The notes beneath the pieces were generated by a model, which saw only the letters and a list, made by a program, of their open reading frames with translations, was not told the DNA's origin and made no database searches. A DNA stretch of 64,000 nucleotides from Haloprofundus salinisoli (GTDB lineage: Archaea; Halobacteriota; Halobacteria; Halobacteriales; Haloferacaceae), in contig NZ_CP083663.1 in the NCBI RefSeq assembly GCF_020097815.1, forward strand, positions 1,302,001-1,366,000, in the 5' to 3' direction. Positions 1 through 64,000 of the stretch are shown here, piece by piece; positions within the stretch are counted from its first letter, which is position 1; each line of letters opens with the position of its first letter. The position numbers were made by a program, and so were the translations under genes.

Positions 1-1
1 C

Positions 2-214
2 GTCGACCACGAGGGCAACGACGTCGGCACTATCGAACTCGTTGGCGACAACGACGAGTACGCGGACGTCGAGCGCGGGAGCAGCATCACCGAGGGACTG
101 ATGCAGATGCTCGGGTGGGAGTCCGACGACGACAGCAGACTCCACCGCGAGCACGTCATGGAGATGAACGACGAGGAGGTGCGCCTGAAAGAACCGCAGG
201 AACGGCACGGGTGA
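2..214 (+). CDS. C-terminal part of an unidentified acidic protein
   Basis: Only the last 70 codons lie in the window; the frame enters at base 2 and stops with TGA at 212-214. The visible part is very acidic and includes VDHEGNDVGTIELVG near its start and HVMEMNDEEVRLKEP near its end. The G-x-x-V-G-T-I style short strands remind me of PRC-barrel-like or small stress-type beta domains, but that is an impression, not an identification. The codon use is typical of the neighbours. The product cannot be named without the missing upstream part. Confidence 0.6.
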   Translation, partial: VDHEGNDVGTIELVGDNDEYADVERGSSITEGLMQMLGWESDDDSRLHREHVMEMNDEEVRLKEPQERHG

Positions 215-239
215 GAGGCAAGCGGCCACGACGCCGCGC

Positions 240-794
240 TCAGAGCGAGAATCGACTCACCGTCGAGTACTCCGGACCGTCAGGGCCGAGCACGCTCTCC
301 TTCAGTCGAATCTGCTCGACGCGGAACGTGCCGACCGTCGGGTCCGTCTCGCGGACGACGCGGCGGACGACGTCTTTCCCGCGGGCGTCGTCCATCCGCG
401 CGAGGGTGGCGTGCGGCGTGAACTCGTGGGACTCCGGTTCGAAGCCGATGGCGGTCGTCGCTCGCTCGATGGCCTCGGCGAGGCGCGTCGTCTCCTCGCC
501 GCCCGCTTCGAGACCGAGCCAGACGACGCTGATGTAGTCGAGCGACGGGAAGACGCCCAACCCGCCGACCGTCGCCTCGAACGGGTCGACGCCCGCGGCG
601 TCGACGGCCGATTCGAGCGCTTCCTCTACCTCCTCAAGCCGGTTCTCGTCGGTTTCGCCGAGAAATTTCAACGTGAGATGCGCCTGCGTCGGGTCGACGA
701 AGCGCAACCCCTCGGCGTCGCGGAGGTCGGCTTGGACGGTGGCGACGGCGTCGGCGAACGAACGAGGTAGGTCGATGCTGACGAACAGTCGCAT
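240..794 (-). CDS. thpR: RNA 2',3'-cyclic phosphodiesterase (2'-5' RNA ligase family)
   Basis: 184 aa, the usual length for this 2H phosphoesterase family. The two catalytic H-x-T motifs are visible: HLTL around residue 40 in the first half and HATLAR around residue 130 in the second. The start MRLFVSIDLP is the standard N-terminus. Family members hydrolyse 2',3'-cyclic phosphates on RNA ends and can ligate tRNA halves in vitro; the cellular role in archaea is inferred. A CTTAAC element about 20-25 bp upstream of the ATG could be the TATA box. The gene is separate from its neighbours, and the 215 bp after its start towards the RadA paralogue show no other gene. Confidence 0.93.
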   Translation of the reverse strand: MRLFVSIDLPRSFADAVATVQADLRDAEGLRFVDPTQAHLTLKFLGETDENRLEEVEEALESAVDAAGVDPFEATVGGLGVFPSLDYISVVWLGLEAGGEETTRLAEAIERATTAIGFEPESHEFTPHATLARMDDARGKDVVRRVVRETDPTVGTFRVEQIRLKESVLGPDGPEYSTVSRFSL

Positions 795-1009
795 GTGCGA
801 ACGTGCGACGAGGAGCGCGTTAAGCGTCGGGGGCCGAGCGCGGACGACGGGCGTCGTTTCGGACGAACGTTTATCCGCGGTGACGGGACCACCACCGACC
901 GTGAGCTAGGCGCGGCCGCGGGGCGGTCGAGGCGAGAGCGCGGTGCGCCCCCCGCGGACGGCACGATATCGACGCACCGTCTGTTCGCTACGAGTCGTTG
1001 CCGGTCGGC

Positions 1010-2041
1010 TCACTCGGCGCACAGTCCCGACCCCTCGACACGCATGACCGCTTCGCCGTCCGGGAGATTCGGCGCGTCGACCAGTTTGACGACCCGCTTC
1101 GAACCTCTGGCGTTCCGCAGGTAGAGGCGAACCGAGGAGGCGTGGCCGAGGATGTTCCCGCCGATGGGCCGAGTCGGGTCGCCGAAGAACGCGTCGGGGT
1201 TGCTCTGGACTTGGTTCGTGACGACGACCGCTACGTTGTAGAGGTGCGCGATACGGAGCAGGTCGTGGATGTGGCGGTTGAGCTTCTGCTGTCGCGCTGC
1301 GAGCGCCCCGCGCCCGAGATATTCGGCACGGAAGTGTGCCGTCAGCGAGTCCACACAGAGCAGTCGAACCGGCCACTCGGTGTCTTCGGCCTCCGAGACG
1401 AGCTCCCGGGCGTTCTCGGCCAGCAACATCTGGTGGTCGGAGTTGTACGCCTCCGCGACGTGGATTCGGTCGAGGAAGTCGCCGACGAGCGCGTCCATCG
1501 CCCAGTCGTCCGTCGGCGACCCGCCGATGCCGCGGCGGTCGAGTTCGGCCGAAAGCGTCCGGTCGTCGAGCCCGCGGACCATCTCGTCGATGCGTTCGGG
1601 CCTGAACGTGTTCTCGGTGTCGACGAACAGGGCCCTGCCTTCGAGGCCACCGTGGTCGCGCGCCAGTTGTACGTTGACGGTGAGTTGGTGAGTGACCTGC
1701 GATTTGCCGACGCCGTAACCGCCGTACGCCTCGGTGATGGACTGCGTTTCGACGCCGCCGCCGAGGAGGTCGTCGACCTCGGGCACTCCCCACCGGAGTT
1801 TGCCGACCTGCTTTCGGTGTCGGAGCATCTCGACGCCGGTCTCGAATCGACCGACGTCTGCGAACTCGCGTGCGCCGTGGACGATGTCGCCGGCGGCGGT
1901 CTCGCCGATGTCGGCCGCTCCAGCGATTTCGGCGGGGCTCGCAACCGCCAGCGTTCGGTAGGAGTCGTAGCCGGCCGCGTTCAGTTTCTCGGCCGTCGCC
2001 GGGCCGACGCCCGGGAGCCGTTCGAGGTTCGTCGCTGCCAT
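1010..2041 (-). CDS. RadA paralogue (RecA/Rad51-family recombinase)
   Basis: With the ATG at 2041 the protein is 343 aa, the same length as the canonical RadA at 8732-9763. The first 120 residues align without a gap and are about 60% identical by my hand count. It has an N-terminal helix-hairpin-helix domain ([11 protein letters not shown]), the F66-E-T-G polymerisation motif, Walker A GGYGVGKS at 107-114, Walker [13 protein letters not shown] and loop 2 residues [14 protein letters not shown]. All ATPase signatures look intact. It is not RadB, which lacks the helix-hairpin-helix domain and is much shorter. Longer starts upstream run through the promoter and are unlikely. It is divergent from uvsE and shares a promoter element with radA and uvsE, so a damage-linked recombination role is inferred. 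Confidence 0.92.
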   Translation of the reverse strand: MAATNLERLPGVGPATAEKLNAAGYDSYRTLAVASPAEIAGAADIGETAAGDIVHGAREFADVGRFETGVEMLRHRKQVGKLRWGVPEVDDLLGGGVETQSITEAYGGYGVGKSQVTHQLTVNVQLARDHGGLEGRALFVDTENTFRPERIDEMVRGLDDRTLSAELDRRGIGGSPTDDWAMDALVGDFLDRIHVAEAYNSDHQMLLAENARELVSEAEDTEWPVRLLCVDSLTAHFRAEYLGRGALAARQQKLNRHIHDLLRIAHLYNVAVVVTNQVQSNPDAFFGDPTRPIGGNILGHASSVRLYLRNARGSKRVVKLVDAPNLPDGEAVMRVEGSGLCAE

Positions 2042-2053
2042 GTAACCGGTTAC
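2042..2053. promoter_or_regulatory. 12-bp perfect palindrome next to the RadA-paralogue start codon
   Basis: GTAACCGGTTAC is a perfect palindrome touching the start codon and lying just downstream of the TATA position. This is a good place for a repressor site. It could also arise by chance, and radA itself lacks it. Confidence 0.35.
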
Positions 2054-2055
2054 CA

Positions 2056-2099
2056 CCCACCGGGGATAAATCGTCGGTAACTGGGGGGTGAAAGTGAAC
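2056..2099 (-). promoter_or_regulatory. Promoter of the RadA paralogue with TTCACTTTC element
   Basis: Read on the minus strand, GTTCACTTTCAC (2099-2088) is followed by a TTTAT box (2070-2066) and CCGGTGGG (2063-2056). The radA promoter has the same three blocks at 9824-9814, 9796-9792 and 9789-9782, each displaced by exactly 7726 bp. The spacing of the element to the TATA box is therefore identical in the two genes. I read it as an activator or repressor site just upstream of BRE/TATA. Confidence 0.75.
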
Positions 2100-2155
2100 G
2101 AGCCGGTCGAGAGACGCACGTTACCGCGCCTAAATCGCCCGAAATCGGCGTCGAG

Positions 2156-2189
2156 GTTCACTTTCGATTCGGGGCGACAGTGAACTTAC
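2156..2189 (+). promoter_or_regulatory. Putative uvsE promoter with the same element
   Basis: GTTCACTTTC (2156-2165) is identical to the element of the divergent RadA-paralogue promoter. A CTTAC sequence (2185-2189) sits where the TATA box lies in radA relative to the element. GTTCACT (2156-2162) and AGTGAAC (2179-2185) also form an inverted repeat. The TATA match is weak, so the promoter call rests mainly on the element and its spacing. Confidence 0.55.
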
Positions 2190-2242
2190 CCGCGCGCGGC
2201 CCTACTGGAGAGTGTAGCGGTTCTTCGACCGCACCCACCACG

Positions 2243-3220
2243 ATGACCAGATACGGTTACGCCGCGATGAACACGACCCTCCGCGAGGAGGGCGTCAGAG
2301 CGAACCGCGGGATGCGACAGGCGACGTTCGAGGAGCGCGGCCTCCCGTACGCCGGGGAGCTGGCCGAGCGAAACTGCCGCGACCTGCGGCGAATCGTCGA
2401 GTGGAATCTCGACCACGACATCCGGTTCTACCGAATCACCTCGGACCTCCTGCCGTGGTACAGCCAGTACGACCTCGGCGACCTCCCGAACGCGGCCGCC
2501 GTCCGCGAGGAACTCGAGGCCGTCGGCGCGCTCGCCGCCGACCACGACGTCCGGTTGACTTTCCATCCGAGTCACTTCGTCAAACTGGCGAGTCCCGACG
2601 GCTCCGTCGTCGACAACGCGGTCGTCGACCTCGAAAACCACGGCGCGCTCATGGACGCCATGGGGCTATCGCGGACGCCGTACAACGCGATCAACGTCCA
2701 CATCGGCGCTCACTACGGCGACAAGGAGGCGACCGGCCGACGGTTCTGCGAGAACCTCGACCGTCTCTCGGAGTCGGTCCGGAGCCGGCTGACCGTCGAG
2801 AACGACGACACCGAGTCGCTGTGGAGCGTCTCCGAACTGGTCGACGTCGTCGCCGGACGGAGCCCGACAGCCCATCGGACGTCGTCCGATGACGTCGCCG
2901 ACGAGGCCGGCATTCCGGTGACGTACGACGAACTCCACCACCAGTTCACGCACCGCGGGCTGAGCCGGCGAGAAGCGGCGCGGTTGGCCGCCGACACGTG
3001 GGAGACGACGCCGATCATCCACTACAGCGAATCGCGACGACTCCACGCGGGCGACCCGACGGTCCGCCCGCAGAGCCACAGCGACTACGTCCGCGGTCCG
3101 ATTCGGACCTACGGTACCGGTGCCGACGTGATGATAGAGGCGAAGATGAAAGAGCGTGCGGTGCTTCGGTATCGGGAGCGACGTACCGCGGCGAGCGGAG
3201 ACGGCGATGTGTCGCGCTGA
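2243..3220 (+). CDS. uvsE: UV DNA damage endonuclease (UvsE/UvdE family)
   Basis: 325 aa from the ATG at 2243. The N-terminus TRYGYAAMNTTL matches the family pattern of a short first strand followed by a conserved asparagine. The rest fits an AP-endonuclease-2-like TIM barrel: FYRITSDLLPWYSQYD, FHPSHFVKLASP, INVHIGAHYGDKE, VENDD, YDELHHQF and a final IHYSESR. These carry the His/Glu/Asp metal ligands. The enzyme nicks 5' of cyclobutane dimers, 6-4 photoproducts and related lesions. An in-frame GTG at 2180 would add 21 unlikely residues. It is divergent from the RadA paralogue and shares its promoter element, consistent with a damage response. Confidence 0.93.
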   Translation: MTRYGYAAMNTTLREEGVRANRGMRQATFEERGLPYAGELAERNCRDLRRIVEWNLDHDIRFYRITSDLLPWYSQYDLGDLPNAAAVREELEAVGALAADHDVRLTFHPSHFVKLASPDGSVVDNAVVDLENHGALMDAMGLSRTPYNAINVHIGAHYGDKEATGRRFCENLDRLSESVRSRLTVENDDTESLWSVSELVDVVAGRSPTAHRTSSDDVADEAGIPVTYDELHHQFTHRGLSRREAARLAADTWETTPIIHYSESRRLHAGDPTVRPQSHSDYVRGPIRTYGTGADVMIEAKMKERAVLRYRERRTAASGDGDVSR

Positions 3221-3270
3221 GACGCCGGCGGGACGTAGCGCTTAACCAGCGCCGTCGCCAAAGCCGGGTT

Positions 3271-4011
3271 ATGACCGACGACGGCGACCGAGAGCATCGC
3301 TACTCCGAGGGCCAGGGGTTCGACGATGCCTACGACGACTTCACGCTCGACCCGCCGGAGTTGAAAGTCGACCCCTCGAAAGTCGACCCTGTCGACTCCC
3401 GCGTCCTCTCAGACATCCTCGACCGACGGAACGTCGACCGCGACGACGTCGATGTGACGAGTCTGATGGAAGTCGGCCTCTCCTACATGCAGATCAACCG
3501 CTTCGAGGAGGCGACCGAGACGTTCGCCCGCGCGGCGCAGTTCGCCGAGGAAGAGAGCCTCGAAGCTCAGGAGGCATGGGTGAACAAGGGCGTCGCCCAC
3601 GCGGAACTCGAGGAGTTCGACGAGGCCATCGGCGCGTACCGCGAGGCGCTCCGCATCGACGAGCGCTCCGAACACGCCGCCACCGCCGAGACGAACCTCG
3701 CGTACGCGCTCTGGGAGTTCGGCGAGGTCGAAGACGCGCTCGACCACGCAGAGCGCGCCGTCGAAATCGACCCGCGGTTCCCCCAGGCGTGGTACAACCG
3801 CGGCTTCTTCCTCTCGGAGCGCGGCCTCTACGAGGACGCCATCAACGCCTACGACAACGCGCTCCGTCTCGGCATGCGCAACGCCGACATCTTAGAGGAG
3901 AAGGCGATGGCGCTCGAAGAGATCGGCCAGTTGGAGGAAGCCGAAGAGGTGCAAGCGGAGGCCGACGAACTCCGCGAGCAGGTCGAACAGGAGATGGTCG
4001 AGGAGTTCTGA
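3271..4011 (+). CDS. TPR-repeat protein
   Basis: 246 aa. An acidic N-terminal segment of about 65 residues is followed by a run of tetratricopeptide repeats, for example AWVNKGVAHAELEEFDEAI, NLAYALWEFGEVEDALDHA and AWYNRGFFLSERGLYEDAI. It ends in a charged coiled-coil-like helix rich in Glu. No enzymatic motif is visible, so an adaptor or chaperone-like role is inferred. Its stop overlaps the start of the DUF424 gene by one base, so the two are probably co-transcribed and translationally coupled. The ATG at 3271 follows a short AT-poor leader, and longer starts overlap uvsE. Confidence 0.85.
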   Translation: MTDDGDREHRYSEGQGFDDAYDDFTLDPPELKVDPSKVDPVDSRVLSDILDRRNVDRDDVDVTSLMEVGLSYMQINRFEEATETFARAAQFAEEESLEAQEAWVNKGVAHAELEEFDEAIGAYREALRIDERSEHAATAETNLAYALWEFGEVEDALDHAERAVEIDPRFPQAWYNRGFFLSERGLYEDAINAYDNALRLGMRNADILEEKAMALEEIGQLEEAEEVQAEADELREQVEQEMVEEF

Positions 4012-4313
4012 TGCTGGTCCGCGAACGCCAGACGCCGGAAGGACTGCTCGTCTCCGTCTGCGACCCCGACTGCATCGGCGAGACGTACGAGAACGGGCGC
4101 GTGTCGCTGACCGTCACCGAGGAGTTCTACGGCGGCGACGACGCCGAAGAGACCGACGCCGAGGGCGTCGTCGACAGCCTCACCCGAGCGACGGTGGCGA
4201 ACATCGTCGGCGAGGAGGCCGTCGGCGTCGCCGTCGATGCCGGTATCATCGACGAAGAGACGGTGTTGGACGTCGGCGAGACGCGCCACGCGCAGCTGCT
4301 CTGGATGCGGTAA
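4011..4313 (+). CDS. DUF424 domain-containing protein
   Basis: 100 aa. The start MLVRERQTPEGLLVSVCDPDC, the central GETYENGRV and the ending DAGIIDEETVLDVGETRHAQ fit the small archaeal DUF424 family, whose function is unknown as far as I recall. It overlaps the TPR gene by one base (TGATG), which suggests coupled translation. No catalytic residues are evident. I am confident that it is a gene, moderately confident of the family name, and offer no function. Confidence 0.85.
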   Translation: MLVRERQTPEGLLVSVCDPDCIGETYENGRVSLTVTEEFYGGDDAEETDAEGVVDSLTRATVANIVGEEAVGVAVDAGIIDEETVLDVGETRHAQLLWMR

Positions 4314-4351
4314 CGCCGGTTCCGAGAAAAGTCGACTCTTCGCGCGCGCGA

Positions 4352-4753
4352 CTACGTCGGACTCGGCGTCCGAGCCTGCGAGAGGTACGCCGCGAAGTCC
4401 GTCGTGGTGATGATACCGATGAGGTCGTCGCCGTCGACGACCGGCAGGTGATGGAAGCCGTGTTCGATCATACTGTCGGCGACGTCTCTGATCGGCGTCT
4501 GCGCGGTCGTCGTGATGGGGTCGCGCGACATGTACGCCGACACCGGAGTCTCGTCTTTCGGTTGTCGCTCGGCGACGATCTGGACGAAGTCGGTGGAGGT
4601 GAGGATGCCTTCGAGATGGTTCTCCTCGTCGACGACGAGCACCGAGCCGATGTCGCTGTCCATCATCGTCTTGGCCGCCTCCTCGACGAGCGTGTCGGGC
4701 GTGACCGTGCACAGCGACGTTGACATCAGCCGAGCGGCGAAGATATCGTCCAT
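4352..4753 (-). CDS. Two-CBS-domain protein
   Basis: 133 aa made of two CBS motifs: LCTVTPDTLVEEAAKTMM with GSVLVVDEENHLEGILTS, then DPITTTAQTPIRDVADSM with HHLPVVDGDDLIGIITTTD. Such stand-alone pairs bind adenine nucleotides and usually act as sensors. TATA-like AT-rich DNA around 4770-4784 lies about 25 bp upstream of the ATG, suggesting a leaderless or nearly leaderless transcript. It is divergent from sufS with no sign of a shared operon. The target protein is unknown. Confidence 0.92.
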   Translation of the reverse strand: MDDIFAARLMSTSLCTVTPDTLVEEAAKTMMDSDIGSVLVVDEENHLEGILTSTDFVQIVAERQPKDETPVSAYMSRDPITTTAQTPIRDVADSMIEHGFHHLPVVDGDDLIGIITTTDFAAYLSQARTPSPT

Positions 4754-4917
4754 GAAGTATCATCGGTTGTATAAGTGATAAGAGTTGTCGTGGCGGAAGC
4801 ACCCGACGGCTCGCGTGCCGACGGGGCCGCCACGACGGTCCGGAACGTAACGACGAACGGTTACGCGTCCCCACCAGACCGAAGGGATGTTAGTGCTCGG
4901 TCCCCTGCAATCCGACA

Positions 4918-6195
4918 ATGAGTACGCAGGAGTCGTACCCCATCGACGTCGACGCGATCCGCGAGGACTTTCCCATCCTGAAGCGGAAGGTCGGCGGCGA
5001 CGTGACGATACCCGGTCCCGACGAGGGCGACGACACGCCGTTGGTCTACCTCGACAACGGCGCGACGAGTCAGAAGCCCGACCAGGTCGTCGACGCCATC
5101 GCCGACTACTACCGCACCTACAACTCGAACGTCCACCGCGGCATCCACCACCTCAGTCAGGAAGCGTCGGTGGCGTACGAGGAAGCACACGACCGCGTCG
5201 CGGAGTTCATCGGCGCGGAGGGTCGAGAAGAGGTCATCTTCACGAAGAGCACCACCGAGAGCGAGAACCTCGTCGCCTACGCGTGGGGGCTGAACGAACT
5301 CGGCCCCGACGACAGCGTCGTCCTCACGCAGATGGAGCACCACGCCTCGCTCGTCACGTGGCAGCAGATCGGCAAGAAGACGGGCGCTGACGTCCGATTC
5401 ATCCGCGTCGACGACGAGGGCCGACTCGACATGGACCACGCGCGCGAACTCGTCGACGACTCGACGAAGATGGTGAGCGTCGTCCACGTCTCGAACACGC
5501 TTGGAACGATTAACCCGGTCTCGGAGCTCGCCGACCTCGCGCACGACCACGGCGCGTACATCTTCGTCGACGGCGCGCAGTCGGTGCCGAACCGACCGGT
5601 CGACGTGCAGGCCATCGACGCCGACTTCTTCGCTTTCTCTGGGCACAAGATGTGCGGCCCGACCGGTATCGGCGTCCTCTACGGGAAGCAGGAGATTCTC
5701 GAAACGATGGAGCCGTATCTGTACGGCGGCGACATGATTCGGCGCGTCAGCTACGACGACGCCTCGTGGGAGGACCTCCCGTGGAAGTTCGAAGCCGGCA
5801 CGCCCGTCATCGCTCAGGGAATCGGCCTCCACGCCGCCATCAACTACCTCGACGACATCGGGATGGAGAACATCCAGGCCCACGAGGAGCAACTGGCCGA
5901 GTACGCCTACGACGAACTGACCGCGTTCGACGACGTGGAGATCTACGGCCCGCCGGGCGACGACCGCGGCGGCCTCGTCGCGTTCAACCTCGACGGCGTC
6001 CACGCCCACGACCTTTCCAGCATCGTCAACGACTACGGCGTCGCCATCCGCGCGGGCGACCACTGTACGCAACCGCTGCACCAGACGCTCGGCATCGCGG
6101 CCTCCACGCGCGCGTCGTTCTATCTGTACAACACGCGCGAGGAGATAGACGTCTTGGTCAACGCAGTGGACGAGGCGCGACAGCTGTTCGGCTGA
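4918..6195 (+). CDS. sufS: Cysteine desulfurase SufS
   Basis: 425 aa, a type II PLP-dependent desulfurase. The PLP lysine is K244 in FSGHKMCGPTGIGVLYG and the persulphide cysteine is C383 in RAGDHCTQPLHQ. GIHHLSQEAS near residue 80 is also typical. It removes sulphur from cysteine for Fe-S cluster assembly, passing it to SufU (8036-8458). An insertion near residue 30 (GDVTIPGPDEGDD) between the first helix and the YLDNGATSQKP motif is common in haloarchaeal homologues. The sufBCD genes are not in this window. Confidence 0.96.
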   Translation: MSTQESYPIDVDAIREDFPILKRKVGGDVTIPGPDEGDDTPLVYLDNGATSQKPDQVVDAIADYYRTYNSNVHRGIHHLSQEASVAYEEAHDRVAEFIGAEGREEVIFTKSTTESENLVAYAWGLNELGPDDSVVLTQMEHHASLVTWQQIGKKTGADVRFIRVDDEGRLDMDHARELVDDSTKMVSVVHVSNTLGTINPVSELADLAHDHGAYIFVDGAQSVPNRPVDVQAIDADFFAFSGHKMCGPTGIGVLYGKQEILETMEPYLYGGDMIRRVSYDDASWEDLPWKFEAGTPVIAQGIGLHAAINYLDDIGMENIQAHEEQLAEYAYDELTAFDDVEIYGPPGDDRGGLVAFNLDGVHAHDLSSIVNDYGVAIRAGDHCTQPLHQTLGIAASTRASFYLYNTREEIDVLVNAVDEARQLFG

Positions 6196-6202
6196 TTCTG
6201 GG

Positions 6203-6685
6203 TCACTGAATCGCAGTCTCTTCTACGACGACCGGGACGACCGCTTCGTAGGTTCGACTCAACCACTCGACGGTTGAGTGGACTTCTCTGGGTGCAACTT
6301 CGACTACCTCGTCGAGGGTGACGTTCGGTTCGAAGACGACTCTCCCCTCGCGGTCCAGCGACGACTGGAGCGCGAGTATGATGGTTCGTTCGTCGTCGAC
6401 GTACACGACGCCGCTACTCCCCAGGCCCTCTACGCCGTCTCCAAGCCGCTTTTTCGTCACGTCGAGTGCGCTCCACAGTGCTAGTTCGGCCGCCTTCCCG
6501 CCAGCTAACGTCTTGTACGACGTGGTACCGTATCTGGCGACACGGCCACCTCCACCTATCGCCGCCGGATACCGGAACTCGCCCGTCTCCTCGTCGTAGT
6601 CGAACCGTTCGGGGTGGTCCTCTTCGACGACGCGCGACACGGAGATGGACTCGCCGCGAGCGGGGACCGTACTTTCGAGGACCAT
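6203..6685 (-). CDS. Uncharacterised protein
   Basis: 160 aa, unrecognised. Codon use is less biased than in the flanking genes. It begins MVLESTVPARGESISV, has a glycine-rich stretch (AAIGGGGRVARYGTTSY) near residue 45, and a predicted alternating strand and helix C-terminal half with RTIILALQSSLDREGRVVF and HSTVEWLSRTYEAVVPVVV. No signal peptide, membrane segment or cysteine motif is seen. It lies antisense between sufS and thrC, ending 7 bp after the sufS stop, and interrupts the otherwise co-directed sufS-thrC-sufU block. Recent insertion is possible but unproven. Confidence 0.65.
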   Translation of the reverse strand: MVLESTVPARGESISVSRVVEEDHPERFDYDEETGEFRYPAAIGGGGRVARYGTTSYKTLAGGKAAELALWSALDVTKKRLGDGVEGLGSSGVVYVDDERTIILALQSSLDREGRVVFEPNVTLDEVVEVAPREVHSTVEWLSRTYEAVVPVVVEETAIQ

Positions 6686-6786
6686 ACGCTCGGTACAATC
6701 GTCTGGAGAATGAGCGTTCCGCCCTCGTCGATCAGCAGTTGGCTCGAACGCGTCGCTTATCCCGCCTCGCCCGACACCGATTACTC

Positions 6787-7968
6787 ATGACCGAGCGCAC
6801 CTGCTACGCCTGCGGCGCGACGGCCGACGCCCCCGCGACGCACTGTGACTGCGGCGAACCGCTGTGGCTCGACAGCGACCCCCTCGACTTCGACTGGAAC
6901 GCCGTCGTCGACGACCCGGGGATGTGGCGCTACGCCGAGTTGCTTCCGTTCGAGTCACCTGGCGGCGTCGCCGACGCGGCCGGAGGAACGCCGCTGCTTC
7001 GCCTTCCCCGACTCGACGAGTTCGCCGGCGTGCGTCTCCACCTGAAAGACGAGGGGTCGAACCCGACCGGGAGTTTCAAAGACAGAGGCAGCGCACTCGG
7101 CGTCGCGGCGGCGCTCGAATCAGGTGCCGATACCGTCGGCACCGTCTCGCACGGCAACATGGCGATGAGTACGGCCGCGAACGCCGCGAGCGCGGGTCTC
7201 GACTGCGTCGTGCTCGTCCCCGACGACATCCCCGAGTCGCGCATCGCGCTCATCTCGCAGTACGGACCGACGCTCCTTCGAGTGAGAGGGAACTACGCCG
7301 AGCTCTACGACCGGTCGCTCGAACTCGGCGCGGAACTCGGAATCCCGTTCTACAACTCCGACGTGCCGCTGCGCGTCGAGGGACAGAAGACGACGGCGCT
7401 CGAACTATGCGAGGCGTTCGCGCCCGAGGTTCCGGACGCGATTGTCCTCCCGGTCAGCAGCGGCGGCCACGCAAGCGGCGTCTGGAAAGCGCTTCGAGAA
7501 CTGGAGGCGGTAGGTGCCATCGACCGAGTGCCGCGGCTGTACTTCGCGCAAGCCGCCGCGTGCGCGCCCATCGCCGAGGCGTTCGCCGCGGGCGACGAGG
7601 GAGTCTCACCCGTGGAGGGCGGCGAAACCGTCGCGTACTCCATCGCCAACGCCGACCCGCCGAGCGGGACCCGGGCGCTCACGGCCGCAAGAGAAACCAG
7701 CGGCGGTGTCGTCGCCGTTTCGGACGACGAGATACGCGCGGCGCGGCGGGCGATAGCCGAATCCGGCGGTCTGAGCGTCGAATCCGCGTCGGCGACGTCG
7801 CTCGCGGCGATTCGGCGGCTCGCGGCCGACGGCGAACTCGACGCCGACGACGACGTGGTCGCGGTGGCCACGGGGAGAGGGATTTCGGAGTCGCCGCCCG
7901 CCTCGGAGAAGGCGAGCGTCGACCGGGTTGGTATCGACGAGCTCGGAGAGAGGCTGGCGGCGCGCTGA
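6787..7968 (+). CDS. thrC: Threonine synthase
   Basis: 393 aa. An N-terminal zinc-ribbon-like head (CYACGATADAPATHCDCG) precedes the fold-type II PLP core. K98 in NPTGSFKDRG is the PLP lysine, and GTVSHGNMAMSTAANAASAG and LPVSSGGHASG follow as phosphate-binding loops. It converts O-phosphohomoserine to threonine. The ATG at 6787 is chosen because the zinc-head starts immediately after it; longer starts cross the neighbouring antisense gene. Several fold-type II enzymes look alike, but the head plus the SFKDRG motif favours ThrC. Confidence 0.9.
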   Translation: MTERTCYACGATADAPATHCDCGEPLWLDSDPLDFDWNAVVDDPGMWRYAELLPFESPGGVADAAGGTPLLRLPRLDEFAGVRLHLKDEGSNPTGSFKDRGSALGVAAALESGADTVGTVSHGNMAMSTAANAASAGLDCVVLVPDDIPESRIALISQYGPTLLRVRGNYAELYDRSLELGAELGIPFYNSDVPLRVEGQKTTALELCEAFAPEVPDAIVLPVSSGGHASGVWKALRELEAVGAIDRVPRLYFAQAAACAPIAEAFAAGDEGVSPVEGGETVAYSIANADPPSGTRALTAARETSGGVVAVSDDEIRAARRAIAESGGLSVESASATSLAAIRRLAADGELDADDDVVAVATGRGISESPPASEKASVDRVGIDELGERLAAR

Positions 7969-8035
7969 GTTCCGGAGACGCCCTGCGAGCGCCCCGGAAC
8001 CCTTTTGCGTCACACTGGCCTACCCGGAGGCAACT

Positions 8036-8458
8036 ATGGGTATGGGCTCGGACATGTACCGGCAGCAGATTCTCGACCACTACAAGAACCCGCGCAACTA
8101 CGGCGAGATGGAGGACCCGACGTTCTCACACGTGGGCGAGAACCCCTCCTGCGGGGACACCATCAAGGTCGACGTTCGCCTCGAAGACGACGGCGAGACC
8201 ATCGAGTACGTCTCCTTCACCGGCGACGGCTGTGCCATCTCGCAGGCCAGCGCCAGTCTGCTCTCGGAGAAACTGCAGGGGAGGACGCTCGACGAACTGG
8301 CAGCGATGGACACCGACGACGTGACCGAGATGCTCGGCGTCGACATCAGTCCGATGCGAATCAAGTGCGCGGTGCTCGCGCGACAGGTCGCCCAGGACGG
8401 CGCAAAACTCCACGAAGGCGAACTCGACGACCTCGACAGAACCGTCACCGAGGAGTGA
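8036..8458 (+). CDS. sufU: Fe-S cluster assembly protein SufU
   Basis: 140 aa. The three family cysteines are present: C39 in NPSCGDTI, C66 in GDGCAISQASASLL and C111 in RIKCAVLA. The DYKNPRNYG-like start (LDHYKNPRNYGEM) is also typical. A GGAGG Shine-Dalgarno sequence lies about 6 bases before the ATG, unusual among the mostly leaderless genes here. SufU accepts sulphur from SufS (4918-6195), in other lineages through a zinc site formed by these cysteines. Co-location with sufS supports the assignment. Confidence 0.94.
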   Translation: MGMGSDMYRQQILDHYKNPRNYGEMEDPTFSHVGENPSCGDTIKVDVRLEDDGETIEYVSFTGDGCAISQASASLLSEKLQGRTLDELAAMDTDDVTEMLGVDISPMRIKCAVLARQVAQDGAKLHEGELDDLDRTVTEE

Positions 8459-8583
8459 GGAACGAAGCGGCGTCGGGACTCGGTGACCGTACAGAACCGC
8501 TAGCAGGACTCTTCTCGCGGTTCTCTCTTTCAGCGCGGGACGACGATACGAACAGATACGTCGTCACAGCCCGTATCACTGTC

Positions 8584-8715
8584 ATGGCACAACACCCCAC
8601 ACAGACATACGAATGCGCCGACTGCGGCCGACGGCTACGGACGAACGCGCCGCCGGGACACTGTTCGACGTGCGGCGGGGAGATGCTGAATCTCAGCATC
8701 ACCCGGAACAGTTAG
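8584..8715 (+). CDS. Rubrerythrin-like zinc-ribbon small protein
   Basis: 43 aa. Two CxxC knuckles, CADCGRRL and CSTCGGEM, predict one zinc or iron site like the rubredoxin-like domain of rubrerythrin. Proteins of this type and size are widespread in haloarchaea; the role is unknown. Its stop is 14 bp from the radA stop on the other strand (convergent). Length, motif spacing and codon bias all support a real gene. Confidence 0.85.
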   Translation: MAQHPTQTYECADCGRRLRTNAPPGHCSTCGGEMLNLSITRNS

Positions 8716-8731
8716 AGAGAGTTTTCGAGGA

Positions 8732-9763
8732 CTATTCGGGCTTCAGGCCTTCGTTTTTGACGCGCATGACGGCTTCGCCGTCGGGGAGGTTCGGCGCGTC
8801 GACGAGGCGGACGATACGCTTGTCGCCCTTCGATTTGCGGAGGTACATCCGGAACGTCGACTTGTGGCCGAGGATGTTCCCACCGATGGGCTGGGTCGGG
8901 TCGCCGAAGAACGCGTCGGGGTTGGCGGACACCTGGTTCGTCACGATGATCACGCAGTTGTGGAGGTTGCCGACGCGGTCGATGTCGTGGAGGTGGCGGT
9001 TGAGCTTCTGCTGGCGGTCGGCGAGGTTCCCGCGGCCGACGTACTCGGCGCGGAAGTGCGCCGTCAGCGAGTCGACACAGAGGAGGCGAACCGGCCACTC
9101 CGTGTCAGTGTGTTCGCTGGCGAGTTCCTCGGCCTTCTCGGCCAGCAGCATCTGGTGGTTGGAGTTGAACGCCTTCGCGACGTGAATCTTGTCGAGGAAG
9201 TCGTCGATGAGTTCCTCCATCGCGTCGTCGTCGGCCGGAGTGCCCTCGATTTCGCGATCGTCCATCGTCGCCTGCAGCACGTCGTCGTCGAGGCCGCGCA
9301 CCATGTCGTCGATTCGCTCGGGGCGGAACGTGTCTTCGGAGTCGACGAAGATACAGGAACCGCGGAGACCGCCCTGTTCCTTCGGGAGTTGGACGTTGAC
9401 GGCCATCTGGTGCGTGATCTGCGATTTACCCGCACCGAACTCGCCGTACACCTCGGTGATAGACTGGGTTTCGAGTCCGCCGCCGAGGAGGTCGTCGGCT
9501 TCCGGAATCTGCCAGCTGAGTTTGCCGATGGTCTGACGGCGTTCGAGCACCGTCGAACCGGTCTCGAAGCCGCCGATGTCGGCGGCGTCGCGGGCGGCGA
9601 GGACTACGTCGTTGGCCGTGCTCTCGCCGATGTCGGCCTTCGAGCCGAGGTCGCTCGGACTCGCGACGGCGATGCTCTCGTACGTCCGGTAGCCGGCTTC
9701 CATGAGTTTGTCTGCGGTCGCGGGGCCGACGCCGGGGAGGTTTTCGAGGTCGTCATCTGCCAT
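8732..9763 (-). CDS. radA: DNA repair and recombination protein RadA
   Basis: 343 aa. Helix-hairpin-helix domain (residues 1-60, [11 protein letters not shown]), F66-E-T-G polymerisation motif, Walker A GEFGAGKS at 107-114, Walker [13 protein letters not shown], and loop 2 with [14 protein letters not shown] and [11 protein letters not shown]. It forms the strand-exchange filament in homologous recombination. No intein is present, unlike in some haloarchaeal radA genes. A close paralogue lies at 1010-2041, and this copy has the more conventional Walker A region. Transcription probably starts about 10 bases before the ATG from the TATA box at 9792-9796. Confidence 0.98.
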
Positions 9764-9781
9764 TGTACATCCGGCTTGCGC

Positions 9782-9824
9782 CCCACCGGATATAAAGCCT
9801 CGTTAACAGGGAAGTGAAAGTGAA
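9782..9824 (-). promoter_or_regulatory. radA promoter with TTCACTTTC element
   Basis: On the minus strand TTCACTTTCAC (9824-9814) precedes a TTTATATCC TATA box (9796 downwards) and CCGGTGGG (9789-9782). The RadA-paralogue promoter has the same blocks at exactly the same distances. The box is about 30 bp from the ATG, so the leader is very short. The conserved element and spacing suggest a common regulator. Confidence 0.8.
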
Positions 9825-9897
9825 AATGGAGGCGAGCGCGGGGTTCGTCGGGTAACGGCCGAGAACGTTCAAAAGCGAAGAGTTCGAGAGGCGCGCG

Positions 9898-10509
9898 TCA
9901 GTCCCAGGGGTGGCCGCCGCGTGAATCCGGCCACAGCGGGTACCAGTAGCGTTCGTCGTCCTCGATGCCGAGTTCGCCGTCAAGGACGGATTGCAGTTTG
10001 AACTCGACGCGCTGGTTACGCTCGTGGCCCGTCTGCGGGGCGAACGGGTAGTACGCGCCGCGGCGGAACGAGTAGATCCAGTACGCGTGGACGTTCTCGT
10101 CGGGTTTCTCGAAGCCGAACACCGCCGCGAGGAGACGAGAGCCGTAGCCGCGTTCGATGAACTCGTCGGCGGCGAAGTGGATACTCGTCACGAGGTCCTC
10201 GGGGTCGTTGTCCTCCAGCACTACCCACTGGTAGCCGTGGCTGTCTTCGTGGCGACGGAACGTCGTCCCCGTCTCCTCGCTGCCGGCGTGGAGGATGGCC
10301 TCGACTTCGTCGAGCGTCTCGGCGAAGTCCGTGCTATCGACCGACGAGAAACAGAGCGCCGCCGCGCCGACGTGGTCGTAGCCGAGATCAGCTTCCATCG
10401 TCAGGTACGCCGTCGACATCCCGAAGAGGTCCTCGGGGTCGGCCGCGCGCGTCGCGTCCGCCTCCGCGCGGAGTCCCAGCACGGAGCGAATCGAGTCGAA
10501 CAGTCCCAT
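9898..10509 (-). CDS. pspAB: PspA-associated protein PspAB
   Basis: 203 aa. It starts MGLFDSIRSVLGL, has a soluble alpha/beta body and ends with WYPLWPDSRGGHPWD, matching the haloarchaeal PspAB family as I remember it. That family is typically encoded beside htpX, and the htpX-like protease lies directly upstream on the same strand (113 bp gap). The pairing suggests a role in the membrane-stress (phage-shock-like) response, perhaps partnering PspA or HtpX. No catalytic motif is visible. Confidence 0.82.
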   Translation of the reverse strand: MGLFDSIRSVLGLRAEADATRAADPEDLFGMSTAYLTMEADLGYDHVGAAALCFSSVDSTDFAETLDEVEAILHAGSEETGTTFRRHEDSHGYQWVVLEDNDPEDLVTSIHFAADEFIERGYGSRLLAAVFGFEKPDENVHAYWIYSFRRGAYYPFAPQTGHERNQRVEFKLQSVLDGELGIEDDERYWYPLWPDSRGGHPWD

Positions 10510-10622
10510 GGCTACCCATCAGTGCTCCGCTGGTTAGGACGTTTCTGTCTGGCGGGCGATCCGACGGAGACGCCGTCGGGGTGACAGGAGACGGAAAACA
10601 GGACGTCTACCGCGAAGTTCGC

Positions 10623-11492
10623 TCAGAACCCTTCCATCTCGCGCTCCAGTTGACGGAGGCGCTCGACGCGGTTCTCGGTGGAGGGGTGGGTGCTGGCGAT
10701 TTTGCCGATGAAGCCGCTGCGGATGGGGATGATGAAGAACGCGTTCATCTCCGACTGCTCGCGCAGGTCCTCCTTCGGAACGTTGTCCATCCGGCCGTCG
10801 ATGGTCAGCAGCGCGGAGGCGAGTGCCCCGGGCTTGCCGGTGATTGTCGCCCCGCCGCGGTCGGCAGAGTACTCGCGGTAGCGCGAGAGCGCTCGGATGA
10901 GCAGGAACGAGACGATCCACACGACGAGCGAGACGAGGATGGCCACGATGATGGGCGCACCCCCCTCGCGGCGGCTGCCGCCGCCGAACCAGAAGCCCCA
11001 GCGGACGATCATGAACGCGACCGTCGAGAGGAACGACGCGATGGTCATCACCATCACGTCGCGGTTCTTCACGTGCGCGAGTTCGTGGGCCATCACGCCT
11101 TCCAACTCCTCCTGGTCGAGCGTCTGCAGCAGCCCCGTTGTGACGGCGACGGTGGAGCTCTTCTGACTCCGACCGGTCGCGAACGCGTTCGGGACGCGCG
11201 ACTGCGCGACGGCGACGTCGGGTTTCGGGAGGTCCGCCTGCTGGCAGAGCCGGCCGACCATCGCGTGTAGCTGCGGATACTCGTCCTCGCTGACCTTCTT
11301 CGCGCCCATGCTGTACAGTGCGAGCCTGTCGCTGAAGAAGAACTGGGCGAGGAAGAAGATGCCCACGAATATCAGCATGGACGTGTATCCGATTTGAGAG
11401 AGTACCCCCACGAAGGCGATGTAGAGGGCGAACAGGAGGAACATCGTGAGCGCCATGCGCCCGCGAAGCCCCCAGTCGGGTTTCCATTCCAT
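10623..11492 (-). CDS. htpX: HtpX-family membrane zinc metalloprotease
   Basis: 289 aa from the ATG at 11492 (MEWKPDWGLRGRM). Two N-terminal membrane segments, then the zinc site HELAH at 136-140 in GVMAHELAHVKNRD, two further membrane segments after FGGGSRREGG, and the third ligand region YREYSADRGGA. HtpX degrades damaged membrane proteins on the cytoplasmic side. Longer starts would add about 80 non-conserved residues over the promoter. It precedes pspAB in the same direction, consistent with a membrane-stress operon. Confidence 0.94.
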   Translation of the reverse strand: MEWKPDWGLRGRMALTMFLLFALYIAFVGVLSQIGYTSMLIFVGIFFLAQFFFSDRLALYSMGAKKVSEDEYPQLHAMVGRLCQQADLPKPDVAVAQSRVPNAFATGRSQKSSTVAVTTGLLQTLDQEELEGVMAHELAHVKNRDVMVMTIASFLSTVAFMIVRWGFWFGGGSRREGGAPIIVAILVSLVVWIVSFLLIRALSRYREYSADRGGATITGKPGALASALLTIDGRMDNVPKEDLREQSEMNAFFIIPIRSGFIGKIASTHPSTENRVERLRQLEREMEGF

Positions 11493-11682
11493 ACTCAAAC
11501 ATACCGTCTGCGAAGCATAAACCCTGTCGGAAACGGGGGCCAGATAGTGCGATACTCGAAAACCGACGGCGGAAGCCGACGGTTCGTCGGTCGCGGACGA
11601 CCACAACCACCCATCCGAACCGACTTCGGCAACCCTGACGGGACGGGCGAGGCTACTTGCCGCCGTCGTCCCTTCGAGCGAT

Positions 11683-12600
11683 ATGGACACTGTACTCGTC
11701 ACCGGCGGACTCGGCCGTTCGGGTCGCTGGGTCGTCAACCGACTCGCCGAGGACTACGACGTACTCTGCATTGACCTGTCGCAACCGGGCTTCGAGGTGT
11801 CGGAGCGCCCGCGAATCGACTTCCGGGCCGCCGACCTGACCGACCGCGGGGAGACGTTCGACCTCGTCTCCGAGTTCGACCCCGTCGCCGTCGTCCACTG
11901 GGCGGCGCTCCCGTCGCCGACGCGCCACGCAGGCGGCCGGGTGTTCGAGACGAACACGATGGCGACGTACAACGTGCTCGTCGCCGCTGCGCGGCGAGGG
12001 GCCAACATCGTCTGGGCGTCGAGCGAGAGCGCCTACGGCTTCCCGTTCGCCCGCGAGACGCCGCTACCCGACGAACTTCCCGTCACCGAAGCCCATCCGA
12101 TGCGACCCGAGGACCCGTACGGCACCTCAAAAGTCGTCGGCGAGGAGATTGCGAAGATGGTCGTCCGTCGCTACGGCGTCTCGGTCGCCTCGGTTCGCCC
12201 GTCGTGGATTCAGTACCCTGGCGAGTACAACTGCCGCGACCGAGACGATCTTCGGGAGGACCGACCGCTCTCGGAACTCGACCTCGACGTCGGCGTCGGT
12301 AACTTCTGGTCCTACGTCGACGTGCGCGACGTGGCGTCGCTCGTTGCGACGGCGCTCGACACCGAGTTCGACGGCCACGAAGCGTTCCACGCCGTCGCCG
12401 CCGAGAACTATCTCGGCGTCGCGACGCTCGACGCGATCGAGGAACAGTTCGGCGCACTCCCCGAGAACACCGACCTCGACGGCGAGGCGTCCGCGCTGTC
12501 GACGGCGAAAGCCGACCGCCTGCTCGACTGGCGACCCGCTCACCCGTGGCGCGAGGCGGCCGACGAATCGGTCGCCGAACCTGACCTCCTCGCGGACTGA
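11683..12600 (+). CDS. NAD-dependent epimerase/dehydratase (extended SDR)
   Basis: 305 aa. N-terminal Rossmann motif VTGGLGRSGRWV, then WASSESAYGFPF, and the catalytic Y-x-x-x-K in DPYGTSKVVGE. The C-terminal part (RPSWIQYPGEYN, FWSYVDVRDVASL) is usual for extended SDRs acting on sugar nucleotides. The substrate cannot be read from sequence. It is followed 41 bp later by a phosphoribosyltransferase gene. Two other intact SDRs (29274-30293, 45561-46403) and one remnant (19308-19433) occur in the window. Confidence 0.88.
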   Translation: MDTVLVTGGLGRSGRWVVNRLAEDYDVLCIDLSQPGFEVSERPRIDFRAADLTDRGETFDLVSEFDPVAVVHWAALPSPTRHAGGRVFETNTMATYNVLVAAARRGANIVWASSESAYGFPFARETPLPDELPVTEAHPMRPEDPYGTSKVVGEEIAKMVVRRYGVSVASVRPSWIQYPGEYNCRDRDDLREDRPLSELDLDVGVGNFWSYVDVRDVASLVATALDTEFDGHEAFHAVAAENYLGVATLDAIEEQFGALPENTDLDGEASALSTAKADRLLDWRPAHPWREAADESVAEPDLLAD

Positions 12601-12641
12601 CCCGCGGTGGGTTTTTGCGACCGAGTGGCACACCGTAGCGT

Positions 12642-13277
12642 ATGGTGTTCGACGACAGAACCGACGCGGGCGAGCGATTGGCCGACCTGCTCGAACGACG
12701 GGACGTCGAATCCGACCTCGTGCTTGCGATTCCGCGCGGCGGACTCCCGGTCGGCCGCGCCGCCGCCGACCGACTCGCCGTTCCTCTCGACGTCGTCGTC
12801 GCGGAGAAACTCGGCGCGCCGGGCAACCCGGAGCTCGCCATCGGAGCCGTCGCGGGCGACGGGAGCGTCTGGTTGAACGACGAGCTGATCGACCACCTCG
12901 GCGTGTCGTCGGCGTACGTCGAGAAGGTCCGCGAGAACGAAGCCGAGAACGCCCGCGAGAAGGTCGCGTCCTACCGTGGAGGAAAGCCAGTGCCGGAACT
13001 GGAGGACAAACGAGTCGTCCTCGTCGACGACGGCATCGCAACGGGCGCGACGGCCATCGCCTGCCTCCGGCAGATACGAAACGCCGGGACGGCGCACGTC
13101 ACCCTCGCGGTTCCGGTCGCCCCCGGAGACGCCGAATCACGGCTCGCGGGTGAGTTCGACGCGTTCGTCTGCGTCCAGTCGCCGAGGGAGTTTGGCGCGG
13201 TCGGCCAGTACTACCGGTCGTTCGAACAGGTGTCGAACGAGGAGGCGCGGGCGATGCTGGAGTCGTACGAGCCGTGA
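12642..13277 (+). CDS. Phosphoribosyltransferase-domain protein
   Basis: 211 aa. Early PRIPRGGLPVGRAAAD segment, then the PRPP-binding motif VVLVDDGIATGATAIA near residue 130. This is a type I phosphoribosyltransferase fold without the long C-terminal extension of salvage enzymes of known specificity. Similar haloarchaeal and bacterial stand-alone proteins are annotated only at domain level, so the base substrate is unknown. The ATG at 12642 follows a T-rich leader (TTTTTGCG) that may include the promoter. Confidence 0.88.
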   Translation: MVFDDRTDAGERLADLLERRDVESDLVLAIPRGGLPVGRAAADRLAVPLDVVVAEKLGAPGNPELAIGAVAGDGSVWLNDELIDHLGVSSAYVEKVRENEAENAREKVASYRGGKPVPELEDKRVVLVDDGIATGATAIACLRQIRNAGTAHVTLAVPVAPGDAESRLAGEFDAFVCVQSPREFGAVGQYYRSFEQVSNEEARAMLESYEP

Positions 13278-13378
13278 ACGGCGAGCGGATGCGCGTCGAG
13301 CGCACCTGAAGACGGGGACTCGGGCGGCGGGACGCGGTAGTCGTCGGTCTTAAACATCCGAGCGGCTTAGCCTGGACA

Positions 13379-14500
13379 ATGAGTCAAACGCGCGAGTTCT
13401 GTCCGCGCTGCGGAAACCCGGTCGAGGAGCGGTCCGAACCGCTGCCGGGTGCGCCGCGCGAACGCGACGAGGTGCTCTGCAACGCGTGTTACTTCGAGGA
13501 TTTCGACCTCGTTGACGCGCCCGACCGGGTGACGGTCCGGGTCTGTGCGAACTGCGGGGCGGTCCACCGCGGCAACCGCTGGGTCGACGTCGGCGCGCGC
13601 GACTACACCGACGTCGCCGTCGACGCCGTCAGCGAGTCGCTGGGCGTCCATCTCAAAGCCCGGGACGTGGCGTGGGCCGTCGAACCCGAGCAGGTCGACC
13701 AGAACACGATTCGGATGCACTGTCAATTCTCCGGCGTCGTCCGCGGGACGTACGTCGAAGAGGAAGTCGTCGTTCCCGTCTACATCTCGCGGGAGACGTG
13801 CCAGCGCTGCGGGCGCATCGCCGGCGGCTACTACGCCAGCGAGATTCAGATCCGCGCCGAGAGCCGCGAACCGACGCCCGACGAGCAGTCGCGGGCGGTC
13901 GACATCGCCGAGGAGTTCGTCGCCAAGCGCGAGGAGGCCGGCGACCGAAACGCGTTCATCACCGAGTCGAAAGAGGTCGCCGACGGCACCGACATCAAAC
14001 TCTCGACGAACCAACTGGGGCAGGCGGTCGCCACGCGCATCACCCGCGAACTCGGCGGCAACGTCGAGAGCTACCCGACGCTCGTCACCGAAGACAGCGA
14101 CGGCAACGAGGTGTACCGCGTCACCTACGCGGTCCGTCTGCCGCGTTACACGCCCGGGACGGTCATCGACCCCGACGACGAGGAGGGGCCGGTGCTGGTC
14201 CGGAGCGTCAAGGGGAACCTGAAGGGGACGCGACTGACGACGGGCGACCGCTACGAGGCGCGCTTCGAGGAGGGTGAGACGCCCGACGCCCGCGAACTCG
14301 GCTCGGTCGACGACGCCGAAGAGACGACCGTCGTCGCCGTCGAGGACGACCACGCAGTGCAGGTGCTCGATCCCGAAACGTACCAGTCGAAAACCATCGC
14401 GCGACCGTCGTACTTCGACCCCGACGCCGACACGGTGTCGGTGCTGAAGAGTCGGGCGGGACTGCACATCCTCCCCGAGGACGCCGTCGGCGACAAATGA
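13379..14500 (+). CDS. NMD3 homologue (ribosome-associated zinc protein)
   Basis: 373 aa. Four zinc knuckles in the N-terminal 150 residues: CPRCGNP, CNACYFE, CANCGAVH and CQRCGRIAGGYYASEIQIR. This is the arrangement of eukaryotic NMD3, the 60S export adaptor. The archaeal proteins keep the N-terminal domains and lack the nuclear export tail. A role in large-subunit biogenesis is inferred from the family. The gene stands alone between a phosphoribosyltransferase and a small HTH protein. Confidence 0.92.
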   Translation: MSQTREFCPRCGNPVEERSEPLPGAPRERDEVLCNACYFEDFDLVDAPDRVTVRVCANCGAVHRGNRWVDVGARDYTDVAVDAVSESLGVHLKARDVAWAVEPEQVDQNTIRMHCQFSGVVRGTYVEEEVVVPVYISRETCQRCGRIAGGYYASEIQIRAESREPTPDEQSRAVDIAEEFVAKREEAGDRNAFITESKEVADGTDIKLSTNQLGQAVATRITRELGGNVESYPTLVTEDSDGNEVYRVTYAVRLPRYTPGTVIDPDDEEGPVLVRSVKGNLKGTRLTTGDRYEARFEEGETPDARELGSVDDAEETTVVAVEDDHAVQVLDPETYQSKTIARPSYFDPDADTVSVLKSRAGLHILPEDAVGDK

Positions 14501-14614
14501 CGGGCGGAGCGGAGAGCGAGTAAAAGCGGTAGAGTCGGGAACTCCCGTCGCTACGCGAGAGTAGAGTCGCATCGCTGCGCGAGGTTCATCGGACGAAGTC
14601 AGGAGTAAAAACGC

Positions 14615-14803
14615 TCAGTCGGCGCGGGCGGGGGTCACCGACTCAGACGACGACGGAGTGGCCTCACGGAGCGCGATACCGTGGGCGGCGAGCACCTTCC
14701 GGAACTCCGCTTGCGACTTCCCGGCGCGGGAAGCGGCCTGCGCGAGCGTCAGGGTTCCGCTGCGGTACAGCGTCAGCGCCGTCGTGAGGGAGTGAGTGTG
14801 CAT
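14615..14803 (-). CDS. Small helix-turn-helix-like haloarchaeal protein (DUF7317-like)
   Basis: 62 aa from the ATG at 14803 (MHTHSLTTALTLYRSGTLT). The segment LTLAQAASRAGKSQAEFRKV looks like a helix-turn-helix of the small UPF0175/DUF7317 type; the family name is from memory. A CTTTAAAT box about 35 bp upstream is a plausible TATA element, which argues against the longer start at 14836. Such proteins may be antitoxin-like or minor regulators. No toxin partner is adjacent. Confidence 0.7.
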   Translation of the reverse strand: MHTHSLTTALTLYRSGTLTLAQAASRAGKSQAEFRKVLAAHGIALREATPSSSESVTPARAD

Positions 14804-15026
14804 CTGCGTTCGAGGAGAGATACAGAATAGGTGCATTTAAAGCTATCGTGAGAGTACGTGCCACTACCCATCAGTAGGAAGCATATTCGATTGACGATTG
14901 TCCAATATATTCTCCATAAGGAGGACATAGAGGTAAGAGAATGAACAATCGTGTCATACGTGTTCGGCAAATTCTGCCAACGGGTGAGTGAACAGCTACA
15001 AATGGGGGTGTGCCGAACGCGGGTGT
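14804..15026. other. AT-rich intergenic region between two small genes
   Basis: This 223-bp stretch is distinctly AT-rich for the window and holds the promoter of the leftward HTH gene (CTTTAAAT near 14840) and probably that of the rightward 28-codon gene. A 16-codon ORF at 14941-14991 has a GGAGG sequence 18 bases before its ATG but no other support. I see nothing else definite. Confidence 0.4.
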
Positions 15027-15113
15027 ATGGACCGACAGCAGTGGATAGCCATCTTCTTCGTCGTGCTCATGATCGGGTCGTCCGTCGTCTACGCGGGCGC
15101 GAGCCTGTTCTGA
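15027..15113 (+). CDS. 28-residue single-pass membrane peptide
   Basis: An ATG at 15027 opens MDRQQWIAIFFVVLMIGSSV and the peptide continues VYAGASLF to a TGA at 15111-15113. It is one short hydrophilic head followed by a membrane helix with a small-residue patch (GSS). I recall similar MDRRQW-type mini-proteins in haloarchaea but cannot verify it here. The reading frame uses haloarchaeal-type codons. It lies 53 bp before a Tat lipoprotein gene, perhaps co-transcribed. No function can be assigned. Confidence 0.65.
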   Translation: MDRQQWIAIFFVVLMIGSSVVYAGASLF

Positions 15114-15166
15114 ACGCGCGGGAGACGACCACAAAGCGTTTATCAGTTGGTTGTCAGCATCGGAGT

Positions 15167-16069
15167 ATGCGTCGCCGCACGTTCCTCGCGACTGCCGCAA
15201 CCGCACTCGGCGTGAGCCTCGCCGGATGCGCCCAACCCGCCGCCTCCCTCTACGTCTCCACTGCTGACGAGGACGACGAACTCGCCGAACGGACCAGCCG
15301 GCAGGTGACGAACCAAACGGCACCTGTCGTCCACGAACTCGCTACGAGCGGCTCTGTGACCATCCCTGAGGACGAGTGGCGTCCCGACACCACCCGAGTG
15401 ACCGAGCACGAGGGGCGGTACTACACGTTCTCCGACGAAGTGGTGGACGTCGAGCGGCGGAAGTCGTACACCGCCGAGTTAGACCTTAACCCACCGAACA
15501 CCGAGGGCCAGAGCGTCGAACTGTCGGCACTTCCAGAACCCGACCGCGAACTGGTGGGAGAGCTGCTCGAACTTCGAGACGTGACACAGACCGGCGACGG
15601 ACCGGAGATCGGAGGCAGTCGAGTGTACTCAGTTGCAGAGGAAGAACAGTCCGAACTTGTTCCGGAACCCGCGTACGAGTTCGTCGTCGTCGACGACGAA
15701 ACGTACGGTCTGAGTATCGGTGATTCCGAGTATACGCAGTTCAGAACCTACCGATACACGGCCGAGGAAGTCGCCGGAAGCACCGCGGAGTACGCCGGTC
15801 AGATTCGAGACGAGTATCTGTTCACCCTCTCTGGGCTGTCGAACGGCGAACGCGACCTGTTCGAGACAGCCATCGAAGAGCAGAGCGTGTTCCAAGAGGA
15901 CGAGGCGACTGAAGCGTTCCGGTCGCTCGCAGACGAGATTCACGCTCACAAGGCGTTCGAGCTCACCGAAGACCGGGCGAGCGGATGGTACAGCGGCCAG
16001 TGGGTACTCGAATACGAAGGCGCCGTCTACTGGGTGACGGTCGACCACAACGACTGGGACGGCGAATAG
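15167..16069 (+). CDS. Tat-exported lipoprotein of unknown function
   Basis: 300 aa. The N-terminus MRRRTFLATAATALGVSLAG is a twin-arginine signal and the following Cys (LAGCAQ) is a lipobox, so the protein should be anchored outside the cell membrane. The mature part is acidic with no recognised domain; repeated YRYTAEEVAG and EDEATEAFRSLADEIHAHKA-type segments suggest an alpha/beta fold. The longer ORF start at 14951 is rejected because it lacks a signal and runs through the mini-protein. It converges with the Fe-S helicase gene. Confidence 0.8.
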   Translation: MRRRTFLATAATALGVSLAGCAQPAASLYVSTADEDDELAERTSRQVTNQTAPVVHELATSGSVTIPEDEWRPDTTRVTEHEGRYYTFSDEVVDVERRKSYTAELDLNPPNTEGQSVELSALPEPDRELVGELLELRDVTQTGDGPEIGGSRVYSVAEEEQSELVPEPAYEFVVVDDETYGLSIGDSEYTQFRTYRYTAEEVAGSTAEYAGQIRDEYLFTLSGLSNGERDLFETAIEEQSVFQEDEATEAFRSLADEIHAHKAFELTEDRASGWYSGQWVLEYEGAVYWVTVDHNDWDGE

Positions 16070-16075
16070 GCGAAC

Positions 16076-16093
16076 CCAGCCGTCACCCCACAC
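16076..16093 (-). repeat. 18-bp echo of the helicase 3' end
   Basis: On the minus strand this repeats the last six codons of the helicase gene (16095-16112) 19 bp further on, with 15 of 18 bases identical. Two differences are silent in the helicase frame (GGC/GGT and GGT/GGC) and one changes the stop TGA to TGG. The match is short and GC-rich, so chance is possible. Confidence 0.35.
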
Positions 16094-16094
16094 C

Positions 16095-17936
16095 TCAACC
16101 GTCGCCCCACACGTCCGACAGCGGGTGGTTCTTCCGCTCCTCCTCGCTCGAGCGAACGCCGCTCTTACCGCGTCGACGACGGCGGCCGAAGCCGCGGCTC
16201 TCGCGGCCGAAGTTCGCGTGCTCGCCGGAGTCCGACGACCCACCCAGCGTTCCCGTGTCGCCGCCGTCGAGGCCCGAGAGCGCCGCCCGCGGGTCGAACT
16301 CGGGAAGTGTTGGATTCCTCGTCCGGTCGACCTGCTCGGCGAACCAGTCGGGCGTATCGGCCCGCGCGCGCTCGAACAGGTCCAGAAGACTGGAGTCGGC
16401 GAGGTACGTCGCGCCGTGGTCGTCCGGCGCGCGGATGACGCGCCCGCACGCCTGAATCACGGTTCGGAGCGCCGCGCGGTGGTACCAACTCCACTGCCCC
16501 TCTTCGAGGCGGCGTGCGACCCGTGAGTCGCTCGTGTTGAGGTACGGCGCTTTACACAGCACTTGCCATCGACAGAGCTCGCCCTTCAGGTCGAGCGCTT
16601 CCTCCATCTTCACCGAAAGAAAGAGTTCGGGGTCGGAGCTCGCCTTCCAGGCGTCTAACTCGGCGTCGCGGTTCTCTTTACTGTGGGTTCGAACGCGCTC
16701 GCCGACGCCGAAGTCGACGAGCAATTCGGCGAGTCGCTCCTGGATGCTGTAGGAGTGCGCGTGAATCAACCCCTTCTCGTCGGGGTGTTTCGCCATCAGG
16801 CGGACGACGAGACGGGCGATTTTCGGGATGGTCTCGTCGCGGTGTTCGAACGTCATCCGTCCCTGCGTCACGTCGTACAGCGGGCGGTTCTCGACGGGGA
16901 AGGTGTGCGGCACGTCGACCAGCGCGACGTCCTTCGGGTTGAGACCGACCTGCCGGCAGAAGGCGTCCTTGTTGAGAATCGTCGCCGACAGAAGCGCAAA
17001 CTTGTTGCCGCGGTCCCACACCGTGTGGTGGAGATACTTCTCGGGGTTGAGCGGCTTGATGACGATCTGGGTGCCCTCGCCGCCGGGTTGGTCGACGACC
17101 CACGTCGTCGCGCTCGTCGGGTCGCGGTAGTCCTTGACGAACCAGTCGAGTTCCGAGCGCAGTTCCTGAAGCCTGTCGCGGCGGGCGGCCTCGTCGGGCG
17201 TGAGTTCCGGTTTCGCCAGGAGTTCGTCCTTGGCGCGTTCGCAGACGCCCGAGAGCGTCTCCGCGAGGCGGGACGCGCGTTCGACCGGGTCGTCCGCGTC
17301 CGCGACGTCGGGGATGCCCACGTCGTCCCAGACGGGGACGGTTTGCGGGCTCAGTTCGATGGTCGCGTACATCTCGGCCCACTCGGCGAGGCCGTGGGCC
17401 TCGTCGACGACGACGACGTCGCGCTTTCGAAACACGTCGCTTCCTGCGGTCTGCATGAAGTACGCGAGCGTCATCGCCGCGATGGATTTCGAGGAGGCGA
17501 TGGCGCGGTCCGAGAAGTAGGGACAGCGATGACGCACCGTGCAGTCGAACCCCTTCTGTCGGACGCACGGCGCGCGGTTGACGGGCGTGTCGTGCTCGCC
17601 CGGGAGGATACAGCTGTAGTTGCGCTTGCCGCGGATGATGCTTAAATCGTCGAGGAGCGACTCGCTCTCCACGTCGTCGAGTTGCGAGACTTGCGGCGTC
17701 GTGTAGTACGCGTCGGTGGCGTGTTTCGGTTCGGACTCCTCGACCGTTCGGGCGCACCCGGCGATGGCCCGCGCGAGCAGCGACTTGCCGCTGCCCGTCG
17801 GCGCGCGCACCAGCACCACGTCGTTGCCGGTGGCGAACGCGTCACGAATGTCCCGGAGCGCCTGTTCCTGGTTGCCGCGGAAACTCGGCGCGGGGAAGGC
17901 CTCGAAGATGCGCTCGGGGTTCACGCGCAGAGCCAC
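16095..17936 (-). CDS. XPD/DinG-type Fe-S DNA helicase
   Basis: 613 aa. Walker A APTGSGKS at 45-52, four cysteines C109, C124, C132 and C138 spaced like the XPD/FancJ 4Fe-4S domain, and Walker B DEAH at 178-181. C-terminal motifs include GLIHAHSYSIQERLAELL and QACGRVIRAPDDHGATYLAD (motif VI). A 5'-3' superfamily 2 helicase acting in repair is the expected role. The C-terminal 70 residues are glycine- and arginine-rich and probably disordered. The start is GTG at 17936, 12 codons before the conserved AFPAPSFRGNQ. Confidence 0.92.
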   Translation of the reverse strand: MALRVNPERIFEAFPAPSFRGNQEQALRDIRDAFATGNDVVLVRAPTGSGKSLLARAIAGCARTVEESEPKHATDAYYTTPQVSQLDDVESESLLDDLSIIRGKRNYSCILPGEHDTPVNRAPCVRQKGFDCTVRHRCPYFSDRAIASSKSIAAMTLAYFMQTAGSDVFRKRDVVVVDEAHGLAEWAEMYATIELSPQTVPVWDDVGIPDVADADDPVERASRLAETLSGVCERAKDELLAKPELTPDEAARRDRLQELRSELDWFVKDYRDPTSATTWVVDQPGGEGTQIVIKPLNPEKYLHHTVWDRGNKFALLSATILNKDAFCRQVGLNPKDVALVDVPHTFPVENRPLYDVTQGRMTFEHRDETIPKIARLVVRLMAKHPDEKGLIHAHSYSIQERLAELLVDFGVGERVRTHSKENRDAELDAWKASSDPELFLSVKMEEALDLKGELCRWQVLCKAPYLNTSDSRVARRLEEGQWSWYHRAALRTVIQACGRVIRAPDDHGATYLADSSLLDLFERARADTPDWFAEQVDRTRNPTLPEFDPRAALSGLDGGDTGTLGGSSDSGEHANFGRESRGFGRRRRRGKSGVRSSEEERKNHPLSDVWGDG

Positions 17937-17999
17937 CGCGGGCAGCGGCCTAAAGCCACCGACTCGGCGGCGGCGCGGATCTCCGAACTCGCCGCCACA

Positions 18000-18203
18000 C
18001 TACAGCGCCTTCACGTCCGCCGCCGTGACATCCCGGTCATCGGGCAGCTGCTCGATACAGTCGAAACAGAGCAAGCAGTCGGTGCCGTCGGCGAGTTCGA
18101 GCGCCATCCCCCCGGAGGGCCCGTAGTTGAAGCTCCAGAAGTCGCCGATACCGCCGCTGATTCGGATTTTGAGATTACAGCCATCACAGCGTGCCTTCGC
18201 CAT
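18000..18203 (-). CDS. Small zinc-finger haloarchaeal protein (DUF7561-like)
   Basis: 67 aa. Two CxxC pairs, CDGC near the N-terminus and CLLCFDC in the second half, suggest one zinc site. The glycine-rich middle ISGGIGDFWSFNYGPSGGM and the ending LPDDRDVTAADVKAL match a small haloarchaeal family I remember as DUF7561. The function is unknown. It lies 63 bp upstream of the helicase start in the same direction and could share a transcript. Confidence 0.75.
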   Translation of the reverse strand: MAKARCDGCNLKIRISGGIGDFWSFNYGPSGGMALELADGTDCLLCFDCIEQLPDDRDVTAADVKAL

Positions 18204-18380
18204 GTCCGAAAACTAGCGAGGGCGACACAAGACCCCTTCGGGGCGGCGAGCGACGCTACCGGCGGTTAGCGTCGTCCGTCGAACGGGTACGGTGCCCGTA
18301 CTCGGTCGTCGGGGCGACAGCCGCGGCGACACCTCTCCGGCACACGACAGTTTATGCGCCGCCGAACCGACCGACGACGT

Positions 18381-19247
18381 ATGAGGGTGAACTGCGAGGG
18401 GTGCGCCGGCTGCTGCATCGACTGGCGACCGGTCGCCCCCGAGACGCTCGACCACGAGCGCCGGGGGCGGCGCGACCCGCTCGACGACACCTACAACCTC
18501 GTGCCGCTGACGCGCGACGAGGTGAAGACGTTCCTCGACGAGGGGCTCGCCGACGCGATGACGCCGCGGCTGTTCCGCGCCGACGGGAGGACCAACTCGG
18601 TCACCGTCGACGGCTACGACCTCGCCGCCATCGACGGCGGTCCCGTCTTCTACGTCGGTCTCCGGAAACCGCCGAAACCGGTCGGTCCGTTCGGTCTCGA
18701 CCCGACGTGGCTCGACACGTGCATCTTTCTCGACCCCGAGACGCTTCGCTGTCGCATCCACGGCTCGGAGCTGTACCCCGCGACCTGCGGCGACTACCCC
18801 GGACAGAACCTCACGCTGGACCGCGAGACCGAGTGCGAGCGCGTCGAGCGGAGCTACGGAGGCGAGCGGCTTCTCGACGACGACCCGCCGGAGAAGCTTC
18901 GGGGGTTCGCGCTCGGTCCGCAAGCGTTGGGTGCGAAGCTGTTCGTCTACCCCGACCCCGAGGAACTGACGGGCGTCGTCGACCGGCTCGCGGACGGAGA
19001 GACGGCGGCGGCGGACCGCGCGCTGTTCGTCGGTGCCGCCGTCGGGTCGCGTCCCGGGACGACGGCCGTCGACGGGGAGAAAGCCGAGCGGGGGCGAAAG
19101 CGAGCGCTGGAGGCGAACTCGTGGGCCGGCGCGGTCATCGAGGCGTGGACGAGGCGAGCGGGCCGACCCGGCGACGACGCGGAGGTGCGTGCAGACCGGT
19201 CGGAGCTCGAAGAGCGGCGCGGCGCGCCGCCGACCGAGGAGTGGTGA
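18381..19247 (+). CDS. YkgJ-family cysteine-cluster protein
   Basis: 288 aa. The N-terminal CEGCAGCC (C5, C8, C11, C12) together with CIFLDPETLRCRIH and YPATCGDYPG provides the cysteine set of the YkgJ family, thought to bind Zn or an Fe-S cluster. The ATG at 18381 is chosen because the cluster begins at residue 5; nine residues earlier another ATG is possible. The C-terminal 90 residues are charged and variable. The function is unknown. Confidence 0.85.
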   Translation: MRVNCEGCAGCCIDWRPVAPETLDHERRGRRDPLDDTYNLVPLTRDEVKTFLDEGLADAMTPRLFRADGRTNSVTVDGYDLAAIDGGPVFYVGLRKPPKPVGPFGLDPTWLDTCIFLDPETLRCRIHGSELYPATCGDYPGQNLTLDRETECERVERSYGGERLLDDDPPEKLRGFALGPQALGAKLFVYPDPEELTGVVDRLADGETAAADRALFVGAAVGSRPGTTAVDGEKAERGRKRALEANSWAGAVIEAWTRRAGRPGDDAEVRADRSELEERRGAPPTEEW

Positions 19248-19307
19248 CGAGTCGACACCGAGTGACGGCGAGAGCTGTTAACCGACTCACGCCCGTCGTG
19301 ATAGCCG

Positions 19308-19433
19308 ATGAAGGTCCTCGTGACGGGTGCGACGGGGTTCGTCGGTGGGCGACTCGTGCCGGCGCTCGGGACCGGTGAGGAGACCGAAACGACGGCGGTC
19401 GCGGACGCGACGAGTGCGCCGAACACCAACTGA
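19308..19433 (+). pseudogene. Truncated SDR/NAD-binding gene remnant
   Basis: The ORF starts MKVLVTGATGFVGGRLVPAL, the classic first beta strand and glycine-rich loop of an extended SDR, and then runs into 21 unrelated Ala/Thr/Glu-rich residues to a TGA. At 41 codons it cannot form a Rossmann domain. I read it as the 5' end of an epimerase or NDUFA9-like gene whose body was deleted. It sits between the YkgJ gene and a membrane-protein gene, 22 bp before the latter. Confidence 0.7.
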
Positions 19434-19455
19434 GCGAAGACCGGACGGAGATAGG

Positions 19456-20199
19456 ATGCAGCACCAGCAGTACGACGAGAGGACAGGACCCGAACCGGAG
19501 TACGGCGACACCTGGGTGTACGAGAGCATCGTCGGTGCGCTCCCCGGCATCGACCTGACCGACTGGCAGGCGGTGTTGCTCCAGATAGCGATTTTCGAGG
19601 TCCCGGTGCTGTTTTTGGCGTGGGCGTACGACCTCTGGCACGCCGCGCTCGCGGGGACGGCGGCGGTGTTCGTCGCCGCCGTGGGAACGGTAGCGATGGT
19701 CCGTATCGGCGAGAGGACCCGCTCGGTGGGACTACCGAACTCGTATCAGCGACTGCTGTTCGGGTCGAGCATCGAAGTCGTGCTCGCGGTGCTGGCGTTT
19801 ATCGCGCTGGTCACGCACCTGTTCGTGTTCGACCCCGAACGGGCGGCGAACCCGCTGGTCGAGACGCTGTTCGGCGAACGGCCGGACGCGATTCCGGTCT
19901 ACCTCATGCTTCTGGTCCTCTGGGACCTCTGTTATCGCATCGGTACCTCGTGGTGGGCGTCGGTCGTCGCGCTGTGGCGTTCCTTCCGCTTTACCTTCGA
20001 CGGAGAGACGGCCGCCGAACTGCGACGCATCAACCTGATGAACGTCGCGTTCGGACTCGCACAGTTGGTGCTCGTGCCGTTCATCCTGGACCGACCGGTG
20101 TTGCTGTTCGCCGTCGGCAGTCACGTCGTCGCCGTGACCGTCGTCTCCGTGCTGGCAGCGCTGACGCTCACCGTCGAGACGGGCGACGAAAACAAGTAG
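19456..20199 (+). CDS. Multi-pass membrane protein (DUF7530-like)
   Basis: 247 aa. After about 45 hydrophilic residues (with tyrosines and acids) there are about five or six hydrophobic segments, such as IAIFEVPVLFLAWAYDLWHA, IEVVLAVLAFIALVTHLFVF and VYLMLLVLWDLCYRIG, and a final pair ending in DENK. The family name DUF7530 is from memory and uncertain. No transport or enzyme motif is visible. It converges with a 58-residue gene. Confidence 0.75.
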   Translation: MQHQQYDERTGPEPEYGDTWVYESIVGALPGIDLTDWQAVLLQIAIFEVPVLFLAWAYDLWHAALAGTAAVFVAAVGTVAMVRIGERTRSVGLPNSYQRLLFGSSIEVVLAVLAFIALVTHLFVFDPERAANPLVETLFGERPDAIPVYLMLLVLWDLCYRIGTSWWASVVALWRSFRFTFDGETAAELRRINLMNVAFGLAQLVLVPFILDRPVLLFAVGSHVVAVTVVSVLAALTLTVETGDENK

Positions 20200-20203
20200 C
20201 CGA

Positions 20204-20380
20204 CTAGCGCTCCTTTTTCATCTTGCGGAACTGGTCGAGCAGGTCCTCGGCGGAGTCACCGGAGTCGTACTCGAGACGTCCGCGGAACTCCGTGCGCGCC
20301 TCGTCGAAGTCCGCGTCGACCTGACTCGTTTTCTGCGCACGACGCTCGTGTTCTTCTTCGTCATAGGCACCCATTGACAT
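20204..20380 (-). CDS. Small acidic/basic haloarchaeal protein (DUF5786-like)
   Basis: 58 aa from the ATG at 20380 (MSMGAYDEEEHERRAQKT), ending LLDQFRKMKKER. The central DADFDEARTEFRGRLEYDSG and the C-terminal GDSAEDLLDQF segment match a very common haloarchaeal small family I recall as DUF5786. A TATTTATAGG box at about 20406-20415 lies 26-35 bp upstream, consistent with a leaderless transcript. The function is unknown. Confidence 0.85.
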   Translation of the reverse strand: MSMGAYDEEEHERRAQKTSQVDADFDEARTEFRGRLEYDSGDSAEDLLDQFRKMKKER

Positions 20381-20496
20381 GCTATGTCAACACTTAACAA
20401 TTCACCTATAAATACATAACGGTCGCTCAGATTTCCAACAGGGAAGGACCGACCACGCACGGAACACGTAAGGTGTCCCACCGGTAACTCCGCGTC

Positions 20497-21501
20497 GTGG
20501 CACGACCTCTGCGGTTCCGGTACGCGCCCGGTCGATGGACCGAACAGCGCGTCCGGCACGATGTGTACTCTCATCTCGATTCGAATCTCGGTGCGGCCAT
20601 GAGGCGTCCCTGGTTCAAACCGCCCTCCGGCTACGAAGCGCGACGCTTCGAGATGGACAACGGCGATACGGCACTGTTCTGCTGGAACGGCGACGGCGCG
20701 TACTGGCTCGGCAACACGGAGACGCCGAGTACGCTCTGGCGTACCGACAAGCACGGCTTCACGGAGGTTCCCTACCCGGTCTGTCGGTGGGCCGAGCGCG
20801 AACTGCTCGCGCAACTCTACGAGGAGACGCCGTGGCTCGAACCGTTCCCGCACCTCTCGTGGTTCTTTCTCCCGGTGTTTCTCTCGAAGGACGGTCGGGA
20901 GACGACGCGGCGGTTCTTCGACGAATACGCCGCCGGCTTTCCCGACGCGACGCGCGACGAGGCGCTCTCCTTCTACGAGTCGTTTCTGAAGACGGGGGTC
21001 TTAGACGAGTATCGCGAGCTGATGGCCGGTAAACTCGGCACCTCGAAGCAGCTCGACTTCGTGCGCATGAGCGCCTCGATGGGCGAGTTCAACGCGGCCG
21101 CACTGCTCACCGAGGCGGGGTACGACATCACCCCCGAAATCGAGGTGACGACCGGTCACTCGCTGGATTACCGCGCCGAACGCGACGGCGAGGGGACGCT
21201 CGTCGAGGTGACCCGTCCGCTGCCGACGGACCGCCGCAGCGCCGGCACGCCCGTCGCCGCCGTCCGCGACACCGCCGAGACGAAGACGTCGGGACAGTTG
21301 GAGCGACACGGCGGCGGTGTCACGCTGTTCGTCGACTGCTCGTCGTTCCCGGACGACGACTGGCGGGCAGTCCGCGGCGAGAAACCCGACGTGAGACACC
21401 GTCCCGCGGTCGTCTTTCGGACGCGACCGTCGGGACGCGTCGAAGCCTACCGGAAGGGAAGCGTTCCGCTGGACCTCGACGACGCCGTCGAATGGGTGTG
21501 A
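20497..21501 (+). CDS. DUF5784-like haloarchaeal protein
   Basis: 334 aa starting at GTG 20497 (ARPLRFRYAPGRWTEQRV). Tryptophan-rich N-terminal half (RRPWFKPPSGYEARRFEMDN, FCWNGDGAYWLGNTETPSTL) and a C-terminal half with LVEVTRPLPTDRRSAGTPVA that resembles a restriction-endonuclease-like or DUF5784 domain. I recognise the family only as a conserved haloarchaeal protein. Neighbours give no hint of function. The GTG start is supported by the early conserved-looking RFRYAPGRW. Confidence 0.8.
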   Translation: MARPLRFRYAPGRWTEQRVRHDVYSHLDSNLGAAMRRPWFKPPSGYEARRFEMDNGDTALFCWNGDGAYWLGNTETPSTLWRTDKHGFTEVPYPVCRWAERELLAQLYEETPWLEPFPHLSWFFLPVFLSKDGRETTRRFFDEYAAGFPDATRDEALSFYESFLKTGVLDEYRELMAGKLGTSKQLDFVRMSASMGEFNAAALLTEAGYDITPEIEVTTGHSLDYRAERDGEGTLVEVTRPLPTDRRSAGTPVAAVRDTAETKTSGQLERHGGGVTLFVDCSSFPDDDWRAVRGEKPDVRHRPAVVFRTRPSGRVEAYRKGSVPLDLDDAVEWV

Positions 21502-21580
21502 GTCGAGTCGAAAAGAGGGTACGTTGGCGGGTCGGTGTACTGGCGGCCCGACGCGCCCGGCGGGTGGACGGGGTACGGCG

Positions 21581-21865
21581 TCAGAAGGAGACCTGACCGG
21601 AGTACCCCTCACCGATAGTCGGTGCGTCCCTGTCGCTGTAGAATCGCCGGCCGACGGCCTCGTGGCCGACGCCGGTGAGCAGTGCCTCGTACACCTCCTC
21701 CGCGTCGGCGTACGTCTGCGCACCGAGACGTTCGAGCACGGTTCCGACCGTCTCCGTGCCGTTCTGTAGGTGAATCGTCTCTGTACCGTAGGCGCTGACG
21801 AGTTCGTCGGTGGTCGCGGGATACTCGTGGTTGGCAACGAGGTCGCCGGTTCTGTTCAAGCGCAT
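21581..21865 (-). CDS. DUF5789-like small protein
   Basis: 94 aa. MRLNRTGDLVANHEYPATTD, the central VGTVLERLGAQTYADAEEVY and the terminal YSDRDAPTIGEG fit the haloarchaeal DUF5789 (DUF2795-related) family as I recall. The fold is probably a small helical domain. A TTATAAAC box around 21888-21895 is 23-30 bp upstream of the ATG. It is divergent from the PHP phosphoesterase gene. Confidence 0.8.
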   Translation of the reverse strand: MRLNRTGDLVANHEYPATTDELVSAYGTETIHLQNGTETVGTVLERLGAQTYADAEEVYEALLTGVGHEAVGRRFYSDRDAPTIGEGYSGQVSF

Positions 21866-21938
21866 CGATTACGACGACGCCGCAGAAGTTTATAACGATT
21901 TTCCATGTACATCATTAGTCGGGACGGGACACCAATAA

Positions 21939-21958
21939 GTCCTTAATGGTCCTTAATG
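21939..21958. repeat. Tandem 10-bp direct repeat upstream of the PHP gene
   Basis: GTCCTTAATG occurs twice head to tail (21939-21948, 21949-21958). One helical turn between copies would place both on the same DNA face. It lies between divergent genes, about 67 bp before the PHP start. A regulator site is possible. Confidence 0.45.
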
Positions 21959-22024
21959 TCGGAGCGATGCAGCTACGCGAGCGGATGGCGCGGCGCTTTT
22001 GACAGCGCGAGCCTAGCGACAGCC

Positions 22025-22858
22025 ATGGATATCGCCGCCGACCTCCACGTCCACACCACCGCCTCCGACGGGCAACTGACGCTCGAGGAGGTGCCGGCGG
22101 CCGCGCGGGCAGGCGGCGTCGACTGGGTCGCCGTCACCGACCACGACACCGTACACCCGGAACTCGACGCGCCGGTGAGCGTCCGCGACGGCGTCACGGT
22201 GATTCGCGGCCTCGAACTCCGCGTCGACGTCTCCGAGCGAACTCTGGCGGGCGGCTGGACGGAGTCCGACATCGCCGGAATGCAGGTCGACCTCCTGGGG
22301 TACGGCGTCCGGCGGACCGCCGCGTTGACCGACGAACTCGAACGGCTCCAGCGAAACCGCGTCGAACGCGGCGCGGGGATGGTCGAACGCGTCGAGTCGT
22401 ATCTGAACGTGGACCTCGACGTCGAACCTCGGCCGGGGATCGGCCGCCCGCACGTCGCCCGCGCCATCGACGAGAGCGAGGCCGACTACGACTTCCAAGG
22501 GGCATTCGACCACCTCATCGGCGACGGCGGTCCCTGTTTCGTCGCCCGCGAGATTCCGACGTTCGAGAAGGGAGTGGAGTTGCTCTCGGAGGCGTGCACG
22601 GTCGTCTCGCTGGCGCACCCGTTCCGTTACGACGACCCCGAGGCGGCGTTGTCGCTGACGCGGCATCTCGACGCCGTCGAACGCCACTACCCGTACGAAT
22701 TCGAGGTCGAAGAGGCGCTCGTCGACGAGGTCGTCGAGCGCGAGAATCTGCTCGCGACCGGCGGGAGCGACGCGCACGGGACGGAGCTCGGCGTCTGTGG
22801 CGTCCCCCCGCGAGCGTTCGCGGCGGTTCGCAGCCGACTCCCGGAAGCGGTGGCTTAA
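22025..22858 (+). CDS. PHP-domain metal-dependent phosphoesterase
   Basis: 277 aa. The PHP motifs are present: DLHVHTTASDG (H8, H10), VTDHDT near residue 42, an SLAHPFRY motif near residue 198 and GSDAHG near residue 250. These build the metal cluster. Similar archaeal proteins hydrolyse 3',5'-diphosphonucleotides or act as RNA-end nucleases; the substrate here is unknown. The ATG at 22025 gives the first conserved His at position 8, as is standard. Confidence 0.9.
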   Translation: MDIAADLHVHTTASDGQLTLEEVPAAARAGGVDWVAVTDHDTVHPELDAPVSVRDGVTVIRGLELRVDVSERTLAGGWTESDIAGMQVDLLGYGVRRTAALTDELERLQRNRVERGAGMVERVESYLNVDLDVEPRPGIGRPHVARAIDESEADYDFQGAFDHLIGDGGPCFVAREIPTFEKGVELLSEACTVVSLAHPFRYDDPEAALSLTRHLDAVERHYPYEFEVEEALVDEVVERENLLATGGSDAHGTELGVCGVPPRAFAAVRSRLPEAVA

Positions 22859-22884
22859 ACGCACTGGGGCACGAAAGGAGAGAT

Positions 22885-23049
22885 ATGCAGTGCCACTACT
22901 GCGACCGAGATGCCGCTTTCGCCGCCGGAAAAGACGGCATTCGAGTCGGTCTCTGCGAGCAGCATTTCCGTGAACGCATGGAGGAACTCGCCGAATCCGA
23001 CGAGCTGCAATCGCTGCGGGAGCGGCTCGATGTCGACCGAGCCGAGTGA
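22885..23049 (+). CDS. Small zinc-finger protein (DUF6757-like)
   Basis: 54 aa. CHYCDRDAAFAA and CEQHFRERMEELAESD give a C-C-C-H zinc-knuckle pattern followed by a helical charged tail. I recall this haloarchaeal family as DUF6757; the function is unknown. A GGAG sequence lies just before the ATG. It follows the PHP gene by 26 bp and may share its transcript. The last seven codons are echoed 55 bp downstream. Confidence 0.8.
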   Translation: MQCHYCDRDAAFAAGKDGIRVGLCEQHFRERMEELAESDELQSLRERLDVDRAE

Positions 23050-23083
23050 GTATTTTGCGGCGAGCGACGGTCGGCATCGAGAG

Positions 23084-23104
23084 GACGTGGACCGAGCCGA
23101 GTGA
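23084..23104 (+). repeat. 21-bp echo of the zinc-finger gene 3' end
   Basis: The last six codons and stop of the gene at 22885-23049 (DVDRAE then TGA, 23029-23049) recur here with 19 of 21 bases identical. Both differences are silent (GAT/GAC and GTC/GTG) and the stop is kept. The spacer starts GTATTTTGCGGCGAGC, resembling the TTTTTGCGACGA in the polC 3' spacer. Confidence 0.65.
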
Positions 23105-23196
23105 GCCTCGGACGAACTCGCTCCGGGCAGTTTTGCGGAGCAGAGCACGGCCGACGAACGTCTTCGATTCGACCAGCCGTCAGCGACGGCGACGGG

Positions 23197-23727
23197 TCAG
23201 CGTTCGAGTTCCGACGCCAAGAGCCCGAACACGCGCAGGTCGACCCGTCGCCCGCCGACGAACTCCTGTTCGCGGAGAACGCCCTCCTCGCGGAAGCCGA
23301 GTTTCTCGAGCACCCGCACGGACGCGGCGTTGGGTTCGCGCACGCGGGCGGTGAGTTTGTCGAGGCGGCGTTCGTCGAACGCGTAGCGCGCGAGCGTCCG
23401 CGCGGCGTCAGTCGCGTAGCCTCGGTCCTGCGCCTCCGGCGTAATCCAGTAGCCGAGTTCGGCGTTGCCGTTCGTCTCGTCGAGGTCGTAGAAGAAGCAG
23501 AGGCCGACCGCCCGGTCGTCGACACAGACCAGAAGCGTCTCACCGTCGTCGCTGCCGACGACCGACTCGAAGTAGTCGGTCGCCGCCGAGAGGTTCATCG
23601 GGCGCGCGTCGCCGAGAACGCGACGGAACGTCGGGTCGTTGCGGTGGCGAGCGATGAACTCGCGGTCCTCGCGCTCGACGGTCCGGAGTTCGACGCGGTC
23701 GCCGACGAGGAAGAGGGGGCCGGGCAT
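23197..23727 (-). CDS. GNAT-family N-acetyltransferase (RimJ/RimL type)
   Basis: 176 aa from the ATG at 23727; a GTG five codons earlier is possible. LFLVGDRVELRTVEREDREF is the usual N-terminus, with GNAELGYWITPEAQDRGYAT carrying the acetyl-CoA-binding loop and NAASVRVLEKLGFREEG the C-terminal signature. It most likely acetylates a protein N-terminus or small amine. It stands alone and the substrate is unknown. Confidence 0.9.
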   Translation of the reverse strand: MPGPLFLVGDRVELRTVEREDREFIARHRNDPTFRRVLGDARPMNLSAATDYFESVVGSDDGETLLVCVDDRAVGLCFFYDLDETNGNAELGYWITPEAQDRGYATDAARTLARYAFDERRLDKLTARVREPNAASVRVLEKLGFREEGVLREQEFVGGRRVDLRVFGLLASELER

Positions 23728-23796
23728 GGTCGGGACGTCCACGCGACGACGGAAAGTAACGTCGGCCGTCTGAGAGACGAGTGCGAAACAGCGACG

Positions 23797-24324
23797 TCAG
23801 AGGTACGGGAGGACGACGAAGTACAGTAGCGCCAGAAGCGTCTCGAACGAGAGCGTTCCGAGCGCCGACAGCGCGATGAACTCGCGGGGACGCATCTCGG
23901 AGAGGCCAGCCGGGACGGTGAGCATCCCGCGCGTGAACGGCAGCGTGTTGCTCACCGGGACGACGATGGGGCCCCAGCGATCGAACCAGCCGTCGAACTT
24001 GTCGAGACGCTCCTCGCTGATTCGGAACCAGCGCTTCCGGAGCAGATACTCGCGGCCGCCGCGCTTGGCCACCATGAACAGCACGAACTGGCCGATCGTC
24101 GCGCCGAGGACGGCGATACCGATGATGAGGATGGCCATCTCGACGGTGGCGCCGAAGACGAATATCGCCCCGGGAACGACGAGTTCGCTCGGCATGAAGT
24201 ACATCAGCATCGCGCCTTCGAGGACGAAGATACCGAGGAGTAAGAGAAACGCGAACTCCGAGTCGAGCAGGTCGTGCAACATCGAGGGAACCTCGAAGTT
24301 GGCCTGGAGCAGCAGGCTCAGCAT
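23797..24324 (-). CDS. DedA-family membrane protein
   Basis: 175 aa with four or more hydrophobic segments. The family signature region is clear: MPSELVVPGAIFVFGA, GATIGQFVLFMVAKRGGREY, then FDRWGPIVVPVSNTLPFTRG and VPAGLSEMRPREF. DedA proteins act as lipid scramblases or transporters (undecaprenyl phosphate, aminophospholipids) or affect proton-motive force. Which applies in archaea is not known. The ATG at 24324 is preferred, as the longer ORF is the reverse shadow of hemB. Confidence 0.88.
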   Translation of the reverse strand: MLSLLLQANFEVPSMLHDLLDSEFAFLLLLGIFVLEGAMLMYFMPSELVVPGAIFVFGATVEMAILIIGIAVLGATIGQFVLFMVAKRGGREYLLRKRWFRISEERLDKFDGWFDRWGPIVVPVSNTLPFTRGMLTVPAGLSEMRPREFIALSALGTLSFETLLALLYFVVLPYL

Positions 24325-24429
24325 ACAGTGAACGTCCGTCGTAACAGCATTTATCGTTTTGGCCCCGATAGAGAGACACAGGCAAGGAGAGAACGACGCG
24401 ACTTTGCGTCCGCCGGCCGTACCCCGGGT

Positions 24430-25410
24430 ATGAACCTCACCGACCGCCCGCGTCGGCTTCGGCGCGACGGCGTTCGCGGCCTCGTGAGCGAGAACCGAGT
24501 CTCGGCGTCGGACCTCATCGCCCCCGTCTTCGTCGACGCGACGACCGACGAGCGCATCCCCATCGAGTCGATGCCGGGGCACGAACGCGTCTCCGTCGAC
24601 GACGCGGTCGACCGTGTCGAGGAGATCCTCGAAACCGGTGTCGAGGCGGTGATGCTGTTCGGCATCCCCGAATCGAAGGACGAACTCGGAACACGCGCGT
24701 GGGCCGAAGACGGCGTCGTCCAGCGGGCGACCCGCGATATCGCCGCCGAGACAGACGCGTACGTCATCACCGACGTCTGTCTCTGCGAGTACACCGATCA
24801 CGGCCACTGCGGGGTGATAGAGGACCACGCCGACGAGAACCCTACCCTCACGGTGAAAAACGACGAGACGCTCGACCTGCTCGGGAAGATCGCCGTCTCG
24901 CACGCCGAAGCGGGCGCGCAGATGGTCGCCCCCTCGTCGATGACCGACGGGATGGTCGGCGCGATTCGGGAGGCGCTCGACGCGGAGAGATTCGACGACG
25001 TCCCCATCATGAGCTACGCCGTGAAGTACCAGAGCGCGTTTTACGGCCCCTTCCGCGACGCCGCCGACGGCGCGCCCGCCTTCGGCGATAGGCGACACTA
25101 CCAGATGGACCCCGCGAACGCCCGCGAGGCGCTTCGAGAAGCTCGCCTCGACGTGGAGCAGGGCGCGGACGTGTTGATGATTAAACCCGCGCTCCCCTAC
25201 CTCGACATCGTCAACGCGATTCGCCGGGAGTTCGACCACCCGGTCGCCGCCTACAACGTCTCCGGCGAATACGCGATGCTACAGGCGGCCGCCGAAAAGG
25301 GGTGGTTGGACTTAGAGGAGGTGGCGATGGAGTCGCTCGTCTCGATGAAGCGCGCGGGTGCGGACCTCATCCTCACCTACTTCGCAGAGCAGGTCGCCGA
25401 CCAGCTGTAG
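24430..25410 (+). CDS. hemB: Porphobilinogen synthase (delta-aminolevulinate dehydratase)
   Basis: 326 aa. The zinc-binding cysteines C117, C119 and C127 (VCLCEYTDHGHCG) indicate the zinc-dependent class. K199 in YAVKYQSAFYGPFR and K252 in MIKPALPYLD are the two active-site lysines that bind the 5-aminolevulinate molecules. It joins two 5-aminolevulinates into porphobilinogen, upstream of hemC (31046). The start MNLTDRPRRLRRDGVRGL is normal for archaeal HemB. It begins the tetrapyrrole region. Confidence 0.97.
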   Translation: MNLTDRPRRLRRDGVRGLVSENRVSASDLIAPVFVDATTDERIPIESMPGHERVSVDDAVDRVEEILETGVEAVMLFGIPESKDELGTRAWAEDGVVQRATRDIAAETDAYVITDVCLCEYTDHGHCGVIEDHADENPTLTVKNDETLDLLGKIAVSHAEAGAQMVAPSSMTDGMVGAIREALDAERFDDVPIMSYAVKYQSAFYGPFRDAADGAPAFGDRRHYQMDPANAREALREARLDVEQGADVLMIKPALPYLDIVNAIRREFDHPVAAYNVSGEYAMLQAAAEKGWLDLEEVAMESLVSMKRAGADLILTYFAEQVADQL

Positions 25411-25736
25411 CGTCGTTCAACCGCCATCAATCTCGGGGCGCGCGCGCGACGGATTCGACCCGAAACGCTCGATTTTCGACCGTACAATCGTCCACATCCG
25501 CGGCAACATTTGTCGAACGGCTGCGGAGAATATGACCTTATATAACATGTATTCGATATTAAAGCGACCGTATGACCATTTAGGTGCCCCGGAAATTGTG
25601 TTTTCTAACACCAACGCTTATAGGAGTGTATTCCGTGACCTTTTGACGTGATTAAGAGCACTAATCGCCACGTAATCAGAAGAATCGTGAACAAACGTCC
25701 ATGTGGATCGGGCTCCATGGGAGAGGTGTGTAACTG
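25411..25736 (+). promoter_or_regulatory. AT-rich control region upstream of amtB-glnK
   Basis: This 326-bp gap contains no convincing gene but is AT-rich between about 25530 and 25680. A CTTATAGG box around 25617-25624 could be the TATA element, giving a leader of about 90 bases. TGATTA (25649-25654) and TAATCA (25673-25678) form an inverted repeat in the leader, and GGTG/CACC flank an AT-rich tract upstream of the TATA box (25593-25612). Nitrogen-responsive control is a reasonable inference from the downstream genes. Confidence 0.45.
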
Positions 25737-27071
25737 ATGGACGCGTTCCTACAGACCGACCTCTCGGCGGTCGTCGAAGGTATCAACGCGGTGTGGGTTC
25801 TCACCGTCACGTTCCTCATCTTCTTCATGCACGCCGGCTTCGCGATGCTGGAGGCCGGACAGGTACGCTCGAAGAACGTCGCCAACCAGCTGACGAAGAA
25901 CCTACTGACCTGGAGCATCGGCGTCATCGTCTTCTTCCTCGTCGGTGCCGGGGTATCGAATCTCGTCGCCGGCGCCGGCTTCGCCGACTCGTTCGCCTAC
26001 ATGAACGGCGGGTCGGCCGCGTGGATCGACTGGCTCTTCGGCGCGGTGTTCGCGATGACCGCCGCGACCATCGTCTCCGGTGCGGTGGCGGGTCGCGCGA
26101 AGCTCCGCGCGTACGTCACCTACACGGTCCTGCTCGCGGCCGTCATCTACCCGGTCGTCGTCGGCTTCACGTGGGCCGGCGGCTTCCTCGACGCGATGGG
26201 CTTTCACGACTTCGCGGGCGGCATGATCGTCCACGGGATGGGCGGCATCGCCGGCCTCACAGCGGCGTGGGTCATCGGCCCGCGTATGGACCGCTTCAAC
26301 GACGACGGCACGGCTAACGTCATCCCCGGTCACTCGCTGACGTTCGCGGTCCTCGGCACGCTCATCCTCGCGTTCGGCTGGTACGGCTTCAACGTCGGCA
26401 CCGCCGCCGCGCCGCTGGCGGAGGGCGGCAGCGAACTCGCCGACTTCGCGTACGTCGGTCGAGTCGCGCTCGTCACGACGCTCGGCATGGCTGCCGGCGC
26501 AATCGGCGCTGCGGGCGTCGCCCTGTTGAAGACAGGCAAAGTCGACACGCTGTACGTCGCCAACGGCCTGCTCGCCGGTCTGGTCGGCATCACCGGTGTC
26601 GCCGACGCCATCGTCTGGCCCGGTGCGCTCGCGCTCGGTCTCTTGGCCGGCGCGCAGCTCCCCCTCGTCTTCGAGTTCGTCGAGAAGCGCCTCAGAATCG
26701 ACGACGTCTGTGCGGTGTTCCCCGTTCACGGTTCGGCGGGCATCATGGGCGTCGTCCTGTTCCCGTTCTTCGCCGTCGACGGCTTCTCGGTCGGGCAACT
26801 GGTGACCCAGGTCGTCGGTGCCGGCGTCATCGCCATCTGGACCGTCGCCGCGACGGCGCTGGTGTTCGGCGGGATTCGCGTGCTCGGTGAGGCCCGCGTC
26901 ACGCCCGAACACGAGCGTGAGGGCCTCGACACCTCCGAACACGGCGTCGACACCTACCCCGAGTTCGGCCAGCCCGAAGGACCCGTCACCGACGCGGCAG
27001 GCGTCCGCACCGACGGTGGCGTTATCGGTGCGAGCGACGAGTACTCGACCGCAGAGGGTGAGAACGAATGA
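25737..27071 (+). CDS. amtB: Ammonium transporter
   Basis: 444 aa, an 11-segment Amt/Mep/Rh channel. [20 protein letters not shown], the central [20 protein letters not shown] and [11 protein letters not shown] are signature regions; histidines in GFHDFAGG and FPVHG line the pore. The C-terminal tail is extended and ends SAEGENE-like in acidic residues, and probably contacts the PII protein. It overlaps glnK by 4 bases (ATGA), so the two are made together. Confidence 0.96.
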
Positions 27072-27436
27072 GCAGTGAACTCCCGAACGACGGCGAAATC
27101 AAGATGGTTATCGCCATCGTCCGTCCGGACAAACTCGGCGACGTGAAGAAGGGACTCGCCTCGGTGGGCGCGCCCTCGCTGACGGTGACGAACGTCTCCG
27201 GTCGCGGCAGCCAGCCCGCGAAGAAGGGTCAGTGGCGCGGCGAGGAGTACACCGTCGACCTCCACCAGAAGGTGAAAGTCGAGTGCGTCGTCGCCGATAT
27301 CCCCGCCGAAGAGGTCGTCGACGCCATCCGCGAGGCCGCAAACACCGGCGAACCCGGCGACGGGAAGATATTCGTCCTCCCCGTCGAGAGCGCCGTCCAA
27401 GTCCGGACTGGAAACGAAGGCCCCGACGCGGTCTGA
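27068..27436 (+). CDS. glnK: Nitrogen regulatory PII protein GlnK
   Basis: 122 aa. The PII signature is present: [19 protein letters not shown], the T-loop [20 protein letters not shown] with the usual tyrosine (EEY) and a tryptophan where another is common, and the C-terminal [20 protein letters not shown]. It binds ATP/ADP and 2-oxoglutarate and gates AmtB. The T-loop is complete, but no uridylyltransferase gene is seen nearby. A T7 run 22 bp after the stop is a likely terminator. Confidence 0.95.
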
Positions 27437-27457
27437 GCGACGGTCCGCCGCCAGTAC

Positions 27458-27464
27458 TTTTTTT
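27458..27464 (+). terminator. T-rich terminator after glnK
   Basis: Seven consecutive T bases 22 bp after the glnK stop. Archaeal RNA polymerase ends transcription at such U tracts. No hairpin is required. Confidence 0.6.
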
Positions 27465-27599
27465 CGAGTGTCCGCGTTCGCCAGTGGTGACACGGTGGCA
27501 CGAGGTGGTGACTCAGCTCGTCCACTCGGTCACGTGTCCCGACTGCAGCCGGAGAGAATTCCCGAAGCGCTCATGGGCGGAGTACTCGTACACGTTGGT

Positions 27600-27782
27600 A
27601 TGCCTTCGAAAGCGAAGAAAGCCCTGCTCGGACTCGTCGCACTGTTCGTCGTCGCCTCCGTCGCCCACTACGCGCTGTTCGGGTCGTTCCCGTTCGGCAA
27701 GCCGCAGCTGCTGGAAGACGAGGAACTCGAAGCCGAGGAAGACGAGAGCGAGGCGGACGCCGAAGCCGACGCCGCGCAGTAG
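27600..27782 (+). CDS. Small single-pass membrane protein with acidic tail
   Basis: 60 aa from the ATG at 27600. A short basic head (PSKAKKALLG), one membrane helix (LVALFVVASVAHYALFGSF) and an acidic cytoplasmic or extracellular tail rich in Glu/Asp/Ala. The longer start at 27468 adds unconvincing residues. I do not recognise a family. The tail composition is typical of haloarchaeal membrane anchors or linker proteins. It lies between glnK and hemL without obvious functional link. Confidence 0.55.
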   Translation: MPSKAKKALLGLVALFVVASVAHYALFGSFPFGKPQLLEDEELEAEEDESEADAEADAAQ

Positions 27783-27843
27783 TCGACGCGCCGACTCCGA
27801 CGACTCAGTAACTACTTTTTCGTCTGCGTCCGAACCGCGAGCC

Positions 27844-27930
27844 ATGAACACGTCGAGACGGACCAGTTCGGCTGCGTCGCTCAGTCGGGGGACGACCCGC
27901 GCTCCTGCGCACGGAGGCGACTTCGCGTGA
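27844..27930 (+). other. Possible 28-codon leader ORF coupled to hemL
   Basis: An ATG at 27844 opens a 28-codon ORF ([20 protein letters not shown] and onward) whose TGA (27928-27930) overlaps the GTG start of hemL (27927) as GTGA. A CTTTTT tract about 27 bp before the ATG fits a weak promoter, so the ORF could be the leaderless first gene of the hemL transcript. It might be a real small protein, a coupling peptide or a chance ORF. Confidence 0.35.
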
Positions 27931-29264
27931 ACCACGACCGCTCCCGCGACCTGTACGACCGAGCGCTGTCGGTGCTGTCGGGCGGCGTCAACTCCTCGGT
28001 GCGCGCGACGCGCCCCTACCCGTTCTTCATCGAGCGTGGCGACGGCGGCCACGTCGTCGACGCCGACGGGAATCGCTACGTCGACTACGTGATGGGCTAC
28101 GGCCCCCTATTGTACGGCCACGACGCGCCGAAACCGGTGCAGGCCGCCGTCCAGAAGTACGCCAGCGCCGGGCCGATGTACGGCGCGCCGACGGAGATAG
28201 AGGTCGAACACGCCGAGTTCGTCGCCCGACACGTCCCCTCCGTCGAGATGATTCGGTTCGTCAACTCCGGGACGGAGGCGACCGTCTCGGCGGTCCGCCT
28301 CGCCCGCGGGGCGACGGACCGCGACAAAATCGTCGTCATGCAGGGCGGCTACCACGGTGCCCAGGAGTCGACGCTCGTCGAGGGGGGCCCCGACAACCCC
28401 CATCCGAGCACCAGCGGCATCCCCGAGTCGTTCGCCGAACACACCCTCCCCGTGCCGTTCAACGACGCCGAAGCGGTCGCCGAGGTGTTCGAAGAACACG
28501 GCGGCGACATCGCGGCCGTCCTCGTCGAACCGATTCTGGCAAACACGGGTATCGTCGCCCCCGTCGACGGCTACCACGAAACCCTACGGGACCTCTGCGA
28601 CGAACACGAGTCGCTTTTGATATTCGACGAGGTCATCACGGGCTTCCGCGTCGGCGGCCTCCAGTGCGCGCAGGGGAAGTTCGGCGTCACGCCCGACCTC
28701 ACGACGTTCGGCAAGATCATCGGCGGCGGCTTCCCGGTGGGCGCTATCGGCGGCCGCGCCGAACTGATAGAGCAGTTCACCCCCGCGGGCGACGTGTTCC
28801 AGTCGGGGACGTTCTCGGGGCACCCGGTGACGATGGCCGCCGGCCACGAGTACCTGAAGTACGCCGCCGAGAACGACGTGTACGAGCACATCGACCGGTT
28901 GGGCGAGAAACTGCGGCGCGGTATCACTGACATCTGCGCCGACCAGGCCCCCGAGTACACCGTCGTCGGCACCGACAGCATGTTCAAGACGGTGTTCACC
29001 CGCGAGGGACCGTCGAGCCTCGGTGGACAGTGCGAGGCCGGATGCCGACAACGCGTCGACTGCCCGCGCTTCGAGTACTGTCCGAAAACCGGCGCGGACG
29101 TCGCCAACGCCGAAACGGAGCGCTGGGAGCGCATCTTCTGGCAGGAGATGAAAGATCAGGGCGTCTTCCTCACGGCGAACCAGTTCGAGTCGCAGTTCGT
29201 CTGCTACGCCCACACCGACGAGGACGTCGAGGAGACGCTGGAAGCGTACAAAGAGGCGCTGTAG
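27927..29264 (+). CDS. hemL: Glutamate-1-semialdehyde 2,1-aminomutase
   Basis: 445 aa, starting GTG ([20 protein letters not shown]). The PLP lysine is K263 in [35 protein letters not shown] is the family substrate motif. It makes 5-aminolevulinate from glutamate-1-semialdehyde, the C5 pathway, upstream of HemB. A cysteine-rich insert near residue 365 ([17 protein letters not shown]) is present in haloarchaeal HemL as I recall. hemA is not in the window. The GTG is coupled to a possible leader ORF. Confidence 0.96.
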
Positions 29265-29273
29265 CGGAGCCCA

Positions 29274-30293
29274 CTACCGCTCGAAGTTCGAGACGAGCGA
29301 CTCTCTCGCCTCGCGCCACGCGCCGACGAGTCGGTCCGGCAGGGGGTCCGACGCCCACGCTTTCGTCTCACCGTTCTCGTCTAACCAGTCGACGGTCCGT
29401 CTCACCCCTTCTTCCCAACCGACGGTCTGTTCGTGACCCAGCTCTCGCTTCGCCTTCGCGTTGTCGAACACCGTGCTGTACTGGAAGTGGTCTCGAAGCC
29501 CCCGCGTTCGGTCGGGTGCGACCTCGAACAGGACGTCCGACGGGATGTGGACCAACTCGGGTTCGGGCGCGTCGAGGGCGGCGGCGACCCCTCGGTGGTA
29601 CTCGTCCCACGTCAGGTGCTCCTCGGCGGTGACGTGGTACGCCTCGCCCCCGACGACCGACCCCTTCGCTTCCACTGCAGCGGCGAAACTCCGCGCCACG
29701 TCGTCGCGGTGACAGGGAGCCCAGACGGAGGTCCCGTCGCCGTGGACGACGATCGGTTTGCCCGCGCGGATGCGGTCGATGTAGCTCGTCCGGTCGCCGA
29801 GCGAGTGAATGAGCCTCCCGCCCTCGCCGTAGGTGTGCCACGGACGAAGCACGACCGCCGGAAAGCCCGACTCCTCGTACGCCGCGAAGAACACGTCTTC
29901 GGCGGCGGCTTTCTCTCTCCCATATTCGCTCGTCGGCGGATGTCGCGGCGTGTCTTCGGTCAGCGGCATCCGAGAGACGGGGCGGGAGTAGACGTCGATA
30001 GTCGAACAGAAGACGTAGCGGTCGACCGATTCTCGAAACGTTCGGACCGCGCTCTCGGCGTCTTCGGGGGTGAAACAGACCATGTCGACGACGGCGTCGA
30101 AGTCGCGGTCGCCGAGTTGCCGCTCGAACCGCTCGTACTCGGTCCGGTCGCCGCGAATCGCCGAGACAGAATCGGGAATCTCGGCGTCGGTCTCGCCGCG
30201 GTTGTACAGCGTCACGTCGTGGCCGGCGGCGACGAGTTGGCGGGTGATTCCGGTGCTGATGAGTCCGGTCCCGCCGACGATGAGCACGTCCAT
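29274..30293 (-). CDS. NAD-dependent epimerase/dehydratase (extended SDR)
   Basis: 339 aa. N-terminal GGTGLISTGITRQLVAAG nucleotide-binding loop, the catalytic YxxxK in SEYGREKAAAEDVF, and WAPCHRDDVARSFAAAV in the C-terminal part. The pattern matches the UDP-sugar epimerase and nucleoside-diphosphate-sugar epimerase group; the substrate is unknown. It converges with hemL, with 9 bp between the two stops, and no operon with the neighbouring membrane gene is seen. Confidence 0.87.
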   Translation of the reverse strand: MDVLIVGGTGLISTGITRQLVAAGHDVTLYNRGETDAEIPDSVSAIRGDRTEYERFERQLGDRDFDAVVDMVCFTPEDAESAVRTFRESVDRYVFCSTIDVYSRPVSRMPLTEDTPRHPPTSEYGREKAAAEDVFFAAYEESGFPAVVLRPWHTYGEGGRLIHSLGDRTSYIDRIRAGKPIVVHGDGTSVWAPCHRDDVARSFAAAVEAKGSVVGGEAYHVTAEEHLTWDEYHRGVAAALDAPEPELVHIPSDVLFEVAPDRTRGLRDHFQYSTVFDNAKAKRELGHEQTVGWEEGVRRTVDWLDENGETKAWASDPLPDRLVGAWREARESLVSNFER

Positions 30294-30424
30294 GGACGGT
30301 CGTCTCCGCGCGCGAGGAAGAATTCGAGGGCGGAGGCAAATGGGACGCGATGTACAGACCTGTTCGTCGATGTCTCGACGTGGCGGGCGATACTTATCAT
30401 CCGGGGCGCCCTATCTTCGCCCGT

Positions 30425-30970
30425 ATGAGCCCTCCTACCGACGAACCGACGACGAACAGCGACACCCGAATCGACGGCCCGACGTCGACGAGCGGACCGA
30501 ACGGTCGGACTGACTCGACCGGGTCCACCTCCGAGAGCGTCCGCCGCATTCTGGATACGTACCTCCCGACCGCGTCGGTCGAGTCGAACTGGTGGTACTG
30601 GATCGCCGCCGTGCCCGCGCTGTTGGTCGTCTCGCTCGGCTTCGGCGTGAGTGCGTTCTTCCTCGCGCTTCTCGGCGTGGGGTTGGACATCGCGGGGTTC
30701 ATGGGCCTCGCGTCGGCGGGTTTCGGCCTGCTGTTCTTCCTCGTCGCCTCGCTGTTGGCGCTCGCAAGCCTCGTCGTCGCCGTGCTGTTCCCGGTGGCGA
30801 TCTACGTCGACGCCCGCGCCGTCGAGGTGGCCGATCTGGGCTGGAACCCCGACCCGGTGCTGTACTTCCTCGGCGCGGTGTTCGCCGTCGTCGCCACGAA
30901 CTTCGTGTTGAGCGTTCCCCTTTCGGTGTACTACCTCTACAAGCGCCACGAGGCTATCGGGCGGCCGTGA
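30425..30970 (+). CDS. Membrane protein with Ser/Thr-rich N-terminus
   Basis: 181 aa from the ATG at 30425. About 50 hydrophilic residues rich in Thr, Ser and Pro, then WWYWIAAVPALLVVSLGFGV, AFFLALLGVGLDIAGFMGLA, GLLFFLVASLLALASLVVAV and VLYFLGAVFAVVATNFVLSV as four hydrophobic segments, ending YLYKRHEAIG. No transporter or enzyme motif is evident and I do not recognise the family. It lies 75 bp before hemC in the same direction. Confidence 0.75.
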   Translation: MSPPTDEPTTNSDTRIDGPTSTSGPNGRTDSTGSTSESVRRILDTYLPTASVESNWWYWIAAVPALLVVSLGFGVSAFFLALLGVGLDIAGFMGLASAGFGLLFFLVASLLALASLVVAVLFPVAIYVDARAVEVADLGWNPDPVLYFLGAVFAVVATNFVLSVPLSVYYLYKRHEAIGRP

Positions 30971-31045
30971 GCGTGAGAGACCCTCGCCGAATCGGCCGCA
31001 GGCGGAACTGAAGCCCTTTTCAGGGTACGACGCCCACCGACGCAC

Positions 31046-32194
31046 ATGAGTACTCACGGGACACTCCGCCTCGCGACGCGAGGCTCCGACCTCGCGCTGC
31101 GACAGGCCGCGAGCGTACAGGAGGCGCTCGCCGGGCGACGCCGCGACGTGGAACTGGTCGAAGTCGAGACCCGCGGCGACCAGATTCAGGACGAACTCAT
31201 CCATCGTCTCGGCAAGACCGGAGCGTTCGTCCGCGCGCTTGACGAGAAGATTCTCTCCGGAGAGGTCGACGCCGCGGTCCACTCGATGAAGGACATGCCG
31301 ACCGAACAGCCCGAGGAACTGTTCGTCGCCGGCATTCCCGAGCGCGCACCCGCCGGCGACGTGCTGGTGACGCCCGACGGCCGCGACCTCGACCAGTTGC
31401 CCGACGGCGCGACGGTGGGCACCTCGTCGCTGCGCCGGCAGGCGCAACTGCTCGCCGCCCGGCCCGACCTGACGGTCGAACCGCTGCGCGGCAACGTCGA
31501 CACGCGCGTCGAGAAACTGCTCGCACCGTCGCTGCAGCGAGAGCACGAAGAGCGCGTCGAAGCCGACAAAGACCGGAAGGGAAATGTCGACAACGACGAC
31601 TACGAACCCGAGTACAACGAGCGACCCGAGGAGTGGTTCGATAGCCTGAGCGAACTCCAGCGAAACGCCCTCGGCCGCGAGATCGACACCGAGTACGACG
31701 CCATCGTGCTCGCCGAGGCTGGCCTCAAGCGTAGCGGCCTCGACCACCACGTGAACTACGCCCGCCTGCCGCGCGAGCGGTTCGTCCCCTCGCCCGGTCA
31801 GGGCGCTATCGCCGTGACGAGCGTCGACGGCGACGCCGCCGACGCCATCCACAAAGCTATCGACCACTCGCGGACGCGCGTCGAGACGACCGTCGAGCGG
31901 ACGATTCTCTCCGAACTCGGCGGCGGGTGCGTCGCCCCCATCGGCGTCTTCGCGCTCGTGCAGGGTCGGCACGTCCATACGCGCGTGCAGGTGCTCGGCC
32001 GCGACGGCCAGGAGACGGTCGAGTCGACGCGCGACCTGCCGGTCGAGACGCACGCCGTCGCCGCCGCGGAGTTCGCCGCCGACCTCAGAGACCGCGGCGC
32101 GGCCGACCTCATCGAGGAAGCGAAACGCGACGCCGACGAGGCGGCCGCCGACGAAGGAGGCGCGCGGGAGGACCCGGAGGAAGCGGACGAATGA
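31046..32194 (+). CDS. hemC: Porphobilinogen deaminase (hydroxymethylbilane synthase)
   Basis: 382 aa, longer than bacterial HemC (about 310) because of an acidic insert near residue 170 (EERVEADKDRKGN) and an acidic C-terminal tail. RLATRGSDLALRQA opens the protein. C295 in GGGCVAPIGVF carries the dipyrromethane cofactor. It polymerises four porphobilinogens into hydroxymethylbilane. It overlaps sumT by four bases (ATGA), forming the operon hemC-sumT-hemD. Confidence 0.97.
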   Translation: MSTHGTLRLATRGSDLALRQAASVQEALAGRRRDVELVEVETRGDQIQDELIHRLGKTGAFVRALDEKILSGEVDAAVHSMKDMPTEQPEELFVAGIPERAPAGDVLVTPDGRDLDQLPDGATVGTSSLRRQAQLLAARPDLTVEPLRGNVDTRVEKLLAPSLQREHEERVEADKDRKGNVDNDDYEPEYNERPEEWFDSLSELQRNALGREIDTEYDAIVLAEAGLKRSGLDHHVNYARLPRERFVPSPGQGAIAVTSVDGDAADAIHKAIDHSRTRVETTVERTILSELGGGCVAPIGVFALVQGRHVHTRVQVLGRDGQETVESTRDLPVETHAVAAAEFAADLRDRGAADLIEEAKRDADEAAADEGGAREDPEEADE

Positions 32195-33003
32195 GCGACG
32201 CGGACGATGGGTCCGAGGGGACGTCTGAATCGACCGTCGGAACGGTCTACCTCGTCGGCAGCGGCCCGGGCGACCCCGACCTGCTGACGGTGAAAGCGCG
32301 TCGACTGCTCGACGAGGCGGACGTCGTGCTGCACGACAAGCTCCCGGGTCCCGAGATTCTCGGCCAGATTCCCGAAGAGAAGCGCGAGGACGTGGGCAAG
32401 CGCGCCGGCGGCGAGTGGACGCCGCAGGAGTACACGAACAAGCGCCTCGTCGAACTCGCCCGCGAGGGCAGGACGGTCGTCCGCCTGAAGGGCGGCGACC
32501 CGTTCGTCTTCGGCCGCGGCGGCGAGGAGGCCGAGCACCTCGCGAGCGAAGGAGTCCCCTTCGAGGTCGTCCCCGGTATCACGTCGGCCATCGGCGGCCC
32601 GGCCGTCGCCGGAATTCCGGTGACGCACCGCGAGCACGCATCCTCCGTCTCCTTCGTCACGGGTCACGAGGACCCTACCAAAGGCGAATCGGCGGTGAAC
32701 TGGAAGGCGCTCGCCGAGGCGGGCGGCACCATCGTCGTCCTCATGGGCGTCGGCAAACTACCCGACTACGCGAAAGCGCTTCGTGACGCCGGGATGGACC
32801 CCGAGACGCCGGTCGCACTCGTCGAGCGCGCGACGTGGCCGAACATGCGCGTCGCAACCGGGACGCTCGACACCATCGTCGACGTGCGCGACGAACACGA
32901 AATCGAACCGCCCGCCGTCACCGTCGTCGGCGACGTGGCCGGAACGCGCGAGCGGGTGCTGGAGTTCCTGCGAAACGAGTCGGAATCGGGGGTGGAGCCG
33001 TGA
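32191..33003 (+). CDS. Uroporphyrinogen-III C-methyltransferase (SUMT)
   Basis: 270 aa. VGSGPGDPDLLTVKARRLL is the SAM-binding N-terminus, followed by DPFVFGRGGEEAEHL and VVPGITSAIGGPAVAGIPVT, typical of cobA/sirohaem methyltransferases. It methylates uroporphyrinogen III to precorrin-2, the branch to sirohaem, cobalamin and, in many archaea, haem through the sirohaem route. ATGA overlap with hemC and GTGA overlap with hemD mark a tight operon. The genes for the later steps are elsewhere. Confidence 0.95.
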   Translation: MSDADDGSEGTSESTVGTVYLVGSGPGDPDLLTVKARRLLDEADVVLHDKLPGPEILGQIPEEKREDVGKRAGGEWTPQEYTNKRLVELAREGRTVVRLKGGDPFVFGRGGEEAEHLASEGVPFEVVPGITSAIGGPAVAGIPVTHREHASSVSFVTGHEDPTKGESAVNWKALAEAGGTIVVLMGVGKLPDYAKALRDAGMDPETPVALVERATWPNMRVATGTLDTIVDVRDEHEIEPPAVTVVGDVAGTRERVLEFLRNESESGVEP

Positions 33004-33746
33004 GCCGAGAAGTCCGCGTCGCCGTCTTCCGCCCGGACGACGAGCGTCTCCGGGACGCGGTCGAACTGCTCGACTCGCTCGGCGCGACGCCCGTCCCCGA
33101 CCCGATGCTCGCGGTCGAGCCAACGGGTGCGGTGCCGAGAGACGACGCCGACTACGCCATCCTGACGAGCAAGACCGGTGTCGAGCTCGTCGCCGACGCG
33201 GGGTGGGCCCCCGGCGAGACGGCGCTCTGCGCCATCGGCGACAGCACCGCGGAGGTGATGCGCGAACGCGGCTACGCGGTCGGTTTGGTCCCCGACGAGT
33301 TTTCGTCGATAGGGCTGGTCGAGGCGCTCCGCGACCGGGTGCCGGGCGCGCGGGTCGAAGTCGCCAGAAGCGACCACGGCTCTGTGGTGCTCACGGATGG
33401 ATTGGAAGCCGCCGGGGGTTACGTCCACGAGACGGTTCTGTACGAACTCGTCCGGCCGCCGGGGTCCGGAGAGTCGGCCGAGAGGGCCGCCTCCGGTGAG
33501 TTGGAGGCGGCGCTTTTCACCTCGTCGCTGACGGTCGAACACTTCCTCGGCGCGGCCGCCGAACGCGGCTTTCGAGACGAAGCTATCGCGGGGTTAAACG
33601 ACGCCGTCGTCGGCGCTATCGGCGAACCGACGCGCGAGACGGCCGAGCGCTTCGGTATCACCGTCGACGTGGTTCCCGAGGCCGCCGACTTCGAGGAACT
33701 GGCCTGCGCCGTCGTCGAAGCCGCCGCGCCGACGTACCACGAGTAG
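33000..33746 (+). CDS. hemD: Uroporphyrinogen-III synthase
   Basis: 248 aa starting with GTG at 33000, overlapping the sumT stop as GTGA. The two-domain HemD fold is consistent with VRVAVFRPDDERLRDAVELL, DYAILTSKTGVELVADAG, AALFTSSLTVEHFLGAA and VVGAIGEPTRETAERFGI. HemD sequences are poorly conserved, so the call rests partly on operon position after hemC and sumT. It closes hydroxymethylbilane to uroporphyrinogen III. Confidence 0.9.
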   Translation: MSREVRVAVFRPDDERLRDAVELLDSLGATPVPDPMLAVEPTGAVPRDDADYAILTSKTGVELVADAGWAPGETALCAIGDSTAEVMRERGYAVGLVPDEFSSIGLVEALRDRVPGARVEVARSDHGSVVLTDGLEAAGGYVHETVLYELVRPPGSGESAERAASGELEAALFTSSLTVEHFLGAAAERGFRDEAIAGLNDAVVGAIGEPTRETAERFGITVDVVPEAADFEELACAVVEAAAPTYHE

Positions 33747-33876
33747 CCAGAGCGGAGCACTCGACGCGACCCGCCGGTCTCGACGCGGCCCGCCGGTCTC
33801 CTCCCGTCTCACTGCTCTCGACTCGCTGTCTCGTTACGCTTCCTCGCCGGGAGCGCCGACGGCGAAAATTCGGGGG

Positions 33877-34614
33877 TTACGTCGCCTCGCCTCCCTCCAT
33901 CTTCTCGCGGCGCACGACGACGACCGGACCGAGCGAGCGGTCGGCGACGCGGTCGCTCTCCTCGCCGAAGACGAACGACCGGAGCGACGGCGTGCGTTCG
34001 CCCATCACCACCACATCGTGGTCGGCGGCGACGTCCGCGGTATCCGAAATCGGGTCGTCGGTGGCGACGACCGCCGCGGAAATCTGCTCCGGGGAGACGC
34101 CGCCGTCGAGCAGCGTCGCTCTCGCATCTGCGACGAGCGGGTTCTCGGCGGCGGGTCCTGCCGGCGAATCCGCGTCTTCGGAGACCGCGCGGAACAACGT
34201 CACTTCGACGTCACGTCCGGCGACGAGCGGGGCGACGACGCGGGCGACGTGGTCGATATCGACGTCGGGATGAAGCGGGACGAGCACCCGCTCGACAGTC
34301 GGTGCGGGGTTGGCGATGAGGTACGCCTCGCAGTCGAGATCGTCGGCGACACGGTTGACCGTCTGCGCTTCACCGCGAGTGAACACCAGTCGCGTCTCAA
34401 CCTCGTCGGCGAAGAGGGCGGTCACTTCGTCGAGCTTCGACCGCCCGAGTTGCTCGAACTCCATGCGCGCCTGTCCCGGCGGCGTCTGTTCGGGGACGAC
34501 GTAGTAGCCGAGGACGACGACCGACGCCGGGGCGAGAAACGCGGCGAGCCCCGTCGCCAGCGACTCACCTTCGAGGACGCGGAGGGGGACCAGAATCCGG
34601 GGTCCGTCCGGCAT
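33877..34614 (-). CDS. Universal stress protein (two UspA-like domains)
   Basis: 245 aa. Two UspA-type halves: the first begins RILVPLRVLEGESLATGL and includes EQLGRSKLDEVTALF; the second begins VERVLVPLHPDVDIDHVARV and ends VADRSLGPVVVVRREKM, with DHDVVVMGERTP before it. Its ATG overlaps the stop of the APC permease gene by one base, so it is the second gene of a permease-UspA operon, a common arrangement in haloarchaea, where UspA may bind ATP and regulate the transporter. Confidence 0.88.
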   Translation of the reverse strand: MPDGPRILVPLRVLEGESLATGLAAFLAPASVVVLGYYVVPEQTPPGQARMEFEQLGRSKLDEVTALFADEVETRLVFTRGEAQTVNRVADDLDCEAYLIANPAPTVERVLVPLHPDVDIDHVARVVAPLVAGRDVEVTLFRAVSEDADSPAGPAAENPLVADARATLLDGGVSPEQISAAVVATDDPISDTADVAADHDVVVMGERTPSLRSFVFGEESDRVADRSLGPVVVVRREKMEGGEAT

Positions 34615-36032
34615 CAGAACACCCCCTTGAGTCGAACGCCGCGTGCGTAGTAGAGGTACCAGCCGCCGGAGGCGACCATGACGAACGCCCCGACGACCTG
34701 CGAGAGCGGGCGCATGAAGAAGATGAGCGCGAAACTCGCCAGCGCGCCGACGGCGGGTGTCACCGGATAACCCGGGGTCCGAAACGAGGGGTCGTACCAC
34801 TCCGGCGGCGAGCGTCGAAGTACGAGCAGTGCGACACACATCAAGGCGTACATCACGAGGTGGAGAAACGACGCCACCTCCGCGAGCACCTCGACTTGCC
34901 CGACGGCGACGAGGACGAGCACCGGCCCACCGGCGGCGACCAGCGCGACGTGCGGCGTGCCGTACTGGAGGTTGAGTCGACCGAACCACCGCGGCACGAG
35001 TCGGTCGCGGCTGAGCGCGTAGACGGCGCGCGAGGAGCTCAGTATCGACGCGTTCGCGCTCGATAAGGTGGCGAGCAGCCCGGCGAAGAGGATGGCGACG
35101 GCTCCCGCAGTGCCGAAAAAGGAGCGGGCGACTTCGACGATAGCCGTCTGTCCGAACCCCGAGAGTCGCTCGCTGCCGAAGGCGCTCGTCGCGACGAAGA
35201 TAGTCGTCACGTAGAGGAGGCCGACGGCGAGTACCGACCCCACCATCGCCAGCGGGAGGGTTCGACCCGGCTCTTTGATCTCTCCGGCGACGGTCGCCAC
35301 CTGCGCGAATCCGAGATACGAGGTGAAGACGAGCGCTGTCGTCGTCAGAATCGGGGCGGTGCCGAACGGGGCGAACGTCTCGGGGATGGCTCGACTGCCG
35401 ATGAGGCCGAGCGACGAGAGCGACCCGTAGCCCAGAAACGTGACGAGAATCGTGATGAGCAGACCGACGACGACGTTCTGGAGTTTGGCCGCGTTCTCGG
35501 TTCCCGTGACGCTCAAGAGCGTCAGGACGACGCCGAACAGGAGGCCGAGCGGCGTCACGAGACCGCCGCCGAGCGAGAGCCCGGCCTCGTTGAGCACCGC
35601 GGCGGCGTAGCTGCCGAAGCCGACGAGGTAGAACGCCGAGGCGAAGACGAGACCGAGCCACAGACTCATTCCGACGACGGTCCCGAACGCCGACCCGAGA
35701 CCGCGCGAGATGAAGAAGTAGCCGCCGCCGCTTCTCGGCATCGCCGTCGCCAACTCCGCGGTCGGTAGCGCCACCGCGAGGGCGACGACCGCGCCGATGG
35801 CGAACGACGCCGCGGCGGCGGGACCGGCGCGTCCGGCGGCCAGACCGGGGAAGACGAAGATACCCGCGCCGACCATCGTCCCGACGCCGATGGCGAGCGC
35901 ACCGGAGAGTCCGACGGTACGCTCCAGTTCGACGCTCTCTTCGTACACCGTCGTCTCGGCGGTGGTCTCGACTGCCTCCGCCTCGGCAGGGACGGTCTCG
36001 TCCGCCTCACCAACGTCGTCGGTGAGTGACAT
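34614..36032 (-). CDS. APC-superfamily amino acid permease
   Basis: 472 aa with about 12 membrane helices and an acidic N-terminal cytosolic stretch of about 35 residues. [20 protein letters not shown] is the substrate-binding loop of TM1 in APC transporters, and [16 protein letters not shown] fits the TM3 region. It imports amino acids or amines, coupled to protons or sodium; specificity is not readable. The downstream UspA pair points to regulated uptake. There is no overlap with the pseudogene next to it. Confidence 0.9.
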
Positions 36033-36121
36033 AGGCTAGCCATCAACGAGCGGAACGAAAAGTCTAGTCCGGCCCGAGTCGAGTCTGCGGAATGCCGAAA
36101 ACTGGGACACGACGAGCGGCG

Positions 36122-36344
36122 TCAGTCGTGGACACGCGAGGGCACCGACGCACGCATCGACCCCGACGAGCAGAACCGGTACACCGGTTCGGAGCTGGGG
36201 ACCGGAACCCCGGCGGCCGCGAAGAGGTCGTTTTCGCGGATGGTCTCCGTCGCGGCTGTCGACTTCGAGCAGGTACGGGACCAGCGGCCGAACTGCGTCC
36301 GGGTCGACCGGCCAGTAAGCGAACGACGGGCGGCGGGCGGCCAT
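36122..36344 (-). pseudogene. DUF2071-family gene with internal deletion and frameshift
   Basis: The start (ATG 36344) gives SFAYWPVDPDAVRPLVPYLL, matching the N-terminal FANWPVDPDxLRPHLP motif of DUF2071 (YqjF-like) proteins. After VDSRDGD the reading continues in another frame with TIRENDLFAAAGVPVPSSEP and VYRFCSSGSMRASVP up to a TGA at 36122-36124, which resembles the C-terminal part of the same family. The middle (about 130 codons by my estimate) is missing and the frames do not match. It is a clear remnant between the permease and the DHH gene. Confidence 0.65.
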
Positions 36345-36476
36345 CGTCAGAACCGGTGACCGTAGCGCGGACGACCGAGTCGTCAGAAGACGGTGAGACA
36401 ACGCCGAGAGCCGCGTTCGTTGGCCCGGCGAGGCGGAGGCGAGCCTTTAACCCCGAAGACGACCCATCCTCCGTCG

Positions 36477-37892
36477 ATGTCCGCCGGTCCCGTCCCCGAA
36501 CTGCACGCGCGCGCCGAGGCTTGCGCCGACCACCTCCGAAGCGCCGACTCCGTGCTTCTCGCCTCCCACATCGACGCCGACGGGTTGACGAGCGCGGCCG
36601 TCGCCGCGAGCGCGCTCGAACGCGCGGAGATTCCGTTCGACACTGTCTTCTCGAAACAACTCGACGCCGACGAGATCGCCGCCATCGCCGCGACGGACCA
36701 CGAAACGGTCCTGTTCACCGACTTCGGCAGCGGCCAACTCGACAGCATCGTCGACCACGAGGCGGCGGGCGAGTTCACGCCCGTCGTCGCCGACCACCAC
36801 CAACCCGCCGACGCCGACACCGAGTATCACCTCAACCCGCTGCTGTTCGGCATCGACGGTGCGTCGGAGCTCTCCGGCGCGGGCGCGAGTTACGTGCTCG
36901 CCCGTGCACTCGAACGAGACGGCGGAGACAACCGCGACTTGGCGGCGTTGGCCGTCGTCGGGGCGGTAGGCGATATGCAGGACTCCGACGGCGCGCTCCG
37001 CGGCGCGAACGAAGAGATCGTCGAAGAGGGCGTTGACGCGGGCGTGCTCGAAGCGAATACCGACCTCACGCTGTACGGCAAGCAGACCCGACCGTTACCC
37101 AAGCTACTCGAGTACGCCAGCGACGTGCGGATTCCGGGTATCTCGAACGACCACGCCGGTTCCATCCGATTTCTCGACGAACTGGAGCTCGACCTGAAAG
37201 CCGACGGCGAGTGGCGACGGTGGGCGGATTTGACGGCCGAAGAACGACAGACCGTCGCCAGCGCCCTCGTCCGCCGCGCCGTCGCCAGCGGCGTGCCCGC
37301 AGACCGAATCAACTCGCTCGTCGGGACGGCGTACACCCTCGTCGACGAGAAGACGGGAACCGAACTCCGCGACGTGAGCGAGTTTTCCACGCTTTTGAAC
37401 GCGACGGCGCGCTACGACCGCGCCGACGTGGGCTTGGCCGTCAGTCTCGGCGACCGAGACGGGGCGCTCGACCGCGCACAGAAACTGCTGCGGAACCACC
37501 GCCGGAACCTCTCGGAGGGGTTGCAGTGGGTGAAAAACGAGGGCGTCACCGTCGAGGAGAACGTCCAGTGGTTCGACGCCGGAACGCGCATCCGCGAGAC
37601 CATCGTCGGCATCGTCGCCGGCATGGCCGTCGGCGCGAGCGGTATCAGTCGCAGCAAACCCATCGTCGCGTTCGCCGAGAAGAACGACGGGGAGGTGAAA
37701 GTCTCCGCGCGGGGGTCGCACTTTCTCACGCGGAAGGGACTCGACCTGTCGGTGGCGATGCGCGACGCCTCCCGTGCCGTCGACGGCGACGGCGGCGGTC
37801 ACAACGTCGCCGCGGGCGCGACGATCCCGACCGGCGAGCGCGAGGCGTTCGTCGCCGAAGTAGACCGTATCGTCGGCGAGCAGTTGGGGTAG
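36477..37892 (+). CDS. DHH-family phosphoesterase, RecJ/GAN-like nuclease
   Basis: 471 aa from the ATG at 36477. Motif I LLASHIDADGLTSAA, motif II LFTDFGSGQ, motif III DHHQPAD, motif IV region AVVGAVGDMQDSDG, and the DHHA1 signature GGGHNVAAGA near the C-terminus. This is the archaeal RecJ-like family, in which some members act as the GINS-associated nuclease (GAN); whether this one binds GINS is not known. It is a single-strand-specific 5'-3' exonuclease by family. Confidence 0.9.
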   Translation: MSAGPVPELHARAEACADHLRSADSVLLASHIDADGLTSAAVAASALERAEIPFDTVFSKQLDADEIAAIAATDHETVLFTDFGSGQLDSIVDHEAAGEFTPVVADHHQPADADTEYHLNPLLFGIDGASELSGAGASYVLARALERDGGDNRDLAALAVVGAVGDMQDSDGALRGANEEIVEEGVDAGVLEANTDLTLYGKQTRPLPKLLEYASDVRIPGISNDHAGSIRFLDELELDLKADGEWRRWADLTAEERQTVASALVRRAVASGVPADRINSLVGTAYTLVDEKTGTELRDVSEFSTLLNATARYDRADVGLAVSLGDRDGALDRAQKLLRNHRRNLSEGLQWVKNEGVTVEENVQWFDAGTRIRETIVGIVAGMAVGASGISRSKPIVAFAEKNDGEVKVSARGSHFLTRKGLDLSVAMRDASRAVDGDGGGHNVAAGATIPTGEREAFVAEVDRIVGEQLG

Positions 37893-38849
37893 ATCCGACG
37901 GCCCGAATCGGGTCGAAATGCCGGTGTTGTCCTCTGTACTCGATAACCGAGAGTCTCGAATGGAGTAGTCAGAAACTGTGAGAGGACTCTCGTCGGAAGG
38001 CACACCGAATTAGTATATCACTATATGATTTATTGGCAGTGCTCGCAGATGCGTGGCTAGTTCGGTGCACAAGCGCTGCCGAGAAGCAGCAGAACAGTCC
38101 CGCCTATCCTCTCGGATTTGCCGAATGTGGCACTTCGAGAGAGATGTACAGACTCTCGTCGTTCAGGTCCGCTCGGCCTCTCGCTCTCGCGTCGTTCGTT
38201 CTTCGGATACAGGTTGAGTCAATTTACAGGATAGAGCCGCCACGGTCAGCCCGAATAGCCATGCGAACGACACGGAAACGCCGGGGTCTGGGTAGGAGAC
38301 AGGTCGTCAAGGAGAATAGCACGGGAATACGCCAGAGAGGTGGCGGGCGGTCGATTGCGCTAGGTCTCCGCCATCTCATCTCGGAGCGAGCACCAGTCAC
38401 GTTCGTCGAGCCGCCGAGTTCCGGCCGCCACGTCCAGCGAGTCGCTCTCGAACCGAACAAAATGCGCGGGTGTGTACCGTTCAGGATCTCCCGCCCGGCG
38501 TTACGTCGTCGCCCTGGAGAGCGACGGACAATTTACTCGCTGGTGACTGCGAGTGGTAACGAAATCGACGGTGCGCCGAACTGCCCACACGCGGTATCGT
38601 ACCTTCTTCAGTCTACAGCTGGTGGTGACGCTTCCGCGCGCAGTTCCGTAGCCCGCTCCGGATAGTTCACTCACTAGCGGCGGAGAGACACCGGAATCCG
38701 CCAAGGAGATCTCCGAGACCAGCAGGTGATGACCCGGACCGAATGCCTGCCATAAACCAAATACCGAGATACAAAAATTACATCGTTGCCGAAAACACGG
38801 CCCGCCTGGCACAGGTGACTGTTAACACGGTAGGGAACCAATCGAGAGT
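37893..38849. other. Gene-poor, lower-GC stretch
   Basis: About 950 bp without a convincing gene. The sequence is less GC-rich than its surroundings and the ORFs in it have poor codon bias. On the minus strand, two short stretches in different frames look protein-like (SFGFESDSLDVAAGTRRLDE at about 38360-38460 and SVSFAWLFGLTVAALSCKLT at about 38215-38275) but are interrupted by stops. I read this as possible decayed coding DNA. Nothing else definite is visible. Confidence 0.45.
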
Positions 38850-39089
38850 ATGTCGCGACACGAGGCTTCCTTCGAGATAGAGTCAAAAACGGATTCGTAC
38901 GCCGCTCGACGCCTCTTAGAACGAGCGTACGACACGATTCGAGAGGAGTCGCGGAGCGTCCGCGAGGGTACGGACGACGCACAGGCCCTTATTCGAGAGT
39001 TCGAGACGCTTCGAGACGCAGCCAAGCGTCCGACGAGAGGCAAACTGACGATTATCTACGAGCAGGACGACGACGGATTCGACGACTGA
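38850..39089 (+). CDS. Small uncharacterised protein
   Basis: 79 aa from the ATG at 38850. MSRHEASFEIESKTDSYAAR leads into an amphipathic helical body (RRLLERAYDTIREESRSVRE) and ends ITIIYEQDDDGF-like with acidic residues. No domain is recognised. The codon use is moderate. It could be a small haloarchaeal regulator or adaptor. It is 88 bp before the SLC13 permease start, in the same direction. Confidence 0.6.
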   Translation: MSRHEASFEIESKTDSYAARRLLERAYDTIREESRSVREGTDDAQALIREFETLRDAAKRPTRGKLTIIYEQDDDGFDD

Positions 39090-39177
39090 GAGCGGAGGTA
39101 CCCGCCCGCGGTAGAACGAGCAGTCGACGGTCGGCGCGGATACCAGCTCTTTTCCCTTACAACCGCCTCGTTTCGAT

Positions 39178-41049
39178 ATGTCCTTCTCTTCGGCCACACC
39201 GTCAGTCCAGAGTGTGGCTTCGTCTCCGTTGACGGTCGATATGCTCGTCGTCTTCGCCCTCATTCTCCTCGCGCTCGTGCTGTTTGCGACCGAGCGGTTT
39301 CCCATCGACGTCACCGCCATCCTGTTGATGGTTCTGTTGATGGTTCTCGAACCGTGGACGCAGATCACCCCGCAGGAGGGGATTTCCGGCTTCGCCAACC
39401 CCGCCACCATCACCGTGTTAGCGATGCTCATATTGAGCACCGGCATCAATCGGACCGGAATCGTCCAACTGTTCGGTCGGAAGATGGCCGCGTTCGCGGG
39501 CGACGACCGGCGCAAGCAACTCGCCGCGACTATCGGCGTCGCCGGACCGGTGTCAGGGGTCATCAACAACACGCCAGTGGTCGCCATCCTGGTCCCCATC
39601 ATCGCCGACCTCGCCCACGAGGGGAAAACGTCGCCCTCGAAGCTGCTCATGCCGCTCTCTTTCGCCTCGATGCTCGGAGGGACGTTGACGCTCATCGGCA
39701 CGTCGACGAACATCCTCGCGAGCGACATCACGGCCCAAATCGGTGCGGAGTCGCCCGAGCTCGGGTTACACGCGTTCGGGATGTTCGAGTTCACCAAACT
39801 CGGCGTCGTCGTCTTCGCGGTCGGAGCCGTCTATCTCATGACGGTCGGCGTCCGGTTGCTCCCCGAGCGCGTGCCGGTCGACGAGGACCTCGTCGAGGAG
39901 TACGCCCTCCAGGAGTATCTCGCGGACGTCGTCGTGCCGGCGAACTCCTCGTTGCTCGGCCAAACCGTCGAGGAAGCCCTCGGCGACGACGAACTCGATA
40001 TCGACGTTCTTCAACTGATTCGGAACGGAGAGCGCTTCTCCGAGCCGCTCGCCCGCAAGGAGATTCACAAGAGCGACACGCTTCGGCTCAGGACGAACCG
40101 GCAGACGCTCGAACGCATCATGGACGCGGAAGGACTCGCGCTCGCCGGGCGACCCCGGACCGAAGACGAGCTCCACCCGGACGACGAGGAGCCCGTCCTC
40201 GTCGAAGTGGTCATCCCGTCGGGGTCGTTTCTCGTCGGCGAGACACTTTCGAGTTCGGCGTTCCGACAGCGCTACGACGCGAACGTGCTCGCCTTCCGGA
40301 CCCGCGGCGACGTGGTCCGCGACCGCTTCGAGGATATCAAGGTTCGCGTCGGGGACACGCTTCTCGTTCAGGCACCGCCCGACAGCCTCAGCCGGCTCGT
40401 CGGGAACGAGGATTTCATCGTCGCCCACGAGTTCGACGAGGTGACCTACCGGAGCGAGAAGATACCGTTCGCCGTCCTCATCATCGCCGGCGTCGTCGCG
40501 CTTCCCGCGCTGGACGTCCTCCCGATAGTCGTCTCGGCGCTGGCGGGGGTCGTGGCGATGGTGTTCACCGGCGTGCTCAAACCGACCGAGCTCTATTCGT
40601 CCGTCGAGTGGAACGTCATCTTCCTGCTCGCGGGCGTCATCCCGCTCGGAATCGCCCTCCAGCAGACCGGAGCCGCCGACCTGCTGGGGGACGCCGTCGC
40701 CTCGACGGCGGCGTTCTTGCCCGCAATCGGCGTCCTCTGGGTGTTCTATCTCGCGACCGGGCTGTTGACGAGCGTCATCAGCAACAACGCGAGCGTCGTG
40801 CTGATGATTCCCGTGGCGGCCAGCGCCGCGCAGTCGATCGGTGCGAACGCGTTCGCGTTCGTGCTCGCCGTGACGTTCGCGGCGTCGACGGCGTTCATGA
40901 CGCCCGTCGGCTATCAGACGAATCTGTTCGTCTACGGACCGGGCGGCTACACGTTTTCGGACTTCATCCGCGTCGGTGCGCCGTTACAGCTCCTGTTGTC
41001 GGTCGTGACCGTCCTCGGAATCGCGTTCTTCTGGGGCGTTCGGGTGTGA
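39178..41049 (+). CDS. SLC13/DASS permease with two TrkA-C domains
   Basis: 623 aa. Membrane N-terminal half (FALILLALVLFATERFPIDV, GPVSGVINNTPVVAILVPII, GTLTLIGTSTNILASD), then two soluble TrkA-C modules, residues about 225-410 (ADVVVPANSSLLGQTVEEAL and VEVVIPSGSFLVGETLSSSA), then the second membrane half (ATGLLTSVISNNASVVLMIP, FMTPVGYQTNLFVYGPGG). This layout is the sodium:anion symporter group for sulphate, dicarboxylates or phosphate. The substrate cannot be read. Confidence 0.9.
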   Translation: MSFSSATPSVQSVASSPLTVDMLVVFALILLALVLFATERFPIDVTAILLMVLLMVLEPWTQITPQEGISGFANPATITVLAMLILSTGINRTGIVQLFGRKMAAFAGDDRRKQLAATIGVAGPVSGVINNTPVVAILVPIIADLAHEGKTSPSKLLMPLSFASMLGGTLTLIGTSTNILASDITAQIGAESPELGLHAFGMFEFTKLGVVVFAVGAVYLMTVGVRLLPERVPVDEDLVEEYALQEYLADVVVPANSSLLGQTVEEALGDDELDIDVLQLIRNGERFSEPLARKEIHKSDTLRLRTNRQTLERIMDAEGLALAGRPRTEDELHPDDEEPVLVEVVIPSGSFLVGETLSSSAFRQRYDANVLAFRTRGDVVRDRFEDIKVRVGDTLLVQAPPDSLSRLVGNEDFIVAHEFDEVTYRSEKIPFAVLIIAGVVALPALDVLPIVVSALAGVVAMVFTGVLKPTELYSSVEWNVIFLLAGVIPLGIALQQTGAADLLGDAVASTAAFLPAIGVLWVFYLATGLLTSVISNNASVVLMIPVAASAAQSIGANAFAFVLAVTFAASTAFMTPVGYQTNLFVYGPGGYTFSDFIRVGAPLQLLLSVVTVLGIAFFWGVRV

Positions 41050-41147
41050 GTCGGAGAGTCAGAGTCGAGGCCGCGTGACGCCAGTATCGTGGATTCACCA
41101 CTGGACGTCGTACTAACGTTGATTGGTCTGGGGGACCTCACGATAGC

Positions 41148-41576
41148 ATGGCCGAGTTTCCAGACGAACGTCAACTTGTAGTGGAACTGCGCTCCCAGTT
41201 GGAGGAGTGGACGAACACCGCCCGTAGAGAGGCGTACACCGAACTGTTCGAGGGCGACGACCCGCTTCTCACCGCCGAAGAGCTACAGGTCCTCGATTCG
41301 TTCGATTCGGCGATGGAACGGGCGGGTGGCGACGGTATCTGGGGGACCGATCAGTACGGAATCCACACGGCCGGTACCGGGAGTTCGGACGCCTCGCTCG
41401 GCGTCGTCTGCGTCTACCACCCGCAGATAACCGGCGACTCCGTGCTCCGGGGACAGGACGATGTGGACGACGAGACGGAGGAGCGAATCAACGCGGCGCT
41501 CTGGACGTACAGCGAGCGCGTCGCGGAACTCATCGAGCGGGAACTCGACGCGTACGTCGAGCGAAGGGGAAGCTAA
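41148..41576 (+). CDS. Uncharacterised acidic protein
   Basis: 142 aa. Starts MAEFPDERQLVVELRSQLEE, has EAYTELFEGDDPLLTAEELQ and a C-terminal ALWTYSERVAELIERELDAY helix. The middle (WGTDQYGIHTAGTGSSDASL) is glycine-rich. No signal, membrane segment or motif is visible and I do not recognise it. Codon use fits the host. Confidence 0.65.
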   Translation: MAEFPDERQLVVELRSQLEEWTNTARREAYTELFEGDDPLLTAEELQVLDSFDSAMERAGGDGIWGTDQYGIHTAGTGSSDASLGVVCVYHPQITGDSVLRGQDDVDDETEERINAALWTYSERVAELIERELDAYVERRGS

Positions 41577-41691
41577 CAGCGTTGGAAACGGGCTCAGTTA
41601 GAGAGAGTAGACCGGCTTCGGGTCGCCCAACGTCCAAGTGCTCGAAACACGGACCGTCCGACTTTTGCACACCCCCGACCGACTCCCCGGT

Positions 41692-42012
41692 ATGACCGAC
41701 TTCGACCCCGAGAAGTTCGAAGAGAAGTACGTCCACTACTTCCCGCAGCTACAACGCGCGTACAAGAGCGCCTTCGAGACGATGAACGAGGAGTACGACT
41801 CGACGCTCATCCACGGCATCGACCAGCAGATTCTCAACGAGTCCGAGCCGGTGTACGAGGACGGTCGTTTCCGCATCCAGTTGCCCGAGAACCCCCACGA
41901 CCGCCTCACGAGCGTCGTCGTTGACGACGAGAAGCTGGACGCGACGCTGGAGCGGTACGTCGAGGAGTTGGAGGCCGAACACCACCGTGTGTTCGGCGTC
42001 GAGCGGCCGTAA
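41692..42012 (+). CDS. DUF5783-like haloarchaeal protein
   Basis: 106 aa from the ATG at 41692 (MTDFDPEKFEEKYVHYFPQL). The YSAFETMNEEYDSTLIHGID-type middle and a C-terminal YVEELEAEHHRVFGVERP match the haloarchaeal DUF5783 family as I recall. It is a soluble acidic protein of unknown function. It is close to, and in the same direction as, the NifU-type gene. Confidence 0.75.
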   Translation: MTDFDPEKFEEKYVHYFPQLQRAYKSAFETMNEEYDSTLIHGIDQQILNESEPVYEDGRFRIQLPENPHDRLTSVVVDDEKLDATLERYVEELEAEHHRVFGVERP

Positions 42013-42104
42013 ATCGGCGTCCAGACGCGTCGAAGCCGTGATTTCCCCGTTCAGCAGTCGAGGCGAACCAAAGGCATAAGACGCCACACCGCCAAGCCGC
42101 GAAC

Positions 42105-42467
42105 ATGAGTACGGAGCCACAGGACGCCGACGACGACCTCAAAGAGCGCGTCACCAACTTCCTACGCCGCAACTTCCCGCAGATTCAGATGCACGGCGGC
42201 AGCGCCGCCATCCAGCACCTCGACCGCGAGAGCGGCGAGGTGAGCATCGCCCTCGGCGGGGCGTGTTCCGGCTGCGGCATCTCGCCGATGACCATCCAGG
42301 CCATCAAGAGCCGAATGGTCAAAGAGATCCCCGAGATCAACAAAGTCAACGCCGACACCGGCATGGGCGGTGGCGGAATGGGCGACGACGGCGGCATGAG
42401 CCCGTCGTTCCCCGGCGAGACGACCCGCGACGACGAGGGCGACGAAGGCCCGCAGGCCCCGTTCTAA
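42105..42467 (+). CDS. NifU C-terminal-domain Fe-S scaffold
   Basis: 120 aa. The NifU-CT core has the invariant CxxC in GGACSGCGISPMTIQAIKS and the preceding QMHGGSAAIQHLDRESGEVS. The last 35 residues are glycine-, methionine- and acid-rich (GMGGGGMGDDGGMSPSF) and probably disordered, an addition to the usual about 80-residue domain. It can hold or transfer a 4Fe-4S cluster, complementing sufS and sufU at 4.9-8.5 kb. Confidence 0.9.
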   Translation: MSTEPQDADDDLKERVTNFLRRNFPQIQMHGGSAAIQHLDRESGEVSIALGGACSGCGISPMTIQAIKSRMVKEIPEINKVNADTGMGGGGMGDDGGMSPSFPGETTRDDEGDEGPQAPF

Positions 42468-42561
42468 CTCCGTTTTAGGGCCCGTCTTCGCCGCGGTAGC
42501 GTCGGCTTAGCGCCAGGAAACATACCCGTGTTTTATTCCGGTTACCGACAGAGAGTGAGGT

Positions 42562-44109
42562 ATGAGCGACGAGTCTCCCGCGAACGTGTTGTTCGTGGTG
42601 ATGGACACGGTTCGGAAAGACCACCTGACGCCGTACGGCTACGATAAACCCACGACGCCCGGTCTCGAATCGTTCGCCGAAGAGGCGATGGTGTTCGACC
42701 AAGCCGTCGCTCCCGCGCCGTGGACGCTCCCCGTCCACGCGTCGATGTTCACCGGGATGTATCCGAGTCGCCACGGCGCAGACCAGGAGACGCCGTACCT
42801 CGACAACGTGACGACGCTCGCGGAGACGCTGTCCGCGGCCGGCTACGACACGGCCTGTTACTCCTCGAACGCGTGGATTACGCCGTACACCCACCTCACC
42901 GACGGCTTCGACGACCAGAACAACTTCTTCGAGGTGATGCCCGGCGACCTCCTCTCGGGGCCGCTGGCGAAGGCGTGGAAGACGCTCAACGACAACGAAC
43001 GCCTGCGTGCGGTCGCCGACAAGCTGGTGAGCCTCGGCAACACAGCTCACGAGTACCTCGCCGACGGCGAAGGCGCAGACTCGAAGACGCCCGCCGTCAT
43101 CGACCAGACGATGGAGTTCATCGAGGAGAGCGACCGGTCGTTCGCCTTCATCAACCTGATGGACGCCCACCTCCCGTACCACCCGCCGAAGGAGTACAAG
43201 CGAAAGTTCGCCCCCGGCGTCGACTCCACCGAACTCTGCCAGAACTCCAAGGAGTACAACTCCGGCGCACGCGACATCACCGACAGCGAGTGGGAGGACA
43301 TCCGCGGGCTGTACGACGCCGAGATAGCGCACATCGACGACCAGCTCACCCGACTGTTCGACTGGCTGAAAGAGACCGGCCGGTGGGACGACACGATGGT
43401 CGTCGTCTGCGCCGACCACGGCGAACTCCACGGCGAACACGACCTGTACGGCCACGAGTTCTGCCTGTACGACCCGCTCATCAACGTCCCGTTGCTGGTG
43501 AAGCACCCGGAACTCGGCACGGGTCGCCGCGACGACCAGGTCGAGTTGGTCGACCTCTATCACACCGTGTTGGACGCGCTCGACGTCGAAGGCGGCACGC
43601 CGGCGTCGCCCGGCGAGGACGTGGTCGCCCGCGACCGGACCCGCTCGTTGCTCTCGGCGTCGTACCGCGAGTTCGCCGAGGCCGACTCGCCGGACCCCGG
43701 TCAGAAAGGGTCGCCCGACGGCGAGTACGCGTTCGTCGAGTACTCGCGTCCCATCGTCGAACTCAAACAACTGGAGGAGAAGGCGAAAGCCGGCGGCATC
43801 ACGCTCCCGAAGGACTCCCGTTTCTACTCGCGGATGCGTGCGGCTCGCCGACCCGACGCGAAGTACGTCCGCATCGACCGCATCCCCAACGAGGCGTACC
43901 GCCTCGACGAGGACCCCGGAGAGTTGACGAACCTCGCCGGCAAGGGCGACGAGAAAATCGAGGCCGCAGAACAGGCGCTCGCCCGCTTCGAGGAGGCCGC
44001 CGGCGGTGCCTGGACCGGCGAAGACGACGTCGAGGTGACCGACGACGCGCTCGACGACATGGACGAGACGACCCAGGACCGCCTCCGCGACCTGGGGTAC
44101 ATGGAGTAG
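42562..44109 (+). CDS. Alkaline-phosphatase-superfamily enzyme (sulfatase-like) with Thr nucleophile
   Basis: 515 aa. The N-terminal VVMDTVRKDHLTPYGYDKPT gives the metal-binding aspartate, and the nucleophile region PAPWTLPVHASMFTGMYP has Thr55 where sulfatases have Cys or Ser for formylglycine. The second metal site (VVCADHGELHGEHDLYGHEF) is intact. Without the Cys/Ser it is more likely a phosphatase or phosphotransferase than a sulfatase. The substrate is unknown. No membrane segment is seen. Confidence 0.82.
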   Translation: MSDESPANVLFVVMDTVRKDHLTPYGYDKPTTPGLESFAEEAMVFDQAVAPAPWTLPVHASMFTGMYPSRHGADQETPYLDNVTTLAETLSAAGYDTACYSSNAWITPYTHLTDGFDDQNNFFEVMPGDLLSGPLAKAWKTLNDNERLRAVADKLVSLGNTAHEYLADGEGADSKTPAVIDQTMEFIEESDRSFAFINLMDAHLPYHPPKEYKRKFAPGVDSTELCQNSKEYNSGARDITDSEWEDIRGLYDAEIAHIDDQLTRLFDWLKETGRWDDTMVVVCADHGELHGEHDLYGHEFCLYDPLINVPLLVKHPELGTGRRDDQVELVDLYHTVLDALDVEGGTPASPGEDVVARDRTRSLLSASYREFAEADSPDPGQKGSPDGEYAFVEYSRPIVELKQLEEKAKAGGITLPKDSRFYSRMRAARRPDAKYVRIDRIPNEAYRLDEDPGELTNLAGKGDEKIEAAEQALARFEEAAGGAWTGEDDVEVTDDALDDMDETTQDRLRDLGYME

Positions 44110-44127
44110 CGGAGTCGGCGTCGAACG

Positions 44128-45024
44128 TCAACGCAGCCCTCGCTCCGTTTCCCAAGCCCGCAACAGCGCCGCGAGCGTGCGGTTCGTCGGCACGTCGAGT
44201 CGGTGGCGCTCGGCGCGGGCGACGACCTCCCCCGAGATGGCGTCGACTTCGGTTCGCCGGCCGGCGTCGACGTCTTGGAGCATCGACGACCGGTTCTCCG
44301 CCGTCGCGTCGACGACTCTGTCGAGCGTCGCCAGCGCGCGTCGGGTCGGAACCGAGACGCCTTCCGCGCGGGCGACGCGCGCCGTCTCGCGGGTCGCGCT
44401 CCGGGCCACGTCGGCCGCGTCGCCGTCGGCGAGCGCACCGTTTTCGACCCGCGCGAGCGCCGTCACGGCGTTGATACCGGCGTTGACCGCGAGTTTCGTC
44501 CACCGACGCCGCGGCATGTCAGTGGCGACGAGCGTCTCGATACCGGCGACGCGGAACGCCCGCCCGACGCGTTCGGCGAGCGGGTCGGTGCCAACGTCGA
44601 GCGACCCGAGGACGATTCGTCCAACACCCGTACACTCGACGTGACCGGGTTCGAGCAGTCGTGCACCGTAGGTCGCCGTGCCGGCGAGCACGGGGGCGTC
44701 GAGTTTTTCGTCGAGCACCTCCTCCGTGAGGCCGTTCTGCAGCGAGAGCACGGCGTCGAACTCGCCGGTCGCAAGCGCCTCGGCCGCGTCGGCGGTGTCG
44801 AACGCCTTCACCGTCACGAGCGCGAGGTCGGCAGCGAGACCCGTGCCGTCGGTCGTCGCGTCGGGGGCGGTGTCCGCGTCGACCGCACCCGAGATTCGAA
44901 GTCCCGCCTCGCGGACGCGACTCGCGTGCGGGTCGCGGGCGACGAGCGTCACGTCGTGGACGCGCGCGAGCAACCCGCCGACGAGACTGCCGAGACTTCC
45001 AGCACCGAAGACGACGACGTCCAT
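44128..45024 (-). CDS. panE: 2-dehydropantoate 2-reductase (ketopantoate reductase)
   Basis: 298 aa. VFGAGSLGSLVGGLLARVHD is the NADP-binding N-terminus. RRRWTKLAVNAGINAVTAL contains the catalytic lysine and the Asn-rich conserved block. It reduces ketopantoate to pantoate in coenzyme A synthesis. Other members of the family reduce alternative keto acids, so the substrate is inferred. It converges with the sulfatase-like gene. Confidence 0.88.
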   Translation of the reverse strand: MDVVVFGAGSLGSLVGGLLARVHDVTLVARDPHASRVREAGLRISGAVDADTAPDATTDGTGLAADLALVTVKAFDTADAAEALATGEFDAVLSLQNGLTEEVLDEKLDAPVLAGTATYGARLLEPGHVECTGVGRIVLGSLDVGTDPLAERVGRAFRVAGIETLVATDMPRRRWTKLAVNAGINAVTALARVENGALADGDAADVARSATRETARVARAEGVSVPTRRALATLDRVVDATAENRSSMLQDVDAGRRTEVDAISGEVVARAERHRLDVPTNRTLAALLRAWETERGLR

Positions 45025-45093
45025 ACCACCCCTCTCGGAGCGGGCGACAAAAAGGCGGTCAGTCCGCGGTTCGGCCGTGGGCCGGCGGCGAAC

Positions 45094-45423
45094 TCAGTCC
45101 TCGGTCCAGTAGTAGAGGTCCTCTTTCGGCGTCCCGCAGTTGGGACACTGGTCCGGGAGGCCGTCGCCAATCTCGCCCATCTCACCGCACTCGGTGCAGC
45201 GCCACATCAGATGCGCTTCTCCCCAATCGTGTCCGGAGCGAGCGTGTTCGATGCTCATCGCCTCCAATCCCTCGCGCATCGAGACGTAGAAGCCCGCGTT
45301 GTCGAACCCGCGGATGGTGCCGAGTTCGGTGCCCTCGTCGTCGTACACCACCTTACCGAGGCTGAGCCGTTCGATTTCGTTGTCCGAGACGTCGTCCGGG
45401 GTCTCTCCACTGTCTCCAACCAT
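45094..45423 (-). CDS. Rubredoxin-like zinc-ribbon protein
   Basis: 109 aa from the ATG at 45423. An N-terminal beta domain (LGKVVYDDEGTELGTIRGFD) of PRC-barrel look is followed by a C-terminal zinc-ribbon, CTECGEMGEIGDGLPDQCPN with a second knuckle CPNCG, and the ending EDLYYWTED. I recall this as a haloarchaeal DUF7130-type rubredoxin-like protein. It probably binds a single Fe or Zn. The longer start at 45582 is rejected because it adds a basic low-quality stretch. Confidence 0.8.
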   Translation of the reverse strand: MVGDSGETPDDVSDNEIERLSLGKVVYDDEGTELGTIRGFDNAGFYVSMREGLEAMSIEHARSGHDWGEAHLMWRCTECGEMGEIGDGLPDQCPNCGTPKEDLYYWTED

Positions 45424-45560
45424 ACACGGAATTTCGACGCCGAGGGGGATAAAATTCCGTACCGACGCGGAGACCGAATGACCGTGGTCGCGTCGTCGCG
45501 GTCGCTTCGCCGCGGTCGCTCGTCGGAGGATGGAGCCGCGAACGGGCCACCGTCCACGGG

Positions 45561-46403
45561 TTACTCGGGTGGCGCGTCCCACTCCTCGCCGTCGTCCTGC
45601 GGATCGTAGCCGACCGTTTCACGGGCGTGGTCGAGATCGTCGAGCCACCGCCGCTGGTTCCCGCTCACGCCGTAGAACTGGTCCCACTCGACGGTGTCGT
45701 CACGGAGACAGCAGTCGACCAACTGCGCGAGGTCGCGGCGCGACTGCCACAGCCCCTTGAGTCGGGCGATCTGCTCCTCGTAGGCGTCGCTGCCGCGCTC
45801 CCACCGGCCCTCCTCGACACCGCGTTCGGCGTCGCCGTAGGGGTGGTCGTACGCCGGTGCGCGGACGGAGCCGATTCGGAGCGCGTAGAACCGGATGCCG
45901 TGGGCCTCCGCGGCCAGCCGACCGAGGTCCTCGCCGTAGCTCTTGGTCAGCCCGTAGCGCGAGTCCGGGCGGTGCGGTTCGGCGTGGTCGGTTCTCACGC
46001 CTCGGTCGTGGTAGACACCGGGCGCGTTCCGCACCTCGACCATGCCGACGGCGTGGTTCGAGGAGGCGAAGACGATGCTGTCGAGGTCGGCGTCGACGGC
46101 CGCCTCGTAGACGTTGTGCAGCGCTTCGAGGTTGTCCGAAAGCGGGGTCGACCAGCCGAGTTCGCGCGAGTCGGGACCGCCGGTTCCGGGTACGAGCGCC
46201 AGATGGACGACGGCGTCCTGCCCGTCGAAGTGGGGGCGAATCGCGTCGTAGTCGCGCACGTCGGCGACGACGCTCTCGTGTTGACCCTCGTCGTCTCCGG
46301 TTTCGACGTCGAGCAGCGTGAACTCGTACTCGTCGCTGTCGCCGAGGTGGTCGGTTATCGCCGACCCGACGACGCCGTGGCCGCCGGTGATGAGCACGTC
46401 CAT
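45561..46403 (-). CDS. NAD-dependent epimerase-family dehydrogenase, Azf-like
   Basis: 280 aa. VLITGGHGVVGSAITDHLGD is the Rossmann loop, FASSNHAVGMVEVRNAPGVY and the catalytic Y-x-x-x-K in SRYGLTKSYGE follow. The pattern YDHPYGDAERGVEEGRWERG closely recalls haloarchaeal Azf, the NAD-dependent glucose-6-phosphate dehydrogenase of the oxidative pentose phosphate pathway. Another SDR specificity cannot be excluded. A tandem 20-bp imperfect repeat lies downstream at about 46450-46495. Confidence 0.75.
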   Translation of the reverse strand: MDVLITGGHGVVGSAITDHLGDSDEYEFTLLDVETGDDEGQHESVVADVRDYDAIRPHFDGQDAVVHLALVPGTGGPDSRELGWSTPLSDNLEALHNVYEAAVDADLDSIVFASSNHAVGMVEVRNAPGVYHDRGVRTDHAEPHRPDSRYGLTKSYGEDLGRLAAEAHGIRFYALRIGSVRAPAYDHPYGDAERGVEEGRWERGSDAYEEQIARLKGLWQSRRDLAQLVDCCLRDDTVEWDQFYGVSGNQRRWLDDLDHARETVGYDPQDDGEEWDAPPE

Positions 46404-46500
46404 ACGCTATCACTGACGTAGCCGGTCATAGTCTCTCGGGCAGAGGGTAGGGAGAAATCGGGCAGAGAGCCAGAGAGAAATCGAGCAGGGGGCCGAGTGT

Positions 46501-47958
46501 TCAATCGCCGGTGACGCCGAGTTCGGTGGCGAGGCGAGCCATCGGTTCGGTGTCGAACTCGCCGACCAGGTCGGTGTAGTCGACGTGCCCGGTCCGCGAC
46601 TGGTACTCCTCGGCGAGCGCCAGCACGGTCGCGTCGTCGTACGCGCGCCCGACGATTTCGATTGCGGTCGGGAGGTTCCGCTCGCCGAAGCCGTTCGGCA
46701 CGGAGACGCCGGGCAGTCCCGCGACGTTCGACGCCGCGCCCATCGAGGTGCTACTGAACTCGGCGAAGTAGTCGACGAACGGCGACCCGAGGGGGCTGGC
46801 GACCGTCGCCCGCGTCGGGACGACGACGGCGTCGTACGGTGCGAGCGTCTCGTCCAGTTCGCGCTGTGCGATAGTCCGGACGCGGTTCGCCGTGATGTAA
46901 TCCTCCGCGAGGACAGCCTGCTGGGCGTAGCCGCCGATTCGGGAGGCCTCGTTCGTCAGGTCGAGCGCGTCGCCGCGGGCGACGAACTCCGCGAACGCCG
47001 ACGCCGACTCGGCGTCGATGACGGTGCCCGCGACGGATGCGTACGGGATATCGGGTAGCGAGATTTCCTCGACGTCGGCGAACTCCGAGAACGTCTCCAC
47101 CGACTGCCGGTAGTTCTCACGGACGGCCGGTTGTTCGTTCTCGCCTGCGCTCGACAGCACGGCGATTCTGACGTTTCCTCGCAGGCGGGCAGGCGGCTTC
47201 GCAGGGGGACGCTCGGTCGTACTCGGGTCGCGCTCGTCGGCCCCGGCGATGGCTCGGTAAACGAGGTCACACCCCCGCGCGGAGCGACAGAGCGGTCCGA
47301 GTTTGTCCATCGTGTACGACAGCGCCATCGCGCCGTGCCGACTCACCCGGCCGTACGTCGGTCGGAAGCCTGCGATACCGCTGAACGCCGCCGGCGTGGT
47401 GATAGAGCCGAACGTCTCGCTGCCGACGGCGAAGCCGACGAGTCCGGCCGCGACGGCCGCGCCGGGACCGCTGGAGGAACCGCCGGCCCACGCATCGGTG
47501 TTCCACGGATTGGCCGTCGGGCCGGTGAAGGTAGCGTCCGCCGAATCGTAGACGAAGCCGCCGGCGAGTTCTATCATCGCCAACTTCGCGACGAGAACCG
47601 CGCCGGCCTCGTCGAGACGCTCGACGACCGTCGCGTCGTAGTCGAACCCCTGGTCTCGGAGCGGGGCGGCGCCCCACGTCGTCGGGTAACCCTCCGCGGC
47701 CAGCAGATCTTTCGCGCCGTACGGAACGCCGAGCAGCGGTCGGTCCTCACCTCCGCCGTTCGACAGTTTCTCGTCCGCCCGGTCGGCCGCCTCCAGCGCG
47801 CGCTCCTCGGTCACGGTGACGACGGCGTTCAGGTCGTCGCCGACGGTGCGCAGTCGCTCGATGTACGCCTCGGTCAGCTCGCGGGAGGTGAACTCGCCGT
47901 TTCGGAGCCCCTCGCCGAGTTCTTCGACGGTCGAGAAAAGAGTCGCTTCGTCGACCAT
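46501..47958 (-). CDS. Amidase-family hydrolase
   Basis: 485 aa. The amidase signature set is present: the lysine in VPYGAKDLLAAEGYPTTWGA, the glycine-serine-rich loop GGSSSGPGAAVAAGLVGFAV and the cis-Ser region GSETFGSITTPAAFSG. GatA-like and urea/formamide amidases share it; no partner GatB is present. ATG at 47958 overlaps the stop of the upstream Tat protein gene by one base, so they are co-translated. A GTG one codon earlier is possible. Confidence 0.88.
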   Translation of the reverse strand: MVDEATLFSTVEELGEGLRNGEFTSRELTEAYIERLRTVGDDLNAVVTVTEERALEAADRADEKLSNGGGEDRPLLGVPYGAKDLLAAEGYPTTWGAAPLRDQGFDYDATVVERLDEAGAVLVAKLAMIELAGGFVYDSADATFTGPTANPWNTDAWAGGSSSGPGAAVAAGLVGFAVGSETFGSITTPAAFSGIAGFRPTYGRVSRHGAMALSYTMDKLGPLCRSARGCDLVYRAIAGADERDPSTTERPPAKPPARLRGNVRIAVLSSAGENEQPAVRENYRQSVETFSEFADVEEISLPDIPYASVAGTVIDAESASAFAEFVARGDALDLTNEASRIGGYAQQAVLAEDYITANRVRTIAQRELDETLAPYDAVVVPTRATVASPLGSPFVDYFAEFSSTSMGAASNVAGLPGVSVPNGFGERNLPTAIEIVGRAYDDATVLALAEEYQSRTGHVDYTDLVGEFDTEPMARLATELGVTGD

Positions 47959-48359
47959 CACTCCTCACCTCGGTACGGTTCGAAGGTGTACGCCGGGTCG
48001 GTGGTGTACGCGAGATCGAACTCGGCGGCGGCCTCGCCGGAGGCGAGAATTCCCGCGATGCGCGTGCGGACGGCGTCGAGTTGGTCGTCGCTCAGCTGGT
48101 CGCCGTAGTTCGCCTCGACGTACGCGAGGAGCGCGTCGGTTCCGACCGGGACGTCTTCTTGCTGAGCGGCCGTGTCGGCGTCGGTCGGGCCGCCGTCGGG
48201 GGTGTCGCCGTCGTCGTCCAGTGCGGCGGCCGACTCCGCGGAACCGAGAAAGCCCGCGGCCGCGAGTGCGCCTAGCACCGTCCGTCGTCGGAGTCCGGTC
48301 GTCTTTTGCTCGTAATCGCGTTCGCGTGTCGTGTACGTCGGGTCGTGATAGTTTCTCAT
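47958..48359 (-). CDS. Tat-signal small protein paired with the amidase
   Basis: 133 aa from the ATG at 48359. RRRTVLGALAAAGFLGSAES is a Tat signal preceded by a 28-residue head. The mature part (ALLAYVEANYGDQLSDDQLD, then DLAYTTDPAYTFEPYRGEE) is a short helical domain resembling subunit-3-type proteins of gluconate dehydrogenase. It shares a translation overlap with the amidase and may guide or anchor it, though the amidase itself has no visible signal. The TTG at 48374 is not needed. Confidence 0.75.
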   Translation of the reverse strand: MRNYHDPTYTTRERDYEQKTTGLRRRTVLGALAAAGFLGSAESAAALDDDGDTPDGGPTDADTAAQQEDVPVGTDALLAYVEANYGDQLSDDQLDAVRTRIAGILASGEAAAEFDLAYTTDPAYTFEPYRGEE

Positions 48360-48374
48360 GCGTGTCGTTGACAA

Positions 48375-48697
48375 TCACGATTAGGAGCTATTAGAGTTAT
48401 TCTTGTGTCGGCAGAAAATTAAGTTATAGCTGAGTGTTCGCGTCACTGGACAGTCGACGCGGCGTGACGACGTGTCTCCGAGAGGAGGATGGAGTAGGTC
48501 GCAGAGAACGTTTCGGAGAGGAGAACCGAGCGCTACCGAACCCGAGAGCGAGTGTCTCGACGCCCTGCGCTGTGAGGACTCCACTGTTGAACGTCCTCTC
48601 CCATGGCGTTTCGTTCGCGGGATAGAAAATCGGGCGGCGGGCCGCCGAAACGGATAGGTAAGCCGCGACGAGTAGTTTCGGCGGGAGATGTATTCGA
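48375..48697. other. Intergenic region before the RDD gene
   Basis: About 320 bp between the divergent Tat/amidase operon and the RDD gene. The first 60 bp are AT-rich and probably hold the Tat-operon promoter. The rest has short imperfect inverted repeats (such as CGGGCGGCGGGCCGCCG at about 48631) and no supported gene. Confidence 0.4.
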
Positions 48698-49126
48698 ATG
48701 CGTTCGGTTAGAATGCACCGCGAACTCGAAGCGGCGGGAGTCCGACGACGGGCGGTCGCGTACCTCGTGGACCTGCTCCTCGTCGGCGGCGGCGTGCTCG
48801 GCGTAGTGAATCGGTCGGACCGTTCGCTCGGAAAGCGAGTACTGGCGTTCGGACTCCTCGCAACGATCGTCGGATTGCTCTATCACGTCGCGTTCGAAGG
48901 GAGTCGGGGGAGAACCGTCGGTAAAGCGGCCGTCGGCATCGTCGTCGTCGAAGCCGACGGAGCTCGATGCACCTACCGGGCCGCCGGGATTCGAACCGCA
49001 CTCCGCTTCGTGGATTGGCTCCCGGTCGGCTACGTCGCCGGCGTCCTCAGCATCCGTCTCACCGAACGAGGTCAACGTCTCGGGGACCTCGCGGCGAACA
49101 CGGTCGTGGTGAGGGGGCGACGGTAG
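48698..49126 (+). CDS. RDD-family membrane protein
   Basis: 142 aa. RRRAVAYLVDLLLVGGGVLG carries the R...D signature of the first helix, and GRTVGKAAVGIVVVEADGAR the family motif. GDLAANTVVVRGRR closes it. There are about three membrane helices. RDD proteins are of unknown function, with sodium/proton antiport proposed for a few. An alternative start at 48713 loses five residues. It converges with the polC-region remnants. Confidence 0.82.
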   Translation: MRSVRMHRELEAAGVRRRAVAYLVDLLLVGGGVLGVVNRSDRSLGKRVLAFGLLATIVGLLYHVAFEGSRGRTVGKAAVGIVVVEADGARCTYRAAGIRTALRFVDWLPVGYVAGVLSIRLTERGQRLGDLAANTVVVRGRR

Positions 49127-49139
49127 TACGTGGCTGAAC

Positions 49140-49247
49140 GGGCCGCACGGCATCCTTCGAATCGGCGGCCGCGATGCGGGCTCTGACCCCGTGGACGAGC
49201 CGCTGACCGCCCTCGGGCCGACGCTCTGTCTCGTCGGTTACCGCCAT
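49140..49247 (-). pseudogene. Possible truncated gene start downstream of polC
   Basis: An ATG at 49247 opens MAVTDETERRPEGGQRLVHG followed by VRARIAAADSKDAVR with good haloarchaeal codon use. After about 36 codons the frame runs into the 3' end of the RDD gene and loses this quality. It begins 23 bp after the stop of the polC tail copy. It may be the 5' stump of a gene once downstream of polC. Confidence 0.3.
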
Positions 49248-49269
49248 CGACGCGTCGAAGCACGTTCGC

Positions 49270-49311
49270 TTACATGAAGTCCGCGATGCCGCTCTGTTTG
49301 TTCTTATCGTT
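49270..49311 (-). repeat. 42-bp echo of the polC 3' end
   Basis: Thirteen codons plus stop (NDKNKQSGIADFM) of polC recur here, 119 bp beyond the true end (49389-49430). Four of 42 bases differ: GAC/GAT, AGT/AGC, GGT/GGC and stop TGA/TAA, so all differences are silent. Homology ends sharply before the first Asn codon. Confidence 0.9.
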
Positions 49312-49324
49312 CTGCGACCACCTT

Positions 49325-49388
49325 TTTACTCCTCAGGCCGCGCTTCGCGCCGCCTTCGTCGCAAAAATCTGGACCAAAAAGGAGTAAA
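49325..49388. repeat. Spacer with 9-bp inverted repeats between polC and its tail copy
   Basis: TTTACTCCT (49325-49333) and AGGAGTAAA (49380-49388) are inverted and flank 46 bp that include GC-rich inverted sequence (CGCGCTTCGCGCCG) and AAAAATC/ACCAAAAA tracts. On the minus strand the T tracts just after the polC stop may serve as terminator. The arrangement looks like a small element inserted between the two tail copies. Confidence 0.5.
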
Positions 49389-52300
49389 TCACATGAAGTC
49401 CGCGATACCACTCTGTTTGTTCTTGTCGTTCTCGAAGACGCTCTCCAGGCTCTTCTTGAGCACTTCGAGGCGCTGTTTCGTGTAGTCGCGGCAGCCGAAC
49501 TCCTCGGCCACCTCGATGGCGGTGTCCATGTACTTGTTCACGGAGCCTTGGTGGACCGTGAGATTGACGCGCCCGCCGCACTCGCGGCAGTCGCCGGTGA
49601 GCGGCATTCTCCGATACTTCTCGCCGCAGTCGAGACAGCGCGTCTGCTGGCGCGAGAAGGCGCGGAGGTTGCCGATGAGGTCCGGCAGGAAGTGGTACTC
49701 GATGACGCGCTCTGCGACGTCCGTCTCGTCGACGGCGCGGAGTTTCCGCGCGAGGTGGAGCTGGGCGTCCATCTTCTCGGTCATCGACCCGAGCGTCTTG
49801 TAGGCGGAGAGCGCCGGGCCGAGGTGGATGTTCGAGGTGTCGTGGGTGTGGCGGAACTCCGAGTATTCGAGGTCGGTGCCCAGGTTGTCCTCGGCGATGG
49901 TGATGAGGTCCTCCACGTCGCCGGGGTCGACCATCTCCCGGGTCGCCTCGTAGAACTCCCGCGGGTACTGTCGCACGATGTCCATGTTGTGCGCCTCGTC
50001 GTCGATTTCGGAGGGGTCGATGCGCGAGGACATGACCAATGGTGCGTCCATCTGCCCGCCCCGTTTGTCGGGGAGAAACTCCTTCGAGAAGTTCAGCAGG
50101 CCGTCCATGAGGAGCATGACGCAGTCCTCGTCGCCGTCGCATTGACCGACGTAGAGGTCGTTGGCCACGAGCGTGTGCGTCTCCTCGACGGTGAGACAGT
50201 ACGTATGCTCTATGTCACTTTCGACGTACTCGACGGAGACAACTTCGTCGAGGAGTACGTCGCCACCGTCGCCGAAGAGCCGTTGCGAACGGAGTTCGGT
50301 CGCCGCCAGCACAGTATCTATCGTGGTTTGCTTCCGTTCGAGATGGAATCCGATTTCTTCGGCGAAGCGAACGGCGTTCTCCGAGGTTATCTTGAGAACG
50401 GTCGTCTCGAACACCGGTGACTCGTCGTAGAACTCAGCAACGACGCCCGAATTGACGGTGCGAACCTCGGAGTACGTCTTCGCCGCGATTCCGAACCGCT
50501 TGAGAAGACCGACGAGATCCTGCGAGAGTTCGTCACTAACCGTATGGGCACGAATCTCGATGCGGTCACCGGAGGCACTGCCGTCTCCGCTGAAGTACGC
50601 GGCGAGGAATGCGGCGACAACGCCGCGAGTGGAGGAAGTCACACAATCCGGAACGCGCTTCGACTCAGCACGGCCGCCTACGTCAAGGACATCAGAAAAC
50701 AGTGCTGTGACGAGGCGGCTGGATACCGTCACTTTCCACTTGTTCTCCTCGTAGGCCCCAATGCCGAGTGCGTCGGCGAAAGCGTCGATGACTGCCGTCC
50801 GTGCCTCTTCGTCTGGAATACAGATGGTCGTCTGGTAGAACTGGCCCACTTCACGCCGAGTAAACCCCTCAGCCGCGTAATATCCGAGGAGAGTGCCAAC
50901 GTCTTCATCGACCACTAACTGACGGGAAACGGTTGCCGTATCGCGGCGGATACCGAGATTGACTTCGGTAGGAACGAGGTCAACGATGTCGTCTTCGCCG
51001 ACCAGTTCGATGAGGATACTGACGGGGATGCTGTCTCTACTAACCCAGTTGTAGACCGTCGATTGACTAACTCCGAGCGTCTCGGCGGTAGCTTTACAGT
51101 AGCCTTTGCCGGACGTTGCATCGTCTAGCAGTGCTTTGAGTTGCTCGGTACCGAAGCCTCGAATTACGAGGTCTTCGTTCGGAATCGACTCGATGGCGAG
51201 GAACTCCTCTAAGAGGTCGACGGTGACATGATCTCCGTCGAAGGAAACAGCCTCCGGTGCGGGAAGTTCGTCGCCGACCAGGAGAGACTGAGCCTCTACT
51301 GGTTCGAGTCCTCGGTTCCATCGTCGGAGTTTGTGATCAGCTGTTACAATGAGCGTGCGACCACTCCGCGTTTCTACTTGAACCAAGTGGTCGGGTGACT
51401 GATGCTTCGAGATCGACTCCACACGGCTCAAGCACGGGCTGTCGTCGGGGCCAACAGCAGGAACGAGAACGTCTTCGTCCAACTCCTGCACTAGCGTCCC
51501 GAAGTCGTCCGTCTCAGGGTCGTCGAGCCGCGCTTCGACCAGCGATTCGATACTGTCGTAGTGCCACTCGCCCACCTCGTCCTCGAACCACACCTTCGTT
51601 TCCGGGTGGAAGCAGTTCCGACGCTTCGCGGCGTGGAAGTACGGATGCGCGTACCCCACCGCCGCGCTCGTGAACCCGACGACCCGCCCGACGACCGCCG
51701 CGGAGGTGTGCGGTGCCATCCCGAAGACGAGTTCGCCGATGAGGTCGTCGCGCTCGTTCACCTCGTAGAAGGCGGGGAGTCCGTAGTAGCTCTCTAGGAG
51801 GTCGTCGACGAAGTTCGCCGTCTTCAGCATGTGCTCGGCCGCGCCGTCCGAGAGGACGATGTCCTGCACTCTGAGTTCGAGCAGTTGGTCGTCGTGGCGC
51901 AGCGGTTCGCCGTCGATGTCGCGCTCGTAGCCGAGTTCGCGGAAGTGTTCGGCCGTCACGTCCAACTCTTCGGGTCTGACGGCGGTGACGGGCAGGTCGG
52001 TCATGTCGTAGCGGACCGTCCCGTCTTTGAACGCCGTGACGCCGTGTTTGGCGCGGAGAATCCCTTTCTCGATGGCTTCCGGCGTCTTGTGCGCCGAGGT
52101 GAGCCCCTTCACACCTTTCAGAATCTTGTACGAGGCTTTCCGCTCGCCGACGGCGTCCAAGGCCTCGGTGAGTTCGCGGCCGACGTCGACGTCGTGCCAG
52201 TCGGGGCTCTCGACGTCGCGCTCGCAGCGCGGGCAGACAACCCGACCACCTTCGTCGGGCTCGACCTCGATTTCGCAGTCGGCGCACTCGTAGTACGGTT

Positions 52301-54410
52301 CGGTGTGCCCGCCGCAGGAGGGGCAGTCCGGTTTGTACGTGCGTTCGCCGCAGGCGGCGCACTCGCGGCGGCCGACGCGCACGCCGACGACACCGCGTCG
52401 GCCCCGGTCGTCCATCTTCCGGGCCGCCTCGCCGACGTCGCGCTGGCTCCCGCCGGCCTCGCCGATGGGGAACAGCGTGTGGACTGCGGGTGAGAGGTCG
52501 CGGCTCTCGGATTTCTCGGGTCGGCCCATCCGGTTGCCGACGCGGGTCGGCGCGCGTTCCTGTATCGAGAAGGGCGCGACCTCGGTAGCGGCTTTGACGG
52601 CGTTGTCGCCGCCGTTCCAGCTGCGAGCCTCCGCGGAGAGGTCGTCGGCGTCCCACGTCTTCCGGAGGCCGTCGTCGACGCCGAGCGTCCGCGCGAACAG
52701 TCGCCACTCCGGGATGCGGAGCGCGTCGTCGGTCTGTGAGTGTTCGATGAGTAGGTGTTCGAGCGTGCGTCGCGTGGTCTCGGTGCGCTCGATGGCGAGA
52801 ATTCCGTCCACGAGTTCGCCCGCCGAGACGGCGTCGGCGAGCGCCTCGAACTCAGCGACCGAAATGTCGTGCCAGAGGTAGGTGAACTTCGGGTGCAGCG
52901 GCGCGTCGTACTCGGTGGCCCACTCCAGCGCCTGCTCGGCGGTCGGCGACTCGAGGTCGACGCGCGGCGAGTCCCGAAGCGCCTGTACGTCCGCGCCGGC
53001 GTGGTCGAGGTCCTGCACCCACCACTCGGGCGTGTAGGAGGCGGGCGCGAGCGGGTGGTTGTTTTCGACGAACTCGCCGTAGTTGACGAGGTACTCGCCG
53101 AGGTCGAGAATCTTCTCGACGCCGTTTCGGATCTCCAGCGCCTCCTCGGGGTCGTCGATGCGCCGGACGTCGCCGTTGGCGAGGCGGACCGTCGGCCCCT
53201 CGATGGAGTCGACGGGGACGACGCCGCCCGCCTTCCCGGGGCGTTCGGTCTTGATTTGCGTTCCCGTGGCGATGAAGTCGTCGACGATGTGCATCGTCGC
53301 CGGGTGGACGCCCGCCGTGGCGAAGCCGTGGTTCCGCGCGCGGCCGTATCTGAGTCGGAAGCCGCCCGCTTCGGAGGGGTGACCGAACACCGGGCGGCCG
53401 GCGATGAGGTCGCGCAGGAACTTGGTCGCGGGGTCGACGCGCGGCGGACCGTCGGGTTCGGCCGGGTCGGCCTCGGAGACGTCGCCCGCGTCGTCGGCCG
53501 CGTCGACCTCGGCGTCCGCTTTCTCGCTTTCGTCGGCGTCTTTACTCCCGTCTGGCTCCCCGTCGTCCCTGCCGATGGTGCCGTCGATGAGGTCCTGGAG
53601 CCACGGCCAGTCGACCTCGTCGAGTTGACGGGTGTAGCGCTGAATCTTCGGCGCTTTCAGCGCGATTCCCTCGGCCATGACGAGACACATCCCGCCGCGC
53701 GCGGAGTTGGTGTCGACGCGGTCGAGGTCGCGGTAGCCGGAGACTTCCTCGTCGCCGGTCGCCTCGCCGTCGAGCATGATGGGCATGTTCCGCGAGATGA
53801 AGCGCGTCTCCTTGTCCTTCGGCGAGTACTGCAGGCCGGTCTCCTTGTCGTACAGCGCGACTTCCTCGACGTAGCGTTCGACCTCGTCGTCGCGGGCTTT
53901 GTACTCGTCGAGGCCGATGAGCGTCCGCGTGTAGTCGGCGACGAGCACCGAGAGCGCCTGCGCCGTGCCACCCGCAGAGCGGATCGGCCCGGCGTAGTAG
54001 ACGTTGACGAACTCGGTGCCGTCGTCGTTCGAGAGGATCTCGACGCGGTCGATACCCTCGATGGGGGCGGCGACGACCCCTTCGGTGAGCAGCGCGACGG
54101 CCGTGCGGACCGCGCCCTCGACCTTCCCCGCGCGGGTGTCGTAGTCGCCGACGCGGCCCTCCGCGAAGTCCTCGGCGAGCGCCAGCGCCGCCTCCTCGCG
54201 GGACATCTGTTCCTCCAGTTCGCGGACGCGCTCGGCGACGCCCTCGATTTCGAGGATGTTCTCGACGCGGTCGGCCATGTCCTTGGCGACCGGAATTTCG
54301 ACTTCCGTTCCGGGGTCTCTGCCCTGCTCGCGGGCGGCGTCGGCGAGCTCGAAGGCCTCGTCGAGGCGGGTTTCGATGCGCGCGAAGTAGCGCTCGTCGT
54401 CCGGCCTCAC
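49389..54410 (-). CDS. polC: DNA polymerase II (PolD) large subunit DP2 with an intein
   Basis: 1673 aa precursor, starting GTG at 54410, one base after the stop of the PPC gene. DP2 features: FVNVYYAGPIRSAGGTAQAL, zinc motifs CAACGERTYKPDCPSCGG, CADCEIEVEPDEGGRVVCPRC, and the C-terminal CLDCGEKYRRMPLTGDCREC. Extein residues 1-932 and 1424-1673 total 1182, a normal haloarchaeal DP2 length. The intein splits HAAKRRN from CDGDEDCVMLL at the catalytic region. DP2 is the polymerase catalytic subunit of the replicative PolD. Confidence 0.97.
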   Translation of the reverse strand: MRPDDERYFARIETRLDEAFELADAAREQGRDPGTEVEIPVAKDMADRVENILEIEGVAERVRELEEQMSREEAALALAEDFAEGRVGDYDTRAGKVEGAVRTAVALLTEGVVAAPIEGIDRVEILSNDDGTEFVNVYYAGPIRSAGGTAQALSVLVADYTRTLIGLDEYKARDDEVERYVEEVALYDKETGLQYSPKDKETRFISRNMPIMLDGEATGDEEVSGYRDLDRVDTNSARGGMCLVMAEGIALKAPKIQRYTRQLDEVDWPWLQDLIDGTIGRDDGEPDGSKDADESEKADAEVDAADDAGDVSEADPAEPDGPPRVDPATKFLRDLIAGRPVFGHPSEAGGFRLRYGRARNHGFATAGVHPATMHIVDDFIATGTQIKTERPGKAGGVVPVDSIEGPTVRLANGDVRRIDDPEEALEIRNGVEKILDLGEYLVNYGEFVENNHPLAPASYTPEWWVQDLDHAGADVQALRDSPRVDLESPTAEQALEWATEYDAPLHPKFTYLWHDISVAEFEALADAVSAGELVDGILAIERTETTRRTLEHLLIEHSQTDDALRIPEWRLFARTLGVDDGLRKTWDADDLSAEARSWNGGDNAVKAATEVAPFSIQERAPTRVGNRMGRPEKSESRDLSPAVHTLFPIGEAGGSQRDVGEAARKMDDRGRRGVVGVRVGRRECAACGERTYKPDCPSCGGHTEPYYECADCEIEVEPDEGGRVVCPRCERDVESPDWHDVDVGRELTEALDAVGERKASYKILKGVKGLTSAHKTPEAIEKGILRAKHGVTAFKDGTVRYDMTDLPVTAVRPEELDVTAEHFRELGYERDIDGEPLRHDDQLLELRVQDIVLSDGAAEHMLKTANFVDDLLESYYGLPAFYEVNERDDLIGELVFGMAPHTSAAVVGRVVGFTSAAVGYAHPYFHAAKRRNCFHPETKVWFEDEVGEWHYDSIESLVEARLDDPETDDFGTLVQELDEDVLVPAVGPDDSPCLSRVESISKHQSPDHLVQVETRSGRTLIVTADHKLRRWNRGLEPVEAQSLLVGDELPAPEAVSFDGDHVTVDLLEEFLAIESIPNEDLVIRGFGTEQLKALLDDATSGKGYCKATAETLGVSQSTVYNWVSRDSIPVSILIELVGEDDIVDLVPTEVNLGIRRDTATVSRQLVVDEDVGTLLGYYAAEGFTRREVGQFYQTTICIPDEEARTAVIDAFADALGIGAYEENKWKVTVSSRLVTALFSDVLDVGGRAESKRVPDCVTSSTRGVVAAFLAAYFSGDGSASGDRIEIRAHTVSDELSQDLVGLLKRFGIAAKTYSEVRTVNSGVVAEFYDESPVFETTVLKITSENAVRFAEEIGFHLERKQTTIDTVLAATELRSQRLFGDGGDVLLDEVVSVEYVESDIEHTYCLTVEETHTLVANDLYVGQCDGDEDCVMLLMDGLLNFSKEFLPDKRGGQMDAPLVMSSRIDPSEIDDEAHNMDIVRQYPREFYEATREMVDPGDVEDLITIAEDNLGTDLEYSEFRHTHDTSNIHLGPALSAYKTLGSMTEKMDAQLHLARKLRAVDETDVAERVIEYHFLPDLIGNLRAFSRQQTRCLDCGEKYRRMPLTGDCRECGGRVNLTVHQGSVNKYMDTAIEVAEEFGCRDYTKQRLEVLKKSLESVFENDKNKQSGIADFM
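50142..51614 (-). mobile_element. PolC intein with LAGLIDADG-type homing endonuclease
   Basis: 491 aa (precursor residues 933-1423). It begins at Cys (CFHPETKVWFED), has block B TLIVTADHKLRRW, two DOD endonuclease blocks LLGYYAAEGFTRRE and FLAAYFSGDGSASG, a helix-turn-helix-like stretch TAETLGVSQSTVYNWVSRD, and block F EHTYCLTVEETHTLVAN. The last residue is Gln (DLYVGQ) before Cys+1, instead of the more common Asn, a variant also found in Pyrococcus PolII inteins. It inserts at the conserved RRN/CDGDEDC site, so it self-splices from the polymerase. Confidence 0.93.
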
Positions 54411-54411
54411 G

Positions 54412-54855
54412 TTAGAGCCAGAGGTCCAGGTCGGTCACGTCGTCGTGGTCGCGTTCGAGCGACTCGTCGAACGCGCGGAGGTACACCTCGCCGGCGAACA
54501 CCGTCGCGGCGTTGAGGTGACCCGCCAGCGCCTGTCCGCTCGGCCGCGAGAGCACGGCGTGGGTGTGCGCGAAGGGTTCGCCGTCGAGCAGCGCGACGTT
54601 GCCGACGCAGGCGGCGACCTCCAGCGGTTCGTCGAACTGGACGGAGCGGTACTCCTTGTCCGCCTGGTCGTAGAACCAGACGTCGGCGTCCTGCACCGCG
54701 CCCATCGCGTTGAACCACGCCGACTCGATCCCCTCGCGCTCGGCGAACTCCTCGATCTCCTCGCGCCAGTCCGCACCCGTTTCGAGTCGCGCCAGAAACT
54801 CTCGACTCGAAGTGACCTCCCGGTAGTTCATGGACCACTCGTTGCGGGGGACCAT
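54412..54855 (-). CDS. PPC-domain (DUF296) DNA-binding-like protein
   Basis: 147 aa from the ATG at 54855. The PPC core is clear: GNVALLDGEPFAHTHAVLSR followed by SGQALAGHLNAATVFAGEVY. Family members form trimers with a metal-binding His site (FAHTHAVL) and in plants pair with AT-hooks. In archaea the function is unknown, yet the gene is almost always next to polC. Here it precedes polC by one base and must be co-transcribed. Confidence 0.85.
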   Translation of the reverse strand: MVPRNEWSMNYREVTSSREFLARLETGADWREEIEEFAEREGIESAWFNAMGAVQDADVWFYDQADKEYRSVQFDEPLEVAACVGNVALLDGEPFAHTHAVLSRPSGQALAGHLNAATVFAGEVYLRAFDESLERDHDDVTDLDLWL

Positions 54856-54895
54856 CAAAAAAGTTCAGTGTTCGCGGGGCAGGTGGCGGGAATCG

Positions 54896-54927
54896 ATGCG
54901 AGCGAACCACGAACCAATGCGAGCGAA
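54896..54927. promoter_or_regulatory. Two 11-bp direct repeats upstream of the PPC-polC operon
   Basis: ATGCGAGCGAA occurs at 54896-54906 and 54917-54927, 21 bp apart, two helical turns, so both face the same side of the DNA. They lie 41-72 bp before the PPC start. They could be an operator for the polymerase operon, or a low-complexity coincidence. Confidence 0.4.
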
Positions 54928-54977
54928 ACGCAAACCGACGTACGCGGGAGGTGGCGCCCGAGCGAGACGAACGAAGC

Positions 54978-54999
54978 GGGTACGGACCGGTACGTACCC
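54978..54999. promoter_or_regulatory. Inverted repeat upstream of the 5'-nucleotidase gene
   Basis: GGGTACG (54978-54984) and CGTACCC (54993-54999) form a 7-bp inverted repeat with an 8-bp spacer. It is about 25 bp before the TAATATTTAC box and so near the probable promoter. Confidence 0.35.
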
Positions 55000-55086
55000 G
55001 AACGGAGCGGTCGAGAGACGCAGTAATATTTACAGACAGATAATAGCATGTTTTTTCAACCGTCTTCGCCAGTTTCCGCCTGCCAC

Positions 55087-56994
55087 ATGTCATCGAAACA
55101 CCGGTTCGAGCGACGTGAGTTCCTGAAGACCACGGGCGCGCTACTCGGCGGTGCGGCGCTGTCGACGAACGTCGCCGCCGCGGAGACGGAGACGCTGACG
55201 ATTCTCTCGTACAACGACGTTCAGAACGCGGCGGCGGAGGACACGACGCTGCCGCGGTTGGCGACGCTCGTCGAACAGCGTCGGGCGGCGGCCGACGGAC
55301 CGGTCGTCGTCCTCGGCGCGGGCGACCAGATCGGCCCGCACGCGCTGTCTCCGGTGTCGGAGTGGCGCGCGCCCGTCGAGGCGCTCGCCGTCATCGACCC
55401 GGACGCCGACACGGTCGGCAACCACGAGTTCGACTACGGCGTCGACGGGTTCGCCGAGGCCGCCGAGGCCTCCTCGTTTCCGTGGGTCGCTACGAACCTC
55501 GTGTACGAGGACAGCGAGGAGCCGGTCGCGGGTGCCGAGCGGTACGTCGTCGTCGAGCGCGGCGGCGTCCGCGTCGGCGTGCTCGGCACCATCTACCAGG
55601 GACTCGACGGGTCGGTCAGCGACGACCTCGGCGCGGCGGGGCTGACGGTGCGCGACCCCGTCGAGACGGTCGACGAGTACGAGACGATACTCCGCGAGGA
55701 GGAGGACGCCGACGTCGTCGTCGTGCTCAATCACATCGGCGTCAGGTCCGCCGAGGAACTCGCCGAGGCAACCGACGTCGACGTCGTGCTCGCGGGCCAC
55801 GACGAGCAGGCGTACGAACCGAGCCTCGTCTCCGGAACCGTCGTCAGCGAGGCCGAGGCGAACGCGAACCACCTCAGCGAGATTCACCTCGCGGTCGAAG
55901 ACGGGGCGGTCACCGCCGCCGAGGGCGAACTGCTCGAAACCGCGGACGTAGAGAAGAACGAGCGGGTCTCGGAGATAATCAACGAGTACCGCGCGGAGGT
56001 CAACCTCGACGAGGTCATCGCGACCACCGAAACAGAGCTCGACGCGAGCGCGAACCTCAATTACCACGAAGAGACCGCCATCGGGAACCTCATCACCGAC
56101 GCGATGCGGGAGCGAACCGACGCCGACGTCGCCATCACGAACTCGGGTGGCATCCGCTCGGACGCCGCCTACGGACCCGGCGAACTCACCGGCGGCGACG
56201 TGTTCAACGTGCTCCCGTTCGCCAACACGCTCACGACGCTCGAACTGACGGGCGAGGAGCTCGTCGAGACGCTCGCCAGTCAGGTCGTGACCCTGGAGAG
56301 CGAGGTCGGTCAGCAGTACGGCGCGGAGGTCAGCCAACAGGTCAGCGGCGTCCGCTTCGAGTGGATCGGCCACGAGGGCGAAGAGCTCGTCCGTGACGTC
56401 TACGTCGGCGGCGAACCGATCGACCCCGCGGAGACGTACGCCGTCGCGGTCAACTCTTACATGGCGGGCGGCGGCAGCGGCTTCCCGCTGTCGGACAAAC
56501 CGGTGCTCGACGAGACGGACGAACTGCTGGCGCCGGCGGTCATCGCGTACCTGAAACAGCGCGGCACCGTCGCGCCGACCGTCGAAGGACGGATGCAGCG
56601 CGTCGACTCGACGTTCGGCAACGAACCCGAAGTTCGGGTCGACGGTCGCGGCCGCGTGGTCATCTATCTCGACGAACTCGACGACTTCGAGGGACTCGGC
56701 GAGCGCGTCGAACTGTGGACGAAGACAGGCGAGGCGGTCGAACCCGAGGCCGTCGTCGACGGCGACGACGGACTGGTGGTCCGCTTCGACGACGCCGCGG
56801 TCGCGCAGATGGTCGACGGCGAAGGCGAGGTTCCCCTCGACCTCTACGTCGACTACGACTCCGGCGAGTACGACCGCATCTACTTCGACTCCTCGCGGGC
56901 GAACGCCGACGTCACCGCGACGGTGACCGAGCGCAGTCGCGGCGACGAGCGCGGACGCGGTCGGAGTCGGCAGCGCAGCGCCCCGACGCGGTAA
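55087..56994 (+). CDS. Tat-exported 5'-nucleotidase-family metallophosphatase
   Basis: 635 aa. The Tat signal RREFLKTTGALLGGAALS lies near residue 10. The N-terminal metallophosphatase domain has GNHEFDYG (H113) but the first motif reads SYNDVQNA (D44, Q46) and the later GHxH motif reads AGHDEQ (H238, E240), both altered from the usual ND-x-H and GHxH. The C-terminal nucleotidase domain is normal: ITNSGGIRSD, VFNVLPFANTL and GGGSGFPL. About 90 extra C-terminal residues form a probable accessory domain. It is secreted and probably acts on nucleotides or cyclic phosphates. Confidence 0.86.
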   Translation: MSSKHRFERREFLKTTGALLGGAALSTNVAAAETETLTILSYNDVQNAAAEDTTLPRLATLVEQRRAAADGPVVVLGAGDQIGPHALSPVSEWRAPVEALAVIDPDADTVGNHEFDYGVDGFAEAAEASSFPWVATNLVYEDSEEPVAGAERYVVVERGGVRVGVLGTIYQGLDGSVSDDLGAAGLTVRDPVETVDEYETILREEEDADVVVVLNHIGVRSAEELAEATDVDVVLAGHDEQAYEPSLVSGTVVSEAEANANHLSEIHLAVEDGAVTAAEGELLETADVEKNERVSEIINEYRAEVNLDEVIATTETELDASANLNYHEETAIGNLITDAMRERTDADVAITNSGGIRSDAAYGPGELTGGDVFNVLPFANTLTTLELTGEELVETLASQVVTLESEVGQQYGAEVSQQVSGVRFEWIGHEGEELVRDVYVGGEPIDPAETYAVAVNSYMAGGGSGFPLSDKPVLDETDELLAPAVIAYLKQRGTVAPTVEGRMQRVDSTFGNEPEVRVDGRGRVVIYLDELDDFEGLGERVELWTKTGEAVEPEAVVDGDDGLVVRFDDAAVAQMVDGEGEVPLDLYVDYDSGEYDRIYFDSSRANADVTATVTERSRGDERGRGRSRQRSAPTR

Positions 56995-57010
56995 CCGCGC
57001 GTCGACGCCG

Positions 57011-57015
57011 TTTTT
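57011..57015 (+). terminator. Possible T5 terminator after the 5'-nucleotidase gene
   Basis: A five-T run 17 bp past the stop is consistent with a weak archaeal terminator. No other evidence. Confidence 0.35.
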
Positions 57016-57130
57016 CGGTGGAGCTGCGACGGAGGTCCGGGGAGGCCGGGTGGCTCAGACGAGAGAGCGGTACGCTCGGCTCACGAAGAGAGCCACGCAA
57101 AAAGGCGGTCGTCGGTCGGGGGCGAGACGT

Positions 57131-57301
57131 TCAGCACCACTCGGCGAGTACCGGGGCGTCGGCCGCTCGCATCGAAAGCCAGGCGTCGTCTCGCGTAATA
57201 TCTGCGATGATGAGCTCCGCGCTGCGAGGAGAGGAGGAATCCACCGAGGCCATGACCTCGGCGTCCGGGACATCGACGGCTGCCGTCGCTTCCGGCGTCA
57301 T
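57131..57301 (-). CDS. Small haloarchaeal protein (DUF7556-like)
   Basis: 56 aa from the ATG at 57301. MTPEATAAVDVPDAEVMASV is followed by ELIIADITRDDAWLSM and the ending APVLAEWC. I recall a DUF7556 family with this pattern, but the name is from memory. A TTTATTAC box near 57324-57331 is placed 23-30 bp upstream, consistent with a leaderless transcript. The longer start at 57361 is not needed. The function is unknown. Confidence 0.75.
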   Translation of the reverse strand: MTPEATAAVDVPDAEVMASVDSSSPRSAELIIADITRDDAWLSMRAADAPVLAEWC

Positions 57302-57330
57302 GTATGGGATGTTATCGCATGGGGTAATAA

Positions 57331-57377
57331 ACACACCGAAACGACAGGCCAGTTGTCCCACTCTACTGGCGGTGTGT
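57331..57377. promoter_or_regulatory. Interrupted inverted repeat upstream of the DUF7556-like gene
   Basis: ACACACC (57331-57337) and GCCAGT (57348-57353) pair with the uninterrupted ACTGGCGGTGTGT (57365-57377), giving a 13-bp stem with a 10-base bulge on one side and an 11-base loop. The TATA element of the adjacent small gene lies at its left edge. It could be a regulator site or the end of a small element. Confidence 0.45.
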
Positions 57378-57562
57378 TCGTGGAGTTGAATGACGCAGAG
57401 AGCGCGTGAAAACGCCGATTTCCGGAAAGCAGTCGGTCTCGCCTAGAATAGGTAATGGGTTTACAGGAAGCGAAACGGTATTAACGGAGAACCGAGGGTC
57501 CGAACGGGACCGACCACCACACCTTCGCAGAGTACAAGAGGTGCGAGAGAGTACGCGACGCT

Positions 57563-58420
57563 ATGCAAGTCGCCGACGCTATGACGCCCCGCGAGGAGGT
57601 CGTGACGGTCGAACTCCCAGGCACGCGGGACGACGTACTCGAGTATCTCCAAGAGCGCGGTTTTTCCTCCGTTCCGGTCGTCAAACAGACCGACGACGGC
57701 GAGGAGTACCGCGGTCTCGTCTCCCGCGACGATCTCATCGAACACCCCGACGAGGACCAACTCGCCATCCTGATGCGGGAGGTCCCGACGACGACGCCCG
57801 ACACCGACCTGACCGACGCCGTGCAACTGATGCTCCGCGAGGGCGCACGCCGCGTCCCCGTCGTCGAGACCGGCGGCACGACGACGCTCGTCGGTATCGT
57901 CACCATCACCGACGTGGTCCACGCCATCGCCCGCGGCGACGTCGACGGCGAGACGGAGGTCGGCGAGCTCGCCGCGACGGATATCAACACGGCGTATCAG
58001 GGGACGCCGCTGACGGTCGCCGAGCGCGAAATCTACTACGCGAACGTGCCGTACGCCGTCGTCCTCGGCGACGAGGGAACCATGTCCGGTATCCTCACCG
58101 AAGTCGACATCATCGAAGTCGCCCGCGTCGTCGAGGGCGAGGACGAGACCGGCGACTCGATGGCCAACCAGGACGACGAGTGGATGTGGGAAGGCATCAA
58201 AGCCGTCGGCAACCGCTACATCCCGACCCGGAACGTCGAGATTCCGACCGAACCCGTCTCCGAGTTCATGACGAGCGACCTCGTCACCCTGACGCGCCGG
58301 AAGACGGCGCAGAAAGCCGCCCAGCAGATGATCACGAACGACATCGAACAGATTCCGATGGTCAGCGGCGACGAGCTCGTCGGCGTCGTTCGCGACGTGA
58401 ACCTGCTGGAGGCGCTCTGA
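57563..58420 (+). CDS. Four-CBS-domain protein
   Basis: 285 aa. Four CBS units: AMTPREEVVTVELPG, then PTTTPDTDLTDAVQLMLRE with VGIVTITDVVHAIA, then DINTAYQGTPLTVAEREIYY and finally SEFMTSDLVTLTRRKTAQKA. It should bind adenine nucleotides and sense energy status. It precedes glyS by one base, and the CBS-glyS pairing is common in haloarchaea, so the two probably form an operon. Any regulation of translation is inferred only. Confidence 0.9.
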   Translation: MQVADAMTPREEVVTVELPGTRDDVLEYLQERGFSSVPVVKQTDDGEEYRGLVSRDDLIEHPDEDQLAILMREVPTTTPDTDLTDAVQLMLREGARRVPVVETGGTTTLVGIVTITDVVHAIARGDVDGETEVGELAATDINTAYQGTPLTVAEREIYYANVPYAVVLGDEGTMSGILTEVDIIEVARVVEGEDETGDSMANQDDEWMWEGIKAVGNRYIPTRNVEIPTEPVSEFMTSDLVTLTRRKTAQKAAQQMITNDIEQIPMVSGDELVGVVRDVNLLEAL

Positions 58421-58421
58421 G

Positions 58422-60212
58422 ATGACCGACACCGAAGCCATCGCCGAACTCTCGAAACGCCGCGGGTTCTTCTTCCTCTCCAGCGCCGCGTACGGCGGCG
58501 TCGCCGGCTTCTACACGTTCGGCCCGCAGGGTGCGGCGCTGAAGGCGAACGTCGAGTCGGCGTGGCGCGACCGCTTCACTGTCCGAGAGGGGAACCGCGA
58601 GATAGAGGCACCGACTATCATGCCAGAACCCGTCTTCGAGGCCTCCGGCCACCTCGACGGCTTCAACGACATGCTCGTCGAGTGCGCCGCCTGCGGCGAG
58701 AGCCACCGCGCCGACCACCTCGTCGAGGACGTCACCCAGATCGAAGACGCCGAGGCGCTGCCGAACTCCGAAGTCGCCGACCTCATCGCCGACCACGAGA
58801 TCCACTGTCCGAACTGCGGCGAACCACTCGCGGGCCAGCCCGTCGAGAACTTCAACCTCATGTTCAAGACGGACATCGGTCCCGGCGGCGACCAACCCGG
58901 TTATCTCCGCCCGGAGACGGCGCAGGGCATCTTCGTCGAGTTCCCGCGACTGAAGGAGTACGCCCGCGGCCAGCTGCCGTTCGGCGTCACCCAGATCGGT
59001 CGCGCGTACCGCAACGAGATCAGCCCCCGGAAGGGTCTCGTTCGGGTGCGGGAGTTCACGCAAGCGGAGCTCGAACAGTTCATCGACCCCGAGGAGGACG
59101 AACCGAACCTCGACGCCGTTTCGGACGTCGACGTTCGCCTCTACCCGGCGACCGAACAGGAGAAAGACGACGGCGACTACCTGGAGACGACCATCGGCGA
59201 CGCCGTCGAGGCGGGCATCATCGCCAACGAGTGGGTCGGCTACTACCTCGGCGTCGCCAAGGGCTGGTACGAGCGAATCGGCGTCGACATGGACCGCTTC
59301 CGCTTCCGCCAGCACCTGGCGGGCGAGCGCGCCCACTACGCCAGCGACTGCTGGGACGCCGAGTCCGAGGTCGGCGGCGACTGGGTCGAAATCGCCGGGT
59401 TCGCCTACCGCGGCGACTACGACCTCTCGAAGCACGGCGAGTACGGCGACGACGACTTCACCGTGTTCAAGCAGTACGACGAACCGAAGACGGTCGAACG
59501 CGCCGTCGTCGAACCCGACATGAGCTCGCTCGGTCCGGAGTTCGGCGGCGCGGCCGCCGACATCGCCGACGCGCTGCGCGACCTCGCAGCGCGCGACCCC
59601 GACGCCTTCGACAGCGACGAGGTGACCGTCGAGGCCGACGGCGAGGAGTACACCGTCTCGACCGAGGTCGCCGACTTCCGCGTCGAAGAGCAGACCGAGT
59701 CCGGCGAGCACATCACCCCCCACGTCGTCGAGCCGTCGTTCGGCGTCGGCCGCACGGTGTACACGGTGCTCGAACACGCCTACCGCGAGGACGAGGTGGC
59801 GGGTGAGGAGCGTACCTACCTCGCGCTCGAACCCGAAGTCGCGCCGACGTACGTCGGCGTCTTCCCGCTGGTCGGCAACGACGAGCGACTGACCGACCTC
59901 GCACGGGAGCTCGTCCGTGACGTACGCGAGGCGGGTCTCTCCGCCGAGTACGACGACTCGGGTAACATCGGCCGTCGCTACCGTCGCAAGGACGAAATCG
60001 GTACGCCGTTCTGCGTCACCGTGGACCGCGACGGCGTCGAGAGCGACGGCGAGACGACGGTGACGGTACGCGAACGCGACACGACCGCCCAGATTCGGCT
60101 GCCGGTCGACGCGCTCGTCGACGAACTGACCGCGATGCGGTCCGGTCGCAAGACGTTCGACGACCTGCTCGACGCGTACGAACGCGTCGACGCCGACACC
60201 GCGGAGGCGTGA
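58422..60212 (+). CDS. glyS: Glycyl-tRNA synthetase
   Basis: 596 aa, class II alpha2 enzyme. FFFLSSAAYGGVAGFYTFGP and RNEISPRKGLVRVREFTQAE are class II motif regions; VVEPSFGVGRTVYTVLEHAY is motif 3; zinc knuckles CAACGESHRADHL and HCPNCGEPL lie near residue 90-125. It charges tRNA-Gly. The start follows the CBS gene stop by one base and the stop overlaps the next gene as GTGA, so all three form one operon. Confidence 0.97.
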   Translation: MTDTEAIAELSKRRGFFFLSSAAYGGVAGFYTFGPQGAALKANVESAWRDRFTVREGNREIEAPTIMPEPVFEASGHLDGFNDMLVECAACGESHRADHLVEDVTQIEDAEALPNSEVADLIADHEIHCPNCGEPLAGQPVENFNLMFKTDIGPGGDQPGYLRPETAQGIFVEFPRLKEYARGQLPFGVTQIGRAYRNEISPRKGLVRVREFTQAELEQFIDPEEDEPNLDAVSDVDVRLYPATEQEKDDGDYLETTIGDAVEAGIIANEWVGYYLGVAKGWYERIGVDMDRFRFRQHLAGERAHYASDCWDAESEVGGDWVEIAGFAYRGDYDLSKHGEYGDDDFTVFKQYDEPKTVERAVVEPDMSSLGPEFGGAAADIADALRDLAARDPDAFDSDEVTVEADGEEYTVSTEVADFRVEEQTESGEHITPHVVEPSFGVGRTVYTVLEHAYREDEVAGEERTYLALEPEVAPTYVGVFPLVGNDERLTDLARELVRDVREAGLSAEYDDSGNIGRRYRRKDEIGTPFCVTVDRDGVESDGETTVTVRERDTTAQIRLPVDALVDELTAMRSGRKTFDDLLDAYERVDADTAEA

Positions 60213-60799
60213 GCGAACTCACGCGCCGGTTCGTCCACGCGAGCGGAACGAGCATCCCCGCGCTCTACCTGCTCGGCGTCGTCACGTGGCAGGAGCTGGG
60301 GTACGTGCTGCTCGGTCTCTCGGTGCTCGTCTCGGTGCTCGAACTCGCCCGGTTGGGCGTCGGTCTCGACTGGTGGGTGTACCGCAATCTGACCCGCGAG
60401 TACGAACGGGAGAACGTCGCAGGCTACGCGCTGTACATGTACAGCATGACTGCCGTCGCGTGGCTGTTCCCGTGGTTCGTCGCGGTGCCGGGGATGTTGA
60501 TGCTCACCGTCGGCGACCCGATAAGCGGGATTCTGGGCAGCAACGAGGCGGGACGCGCGAAGGAACTCGGCGTCCTCGGCGTCATGTTCCTGGTCTGCTT
60601 CGCGCTGGCGGTGCCGTTCACCACCGGACCGGCGGACGTTTCCCGACTCGTCGGCCTCGGCGCGGCGGCGGCGGGCGCGGCGGGCGCGACGTTCGCCGAC
60701 GGCGTCAAACCGGTCGTCGCGGGCTACGTCGTCGACGACAACCTCTCGATTCCGCCGACGGCCTGCGTCGGCATCGCGGCGGTGCTGTTGGTGGCCTGA
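60209..60799 (+). CDS. Dolichol-kinase/CTP-transferase-like membrane enzyme
   Basis: 196 aa starting GTG, overlapping the glyS stop by four bases. Five to six hydrophobic segments; the catalytic-looking motif GDPISGILGSNEAGR followed by GATFADGVKPVV matches the SEC59/DGK1 and phosphatidate cytidylyltransferase-like fold. It probably phosphorylates a polyprenol or lipid with CTP or ATP. The RKE-type nucleotide loop (RAKELGVLG) is present. Lipid substrate is unknown. Confidence 0.82.
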   Translation: MSELTRRFVHASGTSIPALYLLGVVTWQELGYVLLGLSVLVSVLELARLGVGLDWWVYRNLTREYERENVAGYALYMYSMTAVAWLFPWFVAVPGMLMLTVGDPISGILGSNEAGRAKELGVLGVMFLVCFALAVPFTTGPADVSRLVGLGAAAAGAAGATFADGVKPVVAGYVVDDNLSIPPTACVGIAAVLLVA

Positions 60800-60884
60800 G
60801 TCCGTCCCGGACGGTAGGTACGGTCGGCGTTCGCGGCAGGGAACGACGGTAGAATCTTGGTGCCCGCGTTCAATTCTTCATGGT

Positions 60885-61385
60885 ATGACCGTCTACGAGA
60901 GCGACCTTCCGGGCGTCGGCAAGAAGTTCGAGGTGGAGTTGAACGACGGGAGTCAACTCGTCATCGTCATCCACAACACCGGCAAGCGCGAGCTCTTTCT
61001 CCGCGAATCGCCGGACGCGGACTCCGAGAAACTGTTCGAGCTCTCGGACCGCCTCTCGCGGCAGGTCGGCACCATCATGGAAGGGGCGTACTTCCAACCG
61101 ATTCGGACCGAGACCATCGACACGGTGTTGTCGGACGACACGCTCATCGAGTGGGTGAAGCTCACCGTCGACTCGCCGCTGGTCGGTAAGACGCTCGCCG
61201 AGTCGCAGGTCCGCCAGCGGGTCGGCGTCTCCGTTGTCGCCGTCCAGCGCGGCGACGAGACCGTCTCGAACCCCGGCGCGGACTTTGCGGTCGAGGAAGG
61301 AGACACCCTCGTCGTCATCGGCGGACAAGACGCCTGCCGGGAGTTTCAAGAGTACGCGACCGCAGAGTCGGCAACCGACGAATGA
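60885..61385 (+). CDS. KhtT-like regulatory subunit (TrkA-C domain)
   Basis: 166 aa. An N-terminal beta-rich domain (LPGVGKKFEVELNDGSQLVI) and a C-terminal TrkA-C domain (VDSPLVGKTLAESQVRQRVG and DFAVEEGDTLVVIGGQDACR). It should bind a nucleotide or ion and gate the antiporter at 61451-62650. The ATG at 60885 is chosen; a nearby ATG at 60880 is out of frame. This pair matches the KhtTU potassium/proton antiport system of Bacillus. Confidence 0.88.
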   Translation: MTVYESDLPGVGKKFEVELNDGSQLVIVIHNTGKRELFLRESPDADSEKLFELSDRLSRQVGTIMEGAYFQPIRTETIDTVLSDDTLIEWVKLTVDSPLVGKTLAESQVRQRVGVSVVAVQRGDETVSNPGADFAVEEGDTLVVIGGQDACREFQEYATAESATDE

Positions 61386-61450
61386 ACGGCGGCGCGTACG
61401 CCGCCGAGAGCACGGCAGCGACGGCTCTAGACGAAGGGGGCGGCGGTTAG
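61382..61450 (+). other. 22-codon ORF coupling the two antiporter genes
   Basis: An ATG overlapping the khtT-like stop as ATGA opens MNGGAYAAESTAATALDEGG and two more glycines, ending TAG immediately before the ATG of the antiporter gene (TAGATG). Such a perfect fit between two genes suggests translational coupling, whether or not the peptide has a function. Confidence 0.4.
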
Positions 61451-62650
61451 ATGGCGGCGATGGAACTGTGGCAGGTCGGTGCCCTGTTCGTCAGCATCGC
61501 GGTGGCGGGCACGATAGCGACGCGCGTCGGTCTCTCGGTGATTCCGCTGTACGTCGTCGTCGGGATGCTCGTCGGACCGAACGTGCTCGGGCGGTACGCC
61601 TCCGAGTTCGCGGTCCCGAGCGGCGACATCGTGACGATACTCGCCGAAATCGGCATCGTGCTGTTGCTGTTCTTTCTCGGCTTGGAGTTCAGTCTCGACC
61701 GCCTCTTGGAGGCAAGGCGGCGAATCACCGGTGTGGGGCTGTTAGACCTCGGTGTCAACTTCCCCGTCGGGGTCGGCCTCGGTCTGCTGTTCGGGTGGAG
61801 TCTGCTCGAATCCGCCCTCTTAGGCGGCATCGTCTACATCTCCTCCAGCGCCGTCATCACGAAGTCGCTCATCGACCTCGGCTGGATCGCCAACAGCGAG
61901 AGCGAGCCGATGCTGGGGACGCTCGTGTTCGAGGATCTGTTTATCGCCATTTATCTCGCCGTCGTCGCGGCGCTCGTCGGCGGCAGCGGCGGCCTCGAAA
62001 CGGCTCTCACCGACGTCGCCGTCGCCGTCGCGTTTCTGGGCGTCCTACTGGCGGGCGTCTGGTTCGGCGGGCCGCTGTTCGAGCGGCTGTTCGACGCCGA
62101 TTCCAGCGAGCTGTTCGTGCTCCGCGTGCTGGCGGTGGCGGTGTTCGTCGCCGGTATCGCCCTCGCTATCGGCGTGAGCGAAGCCGTCGCGGCGTTCTTC
62201 GTCGGCATGGGCTTCTCCAGCACCGACCACGTCGAGCGCATCGAACGTCTGCTGACGCCCGTCCGCGACATCTTCGCGGCCGTCTTCTTCTTCTACATTG
62301 GCCTGGGCACCGACCCGCTGCTCGTGGCGACGACGGTGGGGATTCTGGCGATCGCCGTCGTGGCGACGACGCCGACGAAAATCGTCTCCGGGTTCTTCTC
62401 GGGGCGCATCTACGGACTCGACGACCGGCGGTCGCTCCGCGTCGGGTTCGGCATGGTGACACGCGGGGAGTTCTCGCTCATCATCGCCACCGTCGCCGCC
62501 ACCGGTAACGGGCCGGTGATGACGCAGGTGATTCCGGCGTTCGCCGTCGGCTACGTGCTCGTGATGAGTATCCTCGGGACGGTGCTGATGCAGTACTCGG
62601 AGGTGTTCGAGGGCGTACTGCAGCGTCGCCGCTCGGAGACGACGAGCTGA
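61451..62650 (+). CDS. Cation:proton antiporter (CPA2, KhtU-like)
   Basis: 399 aa with about 12 membrane helices. GIVLLLFFLGLEFSLDRLLE, YISSSAVITKSLIDLGW and VRVGFGMVTRGEFSLIIATV are family regions of CPA2 exchangers. There is no soluble C-terminal TrkA domain, since the regulatory subunit is encoded separately just upstream. It probably exchanges K+ or Na+ for protons. ATG at 61451; another at 61460 would remove three residues. Confidence 0.9.
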   Translation: MAAMELWQVGALFVSIAVAGTIATRVGLSVIPLYVVVGMLVGPNVLGRYASEFAVPSGDIVTILAEIGIVLLLFFLGLEFSLDRLLEARRRITGVGLLDLGVNFPVGVGLGLLFGWSLLESALLGGIVYISSSAVITKSLIDLGWIANSESEPMLGTLVFEDLFIAIYLAVVAALVGGSGGLETALTDVAVAVAFLGVLLAGVWFGGPLFERLFDADSSELFVLRVLAVAVFVAGIALAIGVSEAVAAFFVGMGFSSTDHVERIERLLTPVRDIFAAVFFFYIGLGTDPLLVATTVGILAIAVVATTPTKIVSGFFSGRIYGLDDRRSLRVGFGMVTRGEFSLIIATVAATGNGPVMTQVIPAFAVGYVLVMSILGTVLMQYSEVFEGVLQRRRSETTS

Positions 62651-62653
62651 AAA

Positions 62654-63562
62654 TCAGGAGAGTAGTTCCGCCAGCAGCCCGTTCTGGGCGTGCAGGCGAT
62701 TTTCGGCCTGCTGCCAGACGAGCGAGCGCTCGGATTCGAGCACCTCGTCGGTGATCTCCTCGCCGCGGTGGGCGGGCAGACAGTGCATCACCTTCGCGTC
62801 GGCGTCGGCGAGCAGATTTTCGTTCAACTGGAAACCGTCGAACGCCGCCAGTTTCTCCTCGCGCTGGTTCTCCTGACCCATGCTCACCCACACGTCGGTG
62901 TAGACGGCGTCCGCGTCGGCGACGGCGGCTTCGGGGTCCGTCGTCGTCTCCGGTTCCCCGCCGAGTTCGGCCGCGCGCTCCAGCACCGAGGCGTCGATGC
63001 CGTAGCCGTCGGGCGTCGCCACCGTGAGGTCGATACCCGCGAGCGCACAGCCGAGGACGAACGACTGGGCGACGTTGTTGCCGTCGCCGACCCACGCGAC
63101 GTCGACGTCGAAGTCGCCGAACGTCTCGCGGATGGTGAGAAGGTCCGCGAGCGTCTGACAGGGGTGGGCGTCGTCGGTGAGACCGTTGACGACTGGGACG
63201 GTGGCGTACTCGGCGAGTTCTTCGAGGTCCGCGTGGTCGAACAGGCGCGCCATGATGATGTCGACGTAGCCTGACAGCGCGCGAGCGGTGTCCTTGATGG
63301 GTTCGCCGTGGCCGAGGTGGACGTCGTCGGGACCGAGGAAGATGGCGTGGCCGCCGAGTTTCGTCATTCCCGTCTCGAACGACACTCTCGTTCTGGTGCT
63401 CGGCTTCTCGAACAGCATCGCCAGCGTCGCCCGCGGGAACTGCGCGTCGTCCTCACCCGCCTTCAGCGCCGCCGCCCGGTCGAGGACGGTCTCGACCTCC
63501 GCGGCCGAGAGGTCGTCGATGTCGAGGACGTTCGCCGTCTCCAGTTCGGTCGCGGCGGCCAT
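62654..63562 (-). CDS. argF: Ornithine carbamoyltransferase
   Basis: 302 aa from the ATG at 63562 (MAAATELETANVLDIDDLSA). The carbamoyl-phosphate motif STRTRVSFETGM (about residue 54), HPCQTLADLLTIRETFGD, the ornithine-binding VWVSMGQENQREEK and the C-terminal HCLPAHRGEEITDEV are all present. It makes citrulline in arginine synthesis. The start overlaps the lysK-type stop (TGATG), so the two genes are translated together. Confidence 0.96.
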   Translation of the reverse strand: MAAATELETANVLDIDDLSAAEVETVLDRAAALKAGEDDAQFPRATLAMLFEKPSTRTRVSFETGMTKLGGHAIFLGPDDVHLGHGEPIKDTARALSGYVDIIMARLFDHADLEELAEYATVPVVNGLTDDAHPCQTLADLLTIRETFGDFDVDVAWVGDGNNVAQSFVLGCALAGIDLTVATPDGYGIDASVLERAAELGGEPETTTDPEAAVADADAVYTDVWVSMGQENQREEKLAAFDGFQLNENLLADADAKVMHCLPAHRGEEITDEVLESERSLVWQQAENRLHAQNGLLAELLS

Positions 63563-64000
63563 CACGCCCCACCTCCGAGTTTCTCGGCGACGGTCGTGAG
63601 AACCGACACCGACTTCTCGAACTCCGAGAGCGAGAGGTGCTCGTTCGGCGCGTGGTCGAGGTCCGAGTCGCCGGGGCCGTAGGTGACCATCGGACAGTCC
63701 CAGACGCCCGCGTAGAGATTCATGTCGCTCGTCCCGGTCTTGCGGAGCAAGCGGGGGTCGCCGCCCGCCTGCCGGATGGCGACGCGGAACGCCCGCGCCA
63801 CGTCGGTTCGGGGGCTCTCCATTACGGGCGGGATGGGTTCCTGCCAGTGGACGCTCCCGTCGGTGAGTTCACCTTCGGCGACCTCGCGGACGTCCTCGAT
63901 GGTGAGACTGGGCGGGACGCGGAACTGGACGTCGACAGTCGCTTCGACGGCGAAGCCGTCCTCGGTGGGGCCGCCGGCGAAGGTGATGGGTTTGGTCGTC
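63562..64000 (-). CDS. LysK-type M20 amino-acyl hydrolase (5' end outside window)
   Basis: The C-terminal 145 residues or so are present, ending TTVAEKLGGGA. QFRVPPSLTIEDVREVAEG is part of the M20 lid domain and DLDHAPNEHLSLSEFEKSV has the last metal-binding His. It resembles [LysW]-lysine/ornithine hydrolases (LysK) that remove the carrier protein LysW in archaeal lysine and arginine synthesis. Position before argF supports this; generic M20 acetylornithine deacetylase remains possible. Confidence 0.82.
   Translation of the reverse strand, partial: TTKPITFAGGPTEDGFAVEATVDVQFRVPPSLTIEDVREVAEGELTDGSVHWQEPIPPVMESPRTDVARAFRVAIRQAGGDPRLLRKTGTSDMNLYAGVWDCPMVTYGPGDSDLDHAPNEHLSLSEFEKSVSVLTTVAEKLGGGA

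Follow-up and report, generated by a model that had tools for sequence, protein, structure and literature searches.

The echoed 3' tail of the DUF6757 gene in Haloprofundus salinisoli belongs to a short tandem array in which the final codons of the gene are complementary to an inverted copy located in the spacer

Introduction

The closest described counterparts of the locus reported here are the pre-termination hairpins of Haloferax volcanii, the hairpins made by template switching, and minisatellites. In H. volcanii, 503 termination sites are preceded by hairpins, and a hairpin that was tested within a coding region terminated 59% of transcripts (PMC7237163). Template switching is known both to create and to correct hairpin arms, and in doing so it mimics compensatory change (PMC8794818); as in quasipalindrome mutagenesis, the product is an inverted copy that sits beside its source, with arms that stay complementary. 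Minisatellites (VNTRs) that undergo concerted evolution consist of fixed-length tandem units. A further source of repeated gene tails is the integration of mobile elements, which is usually recognised by direct repeats of the 3' end of a gene that differ at silent sites.

In this work, we describe a repeat at the end of a gene of H. salinisoli that resembles each of the first three systems in part. As in H. volcanii, a putative RNA hairpin would lie at a haloarchaeal transcript end and partly within coding sequence; however, here the last codons supply one arm, the loop contains the stop codon, and the predicted hairpin is repeated in tandem together with copies of the coding tail. As in template-switch hairpins, an inverted copy lies beside its source, to which this locus adds direct tandem copies, an overlap with the coding 3' end and a sense-strand G-U bias. 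The two to four copies, more alike within than between genera, recall minisatellites, yet here the first unit encodes the C-terminus of the protein, and turnover would filter all units as coding sequence.

The gene concerned encodes a DUF6757 protein. This family is nearly universal in Halobacteria (289 of 292 genomes). Our literature search found no paper that mentions it, nor did we find a solved structure for a relative.

Results

The echoed gene tail and its hairpin

The window, i.e., the whole 64,000-nucleotide stretch of contig NZ_CP083663.1 that was analysed, carries on its forward strand a gene for a 54-residue zinc-finger-type protein (22885–23049, stop codon at 23047–23049), assigned to DUF6757 (PF20542; Pfam, 1.6e-31 over residues 1–54 of 54). 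The intergenic region behind it is bounded by a convergent GNAT acetyltransferase gene (23197–23742, reverse strand; Pfam Acetyltransf_3, 3.2e-29). The end of the DUF6757 gene, DVDRAE-stop at 23029–23049 (+), reappears at 23084–23104. Tail copy 1, GATGTCGACCGAGCCGAGTGAG (23029–23050, +; DVDRAE-stop plus a G), and tail copy 2, the echo GACGTGGACCGAGCCGAGTGAG (23084–23105, +), are 55 bp apart from start to start. They differ at two positions (GAT/GAC and GTC/GTG), neither of which alters the residue encoded in the frame of the gene. The initial annotation, which had reported that the last six codons and the stop recur 55 bp on with these silent changes, was exact in this respect; it overlooked an inverted copy of the tail inside the spacer.

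At the end of the gene, an inverted copy thus stands between two direct copies, and the stop codon falls in a hairpin loop. Stem arm A, TCGATGTCGACCG (23027–23039, +), lies in the final codons (..L D V D R) and covaries with positions 23068–23080 across 13 species. The loop (23040–23067, +) takes in the final two codons together with the stop. Arm A', CGGTCGGCATCGA (23068–23080, +), is the inverted tail copy and forms 13 of 13 standard pairs with arm A, in this genome 12 Watson–Crick pairs and one G-U. The echo, conserved a few nucleotides after A', begins a truncated second unit. Folding of the sense-strand RNA from 23023 to 23106 yielded the A:A' hairpin (−35.6 kcal/mol, z −2.45), while the opposite strand gave a different structure with a z of −2.25. 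Single-sequence folds were therefore only moderately better than shuffles on both strands, and their similar z-scores mean that folding energy alone picks no strand. No Rfam family matched above its gathering score in the window.

Chance is an unlikely origin for this echo, since tails swapped among the 836 gene ends of the genome would give about 0.1 downstream matches of at least 19/24 in total. In line with this, the tail 22-mer, with up to 3 mismatches allowed, occurred three times in the window, at both copies and at one further site with 3 mismatches, whereas shuffles led one to expect 0.01 such sites. The conservation of the layout in other genera, described below, rules chance out and bears out the initial view that the DUF6757 echo is not an accident.

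Distribution of the array among Halobacteria

The direct-inverted-direct layout was found 3' of DUF6757 in 15 species from five genera and two families. The carriers are all five Haloprofundus genomes and members of four further genera, represented by G010, by G011 and G290, by G163, G415 and G416 (family f1), and by G016, G064, G133 and G309 (family f6). The array is decayed in G417 and G418, and it is absent from G307, which belongs to a carrier genus. It was not seen at the other DUF6757 loci read, including those of Haloferax, Halorubrum, Haloarcula, Halogranum and Halobacterium. Any function of the array must therefore be dispensable, given its absence from most Halobacteria and from G307.

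Each array consists of two to four tandem units, head to tail, with a spacing of 54–59 nt in intact arrays. Most carriers have two copies, G001, G010, G011 and G309 have three, and G416 has four, while the third copy of G415 is degenerate. A constant unit length with variation in copy number is the pattern of a minisatellite, and so is the greater likeness of units within a genome than between genomes: in G001, G011 and G309, the units are near identical in loop and arms, while loops differ between genera. Moreover, each unit of an array can have its own matched arms, as in G416 and in G010, where unit 1 has GTCGATCG/CGATCGAC and unit 2 has GTGGACCG/CGGTTCGC.

A covariance model built from 13 species recovered units in G415–G418, which were outside the training set, and gave no strong match off this locus in the genomes searched. 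The array was also considered as a dispersed repeat, and this was rejected, as off-locus matches of the pattern or the model were weak or coding-like. One of them, at G000:C1:621920, lies inside a long open frame and is apparently coding. Weak model matches in genus g14 of family f7 cover DUF6757 and the tail of a convergent ferredoxin-like gene. The latter has D-V-D codons on the other strand, which also read GTCGACGTCGA, an agreement that we take to be coincidence.

As a separate observation, DUF6757 is followed by a convergent ferredoxin-like gene at L077, L086, L103, L220 and other loci in families f7, f12 and f13. On the opposite strand, the 3' codons of the ferredoxin-like gene have the sequence GTCGACGTCGAT, which is complementary to that of the DUF6757 tail, and the two transcripts could pair with each other.

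Covariation of the arms

In the alignment of 13 species, 98.8% of the 169 stem cells form standard pairs, whereas slid alignments of the stem were only 20–46% paired. Four stem pairs have changed on both sides, which amounts to 16 double-changed cells. The covariation score was 0.338, compared with 0.186 ± 0.021 in shuffles, and none of 500 shuffles reached it, so that compensatory changes exceed those of shuffled controls, as in a structured RNA. RNAalifold recovered the identical 13 pairs unprompted. When arms were exchanged between species, they paired less well (permutation p<1e-5, a value uncorrected for phylogeny among related species). Column 8/51 alternates between C-G and G-C, both within Haloprofundus and within the f6 genus, a switch for which there is no path through G-U.

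The non-Watson–Crick pairs of the sense RNA in these 13 species comprise 13 G-U against one A-C, a count that leaves out the position just past the stem and one G-G pair. The commonest G-U, in column 7, may be a single shared state, in which case there are fewer than 13 independent G-U cases. A further count of departures gave 15 G-U to two A-C. The length of the loop and the gap stay steady while the sequence of the loop diverges among genera.

Reading frame and unit turnover

In the last 18 nt, 23 of the 28 differences between tail and echo are at third codon positions, and there are also amino-acid changes in the echoes of G003, G290 and others. The spacing of 54–59 nt covers all residues modulo 3, and the frame of the echo differs among species. 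As the spacing is not constant modulo 3, the echo has no constant reading frame, and it is probably not translated.

Within genus g29, G163 and G417 begin with a unit (..GAACGAGGACGCGGTCG) that corresponds to the second one of G416, and the first unit of G416 matches those of G415 and G418. This comparison, read by eye in one genus and hence support rather than proof, suggests that deletions swap downstream copies into the gene end. The differences would then be mostly silent because turnover of units turns copies into coding ends, where they are filtered as coding sequence.

The polC locus and gene ends at large

The initial annotation had paired the DUF6757 echo with one at polC (DP2) and had seen in the two cases a single repeated process. 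At polC (window 49270–49391, reverse strand), a second version of the tail NDKNKQSGIADFM-stop lies about 119 bp downstream; the two differ by silent changes and in their stops (TGA/TAA). The polC spacer is a dispersed haloarchaeal inverted-repeat element, TTTTTGGTCCAGATTTTTGCG...GCAAAAAGGTGG, of which Haloprofundus and other genomes contain many copies. Like the DUF6757 array, this element follows an echoed gene tail and has an inverted repeat; unlike the array, it has many copies per genome and a different sequence, and it is absent from the DUF6757 spacer. Among 12 genomes examined, the polC echo was present in G000 and G002 only, and the second copy of G002 reads DDMNTQSGIADFL, with amino-acid changes. 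Given an echo confined to two species, a spacer made of a dispersed element and the survey below, a single repeated process finds no support.

The likeness of TTTTGCGGCGA in the DUF6757 spacer to the polC spacer is literally true but not conserved in relatives, as the other Haloprofundus genomes have TTTTACGAGCGA, TTTTACGAACGA, TTCTACGAACGA or GGGTGAAAGA at this place. Likewise, the motif TTTTGCGRCGA, put forward as shared by the spacers, has two exact copies in the window and is not conserved in relatives.

Among 17 other copies of the dispersed element, one, in G001, was accompanied by a long echo and 16 were not, one of which was poorly aligned. At the former (L198, G001 C1, about 1450474), the far side of the element carries an echo of a 57-nt gene tail (..PESDDIVAYLEETYGSAS-stop) that departs from it by a single silent change and in its stop codon. 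Copies of the element, a stem between TTTTTGGTCCAGATTTTTGCG and GCAAAAAGGTGG (L190–L206), are mostly at gene or tRNA 3' ends, and the window copy has no Rfam match; the element may be a terminator family.

A scan for tail repeats near gene ends, of the kind that the initial annotation had proposed, covered 800 kb plus the window (864 kb), where genes were called crudely from codon-position GC. The 24-mers ending at the stop recurred nearby (at least 19/24) in 5 of 835 genes, compared with 0–5 of 835 at eight other offsets, so no clear excess at gene ends was detected in the 864 kb, and a general process that copies gene tails is not seen. One tail echo met in this survey, at concatenated positions 461912–463588 (reverse strand; L138–L177), has CGACGGTGCTTCAGACACGACTGA recurring 61 nt downstream as CGATGGTGTTTTAGTCACGACTGA (20/24).

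Discussion

On balance, we favour the view that the DUF6757 end carries a minisatellite whose units form hairpins at the 3' end of the mRNA, and that slippage, template switching and probably RNA-level selection maintain it. The array, its inverted arm, the covariation, the conservation, the variation in copy number and the lack of a fixed reading frame can be read from the genomes themselves, and unit turnover finds support in one genus, g29; template switching, an RNA function and a role in termination or protection are what we infer. The 3' end of DUF6757 is the first unit of the array, with a unit of 54–59 nt made of the last codons and stop (A), a loop and the inverted tail (A'), the next unit beginning a few nucleotides later and often being truncated. 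The D-[V/I]-D codons form a perfect or near palindrome, TCGAYRTCGA, from which fold-back template switching may have produced A' and slippage further copies. Units would expand, and recombination between copies would delete them, each deletion promoting a downstream copy to the gene end, so that downstream copies would once have been filtered as coding sequence. In the sense mRNA, the A:A' hairpin is predicted to form around the stop codon and might serve 3'-end formation or protection between convergent genes. Such a role is favoured by the convergent neighbour in the window and by the H. volcanii hairpins ahead of termination sites. A T-run after the echo (23131–23134, +) is a possible transcription stop, and because TTTT occurs within 45 nt past the last copy in only 8 of 17 species, we regard termination as an inferred step.

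The strongest competitor, which we consider possible although clearly the less probable, is purely mutational: fold-back template switching and slippage at a palindromic end would make and re-perfect the copies, and the RNA would have no selected function. Arm A has the sequence TCGAYRTCGA or a near form, self-complementary at 10/10 positions in six and at 8/10 in nine of 17 species, and arm pairing is retained in later, non-coding units (9.3/11 versus 10.1/11 in first units). Furthermore, since template switching can create and mend arms (PMC8794818), covariation alone is no proof of an RNA function. Nevertheless, correction alone predicts A-C as often as G-U, in conflict with both counts given above, and a loop length and gap that stay constant although the loop sequence varies also speak against it. 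These constant lengths, together with the excess of G-U pairs, are the arguments for selection at the RNA level.

A translation-coupled switch appears doubtful. In it, A' would pair with the gene tail in the absence of a ribosome and with the echo when a ribosome is at the stop, the echo being kept as an alternative partner. A short-loop hairpin of A' with the echo can form (88.8% of cells pair), and it reaches 11–12 bp in G004, G016, G064 and G163. However, covariation between A' and echo is weak, and at positions that distinguish the two copies, A' agrees mostly with the gene tail (G000, G002, G003, G010, G290 and G309) and seldom with the echo (G133 and G163). We attach a similarly low probability to an extension of the minisatellite proposal, a self-renewing mRNA 3'-end device in which any unit could serve as gene end with the protein unchanged, and the stop-adjacent unit would respond to translation through A:A' melting and A'-echo pairing.

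It is very improbable that the repeat was left by a mobile or integrative element that entered the gene end and rebuilt the tail from its own version: the gene-end direct repeats with silent differences have the appearance expected of it, but there is no payload, the units of about 55 nt are in tandem at 54–59 nt with an inverted copy in each, there is one locus per genome with no dispersed strong matches, and the site neighbours are PHP-domain and GNAT genes, not integrases. We give equally little credence to the echo as an alternative C-terminus translated by frameshift or readthrough, for despite the concentration of differences at third codon positions, the spacing varies modulo 3 and the echo frame differs among species.

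The locus is a clean natural case of a minisatellite that overlaps a conserved coding end, in which silent-only differences can come from turnover and not from translation of the copy. It is a warning that silent-only repeats by themselves are no evidence of a copying mechanism. The carriers also provide a defined set of genomes in which to ask if the covariation of hairpin arms stems from selection on the RNA or from correction by template switching. For the haloarchaea, the array adds a candidate structured 3' end to their mRNAs.
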